Shown here piece after piece: positions 1 through 26,956 of a DNA stretch of 26,956 nucleotides. The DNA is from a virus. Each line of letters begins with the position of its first letter. The first letter of the stretch is position 1. The stretch is taken from positions 1 to 26,956 of IMG/VR virus record IMGVR_UViG_3300038760_000058, one strand, 5' to 3'. The notes under the pieces were generated by a model. That model saw only the letters and a list, made by a program, of their open reading frames with translations, made no database searches and was not told the DNA's origin. The position numbers and the translations under genes are program-made.

Positions 1-1306
1 CTTCATACCACTTTGGCTTGTTTCCAGCTTGCAGTATTTGAGCAAGACCGTCTGCTGACTTATCGATGTTCGATTCAAACTCAAACCTAAATCCACATTC
101 GCAATACCGAGTCCCGCTTGCTACAACTGCCTCGCAGGCCGGACATTCTTTCCTTGGTGCTTCGCCGGGCTCTCCAGACGAACTCTTAGAAGATGCCATT
201 CCAAACTCAGGATCATCTATCGCGCCGTGTCTTCGCGTGTTGCCACCAAAGTCTAAGACGAGGCACTCTGTTTTGCCTTTCGCTAACCGCAGTCCTCTTC
301 CGACCATCTGAGCAAACAAGCCGGGGCTGAGTGTCGCGCGACACAAGGCTATGAGATCAGTCTTGGGAGCATCGAATCCTGTGGTCAGCACTGAGCAGTT
401 AACGAGCCACCTAAGAACACCATTTTTGAAGTTGTCTAAAATTGCTTCTCGTAAGATTGGAATCGTTTCACCGGTGACAACAGCAGCACGCTCGCCGGTC
501 TTCTTCTCGATGATTTCAGCAAGGTCTTCTGCATGCTTAACGCTGGTGGTGAAACAAAGGCACTTCTTGCGATCCTCAGTATTAGCAACAGTAATGATCT
601 CATCTACATTTGCCTCCACGGTTGCCTCAAAGGTGCTGGCAAGTTCAGAGAGGTTGAAGTCCCATCCAGATCGACGCACCTTGCTTGTATCGACCGTTGA
701 CACGCTTGCAGTCCTAACTGGGCAGATGTATCCACCTTCGAGCATCCTCTCTACTGTGACTTCGTAGGCAGCCCCGTCAAACATCTGATCTGGTCCGACG
801 ATGGGTCCACAGTCGAGTCTGAACGGGGTTGCAGTCAATCCGAGCGTTCTTGTCTTAGGGTTGTAGGTCTTCAGGTCTGCAAGGAACCTCGCATACTGAG
901 TATTCTCGTTTGACGAGACTTGATGAGCCTCATCGATGATAGTCAGTTGCCTTGCACCAAAGATGTCAGCATGACCTGAGAGTGACTGAATCGTTCCGAA
1001 GATTATGTCTTTGTCTGTTTGCTTCCGGCCAAGCCCGGCGCAGTAGATCCCCGCATCGACATCAGGACAGAAACGATTGAGAGCAGCAAGGTTCTGCTGG
1101 ACGAGTTCCTTTTGCCTGCATATCACAAACCCTCGATACCCTACTGAAACTAGTCCTTTGCAGATGTCTGCAATAATAATCGACTTCCCAGCAGCAGTCG
1201 GAAGGACGAGGACGGGGTTGCCCTCAGAGTTGCGTACATAGTTCCAAAATCCGTTAACTGCATCTTGCTGATATTCACGCAGGGTGTATTCGTATGGTGG
1301 TTTCAT
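1..1306 (-). CDS. DEAD/DEAH-box superfamily 2 helicase, C-terminus cut by window edge
   Basis: Translating leftward from the ATG at 1304-1306 gives 435 open codons that run off the window. The P-loop is LPTAAGKS (about residues 35-42), the DEAH box about 125-128 is followed by Gln, and the motif III-like LTATPFR lies further on. The second RecA-like domain ends with LTTGFDAP and QMVGRGLR-type motifs. Near the window edge a four-Cys zinc ribbon (CPACE ... CECGF) follows. This is the RAD3/SSL2-like phage helicase layout, an ATP-driven DNA unwinding enzyme probably used in phage replication or recombination. A Shine-Dalgarno AAGGAAC lies about 5 nt before the ATG. The start overlaps the stop of an upstream ORF as ATGA. 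The missing C-terminus lies outside the window. Confidence 0.93.
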   Translation of the reverse strand, partial: MKPPYEYTLREYQQDAVNGFWNYVRNSEGNPVLVLPTAAGKSIIIADICKGLVSVGYRGFVICRQKELVQQNLAALNRFCPDVDAGIYCAGLGRKQTDKDIIFGTIQSLSGHADIFGARQLTIIDEAHQVSSNENTQYARFLADLKTYNPKTRTLGLTATPFRLDCGPIVGPDQMFDGAAYEVTVERMLEGGYICPVRTASVSTVDTSKVRRSGWDFNLSELASTFEATVEANVDEIITVANTEDRKKCLCFTTSVKHAEDLAEIIEKKTGERAAVVTGETIPILREAILDNFKNGVLRWLVNCSVLTTGFDAPKTDLIALCRATLSPGLFAQMVGRGLRLAKGKTECLVLDFGGNTRRHGAIDDPEFGMASSKSSSGEPGEAPRKECPACEAVVASGTRYCECGFRFEFESNIDKSADGLAQILQAGNKPKWYE

Positions 1307-1503
1307 TGTTGTTCCTTGTGGTTGAAAAAAGCACCCGCATCAGGAATCGAACCCGACTGATCAAGGAATTTTGAACCTTCCACGGAACCAGTTCCTTTCA
1401 TTGTGTAATGTGACCAGCGACCATTCGTGCGAGCATAAAAAAAGAGCACATCAACGCCGTGCTCAAAGCGACCACCCTCGCGAGATAGGTGGATTTTTCG
1501 CAC
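1303..1503 (-). CDS. Doubtful small ORF upstream of helicase
   Basis: An open frame ends at 1303 with an ATGA overlap onto the helicase start, which suggests coupling. If it starts at the GTG at 1501-1503 (GAGGA lies 4 nt upstream) it codes for 66 residues, with hydrophobic/aromatic and charged stretches such as DVLFFYAR. The frame remains open back into the DUF669 gene, so the start is uncertain. An alternative ATG at 1505 opens another frame encoding a 35-residue hydrophobic peptide. The stretch also carries two tRNA T-arm-like motifs and a terminator-like hairpin, so it may be non-coding. I recognise no family. Confidence 0.35.
   Translation of the reverse strand: MRKIHLSREGGRFEHGVDVLFFYARTNGRWSHYTMKGTGSVEGSKFLDQSGSIPDAGAFFNHKEQQ
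1340..1356 (-). other. tRNA T-arm-like motif, copy 2
   Basis: The minus strand reads TCGGG-TTCGATT-CCTGA, a 5-bp stem and 7-nt loop matching the tRNA T-arm consensus. It is followed by TGCGGGT, which could be the 3' acceptor strand and which can pair, with two G-U wobbles, to GCTCGCA at 1428-1434. I could not build a convincing anticodon arm, so no functional tRNA is called. It may be a tRNA remnant, an attachment-site fragment, or just the codons for Gly-Ser-Ile-Pro. Confidence 0.3.
1437..1464 (-). terminator. Possible rho-independent terminator
   Basis: On the minus strand GAGCAC, a 9-nt loop and GTGCTC form a 6-bp stem followed directly by seven T. This has the form of an intrinsic terminator behind the DUF669 gene. 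It would, however, cut off the helicase from its upstream operon, and the same bases are readable as codons of the small ORF at 1303-1503. It may be an attenuator or a coincidence. Confidence 0.3.
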
Positions 1504-1537
1504 ATAGTCCTCGCCAAAAATTAGCGAGAAAGGGCCG

Positions 1538-1554
1538 AGTGGAATCGAACCACT
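1538..1554 (-). other. tRNA T-arm-like motif, copy 1
   Basis: The minus strand reads AGTGG-TTCGATT-CCACT, a perfect 5-bp stem with a canonical 7-nt T-loop. It shares the 11-mer GGTTCGATTCC with copy 2, 198 bp away and in the same reading frame. CGGCCCT follows where an acceptor strand would lie, but no matching 5' acceptor strand or anticodon arm was found upstream, where the DUF669 gene ends at 1583. Confidence 0.3.
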
Positions 1555-1582
1555 CAAAAACCATTGACCCAGGGGGGGACGC

Positions 1583-2059
1583 TTAAAATGCAATTGGACT
1601 GGATGGCTCAACAACGCCAGACTCAACAGTAGTCGTATTCTGCGACTTTGAAACTGCATGATATCGTTTGACATCAACACCTACACCATATCCGGTATCA
1701 GGAGTGTTCTTGATGTCTGCAACGACAACCTTCTGATGAATCTCAGACGTGTCGGTGATCTTTTTAATTCCGCAGCACTCAAGCAGATTTCGGAACTGCT
1801 GATGACCAATCTCCGAAGCTTTCGGGTTTGGGTTGACCACGTTGAAATTTTGAAAGATCACTCGGTTCTGGAACTCGCCTGAGACAATCTGGAAACGCAC
1901 TTTGATGTACTGACCAAGCTTAGGATCATTTGCTTCCTTCGCTTTTTTTGTGAGCATCAGATCAGTATCGATGACTACCATCGTGTACCTACCAGCAGGT
2001 ATTTGCTCGTACTGAGCGTCCACTTCTACATCATCACTATTAAAAATAAATTCTGCCAT
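1583..2059 (-). CDS. DUF669 family protein, likely phage ssDNA-binding protein
   Basis: The 158-residue protein has the DUF669 pattern: PAGRYTMVV near residue 22, then K-LGQYIKVRFQIVSGEF, then FNVVNPNPKASEIGHQQF and an LLECCGI segment. DUF669 proteins are common in siphovirus replication/recombination modules beside Sak4-like ATPases and are thought to bind single-stranded DNA; that role is inferred from context. The gene lies 6 nt after the ATPase gene on the same strand, with only a weak Shine-Dalgarno, so translation may be coupled. The C-terminal tail is Ser/Thr-rich and lacks the acidic DxxPF tip of cellular SSBs. Confidence 0.8.
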   Translation of the reverse strand: MAEFIFNSDDVEVDAQYEQIPAGRYTMVVIDTDLMLTKKAKEANDPKLGQYIKVRFQIVSGEFQNRVIFQNFNVVNPNPKASEIGHQQFRNLLECCGIKKITDTSEIHQKVVVADIKNTPDTGYGVGVDVKRYHAVSKSQNTTTVESGVVEPSSPIAF

Positions 2060-2065
2060 AGTTTG

Positions 2066-2782
2066 CTACTTTGTAGTTGAGGTTAAAAAACATTCGACTG
2101 GATCATTCATGTCAATCTTGTCAGCAAGCTCGATCCTACGCTTGCTAACATAACTCGGATGTGAATCCGACTTCAGTATCCTGCGACCTGAAGTGGTCGC
2201 GATTCCACGCTCGCGACCAAACCCCTCGTCTTTGCTACTGACGAATGTTTCGATCTCGGCGTGCAGCACTTCGTCTGCCCATTCGAGCAATCGCCCGCAG
2301 GCCTTCTTGCTTAACTTGGGCTGGACCCTATCCCACGATGCACCTGAAACAGACTCGACTTTCTTTGTCTCTTCATGTGCAATCAGAATTACAGTCTTCC
2401 CAGCAGCAATGCACAAGTCAAGTTGCTCGAAAAGCTTTCCGATCCTTCGAGCCACCTCGACTGTACCTTTTCCAAAGTCTTGCTGAAACCCTTCAGCATG
2501 CAAAGCATCTTCGACAAATTTTTCAAACCAATCAATCGAGTCGATGATGATTGTTTTGAATTCCGATGACGATGCCTCATTGGTAGCTTGCAAAACTTCC
2601 AACGCGGTGTCAACAGACAATCTTGCGACATCGATGTCTCCTGAACCATCTTCGGTCGCGATGACGAGCGCATCGGGAAACCTAGATGCCCAAGTGGTCT
2701 TTCCCACACCGTGCGATCCGTAAACGCAAATGCGTCTTGGCTTTGCAACTTTACCTCGTTTTACTTTTTCAAGTATACTCAT
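2066..2782 (-). CDS. Sak4-like RecA/AAA ATPase (AAA_24 type)
   Basis: The 238-residue protein carries a Walker A motif, GSHGVGKTT, at residues 22-30 and a hydrophobic Walker B strand ending in TIIIDSIDW (Asp81), as in phage P-loop ATPases of the AAA_24 family. Members such as Sak4 are single-strand annealing or RecA-like recombinases working with a phage SSB, which fits the adjacent DUF669 gene. The conserved LIAHEE segment near residue 130 is the expected sensor-like strand. The start overlaps the upstream gene by 14 nt. AAGGAG lies about 11 nt before the ATG, slightly far but usable. A recombinase is the best call; a generic nucleotide-binding accessory is the alternative. Confidence 0.82.
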   Translation of the reverse strand: MSILEKVKRGKVAKPRRICVYGSHGVGKTTWASRFPDALVIATEDGSGDIDVARLSVDTALEVLQATNEASSSEFKTIIIDSIDWFEKFVEDALHAEGFQQDFGKGTVEVARRIGKLFEQLDLCIAAGKTVILIAHEETKKVESVSGASWDRVQPKLSKKACGRLLEWADEVLHAEIETFVSSKDEGFGRERGIATTSGRRILKSDSHPSYVSKRRIELADKIDMNDPVECFLTSTTK

Positions 2783-3170
2783 CTTTTCTTTTTCTCCTTG
2801 CTTTGATTGACCTTTCGGCCAACTCTTGTGGTGTAAAAATCTCGTAAGCCCCTCTTACTTCAGACACGTTGTAACAAAGACCATCACTGGCAACGATCAT
2901 CAAGTCGATTGATATGTGGTTTTCGGAAATCTCGACATCTGCTCTCAAAAAAACTGGAAGCAAATTGTGCTTATCGAGTCCTTTAGTATTCACCAAAGGG
3001 CTTAGATAATCAGTCCGAAAGTGATTTGATATCAACCCTGCTGCTCTACGAAAATTAAACTTAGAAGCTTTTTTTTCGCAGGCATCTGCTTTCCTTAATA
3101 ACCAAGTCACGAAGTCAGGGTAGTTTTCGCAAGTCAGGTTTACGTTTAAATAGTTGCTTTTTTCCTCCAT
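2769..3170 (-). CDS. Conserved-looking hypothetical protein, first gene of leftward module
   Basis: I do not recognise a family. The chosen ATG at 3168-3170 (MEEKSNYL) gives 133 residues, mixed alpha/beta in character, with a very basic C-terminal tail (ARRKRKDE). The frame is open upstream to an ATG at 3242, but a good leftward promoter (3200-3229) lies inside that extension, and AAGGA sits 10 nt before the 3170 start, so the shorter form is preferred. It heads the ATPase/DUF669/helicase group and overlaps the ATPase start by 14 nt, which suggests a replication or recombination accessory role by context only. Confidence 0.7.
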   Translation of the reverse strand: MEEKSNYLNVNLTCENYPDFVTWLLRKADACEKKASKFNFRRAAGLISNHFRTDYLSPLVNTKGLDKHNLLPVFLRADVEISENHISIDLMIVASDGLCYNVSEVRGAYEIFTPQELAERSIKARRKRKDEYT

Positions 3171-3182
3171 TTTTGCTATATC
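3154..3182 (+). promoter_or_regulatory. Predicted rightward promoter for resolvase/phosphoesterase
   Basis: TTGCTT (3154-3159), a 17-nt spacer, then TATATC (3177-3182) preceded by TG one base away (extended -10). Transcription would start near 3189 and run into the resolvase gene. The element overlaps the first codons of the leftward gene and faces the leftward promoter at 3200-3229. Confidence 0.45.
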
Positions 3183-3199
3183 CTTGTCTCTTCTTTCCG

Positions 3200-3229
3200 A
3201 TTCTAAGCGTGTTAAGAGATTGTGGTCAA
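3200..3229 (-). promoter_or_regulatory. Predicted leftward promoter for recombination module
   Basis: On the minus strand TTGACC (3229-3224), an 18-nt spacer, then TAGAAT (3205-3200). Each hexamer matches sigma70 consensus at five of six positions. The start point would be near 3193, giving a short leader to the ATG at 3170. It overlaps the start codon of the rightward resolvase gene. Confidence 0.55.
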
Positions 3230-3689
3230 GATGCAATTTCAAGATTTTTCGATATCAGCAAAAGACAAACTTTTTACGCTGGTTATCAACAAAGAGTTGA
3301 AAAACGGGAACACAGGCCGAACAAAACACTTTTCCGCTGCTCATCGGGACAAGCAGCAATGGCTTGCTGCGATCCCTCATAGTCGCGTGGTAGCCACGCC
3401 GGAAGTCGAGATGACTCTCAGGCAGTTCTACCATGAAGTGCTGTTAGAAAACGTCTTAGCACAGCGTGTAGGACTGGTCGTCGAGAGAGTGCTCGGCAAA
3501 CGACAGCGTCTTTGGGATCACGATTCTACTCTTCGTGGAGCAAAAGAATTGGTTGATTCGTTGGTCACTTATGGCATCTTGGAAGACGACAGCGCAAAGC
3601 ACGTTGCATGGTGCTTGGGAGTTCAAGATCCTGATGACAAAGAAAACGGACCCTACGTCCGCGTACACTTTTTTGAAAGCCAAGGATGA
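3222..3689 (+). CDS. RusA-like Holliday junction resolvase
   Basis: The 155-residue product has the RusA acidic signature in its C-terminal half: DHDSTLRGAK (Asp99, Asp101, Lys108), VDSLVTYGIL (Asp112) and EDDS (Asp122, Asp123). In RusA the acidic residues bind metal to cut Holliday junctions. That would fit resolution of recombination intermediates or debranching of DNA before packaging, beside the Sak4/DUF669 module. The N-terminal strand KLFTLVINK is consistent with the fold. The start is either GTG at 3222 or ATG at 3231; neither has a strong Shine-Dalgarno. The stop overlaps the next start as ATGA. Confidence 0.75.
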   Translation: MVKMQFQDFSISAKDKLFTLVINKELKNGNTGRTKHFSAAHRDKQQWLAAIPHSRVVATPEVEMTLRQFYHEVLLENVLAQRVGLVVERVLGKRQRLWDHDSTLRGAKELVDSLVTYGILEDDSAKHVAWCLGVQDPDDKENGPYVRVHFFESQG

Positions 3690-4393
3690 GCAAGTCAAAT
3701 CGAGTCGGGATCATCGGAGACAGCCACTGCCCGGTGATGCTAGATGGATATGCAGAGTGGTGCATGGGCATCTTTGAGCAGTGGCAGGTGAACCGCATCA
3801 TCCACATTGGTGATCTTGCCGATCATCACAGTGCAAGCTTTCACGAAAGTGAGATTGGCTTTACTGACATCGTCGGTGAGATGGAAGCTGCAAGGGATCA
3901 GATACAGCACATGCAGAGCATCTTCGGTAAAGACGTTGAGGTGATGACGGGAAATCACGATGCAAACTTGCAGCGTAAGATGAAAGCCATTGGCCTTGAT
4001 CCTTCACTTCTAAGAAAGCAGGCTGAGATATGGGGCATCGACTGGAAGTTCCACCCGAGATATCACAAGTTGCAGATTGACGACTACCAAGTCTTTCACG
4101 GTGACCAAGGACGTGGAGGCAAGACTCCTGCAATTGCCAAAGCAGAATCAGACTGGACATCGTCTGCCATAGGCCATCACCACACTGCTGGAGGTGTCAC
4201 TTGGGGATGCAACAATAACTCACGCTACTGGGGTATGTCTGTCGGTTGTGGCATCGATCATAAGCATGCAGTCATGGCCTATGGTGCATCGTTCGCTCAG
4301 AAACCAATCATCTCATGTGGCGTTGTGATCGATGGGGTTCCTTACTTTGAACCGATGCCAAAGAAGAACAAGTATGGACGCAAGCTCAGGTAG
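3686..4393 (+). CDS. Calcineurin-like metallophosphoesterase
   Basis: The 235-residue protein shows the full metallophosphoesterase motif set: GDSH (11-14), GDLADH (42-47), GNHD (89-92), FHGD with His138, and GHHH (163-166). These bind two metal ions for phosphoester hydrolysis. Phage enzymes of this type include DNA/RNA phosphatases and nucleases of the SbcD/Mre11 superfamily, but this one has the single catalytic domain and no nuclease-specific partner is adjacent. The substrate is unknown. It is coupled to the resolvase by a 4-nt ATGA overlap. Its end overlaps by 8 bp the end of the convergent gene at 4386-4898, with no terminator between. Confidence 0.88.
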   Translation: MSKSNRVGIIGDSHCPVMLDGYAEWCMGIFEQWQVNRIIHIGDLADHHSASFHESEIGFTDIVGEMEAARDQIQHMQSIFGKDVEVMTGNHDANLQRKMKAIGLDPSLLRKQAEIWGIDWKFHPRYHKLQIDDYQVFHGDQGRGGKTPAIAKAESDWTSSAIGHHHTAGGVTWGCNNNSRYWGMSVGCGIDHKHAVMAYGASFAQKPIISCGVVIDGVPYFEPMPKKNKYGRKLR

Positions 4394-4898
4394 CCTTTCT
4401 TGCGTTCTCAATTGCTTTGTTGAGAAGTTGTTCTGCAACAAGCTTTTTCATTGTCTTTGGAACAAGTCGAAACGCCGGGATCAGGTGCTCTGACTGAGAC
4501 ATCAAGTGTGCAACGATTGTGTTCTTGTTGTCTTCGCACCAGTTGATACCGTATCTGTCCATCCTAACTGCCATGTCGGAGCACCCGCATCCAGACTTAT
4601 TTTTAACTGCCCAGTCAGGTATTAGTTTGCTTAGTTCAGTTCCTACGCTTTGATTCTTAATTTCTTTTGGGTGATGATACAAGTCTTGAAGTATTTTTCT
4701 TGCTTGATCAATTTCGTTTACATCAAAAGCACTAGGGTTGTTTTGCATGACATGCAAAATAGCAGGAGATGCCTTATATGCATTTTCTTCTGTAATACCC
4801 TTAAGAGATCGAATCAATGCTTGAGCAGAAGGGTTGTTTGTGTCAATGCCAAGTGATTTAACAATAGATTTCACTATCACGTTATTTTGTCTCCGCAT
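4386..4898 (-). CDS. Hypothetical protein with GCGC/WCE Cys motif, last gene of late operon
   Basis: The 170-residue protein is predicted helical in both halves. The centre has a short Cys motif, GCGCSDMAVRMDRYGINWCED (the Cys residues near 103, 105 and 120), followed by a helical segment ending in a basic tail. I have seen similar C-G-C ... W ... C modules at the ends of phage tail gene clusters but know of no proven function; it may bind metal. It overlaps the preceding Cys-rich gene by 22 nt and ends convergently against the phosphoesterase gene. A late structural or lysis-linked role is only contextual. Confidence 0.75.
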   Translation of the reverse strand: MRRQNNVIVKSIVKSLGIDTNNPSAQALIRSLKGITEENAYKASPAILHVMQNNPSAFDVNEIDQARKILQDLYHHPKEIKNQSVGTELSKLIPDWAVKNKSGCGCSDMAVRMDRYGINWCEDNKNTIVAHLMSQSEHLIPAFRLVPKTMKKLVAEQLLNKAIENARKAT

Positions 4899-6163
4899 TT
4901 TGTGCCAGAAACGGTGAGTCTAGTTGGGTTTCCGCTGCCTACAGTTTCTGAACAAACTGACTCACTAGGAAAGCCAATCAAGGTGCAACTTGCTGCATCA
5001 CCAATGTCAATCAAAACGTCTGTATAGAACCATCCGTATTTGAAAGAGTTGCCACTCCCTCCTGAACCAAACCAAATGTATCGATAATTACTTCCTGCTG
5101 AAGATGTAGTTGCTACTCCATAAAGCTTGGCAACTGTTGGGTAAGAAACTGTAGACATTTCTGAAAAAGAGCCTACCGTTGTTTCTTCTGTTGATAAGCC
5201 TTCGTCAATAATAAAAAACGTCAGTTCAAATTCCCCCGAACCATTTCTGCAAAACATTGTGCATGTGCTTGTCGATCTATCGCTGTGGTCAAAGCATGTT
5301 GCTGTTGCAGTACCCTGCCCCTCGCATGGGCAATCAGTAGGTTCAAACGATTCCCCATTCATGCAAATATACCAAGTGCGTCCAAATGGGTTTGTAGAAG
5401 GATTGTATTCTGTGTATCGATAACAGTCTGTTCCGCTTCCTACATTGCTATAAGTTGCCCAAGTTTTGTATATGCTTGCAGCACCAAGGCCCTTCCCTTT
5501 TGTTGATTCTAAAGTGCTATCAGCATCGTAAAGGTAATCCCAAGTCCATCCGCAAACAAACTCAGTTGACGATGTGTTATCAAGCGTTCCAAACTTAGTG
5601 CCTAAGTAGTTGTGGACTTCGCCTGTTACATTGCTCCATGTTGGGTGTCCGTCTTCCCAATCGCCTTTAAACCCGCTAATTAAGCATCCGCAACAAGGAT
5701 CGTAGTCAGCCCCTGACCATGTAATTGTGCATGAATCGCTAGAAGTATTTCCGTTCAAATAAAGAGTGTCTGATCCACTGCAAGAATAAACGGGGTTTAA
5801 CAGCGATCCAGTTCGGTACACTTTTGTTGTACTTGTCGAACTATCAATAAACGAAAGACGATGCAAACTTACAGGAACACTAAAGGAGTCAACTCCGCTT
5901 GCGTGCTCTGTTCCAAATCTTATTGCAACCTGAGATGTTGATCCTGTTGTGCAGATTAAAAAACCAAATACATCGTCAGGCCCCTCAATGGTTGGCTCTT
6001 GCGATGCAGTTATTCCAGTCAGTCCACTAAATGAAACAGATGTTCTGTCAATGCCGCAACCACTGTTTGACATGCATCGCAATTCTTTGACTTCACAGTC
6101 TTCTGTCCCATTGCACCCACAGGACGGGCATCTTGCACCCATCCATTTCATTCCGTTTGCCAT
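4877..6163 (-). CDS. Cysteine-rich, Ser/Thr/Gly-rich tail-tip or adhesion protein candidate
   Basis: The 428-residue protein is unusual in holding about 23 Cys, starting with a ribbon-like N-terminus (CPSCGCNG then EDCEVKELRC), a DPCCGC cluster near the middle and further pairs such as CPC and CTMFC. The rest is rich in Ser, Thr, Gly and aromatics, with a beta-strand pattern as in extracellular or phage fibre proteins. There is no signal peptide or membrane span. Its place near the end of the tail cluster suggests a receptor-binding or tail-tip protein, stabilised by metal or disulfides. I do not recognise a family, so that role is inference. Confidence 0.65.
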   Translation of the reverse strand: MANGMKWMGARCPSCGCNGTEDCEVKELRCMSNSGCGIDRTSVSFSGLTGITASQEPTIEGPDDVFGFLICTTGSTSQVAIRFGTEHASGVDSFSVPVSLHRLSFIDSSTSTTKVYRTGSLLNPVYSCSGSDTLYLNGNTSSDSCTITWSGADYDPCCGCLISGFKGDWEDGHPTWSNVTGEVHNYLGTKFGTLDNTSSTEFVCGWTWDYLYDADSTLESTKGKGLGAASIYKTWATYSNVGSGTDCYRYTEYNPSTNPFGRTWYICMNGESFEPTDCPCEGQGTATATCFDHSDRSTSTCTMFCRNGSGEFELTFFIIDEGLSTEETTVGSFSEMSTVSYPTVAKLYGVATTSSAGSNYRYIWFGSGGSGNSFKYGWFYTDVLIDIGDAASCTLIGFPSESVCSETVGSGNPTRLTVSGTKCGDKIT

Positions 6164-6172
6164 CTGTACTTC

Positions 6173-6745
6173 CTAAGCTGGGCAAGAGACTTGAACGATG
6201 ACATATTTTGCACCTTCCTTGTAGCAGGTCAGCATTGCACCGGATGCAATTGATTCCTCCCAAGGATTGATAATGTCTACATCTGCAAGACCTGCTGTCT
6301 CGTAAGCAGTTCCCCCAGAGTTGATTTGCAAGATGTCTGCTGTCCCTGTTCCAAAAGTTAATCCGCTTGCAGCAGTGATTGCTGAAGTTGCGGTCAACTG
6401 CTTTAGGCTTGATCCAGATGTAGCATCAAAGACCCAACTTCCCCGAAACCGAAAACAACTGATGTAAGCGTCTGCCTCAACATCTTCCTCGGCAAAGTTC
6501 CAGACCTCGACTTCGTTTGTGTTGTCAACAACCTCACCATCCTCAGTGATGTGAACAACAAAGCATTGAGCACTTGAGCACTGTCCAGATGCTTTGGCAT
6601 CAATGCCATCAGAAGGTGCTTTGACAAGTATTGTCTCAAGACCATCGGGAGCACCAATCTTGCGTCCTCTCTCAAAGTTCATTGTCTTTGAGAACTGAGA
6701 CAGGTTTTCTGCATCCTTACGATTATTAAATCCAAAGACAGTCAT
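6173..6745 (-). CDS. Hypothetical tail-region protein
   Basis: The 190-residue protein has a short basic N-terminus (FGFNNRKDAENLS), a central acidic segment (EEDVEADAYISCFRFRG) and a Gly/Thr/Ala-rich beta-type C-terminus ending in VIVQVSCPA. No membrane span is seen. It sits 3 nt after the 350-residue tail protein and 9 nt before the Cys-rich protein, all in the late leftward transcript, so a distal tail or fibre-associated role is likely by position. No family recognised. Confidence 0.6.
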   Translation of the reverse strand: MTVFGFNNRKDAENLSQFSKTMNFERGRKIGAPDGLETILVKAPSDGIDAKASGQCSSAQCFVVHITEDGEVVDNTNEVEVWNFAEEDVEADAYISCFRFRGSWVFDATSGSSLKQLTATSAITAASGLTFGTGTADILQINSGGTAYETAGLADVDIINPWEESIASGAMLTCYKEGAKYVIVQVSCPA

Positions 6746-6748
6746 TTT

Positions 6749-7801
6749 CTAAGCCTGCAAAAATGTCGAGAAATCAATTCTGTCTTGACTTCGGAAAAAC
6801 ATGTACGAAGGACGGTCGTCTGCTGCGCCGACTGCTGATGGTACTCTTACATCACCATCTTCTTCTTTTATGTAGCAAGTGGATGGTTCGTTTGTGTTTG
6901 GACTCACAAAGGGCTTTAGCAATGCTCGGTCCCAATAAGTTCCTGGTCCGGTATCGCCAGGAACTAAATAGTGGTCATCAACCAAAGGCCTTGCTTGCAG
7001 GTGACCGTATTCAAAAATCTGATTTGCTGTCTCTCCTTGTGGCTCATTGTTTACGACAACCTTAAATTCATTCGCGGCAAAAGTAATTGGATAAGTGACT
7101 TTGGCAGCAGTAACCTCACCTCCTGCAAGTTTCACCTTTACCTCAGATGCCTTGACTGCTCCGATCATCCAAGAGTCTTTGACTTGATTTCGGTATGTTG
7201 CTGAATTTAGCTTGTAGCTTCTGGCAAGCATTGTTGAGAAGTCAATTGATGACTCGTACTGAGTCACAATGATCGTCAGTATGGGTACAGTTTCAACGAT
7301 AGGGTTTGTAAATGGCGTGCCTGTGGGAAGCCTCCAGCATTGCTTGTTATCTTTATCGGACCAAATTGGCCGAAGTTGACTTGCAATTTGACTTGCAACA
7401 CTCGGAGTAATGTCTGTCAAAGCAGCAGGAGGACTTTGAGGTGCTCTTTCAGACTTAATCGGATCTGGACTTTCAAATCCGCACTCGACAATGAATTTTA
7501 GTCCATTGGTGGTGTCTCTTGTGACATTTTTAGAAATGCAAACAAGATAGGGATTGATAAGACCTGAGTATTCATAGGTCGTTACGTTGACTGCGGGCAA
7601 GTCAGACAAAGACCTAATGTGGTCAGTGCTAATGTCAGCAGGAGTAATGTCTGCACCTCCACCGACTCTTGCTTTGTTCACAATGACCTGATACGAAACG
7701 CTTGCAGTCATTTTAAGACTGTCTGCGTTGTGCCTAGTTGCACCAGACTTGCCATCTCTTAACTGACATGCAGTGTATGTGAAATCGCTAAAAGCTGTCA
7801 T
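6749..7801 (-). CDS. Putative distal tail/baseplate protein
   Basis: The 350-residue protein follows the tape-measure gene directly, with a 4-nt ATGA overlap, the place where siphoviruses usually encode the distal tail protein or baseplate hub. The sequence is beta-rich with repeated short Val/Thr/Ile strands and has a Pro-rich linker near residue 125 (SPPAALTDITP). No enzymatic motif or peptidase signature is seen. The Dit-like assignment rests on gene order, not on recognisable sequence. Confidence 0.6.
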   Translation of the reverse strand: MTAFSDFTYTACQLRDGKSGATRHNADSLKMTASVSYQVIVNKARVGGGADITPADISTDHIRSLSDLPAVNVTTYEYSGLINPYLVCISKNVTRDTTNGLKFIVECGFESPDPIKSERAPQSPPAALTDITPSVASQIASQLRPIWSDKDNKQCWRLPTGTPFTNPIVETVPILTIIVTQYESSIDFSTMLARSYKLNSATYRNQVKDSWMIGAVKASEVKVKLAGGEVTAAKVTYPITFAANEFKVVVNNEPQGETANQIFEYGHLQARPLVDDHYLVPGDTGPGTYWDRALLKPFVSPNTNEPSTCYIKEEDGDVRVPSAVGAADDRPSYMFFRSQDRIDFSTFLQA

Positions 7802-9981
7802 TCTCCTACTCCTTCAAATTGTTTGTCTTCGCCACCAGTGAGTTCTCTGGTTTGCTCGGCAACTGTTTCTTTAAAACTGGTTGCAAGAAACATTGCCCAT
7901 TCATTTGAGGTTTCGTCTTGCTCTTTTGCTTCTTCTAAGTCTCGATTGTACCTTGTTCTTAGTTCACTAGCCTCTTTCTCATAACCTTCTCTTTCTTTTT
8001 TTGAGTCTAAGTAATCAGGTGATCTAAAGTCTGAAGAAGATGGCATGCTCTTCCACTTATCGTAAATCCCTCTTCTCTTTGCTTTGTATTCAGATTTGAC
8101 TTGGTCAACGGCAGACATTCCAAATTGAGGGTTAGGAATTCCCTTTGGTTCAAATCCTGTGATAGGGAGAAGTTCAGAACGTGTTGATTCTTCGAGCATG
8201 CCTGCCCTTGCTCGCATTGCTTGCTGATGCTTTGAGTTTCTTCTGGAATAACGAGGACTCCAAACGCCGGGTTTTGGCCTTGATCCTTCACCGTTCATGA
8301 TTTTCAATTGTTTGGTTTGCTCTTGCAATTGACCAAGACTTTTCATTGCAAGGTTGCGGTCTTCCATCATCTTATCGCGAATAAAGTTGTACTCGTCGAT
8401 AGTTCCCGGCCCAAGATTACCAGGAAGACCCGCTGCTTGCTTTGCTGCGTCTGCCAAGTTTTCTGATGTAGTGTCTGCAAGCAGGTTCGGATCACCTCCT
8501 GTTCCTTCAGTAGAGGTTTTTATGCCTCTTTTTTCTGCTTCTGCTCTTAGTCTTTCTTGCTCTTCTCGATCTTGCTGCAATCGCTGTTGCTGCTCCAAGT
8601 AAACTTCTTGCTCGGACTTTACTAACTGGGTCCAGAACCTTTGCATTCCAGTTATTGGCTTTTTGTACCATTCAACATCTTCATCAAAATAAGCACCGAA
8701 ACCGGATTTGAATGCTCTTGCAAATTCATTTGTGCCGACTGACCCCGGCGAAAAGCTTGACGAAATACCTGGCCCGACACTTTCTTGTTGTTGCTCGCCC
8801 GGTTCTAGAAGTCTTCTTAGCCTCAATGTCTCTTGTCTTGATTTCTCAAGCTCGTTTGCTTGAGAGATGACACTGCTTGCTTCAGAAAGGACTTCGTTCA
8901 AGCTTTTTAATAGAACTGAGAAACCACCTTCACCACTCTCTCCAAGGTTTGCAAACAAGTCATTAAAGTTGTTTGTGAGCAAATCCAGTTGACCGTTGAG
9001 AGTCTTAGACTTCTTTTCAAGACGACCGAAGTAAAGACCTCCTTCGTTGGTTGCTTTGATGAGAGCATTGTTAACATGCTCTGCACTAATCGCACCTTCT
9101 TCCATTGACTTGGCAAAGTTGGTCATCGAAACGCCAGCTTCGTCAGCAATGATCTTTAGAGAGAATCCAGCATTGATTAACTGGTTCTTTTCCTGACCCA
9201 TAAGTTTGCCAGCAGCGTTGACCTGAGCCATTGCTCTTGTGAGGTTGTCAAACGCTTCTCGTTCGCCTCCTGCCGCGATCCCTAGCCTTTCGACCATGTC
9301 TACAATGTTGTCAGTCTCAAGTCCGTAGGATGCCCAGACCCTTGCGTTCTTTATTAGACCAGCAGTTGTTAAAGAAGATTCGCGTGCAATCTTACGAAAC
9401 GCATTTGCAGACTCTTCCCCAAACTCTTCACCTAAGAAGACTTTTAAGTCGGTTGCTGCTTCTTGCAGATCCCCGAACTCTTCCATCATCCTTGCAGTTG
9501 CATAAGCACCAGCAAAACCTGCCGCCAGTCCAATTCCCGCTGGACCTCCAGCCATTGCACCGATTCCGATGCCTCGACCAACAGCAGCACCACCTCGACC
9601 GCCAAACATCGACGCAGCAGCACCTCCGATGTTTGCTAGGTTCATCCGAGAGGATGCAGCAGCATTAGCATTCTTTGCTTTTGTGTTTAAAAGCAATTTA
9701 TGAGTATGCTTATTTATTAAAGCATTCTCTTGAACGTATTGCGCACGCAATCTCTTTTTTGTGTGCAAGTACGCTCTTTCGTCTATCAGATTAGCTTTGA
9801 GAGCCTTGCGTGCTTGCAGCAACTCCTTCTTATATCTCTCCAAAGGAGTTCGCGTTAGGGCAATATCCTTAGCAAGCTTCCTGCTCATTTTGGAGGCTGT
9901 TTTCAAACCTCGGCTAAACAAAGAACTGTCTGCGATGATGTCATATCGCAGAGCACCGATGCGGACGTTATTACCTGCCAC
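7798..9981 (-). CDS. Tape measure protein
   Basis: The 727-residue product is the longest tail protein. It starts with a positively charged helical region (about 25-105), then a Gly/Ala-rich hydrophobic stretch (118-166) typical of the membrane-inserting part of tape measures, then the conserved phage tape-measure region with FRKIARESSLTT, LGIAAGG and MGQEKNQLINAGFS segments (about 195-270), and finally long Gln/Glu/Arg-rich coiled coil. It sets tail length and is ejected during DNA delivery. At roughly 1.5 angstrom per residue the tail would be about 110 nm. It overlaps the end of the frameshifted chaperone extension by 11 nt, the classic lambda GT-H order. Confidence 0.92.
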   Translation of the reverse strand: MAGNNVRIGALRYDIIADSSLFSRGLKTASKMSRKLAKDIALTRTPLERYKKELLQARKALKANLIDERAYLHTKKRLRAQYVQENALINKHTHKLLLNTKAKNANAAASSRMNLANIGGAAASMFGGRGGAAVGRGIGIGAMAGGPAGIGLAAGFAGAYATARMMEEFGDLQEAATDLKVFLGEEFGEESANAFRKIARESSLTTAGLIKNARVWASYGLETDNIVDMVERLGIAAGGEREAFDNLTRAMAQVNAAGKLMGQEKNQLINAGFSLKIIADEAGVSMTNFAKSMEEGAISAEHVNNALIKATNEGGLYFGRLEKKSKTLNGQLDLLTNNFNDLFANLGESGEGGFSVLLKSLNEVLSEASSVISQANELEKSRQETLRLRRLLEPGEQQQESVGPGISSSFSPGSVGTNEFARAFKSGFGAYFDEDVEWYKKPITGMQRFWTQLVKSEQEVYLEQQQRLQQDREEQERLRAEAEKRGIKTSTEGTGGDPNLLADTTSENLADAAKQAAGLPGNLGPGTIDEYNFIRDKMMEDRNLAMKSLGQLQEQTKQLKIMNGEGSRPKPGVWSPRYSRRNSKHQQAMRARAGMLEESTRSELLPITGFEPKGIPNPQFGMSAVDQVKSEYKAKRRGIYDKWKSMPSSSDFRSPDYLDSKKEREGYEKEASELRTRYNRDLEEAKEQDETSNEWAMFLATSFKETVAEQTRELTGGEDKQFEGVGE

Positions 9982-10207
9982 TGGTCAACCTCTTGAGTGC
10001 TTCGTCGGGATCTAACATGTCCGATGAGGACGTTGTTTGCTGCTCGGCAACTTCAAACGCGATCCACTGATCAACGAGTAGAGGACTTACTGAGTTCATC
10101 CAGCAACACGGGTCATCGATGCCCAGTTTCTGGCAGATTCTAAACACCCAACGCAACCTGAAGTTTTTGTCGAAGTGCTTTACAAGCCGATCTACTCGGC
10201 CTCGTCG
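9971..10207 (-). CDS. Tail assembly chaperone C-terminal extension (T-like), made by -1 frameshift
   Basis: This frame is open from inside the preceding chaperone gene to the stop at 9971 and has no ATG or GTG before its coherent sequence; only a TTG at 10156 exists. Read after a -1 slip at 10207 it adds 78 residues, beginning RRGRVDRLVKHF and containing LLVDQWIAFEVAE, which resembles the T-domain/DUF4035-type segment (xxWxAYxxxE) of tail assembly proteins. By analogy with lambda gpG/gpGT, the minor fusion product would recruit tail tube subunits to the tape measure. Protein-like sequence upstream of the TTG argues for frameshifting over independent initiation. Confidence 0.75.
   Translation of the reverse strand, partial: RRGRVDRLVKHFDKNFRLRWVFRICQKLGIDDPCCWMNSVSPLLVDQWIAFEVAEQQTTSSSDMLDPDEALKRLTSGR
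10184..10202 (-). promoter_or_regulatory. Predicted frameshift-stimulating hairpin
   Basis: Four nt after the slippery heptamer, AGGCCGA and TCGGCTT form a 7-bp stem (one G-U) around the loop GTAGA. The zero-frame stop TAG lies in the loop. Position and size fit an element that pauses the ribosome over the slip site. Confidence 0.65.
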
Positions 10208-10539
10208 TTTCCCTCAAGTTCTCCATTGATCAGCATCACTGCTTCAATGAATGGATCAAGTTTGCTGCCATCAAGAGCAAGCAAGTCTTTTGAATCACCT
10301 TCGTTGAACATTGCTTTGCCGTCTTTGTCGCAGATGTGATCAATGATCAAATTCACCCTGCGTCTTTGCTTTGACTCGTTAGTCAAATTACCGTTTTTGT
10401 CGAACATGTCTGCAATCCTCTTAGATCGCTGAAGCTCAGTCGAAGGCTTGACGTACAAAACGCCAAGTCCTTCGATGTTTACTTCTTTGACCTCAATCTT
10501 GCAGTGATCAAGCAGTAACTGTTTCGTCAGGGAAGTCAT
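10192..10539 (-). CDS. Tail assembly chaperone (G-like), zero-frame product
   Basis: The 115-residue form starts at the ATG at 10537-10539 (MTSLTKQLLL), which has GAGG 9 nt upstream; a further in-frame ATG at 10566 is less likely. The protein has the phage tail-chaperone pattern: VKEVNIEGLGVLYVKPST, then ELQRSKRIADMF, RRRVNLIIDHICDKDGKAMF, and an acidic end with IEAVMLINGELEG. Such proteins coat the tape measure and are absent from the mature virion. The gene lies between the tail tube and tape-measure genes. The slippery site is six codons before its stop, so a fraction of ribosomes continue into the T-like extension. Confidence 0.82.
   Translation of the reverse strand: MTSLTKQLLLDHCKIEVKEVNIEGLGVLYVKPSTELQRSKRIADMFDKNGNLTNESKQRRRVNLIIDHICDKDGKAMFNEGDSKDLLALDGSKLDPFIEAVMLINGELEGNDEAE
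10207..10213 (-). promoter_or_regulatory. -1 ribosomal slippery heptamer GGGAAAC
   Basis: On the minus strand the zero frame reads GAG GGA AAC GAC, so the heptamer is G GGA AAC in the exact X XXY YYZ register. Lambda uses GGGAAAG at the same place between G and T. Re-pairing gives GGG AAA and resumes at CGA (10207-10205), the frame of the downstream extension. Confidence 0.8.
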
Positions 10540-10807
10540 CTTTGTAATCCTCTTCAGGTAAGTCATCTGGATCGAACTCCGGTGGCATCACGCCACTGGA
10601 ACTGTCGCCAAGCATAGCACTGACCTCTTCCTCTATCAAGGATTTATCAACTGGAGAAACCCGACCAATGAAACATATCGAGCTTCCAAAATCCCATGAC
10701 TTGTAGCCAACCAAAGTGTCATCGACGACAACTCGGTATTGCTTGAATACCTCGTTTGAGCCGGTTGCTAGGTTCTTGCCTTCACAGGGCAGAAGTTCGA
10801 CTTTCAT
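10508..10807 (-). CDS. Hypothetical small tail-cluster protein
   Basis: The 99-residue protein has a beta-type N-terminus (KQYRVVVDDTLVGYKSW, FIGRVSPVD) and a strongly acidic C-terminus (PEFDPDDLPEEDYKDDFPDE). It lies 2 nt after the tail tube gene and overlaps the chaperone start by 32 nt, so it belongs to the tail cassette. It may be a short accessory chaperone or tube-associated factor. No family recognised. Confidence 0.65.
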   Translation of the reverse strand: MKVELLPCEGKNLATGSNEVFKQYRVVVDDTLVGYKSWDFGSSICFIGRVSPVDKSLIEEEVSAMLGDSSSGVMPPEFDPDDLPEEDYKDDFPDETVTA

Positions 10808-10809
10808 TT

Positions 10810-11232
10810 TTAAGACTCAACTGTAAATGCAGGTCCAGTTTGACCATCGTAGGCAAACGTCACGTTGACGACTGCAAGATTGTTGGTGCTCAAATCTGGA
10901 AGACTATAACTGGTAATAAAACCTGTCCCAATCAAAGTTGCATTGGTTGTGTTAGTTGAAGTACCTAACGCAAACGTAATCGTAAGTGTGTCAAGGACTC
11001 CAATGATTGCGTCAAAGTCAAAAGTTGGATCAAAGATAATTTCTAGCGAGCACTCGCCGGGATCTGTTAGATCGCCAGGAATGTACTTCATGAAACCCGT
11101 TGTATCGAGGCAACTTGCATCGATCTTATCTTGAGTCAACTCAGGAAGCGTAAGACTACGCACGCATCCGGTAATTGCATTGGTTGTGAGGACCGCAGTT
11201 GTGCCTTGGCCGGTCATTCCTTGGTAAGTCAT
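10810..11232 (-). CDS. Major tail tube protein
   Basis: The 140-residue protein has the compact all-beta style and position of phage tail tube proteins, just before the frameshifted chaperones. Features include Thr/Gly-rich strands, the segment YIPGDLTDPGECSLEIIFDP typical of the tube-protein fold, and a C-terminal TFAYDGQTGPAF. It would form hexameric rings around the tape measure. The RBS is strong: GAAGGAAAG lies about 7 nt before the ATG, part of a CCTTCTAGAAGG palindrome that includes the previous gene's TAG. Confidence 0.82.
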   Translation of the reverse strand: MTYQGMTGQGTTAVLTTNAITGCVRSLTLPELTQDKIDASCLDTTGFMKYIPGDLTDPGECSLEIIFDPTFDFDAIIGVLDTLTITFALGTSTNTTNATLIGTGFITSYSLPDLSTNNLAVVNVTFAYDGQTGPAFTVES

Positions 11233-11243
11233 ATTTTTTCTTT

Positions 11244-11255
11244 CCTTCTAGAAGG
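11244..11255. repeat. 12-bp palindrome at tail tube RBS
   Basis: CCTTCTAGAAGG is a perfect palindrome spanning the stop codon of the tail terminator gene and the Shine-Dalgarno of the tail tube gene. Its short arms could only weakly mask the RBS. Confidence 0.4.
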
Positions 11256-11658
11256 AGTTATAAGAGATTTCAAACGTTTGAATTGTGCGAAACAGCCAGT
11301 GGTCTGTACCGTCATTTGGTTTGTCGACTAAGTAGACTCGGCCAGTATCTTGGCCGATGCCTTTGATGAAAGTACCGCTATAAACACCTCGCTCACCGTT
11401 GAGTGCTGCCCTTGCTGCTGCGTGGAGTGCATCAGCTTGACTTCGTGTTTCACCGTAGCATTCTACTCTAATTTTTGCAGTTTCAAATCCAACAAACCCA
11501 CTTAGGCAGTCTTCAGCAGATTCTGAAACGATGTAAAGCAGCAATGCAGGCATGACAGAGTCTTCGGGAATGAAGTCAACAGTGACTCGATTACCTGCAA
11601 GTGATGTCACGGTTGCATCATCAGCAATGATTTGTCGAACTGCGGTGGCTACACTCAT
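11248..11658 (-). CDS. Tail terminator/completion protein (DUF3168-like)
   Basis: The 136-residue protein fits the DUF3168 tail-completion family: a helical start (VATAVRQIIADDATVTSLAG), VDFIPEDSVMPALLLYIVS, a central strand RVECYGETRSQADALHAAARAALNG with the conserved helix after RVECYG, and a C-terminal Trp-Leu-Phe strand. These proteins cap the tail tube and join it to the head. It overlaps the gp10-like gene by 4 nt and directly precedes the tail tube gene, as in HK97-type gene order. Confidence 0.85.
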   Translation of the reverse strand: MSVATAVRQIIADDATVTSLAGNRVTVDFIPEDSVMPALLLYIVSESAEDCLSGFVGFETAKIRVECYGETRSQADALHAAARAALNGERGVYSGTFIKGIGQDTGRVYLVDKPNDGTDHWLFRTIQTFEISYNSF

Positions 11659-12275
11659 GGCTTGAGATACCTTTTCATGCGTGCTTTAATTATCCGAATC
11701 ATTGCCTGACGCTGAAGCATAATTGTTGACTTGGCAGCAGGAGCAAGCCACGGGCGTTGCATATGCATCCTTCCGCTATCGCGGCCCCACATCACATGCC
11801 TGGCTGGTCCTCCGCCTGGCCGGGGTTCGTGGATGTGACCAAAGTTGTATTGGTAGTAGTCAGTTCCAACGATTGCAGTGCTAGGCTTTCTTTTCTTATA
11901 CGGAAGAGTCTTGCGTGTAACCGCTTTGCTCATGTCATTTCCGGCAGGCGTGCCAATACGCTTTCTAGGCTTTTGCCCCCACAAATCTCGCGTGCCTGTC
12001 TTGCGTGAGTTTCCAAGCTTGCCTGTGTAGGGAATGTTGCGTCTGCCAACAACTGCAATCTGGACCGATGCCTCTGTCTCCACGATCTCAGCCGCTGCTT
12101 TGACCGCTGCTGTCATTACTCGCCGGTGCAATTCTGAAGGCAAATGGTCGATCAGTTTTCTTATCTCTTTGTCGTTGGTCAAAATGTTTTGAACAACACC
12201 TTTTTTTCCACCGCGCCCCGGTTTCTGTTTGATGATTCTTTCTGCTTCTTGAACAGCACGTTTTGCATAACTCAT
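11655..12275 (-). CDS. HK97 gp10-like head-tail joining protein
   Basis: The 206-residue protein is basic with a Gly/Lys-rich segment (KPGRGGKKG), a central helix (LPSELHRRVMTAAVKAAAEIVETEASVQI) and the gp10-type tail NFGHIHEPRPGG plus RPWLAPAAKS. Gp10-like proteins act at the head-tail interface or as tail minor proteins. Gene order (connector, head closure, gp10-like, terminator) supports the call. It overlaps both neighbours by 1-4 nt. It is somewhat longer than the usual 120-150 residues because of N- and C-terminal basic extensions. Confidence 0.78.
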   Translation of the reverse strand: MSYAKRAVQEAERIIKQKPGRGGKKGVVQNILTNDKEIRKLIDHLPSELHRRVMTAAVKAAAEIVETEASVQIAVVGRRNIPYTGKLGNSRKTGTRDLWGQKPRKRIGTPAGNDMSKAVTRKTLPYKKRKPSTAIVGTDYYQYNFGHIHEPRPGGGPARHVMWGRDSGRMHMQRPWLAPAAKSTIMLQRQAMIRIIKARMKRYLKP

Positions 12276-12628
12276 TAGTTGTTTTCACCTCTGAGCTCCA
12301 CGCGGATCTCCATGCTGATTCCATCGGGATCAGATGTGTTTGTGATCCCGTACTTTACCCCATCGATGATGCATCGATCTTTTACAGTGATGCTCCCAAT
12401 CCCAAAGAACTCACCGAAGGCAACGTGAGTTGTTTTCTCAGTTACCATGCGTCCTCGGAGCACCTCGCCACCGACCGTTGTGACTAGCTCACAAGGCCAA
12501 CCAGACGAGACAGCGGTCCACGAGCTATCATCTGCGTATGTTGGTTGACCATAGGCATCAACCGACCCATCGTGCCGATAAAATGTTGCTGAGTGTCGTC
12601 TGAATCCAATCCTCTTTCTGATACTCAT
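12275..12628 (-). CDS. Head closure/head-tail joining protein (SPP1 gp16-like)
   Basis: The 117-residue protein has the phage head-tail joining pattern: RHSATFYRHDG near the start, YGQPTYADDSSW, PCELVTTVGGEVLRGRMV and IDGVKYGITNTSDPDG, ending in EIRVELRG. In SPP1, gp16 seals the capsid exit after packaging. It overlaps the connector gene by 4 nt and touches the gp10-like gene by 1 nt, so the three are probably translated together. Confidence 0.85.
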   Translation of the reverse strand: MSIRKRIGFRRHSATFYRHDGSVDAYGQPTYADDSSWTAVSSGWPCELVTTVGGEVLRGRMVTEKTTHVAFGEFFGIGSITVKDRCIIDGVKYGITNTSDPDGISMEIRVELRGENN

Positions 12629-13218
12629 GGATAGGACGACCTCGCGAGAAGAGCAACAATACGCTCGTAAGCAACTTCTTGGCTATGCAGTGCAGATCCC
12701 TCTTGAGCAGGATCAAAAAACCATTTGCCTACACCAAGCATGATTGCCGTTTTAAAGAGTCTTGGTACGCAACTGGCATCTGGCCCATACCCAGCACAGA
12801 AGTCGATTACAACGCCATTGGGGTCGTCTGCGTAGACTTCAGGCCAAGTTGTGCCTGCTGGGGGAAAGATACTACATCTCCCTTTGTCGAAGATGTATTT
12901 GTCGCTTGCTAGGGTGATAGTGTTTCCGTCAACATCGACGTACTTTACAGTTGTGATTGAGCAAACTGCTTTTTTGTTTAGCTTTACCTCAGCAGTGTCG
13001 CTTCCCCAGTTAAACCTGGTCACGCGAAAGTCTGCTGTAATGACCTGACGGTCAAGGTCTTGCTCAAGACGCTCCACCGCTGCCTCAATTAGCAGCGTGA
13101 GATTAGCGTCATGAGTGGTATCACTTGAGCTTAGTCTTAGATGAGACTTTACTTCGCTTAGACTTACCGGCAGCACGCTTGGTGCTGACGTTCGCATCAG
13201 AGTCCAGTTTGTCGTCAT
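12625..13218 (-). CDS. Head-tail connector (gp6/gp15-like adaptor)
   Basis: Starting at the ATG at 13218 (GGAAG lies 6 nt upstream) it is 197 residues; upstream and downstream in-frame ATGs exist at 13242 and 13197. The connector signature is clear: LSEVKSHLRL, LTLLIEAAVERLEQDLDRQV and a long C-terminal helical half with PRLFKTAIMLGVGKWFFDPAQEG. Such adaptors form a ring below the portal. The first about 100 nt overlap the end of the small gene at 13121-13336 in another frame. Confidence 0.87.
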   Translation of the reverse strand: MTTNWTLMRTSAPSVLPVSLSEVKSHLRLSSSDTTHDANLTLLIEAAVERLEQDLDRQVITADFRVTRFNWGSDTAEVKLNKKAVCSITTVKYVDVDGNTITLASDKYIFDKGRCSIFPPAGTTWPEVYADDPNGVVIDFCAGYGPDASCVPRLFKTAIMLGVGKWFFDPAQEGSALHSQEVAYERIVALLARSSYP

Positions 13219-13336
13219 CTTTGACTTCCACACAATTCCCAAATGATATTAAAGTCTTCGCAACACCAATGTTGCTAATGACCACCACGGCCCCGACTTG
13301 ATGACCAAGGCAGGGCTTTAAGATTTTAACTCTCAT
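13121..13336 (-). CDS. Small SH3-like/basic-tail protein between capsid and connector
   Basis: The 71-residue protein begins MRVKILKPCLGHQVGAVVV and continues VAKTLISFGNCVEVKDDD, a small beta-barrel-like pattern (KxLKP-GxxVGxVV ... A..LIxxGxxxxV) that is common just downstream of HK97-type capsid genes. It then has a Lys/Ser-rich tail (KRAAGKSKRSKVSSKTKLK). The ATG at 13336 is preferred over a TTG at 13342. Its last about 100 nt are also the start of the connector gene. Function is unknown. Confidence 0.72.
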   Translation of the reverse strand: MRVKILKPCLGHQVGAVVVISNIGVAKTLISFGNCVEVKDDDKLDSDANVSTKRAAGKSKRSKVSSKTKLK

Positions 13337-13338
13337 GA

Positions 13339-14604
13339 TCAAGTAATAGTGATCTTGGAGAGAACTTCAGGTGCAGCCGCAGCAATATCAATGCGGCTTG
13401 TGCAAACCACACCGATTTGATCGTTGACTGCAAACAACTGGTCGAGCACTTTGAAGCTCAACTGACGACGATCACCGAAGTAGTGACTAACGCCGAGGTC
13501 ACCGAAGACTGCAAGCAGGTCGTTGGAGGTCGATGAGGAAGCACCCGGCACAGCGTTGCAAAGAACAACCTCGTAACCAAAGAGGCTTCGCTGGACTCCA
13601 GCAGCAACGTCTGCACTGGCGTTTCCACCGGCAGCGTTGAGCAGGTCACGAACCTGACCGTTCCACAGGGTTGGGTTCATGTAGAACTTAGGATTCAGCC
13701 CACGCTCTTGACCACTGGCAACCACCATTGCGGTGAGGTCAGTAAGAGCAAGTGCTCCTACCGAAGCAACATTGGTGTCAGCAACATTTGCATCACCTTC
13801 GATGCCACCTGTGTAGATGGAACCACCAGTGAAAAGATTGTCGTCTTCAGCCTTGCTGAAGCCCCAAGCCAAATCTTCGACAACAGTGTCAAGCATCGAG
13901 ATGATGCTGTCTTCAGCAATCTCAGATGACATCTTTACAAGACCGGCCATCTTCTTTGCCGTCAATGTAATCTGAGAAAAAGTTAAAGAACTTTCCGTTA
14001 CAGCTGCTGCCTCATTTGGGTAATATATGACCGAGTGTCCACTGATTTTTGGAACGCTCCAAGTCGTCGAACCCATGACAACTCTGCGACAACTTTGCCG
14101 CGCGTGTCCGTATTCTTCTACTAAATTAATTAATTGGTCGGAAAGCGGAACTGGAACAGAAAAACCGCCTTCAGCATTTGTCAGCGACTGTGCGGCCATG
14201 AAGTCCTGAGCCTTCTTGTTACCGCCGATTGCTGCCAAGAACATGCCAGCTTCGTAGGCATCTTCGTTGTTATCGAAGTGCCGTGATTTTGCGTATCGAG
14301 CTTTGGCTGGAATTGCCATTTTGTTGTTTTCCTTGTGGAGGTCTTCCGAAACACTTGGCTGAACACCAGCCGCAGGAGCGTCCGCTGCCTCCGCTGCAAG
14401 CTTGCGCCTTGCAACGATCTCAGCTTTTGCTTTCTCAAATTTCTTTGCTTCATCGTGCTTTGCTTCAAGTTCCTGCGCCTCTTTATTGAGGGCGAGGATT
14501 TGCTCCTGATGCTCCGCAGATGGACTGTCGCCAGCAACCTCGATCAATGCTTCCACATCGACCGAGATGTCGGCAAGTCTATTTTTAATATCTTGCAGAT
14601 TCAT
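13339..14604 (-). CDS. HK97-fold major capsid protein with N-terminal delta domain
   Basis: The 421-residue precursor has an N-terminal coiled-coil scaffold-like delta domain (about 1-95, Glu/Lys/Ala-rich helices), then the HK97 capsid core: AEGGFSVPVPLSDQLI, the KISGHSVIYYPNEAA, TLTAKKMAGLVKMSSEIAED strand-turn motif, DTVVEDLAWGFSKAEDDNLF spine, and a C-terminal ADVAAGVQRSLFGYEVVLCN region. The ClpP-like protease upstream would remove the delta domain, probably near the NKMAIPAKARY segment. AAGGA lies 6 nt before the ATG. It has its own predicted promoter and a 5' leader hairpin, as suits the most abundant virion protein. Confidence 0.94.
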   Translation of the reverse strand: MNLQDIKNRLADISVDVEALIEVAGDSPSAEHQEQILALNKEAQELEAKHDEAKKFEKAKAEIVARRKLAAEAADAPAAGVQPSVSEDLHKENNKMAIPAKARYAKSRHFDNNEDAYEAGMFLAAIGGNKKAQDFMAAQSLTNAEGGFSVPVPLSDQLINLVEEYGHARQSCRRVVMGSTTWSVPKISGHSVIYYPNEAAAVTESSLTFSQITLTAKKMAGLVKMSSEIAEDSIISMLDTVVEDLAWGFSKAEDDNLFTGGSIYTGGIEGDANVADTNVASVGALALTDLTAMVVASGQERGLNPKFYMNPTLWNGQVRDLLNAAGGNASADVAAGVQRSLFGYEVVLCNAVPGASSSTSNDLLAVFGDLGVSHYFGDRRQLSFKVLDQLFAVNDQIGVVCTSRIDIAAAAPEVLSKITIT

Positions 14605-14633
14605 TTCTGATCCTTGTTTTCAATTTGTCGAAC

Positions 14634-14655
14634 GGACGGTAAAAAACGCCCGTCC
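14634..14655 (-). promoter_or_regulatory. 5' leader hairpin of capsid mRNA
   Basis: GGACGG and CCGTCC form a 6-bp stem with a 10-nt loop. From the predicted start near 14660 the hairpin would begin within a few bases of the mRNA 5' end, a placement known to protect transcripts from 5' decay. It is not a terminator, because its T-run lies in the loop. Confidence 0.45.
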
Positions 14656-14666
14656 ACATTTTTGCC

Positions 14667-14695
14667 TATTTACTCTATTTTGACATTTTTGTCAA
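14667..14695 (-). promoter_or_regulatory. Predicted strong sigma70 promoter of the capsid gene
   Basis: On the minus strand TTGACA (14695-14690), a 17-nt spacer, then TAAATA (14672-14667). The -35 is a perfect consensus match and the spacing is optimal. The TGA inside TTGACA is the stop codon of the protease gene. Confidence 0.7.
14680..14695. promoter_or_regulatory. Operator-like inverted repeat over capsid -35
   Basis: TTGACA-TTTT-TGTCAA is a perfect 6-bp inverted repeat with a 4-bp spacer that covers the -35 box. A dimeric regulator bound here would block or recruit RNA polymerase. It could also be a chance consequence of the AT-rich -35 box. Confidence 0.35.
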
Positions 14696-15321
14696 GAATC
14701 AGACTTTAGACGCATTCTGATTCTGCGTGCAGATGCCTCTGCAACCGCTGCATAAAACGGACTAATCACCTCAGCTTTCTTTTGAGGTTCTTTCGTCTTT
14801 CTGCTGATTTGATTGATCTCGTCAATGAAACCGAGGTCATAGGCCTGTTCTGCTGACATCCAGGTTTCTGCTTCCATCATTGCAAGCAGTTCATCTTCAG
14901 GGATGTCTGTCTTGTCTCCATAGGCTGATGCAATGTCAGCATCCATGAGCTCTAGAATTTCAGCCATGCTTCTGAACTCGACGCTATTGCCCATTGCAAC
15001 TGTCCAGGCACGGTGAATCATGAACTTTGCATTTGAGTTCATGACTACTCGGTCAGCAGCACATGCAATGACTGTGGCAATGCTTGCACAGATTGCATCG
15101 ATGTGGACTGTGATGTTGCCACTGTACTGCATGATTGCGTTGTGGATCGAAAGACCGTCTGTGACGCTGCCACCTTCGCTATCGAGCAAGATAGTCACAT
15201 CCTCCCCTGCATGCTCAGACAGAGCACTCAGAAAGTCGTCTGCTGAAATATGGTTTTCAAAGTCTCCGATCCCGCCACGCATGGTGATGGTTCCGGCAGT
15301 TGTGTTAGTTTCAAACTTCAT
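14692..15321 (-). CDS. ClpP-like prohead protease
   Basis: The 209-residue protein is a ClpP/S14-type serine protease, as used for head maturation in many HK97-like phages. It contains LDSEGGSVTDGLSIHNAI (48-63), the nucleophile segment AICASIATVIA with Ser80, and the catalytic His103 in MIHRAW, followed by a helical handle ending at WMSAEQAYDLGFIDEI. The ATG at 15321 has GAGGAAG 5 nt upstream and is preferred over a TTG at 15336. It overlaps the portal gene by 11 nt and precedes the capsid gene it would process. Confidence 0.92.
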   Translation of the reverse strand: MKFETNTTAGTITMRGGIGDFENHISADDFLSALSEHAGEDVTILLDSEGGSVTDGLSIHNAIMQYSGNITVHIDAICASIATVIACAADRVVMNSNAKFMIHRAWTVAMGNSVEFRSMAEILELMDADIASAYGDKTDIPEDELLAMMEAETWMSAEQAYDLGFIDEINQISRKTKEPQKKAEVISPFYAAVAEASARRIRMRLKSDS

Positions 15322-16612
15322 CTTGATCTTCCTCAATTATTATTAGTGGTTCTTCATCACCTTTTGCAAGGTCGTTGTCTTGTGGGATGTTCCCGCTTCC
15401 TGCGTAGTAGTCATCGTCAAGACCATCCACTGGATTCATCCCGTGCATGGCACGCACCTCGTTGCCTGAGATCACTCCCTGCTGACGCAAGGTTGATGTG
15501 TAGCTTGCAAGGAACTCCAGATTGTTTGAGTAAATCGACTTTGCTTCCATGCAGTATCTGAAAGTGCCTGCTGATCGTTGTCTCTTGGATAGTAGCTTGA
15601 GATCGCATTCGCTTTCAATCTTTGCAATCCATCGGCCAAGGCAGTTTGTGAGGTATGCTGACTGACGCTCTGTGACCGACTTATACGATCCACCCGAGTT
15701 GTCACCGAGAACTGTCTCAAGCAAGAAGATGATAGCTTGGCTTTCACGTCCGAACTGACGCTGGGAAACGTACCCAGTGCTGTTAGTATCATGAGGCAAA
15801 ACTTGTGCTTTCATGCCTTCTCTTATCATTCCGGTCTTGCCAGTATTATCGAGTCCCTCATGAGCCTCGTTGAACTGATCCAAGAAGTCTTGAGCTTCCT
15901 TGGCAGTCCTGAAAGCTCCGCGTGGTGCTTCCAACAGTAAACCCGGTCGTCCAGCGTTTCTAAACGTCGAGCCGGATGCTTCAGCACCAGCAATCGCAAG
16001 GCCAAACTGATCACGCATGATGTCGAGCAGGCTTTCTCCCCACCAACCATTCCTAGACAGTCCCATGACAAGCAAGACATCACGATCTGGAAGTCGATAC
16101 ATCGTGCGGTCATTGCCTGCTTCAGTTTTCAATGTCCCCACGGCAGTTCCATCATTTATGCTGACGAGATGCCAGCGTTCTCCGTCTGCAACTACTGTTG
16201 TTGTGTCTTCAGCTTGAATTGGAAGCAATCCGATTGGTTGACCGAGGCTGTTACGCTCGATGTACGCTCTTCCATTGCCGTATAGCAAAGCATCAAGCAT
16301 CACTTTTTCAAACAAAGTGAACTTGGTAAAAAACTCATTTGGATTGCGTATCGCCTTGGCCCCAAAGTCACTTGGGAAAGGCATCTCTTTATAATCACGC
16401 ATCTCCTTGCAGTAGATAGGCATCTGCGCCAAGTGACCGCTGATCTTGCTGACCGCGTTGAACACCTCTGGGATGCCCAAGACGCTACGCATGGTTATGG
16501 GGATGCCACTGGAGGACTCACCACCTCCTAGCATCTGAACAAGCCATTCCGATGGGTTTTTGAGGTTTGATGTTGCCTGAGCAAACATCTCTCCTACTTT
16601 GCTGATAAACAT
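15311..16612 (-). CDS. HK97-type portal protein
   Basis: The 433-residue protein follows the large terminase and matches the HK97-family portal pattern: MRSVLGIPEVFNAVSKISGHLAQMPIY (about 42-68), LLYGNGRAYIERN, the LLPIQA strand, YRLPDRDVLLVMGLS and AEASGSTFRNAGRPGLLLE. A conserved ALF-type region follows, with QFNEAHEGLDNTGKTGMI. It forms the dodecameric DNA gate at the capsid vertex. Its C-terminus is acidic (IIIEEDQDEV). It lies 9 nt after the terminase gene. Confidence 0.93.
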   Translation of the reverse strand: MFISKVGEMFAQATSNLKNPSEWLVQMLGGGESSSGIPITMRSVLGIPEVFNAVSKISGHLAQMPIYCKEMRDYKEMPFPSDFGAKAIRNPNEFFTKFTLFEKVMLDALLYGNGRAYIERNSLGQPIGLLPIQAEDTTTVVADGERWHLVSINDGTAVGTLKTEAGNDRTMYRLPDRDVLLVMGLSRNGWWGESLLDIMRDQFGLAIAGAEASGSTFRNAGRPGLLLEAPRGAFRTAKEAQDFLDQFNEAHEGLDNTGKTGMIREGMKAQVLPHDTNSTGYVSQRQFGRESQAIIFLLETVLGDNSGGSYKSVTERQSAYLTNCLGRWIAKIESECDLKLLSKRQRSAGTFRYCMEAKSIYSNNLEFLASYTSTLRQQGVISGNEVRAMHGMNPVDGLDDDYYAGSGNIPQDNDLAKGDEEPLIIIEEDQDEV

Positions 16613-16621
16613 CTTTCGATC

Positions 16622-18358
16622 CTAATATGTGAAATAGCCATTTGATTTAGATTGTGCATGCATCGCGCGTCCCAAGGCCATGGTCATCGCAACAATTCCA
16701 TCGATTTTTTCAGCCGATGCTTTCTTGTCGTACATCACTCTGTCTTGACGGTCATGGACGAGCACTGCGTTGCCGATCATCCACTTCAGGCAGGAGTTGC
16801 CATCGTGTAGAAACCGGCCATCAGCAATGCATGCACGCAGTTCTTGAATTGGTTCGTTTTGATACCTGCAAGACTGCGTCATCGATGCTGGCTCAAGACC
16901 TTCTGTTTCTAGCCTTTCTGCTGTGCTCTGAGAGTTGTACGGATCGTATGCAACATCATAACATCGATACCTCTGACATTCACGCAGCAGATCCCTTTCT
17001 AGCTCATTTGTAGGGAACCTGGTCGTCCTAATAAGGTCATTCTCGATGAAGTCGGCAAACGGTCTTTGAGTGATATCCCGCGTGGTATCAGTGGAGATAT
17101 ACTGCCACGTTCTGGCCTCGTATCGGTAGATTGGGACTTCAGGTGCGTGTTCATCGACCTGAGTAAACTCACCTGTTTCAAATCGAGCCACCAGTGCAAA
17201 CGCTGCTAGGTCGTCGCGTCCTCCGAGGTCAACGCCGCAACCTACTGCATCAGCATCTTCCCAATTAGAGAACTCACCGGCGCAGGCATCCCACTGCTCA
17301 AGACTGAATGCAGCAGAATTGCTTGATGTCACAATGTTGCAGTGATACTTCTTGAATCGACGCTCAACGATGACATCTGTCTTGGCAGGCTTGGCTTGAT
17401 CCTCAAGGTACTCAGGCATGATGGTCACTCCGAGGCACGGGTTTGCCTTGACCCAGTTTTCGGGATCGTAGACATCGTCGTCCTCGTCGAGTTCGTAGTT
17501 CAGAAAGAAGTAGCTTTCGTCATGGAAATCAAGAGACACAACACCTTTGCCGTAGTTGTATTGCTCAAGCCACAGAAACGAGTTGTCATTACCTGCTGTG
17601 GTGATGAACAGAGTCAGTGGTTGTGACCTAGCACCACCTTGAGTCAACATCGTTTCGACGAATGCTTTCTGTCCTCCGTCACTTCGGAATGCTGCCAGTT
17701 CATCGATGACTGTTAGTGAAGCAGAGAAACCATCAAGAGGTTTGTCTGAACCAACGCAGAATATCGAGCCTTGATTGTGTTTGAAGAATATCTGGTTGTT
17801 CTTCAGCGTGCTCATGGAAGACAGTTCTTCGGACTGAGCACGCATGCGACATGCTTCAGCAAACACAACACGCATAGACTGCTCTTTCTTTGTAGCCGCG
17901 AGGAGCACCTGAGCTACATTCTCAAAACCTTTGCTGACTGGGTTGTAGTCCATTGAGCCAGCAAACAATGCAATGGCAGCGGCAAGAGTTGACTTCCCAT
18001 TTTTTCTAGCTGGGGAAATCATTGCCTTGGAGAATCTGCGGCAATCATCTGATGTTTTTTTCCATCCAAAGATTGAAGCAACAGCAAAGACTTGCCAAGG
18101 TTGCAGGATTAGTGGTTGACCAACATCACGCCCGATGGAGTGCTTGATCATGACCGGAAAGAACGAGACTACTGCCTCTGCATATTCACGGTCAAAGTAA
18201 TATGGGAAGTCATCGGTGCGTTGCTTTTCAAGATCGCGGATGTGTCGCTTGATTGCATTCCTGACCGTCTTGCAACTTCGGATCTCACCTGACTGTACAT
18301 CCTCAATGTACTGATCCATCTCTTGCATTGGTTGGTAGTGCTCGAAATCAAACGACAT
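16622..18358 (-). CDS. terL: Terminase large subunit (packaging ATPase/nuclease)
   Basis: The 578-residue protein is a Terminase_1-type packaging motor. The ATPase domain has a Walker A variant PARKNGKST (about 116-124) and Walker B LTVIDELAA (Asp/Glu about 219-220). An adenine-binding-like Q motif (LQPWQ) precedes them. The C-terminal RNase H-like nuclease domain has GCGVDLGGRDDLAAF (about 385) and YDVAYDPYNSQ. The ATG at 18356-18358 overlaps the small-subunit stop by one base (TGATG); a GTG one codon upstream is also open. It cuts and translocates DNA through the portal. Confidence 0.95.
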   Translation of the reverse strand: MSFDFEHYQPMQEMDQYIEDVQSGEIRSCKTVRNAIKRHIRDLEKQRTDDFPYYFDREYAEAVVSFFPVMIKHSIGRDVGQPLILQPWQVFAVASIFGWKKTSDDCRRFSKAMISPARKNGKSTLAAAIALFAGSMDYNPVSKGFENVAQVLLAATKKEQSMRVVFAEACRMRAQSEELSSMSTLKNNQIFFKHNQGSIFCVGSDKPLDGFSASLTVIDELAAFRSDGGQKAFVETMLTQGGARSQPLTLFITTAGNDNSFLWLEQYNYGKGVVSLDFHDESYFFLNYELDEDDDVYDPENWVKANPCLGVTIMPEYLEDQAKPAKTDVIVERRFKKYHCNIVTSSNSAAFSLEQWDACAGEFSNWEDADAVGCGVDLGGRDDLAAFALVARFETGEFTQVDEHAPEVPIYRYEARTWQYISTDTTRDITQRPFADFIENDLIRTTRFPTNELERDLLRECQRYRCYDVAYDPYNSQSTAERLETEGLEPASMTQSCRYQNEPIQELRACIADGRFLHDGNSCLKWMIGNAVLVHDRQDRVMYDKKASAEKIDGIVAMTMALGRAMHAQSKSNGYFTY

Positions 18359-18843
18359 CACTTGCCGCCTAGTTTTTCAAGCAACTGTCCTACCTTGTCA
18401 CTTTGCTTCGGCCCCTGTGGTGTAGCCAGTCGAGTCCGCGCCGATGGAGTCAGTGCAAGCTCTTGCAGCAGTTTCATGTGGTTCGCCAGAAAGCGATGGT
18501 AATTCACCGCGTGGACAGTGCTCTTACCACCACCTCGCTGGCTTTCAATTTCGATCCCATCCTTACGCATGGCTTGAATGCACAGCAGCAACTCTCGATA
18601 GTTGCATGCGTAGGTTTCGATTATGGGACCATCCTGTTCACTCAGGCATCCCATTTGCTGCATAGAATCGCAGGTTTCTTCAAAAATCTGAAGAGTAAGA
18701 TCATCTGCCTGACAGACAAGAGAGGGCGAGGGGCGTCCACTAATACTTTCGATAGGCAAGATTCGTGTTCTTGCTTTTTCTTTATAGTGACCCTCGATTT
18801 TCGCAAGGGTCGGATGTGCAGGAGCTTTTCCTCGCCGTCCCAT
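18358..18843 (-). CDS. terS: Terminase small subunit, P27 family
   Basis: The 161-residue protein precedes the large terminase and fits P27-type small terminases: basic MGRRGKAPAHPTLAKIEGH start, helical middle (LSEQDGPIIETYACNYREL), a VNYHRFLANHMKLLQELALTPSARTRL segment with the conserved LTPSAR motif near residue 132, and a short helical tail. It recognises the phage DNA for packaging initiation. The coding end overlaps the large-subunit start. A promoter lies about 50 bp upstream. Confidence 0.9.
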   Translation of the reverse strand: MGRRGKAPAHPTLAKIEGHYKEKARTRILPIESISGRPSPSLVCQADDLTLQIFEETCDSMQQMGCLSEQDGPIIETYACNYRELLLCIQAMRKDGIEIESQRGGGKSTVHAVNYHRFLANHMKLLQELALTPSARTRLATPQGPKQSDKVGQLLEKLGGK

Positions 18844-18893
18844 ACCACTCTCTCATCTGACAGACAATTCCTCAACCACAAGGAGATGCACCT

Positions 18894-18921
18894 ATATTAG
18901 CCAGATAACCTAAAGTGTCAA
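18894..18921 (-). promoter_or_regulatory. Predicted late promoter before terminase genes
   Basis: On the minus strand TTGACA (18921-18916), a 16-nt spacer, then TAATAT (18899-18894). The start would be near 18887, with a short leader to the small terminase ATG at 18843. It lies in an 89-bp gap between the primase-like gene and the terminase genes. Confidence 0.55.
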
Positions 18922-18937
18922 GCATATGAGTGTCAAG
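18914..18937 (-). repeat. Tandem CTTGACACT repeats at the late promoter
   Basis: Two exact copies of CTTGACACT lie at 18914-18922 and 18929-18937, with a 15-bp period (about 1.4 helical turns). The downstream copy is the -35 box; the upstream copy contains the TGA stop of the primase-like gene. The pair may be a regulator site or a duplicated -35. Confidence 0.5.
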
Positions 18938-21164
18938 TGTTCAGAACATACTGAAGAACACCATCTTTCCCCTGCTCAAGTCGTATTCGATCCGACTCAA
19001 GCAGATCCTCGATAACATCCTTTCGAGTCTTTTTTGAGAGCTTGTCGTACACGCTGATGCGTCCTTTTGGTATCCGACCACCTCGATTCTTCAGTGCAGT
19101 CAGAACTTTTTGCCGGTCTGCATCTGCCTGTGATTTCACCAGTTCGGTTTGCACCTTGTGAATGGATCGATAGGTCAACCGTTTGACGACAAGGATTGCA
19201 CGCAGTGTATCGGCCACTTCAACAACACCATCATCAACAGGTCCAAGTCTTGAGCACGCAAAGAGCAAAGCAAGTTTTTGTATCTTGTCAGCAGTACGCC
19301 TCCAGAGTCCTGTGTTTTCTTTTCCGCGTGTTGAGTTGAGTTTGATCTCATCGGATAGAGCAAGCAATTCGTTTTTTGACTCATTGCTGAATGTCCAGTT
19401 GAGACGATTGCCGGGGAATGATTCAGGAGGCAAGTTACCGTGACTGCTTGCCTCACTCCAGGCACGAGCTTTTTCTACGATGCTCTCAGTTGCTGTCATC
19501 TGTTTGTAGATGCGTCCGAGTGAAATGTCGTAGTGCTCCTGACTGAATATCAGCAGTCTACCTAGCAGTCCATCGTTGACGCTGTCAGGAGAGAACCGTG
19601 AGTAGAAAAGATCGGGAGTTGTCGTCCCGTAAATAATAGGAAACGGTTCGCGGACGATGATGTTGTTCTTTGCATCGGCGCGGCAGTTCGGTTTCCATTC
19701 TGGATCACCGGACGATGAGTAAGCTTGCTTGAGAAGCTTGCCCGTCTTTGCCATGTAGTGATTTGCATCACCCATCTCTCCGAACATCTCTGCTATCTCA
19801 TCAAGCTGGAAGAGTTGCACGTTCTGGGTCTCAAGTGATTTCACAAACCCCTCGCCGGATGACAAGACTTCAGCCCCTAGCACATCCGAGAAACCTGCAC
19901 GGTACAGAGTGTCCCGCGTGAGTTTGCGTCCGAAATCTTTGCCTGCACCCGATGGTGCAAGACCTACCATGAAGAGATTCGGATGCGTGCCTTCAGCCGT
20001 AACTTTTCCGCAGGTGATAGCAGACATGGTTGCAAGAGCACTGGCAAACGCAAGTTCCGGTAGCCATGACTCAGCAAGCTCTTTATTACGCGACATGATC
20101 TCGGAGATTAAGCCCGGCGCATCAAAGTCAACATCCTTCAGTTCATACTTCTTTCGTGACCTAGCCGACTCCCAAAGTCTCCTGACATCAAGCTCCATCT
20201 CTTCGGTGTGCTCAATCGGCGCGTACTTAAACTCTGACTCTCCCTTTGGTTCTCTTGGCGTTCCGTTCTTGTTTGACGACCTCACAAGGCTTGTGACCTC
20301 ATTGAGAGTCAATGGTGGTGAGACATTAGCAAGTTGCCACTGCTGAAGCAGAGCAATCACCAGCGACTCGTCGAGTCCGAAAGAAAACAAGTGACCGGCA
20401 AGCCCGAAGAGTCCTGAGTTGCGTCCACCCTCAGAGATTGGGCCAATCTTTGAAAGATAAAGCGTTGCGCGCTCAACACCCGACTGACCCGAAGGCATGA
20501 CAGTTTGTTGCTGTGGCTCAGGTTGCTCGTTAGTTTGTCTGAGTGCAACCTTGACCGCGTTGCGTAGCATGTCAGGATCATCTTTCCCGAAGATGCCCTC
20601 ACTAGGGATCACATCACCTGTGACAGTCCAGAATCTGCTTTTGCCGTAGACCTCGATGGCCTGAGTGCCTTCGATGATGTTTCTGCAACGAAACCCCTTT
20701 GGCTTTTCTCCAGCAACAAGTGCTTTGAACCCTTTACCACTCGGAGATATCTCAGCGTAGCAATCACGCTTGATGAGATCCCAAACCTCTCTGGCCCAAG
20801 GTTGCATCTCACCTGACTCAGTAAAGCAGTCATCGAAATCAAACCCGGTTACCGGATGATCGCAGGACTCAGTTCCGATCTCGAAAGCAAGTCCGAGGTT
20901 GTCATGATCCCTGCTGAGTTGCTTGTGAGCCTCCACTGCAATGTCAAAAGTCGTCCAAGTTGACGGGTCATTCGACCTTGCTGACTTCATTCCCGAAGTA
21001 GCCTGAATGGGGATCTTTCTTCCCTTAACGTCTTTCCAAAGATGCCATCGAGGGATGATTTTGAGCAAATCTGGAATTGGTGAATATTCAACTTTCATGG
21101 TCTGAAAATCTGTGGTTGAGGACGAGGTTCGACGGAGTGTCTCACCAATCGGGGGGTAGAGCAT
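18933..21164 (-). CDS. Primase-polymerase/helicase-like replication protein (N-terminal primase-like, C-terminal DUF3987)
   Basis: The 743-residue protein combines two parts. Residues about 35-185 resemble the catalytic region of phage primase-polymerases: WHLWKDV, GLAFEIG, GFDFDD (acidic pair Asp109/Asp111), YAEISPSGKGFKA and EVYGKSRFWTVTG. The His usually found after the PSG-G turn is Lys147 here. A helical linker follows, then a DUF3987 ATPase domain with Walker A GLAPSGAGKD (401-410) and Walker B LFQLDEIAE (Asp455, Glu456). Such proteins prime and unwind DNA at the phage origin. The ATG at 21164 has GGAGGA rather far (13 nt) upstream; an in-frame ATG at 21098 is possible. A gene-free region lies just upstream. 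Confidence 0.85.
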   Translation of the reverse strand: MLYPPIGETLRRTSSSTTDFQTMKVEYSPIPDLLKIIPRWHLWKDVKGRKIPIQATSGMKSARSNDPSTWTTFDIAVEAHKQLSRDHDNLGLAFEIGTESCDHPVTGFDFDDCFTESGEMQPWAREVWDLIKRDCYAEISPSGKGFKALVAGEKPKGFRCRNIIEGTQAIEVYGKSRFWTVTGDVIPSEGIFGKDDPDMLRNAVKVALRQTNEQPEPQQQTVMPSGQSGVERATLYLSKIGPISEGGRNSGLFGLAGHLFSFGLDESLVIALLQQWQLANVSPPLTLNEVTSLVRSSNKNGTPREPKGESEFKYAPIEHTEEMELDVRRLWESARSRKKYELKDVDFDAPGLISEIMSRNKELAESWLPELAFASALATMSAITCGKVTAEGTHPNLFMVGLAPSGAGKDFGRKLTRDTLYRAGFSDVLGAEVLSSGEGFVKSLETQNVQLFQLDEIAEMFGEMGDANHYMAKTGKLLKQAYSSSGDPEWKPNCRADAKNNIIVREPFPIIYGTTTPDLFYSRFSPDSVNDGLLGRLLIFSQEHYDISLGRIYKQMTATESIVEKARAWSEASSHGNLPPESFPGNRLNWTFSNESKNELLALSDEIKLNSTRGKENTGLWRRTADKIQKLALLFACSRLGPVDDGVVEVADTLRAILVVKRLTYRSIHKVQTELVKSQADADRQKVLTALKNRGGRIPKGRISVYDKLSKKTRKDVIEDLLESDRIRLEQGKDGVLQYVLNT

Positions 21165-21635
21165 CTTACTCGGATGGTCCTCCGAGACAAGACCAAATCT
21201 GAAAAACGGTCTTTTTCATCTCGTTTTCATGAAAAAAAGAAACGCGGGAAGAGCGTAAATAACGTAATAATAATAATAATATATATATTTTCATACTTTT
21301 CATTACTACTCCCTTTCTCTTCTTCTTTCTTTGTTTGTTTGTTTGCTTTAGGCCTCTGAAAAAACGGAAAACCGTGAAAATGGATTTTGACTTTTTGGTA
21401 AATGGCAAATCGACCCTCGACTGGAAGTCCCGTGTCCAATTCTAGGCGTCTGACAGCCTCTGTGTGGCCTTTGGATGCAAAACTTGTCTCATCACACACG
21501 TTTTAGGCAAAATGGGCAGAATGGGGCCTCCTGTGGCTTGGAAGCAATATTGAAAAAATGGTTCATCTGGTCTTGTTTTTAGGTCGATGAAAGCTCTATA
21601 TTCGGTTTTCCGGTCAACCAACAATGGAGTCAAAA
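21165..21635. other. Gene-free divergent region, candidate replication origin/control region
   Basis: This 471-bp stretch between the leftward primase-like gene and the rightward early genes has no convincing ORF. It holds a TAA repeat running into alternating AT (about 21260-21292), a pyrimidine-rich tract with TTTG repeats (21308-21350), the palindrome TTTTCATGAAAA (21224-21235), an ACGG-AAAA-CCGT inverted repeat near 21365, and one TAGGCAA motif. Such easily melted DNA beside a primase gene is typical of an origin, but none of it proves one. Confidence 0.5.
21573..21602 (+). promoter_or_regulatory. Weak candidate promoter of the rightward early genes
   Basis: TTGTTT (21573-21578), an 18-nt spacer, then TATATT (21597-21602). 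It lies just upstream of the first rightward gene, where a promoter must exist somewhere, but the -35 and spacing are not ideal. Confidence 0.3.
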
Positions 21636-21833
21636 ATGCCACAAGACAATTCTGTAACGATCACCATCGATGAGTATTTCGAGTACCGAGGCCAGTACAT
21701 CGGAGTGTGCCTGGGATGTGGTGATACCCGCGATTGCTGCGAACCAGACGCTGACAACTACCTCTGCGAATCCTGTGGAGAATTTAAAGTTCAGGGAGCA
21801 GACAATCTTCTTGCGATGGGATTGGTCGAATGA
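21636..21833 (+). CDS. Small zinc-binding-type Cys protein
   Basis: The 65-residue protein has an acidic N-terminal half and a Cys cluster: C25-LG-C28, C34-C35, and C44-ES-C47, suggesting a small zinc ribbon. The ATG at 21636 has GGAG 6-7 nt upstream; an upstream in-frame ATG at 21624 would hide that site. It is the first gene of the rightward block and overlaps the next gene by 4 nt. Such proteins often are early phage regulators, but no function can be assigned. Confidence 0.72.
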   Translation: MPQDNSVTITIDEYFEYRGQYIGVCLGCGDTRDCCEPDADNYLCESCGEFKVQGADNLLAMGLVE

Positions 21834-22069
21834 GCAAGTACACCATCAGTTTCGACTTCCGAGAATCTTTGGGAAGTCATGAAGGTGAGTTCATCGACGG
21901 AACAGCCAAGTTTGAGGAACTTGAGCCTATCCTTCGCAACATGCAGGCCAGGTGCAAGACATCGAAAGATTCCCCTCTAGTAAAAATACGCTGGGGAGTT
22001 TTCAACAAGACGTTGATATCTGGTGACATCTCAAAGTGTCTCGCGGGAGTCTCCGATCACAAAGATTGA
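21830..22069 (+). CDS. Hypothetical early protein
   Basis: A 79-residue protein linked by an ATGA overlap to the zinc-ribbon gene. It has a beta-strand start (YTISFDFRESLG), a helical middle (FEELEPILRNMQARC) and a strand KIRWGVF. No family recognised; it is clearly coding because of coupling and composition. Its end overlaps a predicted promoter for the following genes. Confidence 0.65.
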   Translation: MSKYTISFDFRESLGSHEGEFIDGTAKFEELEPILRNMQARCKTSKDSPLVKIRWGVFNKTLISGDISKCLAGVSDHKD

Positions 22070-22093
22070 GTAGTTTGCTTGCTCTGATAAAAT
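22066..22093 (+). promoter_or_regulatory. Predicted internal promoter
   Basis: TTGAGT (22066-22071), 16-nt spacer, TAAAAT (22088-22093) preceded by TG one base away. It lies in the only clear gap at the start of the small-gene run, just before the gene at 22115. Confidence 0.45.
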
Positions 22094-22114
22094 GATCCAA
22101 CCACCGAGGAAAAA

Positions 22115-22306
22115 ATGAATAAAGAAGAAGTAGAAGAATTGCTCAAACAGCGTAAGCAAGATTTATGCAACAAGATTGCTGCATACTCTGAGCTACCAAA
22201 CAGCTTAAAAAGCGAGTATGAAAAACGCAGAATGATTCAGTGTTCATCGCGATTGTTAGAAGTATCACTCATTCTCCAAAAGCTAGGAATCAATGATGCC
22301 GAGTAA
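22115..22306 (+). CDS. Small helical protein
   Basis: A 63-residue, largely helical protein rich in Glu, Lys and Leu (EEVEELLKQRKQDL, SRLLEVSLILQKLG). GAGG lies about 6 nt before the ATG. Its stop overlaps the next small gene by 11 nt. No family recognised; a coiled-coil helper or regulator is possible. Confidence 0.65.
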   Translation: MNKEEVEELLKQRKQDLCNKIAAYSELPNSLKSEYEKRRMIQCSSRLLEVSLILQKLGINDAE

Positions 22307-22439
22307 AAATTGGCGAACTGTAAATCGTGCAATTGATTCAGTTTGGGAGATCATCATGACGATAGAAATCTCAGAGAAAGAGCGCGAGCAATTATGCGAG
22401 CAACTTAAACAACTCTATGAAATAAGAAAAAGATCATGA
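22296..22439 (+). CDS. Small protein, 47 residues
   Basis: An ATG at 22296 with AGGA 7 nt upstream opens a 47-codon frame ending at 22439 in the 4-nt overlap with the next gene. A second start at 22356 (MTIEIS) has GGGAG 6 nt upstream and could be the real one, giving a 27-residue charged peptide (EKEREQLCEQLKQL). The product is helical in character. Good start signals and tight packing support coding. Confidence 0.5.
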   Translation: MPSKNWRTVNRAIDSVWEIIMTIEISEKEREQLCEQLKQLYEIRKRS

Positions 22440-22555
22440 TTATGGAAGATTATTTTCTGATTGGTGTTTTTACGATACCTGTAATTATTGGTATGATTGC
22501 TTCCGCGATGAGCATCATTGACGATCTCAAGCACAACCACATTCGAGAAAACTGA
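22436..22555 (+). CDS. Tiny single-span membrane protein
   Basis: A 39-residue ORF beginning MIMEDYF, with a hydrophobic span of about 20 residues (FLIGVFTIPVIIGMIASAM) and a charged C-terminus (DDLKHNHIREN). It starts in a TGA/ATG overlap with the previous gene and its TGA overlaps the next ATG by one base (TGATG). This looks like a real small membrane protein, possibly affecting the host envelope; the function is unknown. Confidence 0.6.
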   Translation: MIMEDYFLIGVFTIPVIIGMIASAMSIIDDLKHNHIREN

Positions 22556-22938
22556 TGACTAAAAAATTACGAACGACTGCCTATCGTGCAGCAACTAGAG
22601 AAAAGTTTGCGCGCATCTATCAAGACGAAGGTACGATGGGAGTCGAGGCGCTCATCGACATGTTCGGAATGGAACCAAATGAGTTTCATGGAAAAGAGGT
22701 CTATTCGAGCAAAGTCTACATCAAAGCACTCTGCGAGGCTCTTGAGCGAATGCATGACTGGCAGCAAGATGCCGAGGATCTCTTCAATGCTGCTAACGAA
22801 GATGAGCAGCGTGAACTGCGTCACGAAAAACCTATTCTCGATGAGATCCTTTTCTTGCATCTCATCTGTGATGAAGTCGAAAAGACTGAAGAGCCTGTGC
22901 TGCTAGTGCAGCAAGTAATCGATTGTGAAACCGAGTGA
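22555..22938 (+). CDS. Hypothetical early protein
   Basis: The 127-residue protein starts with a basic segment (MTKKLRTTAYRAATREKFARIY), then becomes helical and acidic (ALERMHDWQQDAEDLFNAANEDEQREL, LICDEVEKTEEPVLL). The start TGATG overlaps the membrane peptide stop; the end overlaps the DUF1289 gene by 4 nt. No family recognised; coding is well supported by coupling and composition. Confidence 0.72.
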   Translation: MTKKLRTTAYRAATREKFARIYQDEGTMGVEALIDMFGMEPNEFHGKEVYSSKVYIKALCEALERMHDWQQDAEDLFNAANEDEQRELRHEKPILDEILFLHLICDEVEKTEEPVLLVQQVIDCETE

Positions 22939-23261
22939 AGTCACCTTGCACTGGAAAGTGCATACTCGATGTTGGAGTATGCACGGGTTGCCTGCGTACA
23001 GCAGAGCAAATTCACGATTGGCGTTTTTACTCAGACGACTACAGAGAAAAATGGATTGCTGCAATGAACAAAAGCAAAGAACAAGCCTCAATAAGAAGAC
23101 CTGAGACAATTGAGTTGTGGGTCCAGCTTACCGGCAAAAAATTGTTTTGGTGGGAACCGCTGGGTGACTCAGGGAGCTTTGTCGTTTGTGATTCAGAGGC
23201 AACAGAATACATCGTCAGGCAAAATGATGGTGACATTGAGTTTCGTCAGATTTCACGATAG
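22935..23261 (+). CDS. DUF1289-domain protein, predicted Fe-S/metal protein
   Basis: The 108-residue protein begins SPCTGKCILDVGVCTGCLRT with Cys5, Cys9, Cys16 and Cys19, followed by EQIHDWRFYSDDYREKWI, closely matching the DUF1289 module (SPCxxxC ... CxGCxRT ... W ... R), which is usually annotated as a predicted Fe-S protein. The rest (about 55-108) is beta-rich with WVQLTGKKLFWWEPL. The linkage in one protein to an extra C-terminal domain is not the usual short DUF1289 form. It overlaps the previous gene by 4 nt. Confidence 0.78.
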   Translation: MKSPCTGKCILDVGVCTGCLRTAEQIHDWRFYSDDYREKWIAAMNKSKEQASIRRPETIELWVQLTGKKLFWWEPLGDSGSFVVCDSEATEYIVRQNDGDIEFRQISR

Positions 23262-23270
23262 GAGAACGAG

Positions 23271-23372
23271 ATGTCTGTTTTTGAAGTAGCAGGTATTTGT
23301 TATGCATTAACAGCAGTAGTAGCGATTTATGGGATCAGAGTCGCTCCTTTGCGTGATGACATCGATGATTGA
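23271..23372 (+). CDS. Tiny single-span membrane protein, second copy type
   Basis: A 33-residue ORF with a consensus-like AGGAG about 7 nt upstream of the ATG at 23271. After MSVFEV comes a hydrophobic span (AGICYALTAVVAIYGI) and a short charged tail (RVAPLRDDIDD). It overlaps the next gene by 17 nt. Function unknown; a membrane-active or regulatory peptide is plausible. Confidence 0.6.
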   Translation: MSVFEVAGICYALTAVVAIYGIRVAPLRDDIDD

Positions 23373-23661
23373 TGACGCAAAAGCAATCGCAAGAGTCATA
23401 CGCAGTGTGACAGAGACTTTCAAAAGACGAGGATGGAAAGTCAAGCTCGCGAGATCACCAAAGAGCCTATCGCGGTATGTCCATGCCTCGCGAGGCAACA
23501 GAAAACTGACTGTCAGAGTCAGCGATCACAGACCGAATCAAAACACACGTTTTGATTTGAGCTTTCACCCTAGATACTATCGTCAGACGCGGTTAGCATC
23601 GTACCTCGATGGCCGCAAGAAGAAACCAAGAACACGCAACCACAAATGGAGAAACAGATGA
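23356..23661 (+). CDS. Basic protein of unknown function
   Basis: From the ATG at 23356 (or 23365) the protein has about 101 residues. It is strongly basic, with a helical start (IDDAKAIARVIRSVTETFKRRGWKV) and a segment LTVRVSDHRPN followed by RFDLSFHPRYYRQ. An RVSDH-type motif is seen in some unassigned phage proteins. A nucleic-acid-binding role fits the charge. It is coupled to both neighbours. Confidence 0.68.
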   Translation: MTSMIDDAKAIARVIRSVTETFKRRGWKVKLARSPKSLSRYVHASRGNRKLTVRVSDHRPNQNTRFDLSFHPRYYRQTRLASYLDGRKKKPRTRNHKWRNR

Positions 23662-23873
23662 AAGCATGGCGTATAACCTGGAAAGACAAAAAAGGATTTC
23701 TTAAATCTCGCTACAGAACCTCGCAGGGGGATGCTCTCACAAGAGTCACGCGAGCGAAAAAAGAAGGATCTCAAGTTAGACTCGAAACCGTCGAGATCCC
23801 GACCTCAAGGTTTGCTTTGGTAGACTTTTTGAATTCTGAAATGGACTCAGTCGATTCGGAGTCATCAATATGA
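23658..23873 (+). CDS. Small hypothetical protein
   Basis: A 71-residue protein (MKAWRITWKDKKGFLKSRYRTS start) whose ATG at 23658 lies in a 4-nt ATGA overlap with the previous stop and has GGAG about 7 nt upstream. A longer start at 23646 is less likely. The N-terminal half is basic with a possible beta hairpin, then comes VRLETVEIPTS and a C-terminal acidic tail. No family recognised. Confidence 0.65.
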   Translation: MKAWRITWKDKKGFLKSRYRTSQGDALTRVTRAKKEGSQVRLETVEIPTSRFALVDFLNSEMDSVDSESSI

Positions 23874-24157
23874 ATATGAAAAGGTTCACTTTCATTTCAG
23901 ATAGACAACCCACTGCTGAAGATGCAAACCCGCAAAGCTATGTGCTCGACGAGAACTACGCTTTCATCAAGTGGTTCAAAGTAACACCCGAGCAGGCTTG
24001 GTATCCGCTACCGACATCGAGTCAATCGCAAGAGCAGAAAGTTAAAAACCTGCTAGACGCAATCGACCAAAAGCAAACCAAAAGGCCAGTGGTAATTCCA
24101 TACGAAATTGCACACTGGATACTCAAGGTCAAAGAAGCACGGGAGGAATTGCGATGA
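23870..24157 (+). CDS. DUF551-like protein
   Basis: The 95-residue protein opens with FTFISDRQPTAEDANPQSYVLDENYAFIKWFKV and EQAWYPL, matching the DUF551-type pattern (W/F-x-S-x-DRLPT-x-DA ... W ... W.PL). DUF551 proteins are common in phage early regions and have no known activity. The C-terminal helix (VVIPYEIAHWILKVKEAREEL) is an added segment. It is coupled to both neighbours through ATGA overlaps and is a paralog-like relative of the broken gene at 24478. Confidence 0.72.
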   Translation: MNMKRFTFISDRQPTAEDANPQSYVLDENYAFIKWFKVTPEQAWYPLPTSSQSQEQKVKNLLDAIDQKQTKRPVVIPYEIAHWILKVKEAREELR

Positions 24158-24249
24158 TTTCCGATCCAAAATACCGATGGGGAATACTGATGACTACCAA
24201 GCATGCAAAAGTGGAGGGGCTTTGTACCCTGAAAGGATTTGACAAATGA
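24154..24249 (+). CDS. Tiny 31-residue protein
   Basis: The ATG at 24154 has GGGAGG 8 nt upstream, one of the best RBS sites in the region, and overlaps both the preceding and following genes by 4 nt. The product (MISDPKYRWGILMTTKHAKV start) is basic. The start/stop geometry strongly suggests real translation; it may also serve mainly to couple the neighbours. Confidence 0.6.
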   Translation: MISDPKYRWGILMTTKHAKVEGLCTLKGFDK

Positions 24250-24485
24250 TTGAACAACAAACTGAAAAGTTGCTAAAAGAAAACGCAAGACTTCAAGAGG
24301 AAAACGAATGTTTTGAAGCGATGAAGGAAGGCGTTGTCATCCGAATCGCTGATTTAGAGGACGAGAACTTGCGACTGCGTGATCTCGTAAGAGATTCTTA
24401 CGTTGAAGGTAGATTAGCCTTGGGTGCAGCAGAAAACTGGGCCAGCAGCAAATCCAAATCAAGACTTGAGGTGAGCAATGAGTAA
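24246..24485 (+). CDS. Coiled-coil (leucine-zipper-like) protein
   Basis: The 79-residue protein has an N-terminal heptad pattern (EQQTEKLLKENARLQEENECFE, ADLEDENLRLRDLVRD) typical of a dimeric coiled coil, and a short C-terminal tail. It overlaps the DUF551-like fragment by 8 nt. A small dimerising regulator or structural peptide is likely; no family recognised. Confidence 0.68.
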   Translation: MIEQQTEKLLKENARLQEENECFEAMKEGVVIRIADLEDENLRLRDLVRDSYVEGRLALGAAENWASSKSKSRLEVSNE

Positions 24486-24702
24486 GTGGATAACTGACAG
24501 ACTTCCGACATTCGATGATGCTGATGATTCAGGTGATGTCTACCGCCCCAGGGGACAGCAGTTTGTGACATTGGCTTGGCGGTCAACGAGCGACGCAAAA
24601 GCGGTGACGAATGGGTTGATGAGACAACCTTCGTCGATGTCACGCTCTGGGGCCGGAACGCAGAGGTTGCCAACGAGTACACGCAAAAAGGCAACAGCGT
24701 GA
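24478..24702 (+). pseudogene. DUF551-like gene disrupted by fused SSB sequence
   Basis: The start MSKWITDRLPTFDDADDSGDV is DUF551-like (W-I-x-DRLPT-xxDAD) and has GAGG upstream. Near 24540 the DNA switches to bacterial SSB sequence in another frame; downstream the DUF551 frame reads low-quality Ser/Arg-rich sequence (SMSRSGAGTQRLPTSTRKK) and stops at 24702. So only the first about 21 residues look native. An overlooked one-base difference could merge the frames, but would still not give a complete SSB. Confidence 0.6.
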
Positions 24703-24881
24703 TGATCGAGGGCCGGCTTAAATTTGAATCGTGGGAGAACGAAGGCCAGAAGCGGTCAAAGCTCAAGGTGGTCGCGGATCGCCTGCAGTTGCTTGGCGGC
24801 AAGCCGGTTGAGCAAAAAGCAAAACCGGCAGCAGTGCCGGCGGCCAGTGAAAAGTATGACTACCAAGACCCACCGTTTTAA
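24537..24881 (+). pseudogene. ssb: Single-stranded DNA-binding protein fragment lacking the N-terminus
   Basis: This frame, open only from 24537, reads LPPQGTAVCDIGLAVNERR, then EWVDETTFVDVTLWGRNAEVANEY, GNSVMIEGRLKFESWE, GQKRSKLKVVADRLQLLGG and an acidic C-terminal tip YDYQDPPF. These are hallmark segments of a cellular OB-fold SSB, including the DxPPF-type partner-binding tip. The first about 25 residues (the NxVxLIGNLxxDPELR strand) are missing: an in-frame TGA at 24534 is followed by the junction. Only a TTG at 24576 could start it, giving 101 residues without strand 1. The fragment looks more GC-rich than the surrounding genes, consistent with transfer from another genome. Confidence 0.8.
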
Positions 24882-24891
24882 GGAGAGCAAA

Positions 24892-25728
24892 ATGGCGAAT
24901 ACGTCACTAGTGACGCGAGATCGACGCAAAGCGTTTCAGCAAGTCGATCAACAGATTCAGAAATCTATTTTAGCTATTGAGTCTGAATCAATTGTCTTGT
25001 CACGCAATTTGCGGGAAATGGCACAGGACAGAGATGACGGCAAGCCTTTGTGGAGCGAGGGTGGTTTTAGTTCGCTTAAAGCCTACTGCGAGGATCGTTC
25101 GATTGGCAAAACGCGGTTTCGCGAGTTGATGTATACCGGTGAAGTAGTTGAACGATTGGAGTGTGAAAATAGGCAAAATGATCGGAGCCTTCCGATGCCA
25201 TTAAATGCCGGTTCGGTTCAGCCGATGTACACGTTAGCAAACAAAGATCCCGAAGCTATCCCCCAGGTCTGGGATTACGCAATCGAAGTAGCCAGTAAAG
25301 ACGATTGCCACCAACCAGAGCAGCGGCATGTCCAAGAAGCAATGCGGGAGTACAACGCCAAGGGCGGTGATCTCCAAGCAAGCCGACGTAAGTATTCCAG
25401 CCGCGAACGCGAGTTAAAAGAGCATTGTGAAAACGGCTGGACCGTCGTTGCGAATATCAATACCGATCACGCATTGATCAGCTGGGCCGAGGCAAAGGGG
25501 AGATACATTTACGTTGGTCGCGGGTCGAAGTGGGGCAACCCATTCAAAATGGGCGATGACGGCGACCGAGAAGCTGTTTGCGATTGCTACAAAAAGCATT
25601 ATGTCCCGTACAAGCCAAGCATTTTAAGCGACTTAGATTCTTTGGCTGGGATGGTCTTGGGATGTTACTGCTCACCGCAGAGATGTCACGCAGAAACCCT
25701 CGCGTCACTCGCAAACAAGGAGAGTTAA
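24892..25728 (+). CDS. Protein with C-terminal DUF4326 domain
   Basis: The 278-residue protein starts at the ATG at 24892 (AAGGAG lies 6 nt upstream). The N-terminal about 170 residues are helical and charged, with no recognised family. The C-terminus has the DUF4326 signature: YIYVGRGSKWGNPFK, REAVCDCYKKHY, LDSLAGMVLGCYCSPQRCHAETLA. DUF4326 is common in phages and bacteria and has no proven activity; the conserved Cys/His pattern suggests a metal- or nucleotide-related role. The long N-terminal extension is unusual, as most DUF4326 proteins are short. It follows the truncated SSB and is 2 nt before the next gene. Confidence 0.8.
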   Translation: MANTSLVTRDRRKAFQQVDQQIQKSILAIESESIVLSRNLREMAQDRDDGKPLWSEGGFSSLKAYCEDRSIGKTRFRELMYTGEVVERLECENRQNDRSLPMPLNAGSVQPMYTLANKDPEAIPQVWDYAIEVASKDDCHQPEQRHVQEAMREYNAKGGDLQASRRKYSSRERELKEHCENGWTVVANINTDHALISWAEAKGRYIYVGRGSKWGNPFKMGDDGDREAVCDCYKKHYVPYKPSILSDLDSLAGMVLGCYCSPQRCHAETLASLANKES

Positions 25729-25730
25729 AA

Positions 25731-26102
25731 ATGCTTTCCGAATACACATTGGTTGCGCGTGCAATGCCAGATGAGCATCAGAAACTTGGGACAGCGATTT
25801 GCAGCGTAGGGCTATGCCCAGACAAAGGATTGATTCGGGTTTATCCACTGTTGGCTGAAGTACCAATGAGTCAATGGAGAACGTATGAAGTTGCAATAGC
25901 AAAAGACGCATCTGACACTACGCTAAACGGAGTGCTCCAGAAGTGGCATTGTATCGTTGAGCATGAGATGTGGTTTCCTCTTCCAAAAGCTCCTGAACCG
26001 CGTGAGCACCTCGTTGACCGACTGCTTGAAGTCATCGATGAAATGCACGATGGAGAGGCAGATTGGTCAGAAGTCTGGAAAGCAAGAAAGGCACTGAGAT
26101 GA
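25731..26102 (+). CDS. Uncharacterised protein of a widespread IRxYP-type family
   Basis: The 123-residue protein starts at the ATG at 25731 with AAGGAG 8 nt upstream. It has the pattern GTAICSVGLCPDKGLIRVYPLLAEVPMSQW-TYEVAI, which I have seen in uncharacterised phage and plasmid proteins (CxxG ... IRxYP ... W ... Y), then a C-terminal helical part (REHLVDRLLEVIDEMHDGEADW). No function is known to me. It lies 2 nt after the DUF4326 gene and may act with it. Confidence 0.72.
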   Translation: MLSEYTLVARAMPDEHQKLGTAICSVGLCPDKGLIRVYPLLAEVPMSQWRTYEVAIAKDASDTTLNGVLQKWHCIVEHEMWFPLPKAPEPREHLVDRLLEVIDEMHDGEADWSEVWKARKALR

Positions 26103-26112
26103 GCAATAAAAT

Positions 26113-26646
26113 ATGAGTCTCTCCGAACTCATGACATCGGTCTTACAGCCGATATTCGACCTGCTTCCGAGGATCTCACAACGCCCTGCAAGCAATGAGT
26201 GGGGCGTTCGCGATAGTTGGCTCAGTGGTGTCAAGCACTTCAATGGCCCATTGCTACATGTACCAGTCACTACTCATGCGGAATATTGGCCGAAATGTGA
26301 AGTCCCCATAGACACTGGTCTTCAGACCCTCACCACCGCTGACAACAAAACTGTCAGCGTGAACGCAACCCTCATCATCAAGATCGAAGATCCAGTCGTT
26401 CTGCGGTCGATCTGCGAATGGGAAGGCTATGAAGAGTGGATCGCGATGAAAGTCAGGGGAATAGTCCAGGATGTCATATGCGGTCACAACTGGAGGGACT
26501 CCATTGAAAGAGCGTCTGACTTCATCGAGCTTGATGCTGCTGACCAACTCATGTACGCAGGCATCGAAGTTCTCCAACTCGTCTTAGAAGACGCTACAGA
26601 GGTCATTCCACTGAGAATCCTCAACCCCTACGGAAGCTCAGAATGA
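26113..26646 (+). CDS. SPFH/Band-7-like protein
   Basis: The 177-residue protein matches the SPFH/stomatin-prohibitin core. After an N-terminal amphipathic segment (LMTSVLQPIFDLLPRIS) come WGVRDSWLSGVKHFNGPLLHVPVT (the GPGLHxxxP turn), EVPIDTGLQTLTTADNKTVSVNATLIIKIEDPVVL (the conserved TADxxxVxVxxxxxYxIxDP motif) and a helical arginine-containing segment (KVRGIVQDVI). Cellular SPFH proteins scaffold membranes and form large rings with proteases. This one is short, ending soon after the core and lacking the long coiled coil, so it may be a minimal or dominant-negative form. No hydrophobic anchor is obvious. It is the last gene of the rightward block. Confidence 0.78.
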   Translation: MSLSELMTSVLQPIFDLLPRISQRPASNEWGVRDSWLSGVKHFNGPLLHVPVTTHAEYWPKCEVPIDTGLQTLTTADNKTVSVNATLIIKIEDPVVLRSICEWEGYEEWIAMKVRGIVQDVICGHNWRDSIERASDFIELDAADQLMYAGIEVLQLVLEDATEVIPLRILNPYGSSE

Positions 26647-26736
26647 GATTTTCGGTCAACCGCGTTGACACGTTAGGTCAAAACGCTCAAAAAAAGGGCT
26701 TTTTGGCGCGAGCATCGCACCAGACGTCGTGACCTT

Positions 26737-26762
26737 GGGGGGTCTGGGTAAAATAGGGAGGG
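26737..26762 (+). other. Predicted G-quadruplex motif
   Basis: Six G, TCT, GGG, a 7-nt loop, GGG, A, GGG: four G-tracts of at least three separated by loops of 1-7 nt, the standard G-quadruplex rule. The intergenic position suggests a structural signal rather than coding bias. Confidence 0.5.
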
Positions 26763-26871
26763 TAGGCAAGCTGGAGAATCTAGGCAGGGTGGCTAGTCTG
26801 CGTGCGTCTAGGGGGCTCCGCGGCTGGTGGCTGGTGGCTTGCATTCTGCGCAGCTTAGGCAAGATAGGCAA
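26763..26871 (+). repeat. Cluster of TAGGCA repeats
   Basis: TAGGCAA at 26763-26769, TAGGCAG at 26781-26787, and tandem TAGGCAA at 26856-26862 and 26865-26871. Further copies lie in the other gene-free region (21504-21510) and on the minus strand downstream of the capsid -10 (14662-14668); isolated copies also occur inside genes near 10850 and 12725. Confidence 0.45.
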
Positions 26872-26956
26872 TCAGAAAATCTTTTTTGTTTTCTTGCGAA
26901 TTTTCAAACCCGTAAAATTGTCCAGGGTGATATTTGCACTGCGATCAGCGGTGAGC

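Follow-up and report, generated by a model that had tools for sequence, protein, structure and literature searches.

Illegitimate recombination is thought to make many of the mosaic joints seen in phage genomes, and those that survive have mostly been filtered to the edges of genes. Two described situations come closest to the locus analyzed here. In phage mosaicism by illegitimate recombination, the joints lack extensive homology, the acquired segment is absent from near relatives, and retained joints are often found near gene boundaries (PMC3029335). A phage moron is likewise extra DNA that carries a complete open reading frame and is absent from relatives, but it lies between two contiguous genes and has a promoter and a terminator of its own (PMC3029335). 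The window, by which we mean the entire viral record of 26,956 nucleotides that was analyzed, carries a segment of 1,376 bp (24544..25919, plus strand) that shares with mosaic joints the absence of extensive homology and is missing from its relatives, and like a moron contains one complete reading frame. It differs from the first in that both joints fall inside genes, and from the second in that it sits inside a single gene and has gene fragments at both ends. Since the joints break the target gene as well as both end genes of the segment, the insertion looks unselected and recent. The type of event is known, and it is the preservation that is unusually clean: a fresh insertion with all three gene ends broken, and with the empty site at hand in several relatives, would represent the raw event prior to selection, with joints resolved to the base that can be used for testing the mechanism.

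Relatives of the window phage were found through the terminase, which retrieved 14 viral contigs with a 94-97% identical protein. Four of these (L033-L036) have a small gene at the place in question, and in L033-L035 it is whole and uninterrupted with 82 codons, while in L036 the end of the contig falls inside the gene, yet the sequence is continuous across the insertion site. In the window the same gene is found as two separate pieces on the plus strand, together with both joints spanning 24478-26102. The 5' part of 22 codons (24478..24543) is 85-89% identical at the nucleotide level to L033-L036, and the 3' part (25920..26102) is 86% identical to L035 and 80% to L033. Homology of the 5' piece stops at 24543 in four out of four relatives, and homology of the 3' piece begins at 25920 in L035, L033 and L036; in L034 the BLAST match restarts four bases later, owing to mismatches. 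The left joint is thus placed exactly between 24543 and 24544 and the right joint between 25919 and 25920, and the two flanks abut directly in the relatives (7370 and 7371 in L036, 10251 and 10252 in L033, 402 and 401 in L035). When 24544-25919 is excised in silico, the exact 82-codon frame is restored with no bases lost or added, matching the homologues. Because the flanks are contiguous in the relatives and the joined pieces give the 82-codon frame, we take 24544-25919 to be an insertion into a recipient genome that is otherwise co-linear with its relatives. A preliminary description had taken the reading frame starting at 24478 to contain a recombination scar, phage-host or phage-phage in origin, or else an assembly chimera. 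The scar stands, probably as a phage-phage event, but not as a single junction: on the sequence comparison, the junction following 24478 is the left edge of the insertion, one of two joints of a clean 1,376-bp segment. The assignment of the short 5' piece to DUF551 found no support: neither the 22- and 74-residue pieces of the window nor the intact 82-residue homologues gave a Pfam match to DUF551 at E values up to 1-5.

The insert is known from one record, and the k-mers across the left and the right junction are absent from all other viral contigs searched, as they would be if an assembly or library chimera had placed DNA here that is found in no real phage genome. A single misjoin would however not re-enter the same gene at the very next base, and the fact that two independent joints bracket exactly one uninterrupted target position argues strongly against such an artefact. 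Neither end has homology of k-mer length that could have caused an error in the assembly graph, and we regard a chimera as improbable.

GC content is 51% in the insert, 45% to its left and 50% to its right. The insert consists of an SSB gene without its start, a complete DUF4326 gene and the 63-codon beginning of a gene like phrog_25907, with ribosome-binding-like spacing separating the genes. It reads as a fragment of the operon of another genome, and each of its two ends falls within a gene. The SSB gene (24544..24881, plus strand) lacks its first 25 or so codons and has neither a start codon nor a ribosome-binding site of its own. As described before, a short reading frame from 24478 is followed by an SSB in the -1 frame, with coding sequence from 24544, and the SSB frame is closed upstream by an in-frame stop, TGA at 24534-24536. 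The match to Pfam SSB (PF00436) in this frame is clear (2.5e-24; 85.8 bits, where the cutoff is 26) and the best PDB SSB match to the fragment is 2fxq (2.4e-24). The fragment resembles a bacterial or phage-type SSB in fitting positions 20-104 of the 104-position profile and the PDB structures, and differs from it in the loss of the N-terminal strand, as had been noted, and of the start codon, the first 19 or so profile positions being absent. The OB fold is therefore incomplete, and the missing part is present in the intact SSB of a related viral contig (L002, see below). In a second contig with an intact SSB (L039), DNA similarity to the window starts exactly at 24544; this boundary agrees with the 24543 given by the recipient's relatives, and the two were obtained from different sequences. 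The open and conserved SSB frame lies just one frame away from the small gene, as a functional fusion of the two by frameshifting would require, but inspection of the junction revealed no slippery heptamer, the two proteins are separate and intact in relatives, and strand 1 of the SSB is missing, so that a fusion of this kind is very hard to credit.

The second gene of the insert (24892..25728, plus strand) is complete, encodes 278 amino acids with a DUF4326 domain (Pfam 3.7e-20; phrog_464 2.3e-28), and carries its own ribosome-binding site, being preceded by AAGGAGAGCAAA. DUF4326 proteins have been proposed to act on the phosphates of ADP-ribose derivatives (PMC9503650). The third (25731..25919, plus strand) covers the opening 63 codons of what was a longer gene in the donor, and matches positions 15-75 of the 279 in phrog_25907 (E 3e-4). 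Its intact homologues in bacterial genomes have approximately 260-290 residues and continue with "..SD-RPES.." just beyond the break, and the homology stops at the right breakpoint. Here the truncated gene is joined in frame to the 3' part of the target gene, giving a 123-codon reading frame (25731-26102). PADLOC gave a weak match (0.0054) for the truncated gene and nothing for the DUF4326 gene.

Introns, inteins and some single-strand transposons typically insert without duplicating their target, and no target-site duplication accompanies the insert, as would be expected if it were an intron, an intein or another mobile element of this habit. Against this, both ends lie within ordinary coding sequence, there are no direct or inverted repeats of at least six bases at the insert ends, and no transposase, integrase or endonuclease was matched in the insert by Pfam. 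A transposon was rejected for want of both a transposase and terminal repeats in the insert, and a self-splicing intron because Rfam gave no match over 24200-26300 at E values up to 1. We therefore consider an element of any of these kinds highly unlikely.

The SSB fragment is closest to intact SSBs on two contigs. One is L002, a viral contig of 28 kb (86% amino acid and 84% nucleotide identity); the other is L039 (82% amino acid identity), which carries an integrase and a RecT-like protein and belongs to the MAG "bacterium TMED88", listed by NCBI with an unclassified lineage. The planctomycete source suggested earlier was accordingly not confirmed. In both contigs the intact SSB gene lies directly behind a recT-like gene, the RecT assignment having been run on L002 and carried over to L039 by similarity of the reading frames. 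Each contig also shares one gene with the window phage (about 53% amino acid identity), suggesting that their gene pools overlap with that of the recipient. The donor operon itself, SSB-DUF4326-phrog_25907, was not found by DNA or protein searches of viral contigs, INPHARED phages and selected records. The most probable donor is a phage, or a prophage, whose early operon was of the recT-ssb type. In L002, three imperfect tandem copies of about 55-61 bp around TCTGCGTAACCCGCAT follow directly after the intact SSB gene (10328-10504).

Taken together, what very probably happened is that one of this phage's small accessory genes recently received a donor fragment through an illegitimate, homology-independent insertion. 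A double-stranded fragment of another genome would have been captured by illegitimate recombination, during co-infection or carriage of a prophage, and a broken recipient molecule would have been joined in vivo around it, possibly by end joining. Extended homology is absent as far as 40 bp on either side of the joints, a comparison limited at the right end by the missing donor, and the 40-bp insert ends have no 6-mers in common with the flanks. The same insertion could instead have arisen by two successive short-homology recombinations, or by one homology-facilitated event, which is a mechanistic variant compatible with the insertion itself. Near the left joint, the recipient TACACGC and the donor-type SSB sequence GGACGCC of L039 have ACGC in common, and by eye the stretch ATGAGTCAATGGAGAAC in the truncated right-hand donor gene resembles the start of the target gene. 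The left joint is however one base short of the expected ACGC product, so that microhomology is possible there but not what the product shows, and the sequence is compatible with blunt joining. The lack of common 6-mers and the exact retention of the target position also speak against short homology, and we consider this route unlikely. Because the searches did not recover the donor, the position of the right joint could shift by a few bases, and the figure of zero loss could be off by as much if donor and target shared bases there. A distant possibility is an efficient activity for blunt end joining or fragment capture, encoded by the phage or by its host, which would place pieces of DNA from co-resident phages, a kilobase or so in size, into phage genomes that have broken, with neither loss nor duplication at the target.

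Neither the interrupted target gene nor the SSB fragment is predicted to function, while the DUF4326 gene should still be translatable and the 123-residue fusion is presumably a by-product. The dN/dS values of the SSB fragment and the interrupted gene (0.05-0.07) suggest that neither has decayed yet, which fits a recent event, although values from so few sequences are a weak clock. The gene upstream (23870-24157) is a paralogue of the interrupted gene with 37% identity, and loss of the latter may therefore be buffered. As stated previously, the phage also has a DUF669 SSB-like protein (Pfam 4.5e-9), which is found beside a Sak4-like ATPase (1583-2782); together they would make up a recombination module belonging to the phage itself, and different in type from the RecT-SSB pair that occurs in the contigs with the closest SSBs.

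Downstream from the interrupted gene the order of the relatives resumes with an SPFH/Band_7-like gene (26113..26646, plus strand; Band_7 3.3e-4, below the cutoff), and at the nucleotide level the region is 84.6% identical to L033 over 26112-26714 and 81% identical to L034 over 25924-26557. In L034 the Band_7-like gene directly follows the small gene, whereas about 680 bases of other DNA intervene in L033. Additional sequence immediately behind the interrupted gene, in L033 (10430-11110) and in L035 (1-220), indicates that the genome is variable at this end. Elsewhere in the window, a gene of 428 amino acids (4877-6163) is almost unalignable (19 amino acids) in the otherwise co-linear relative L038, and is a variable, possibly tail-associated gene.
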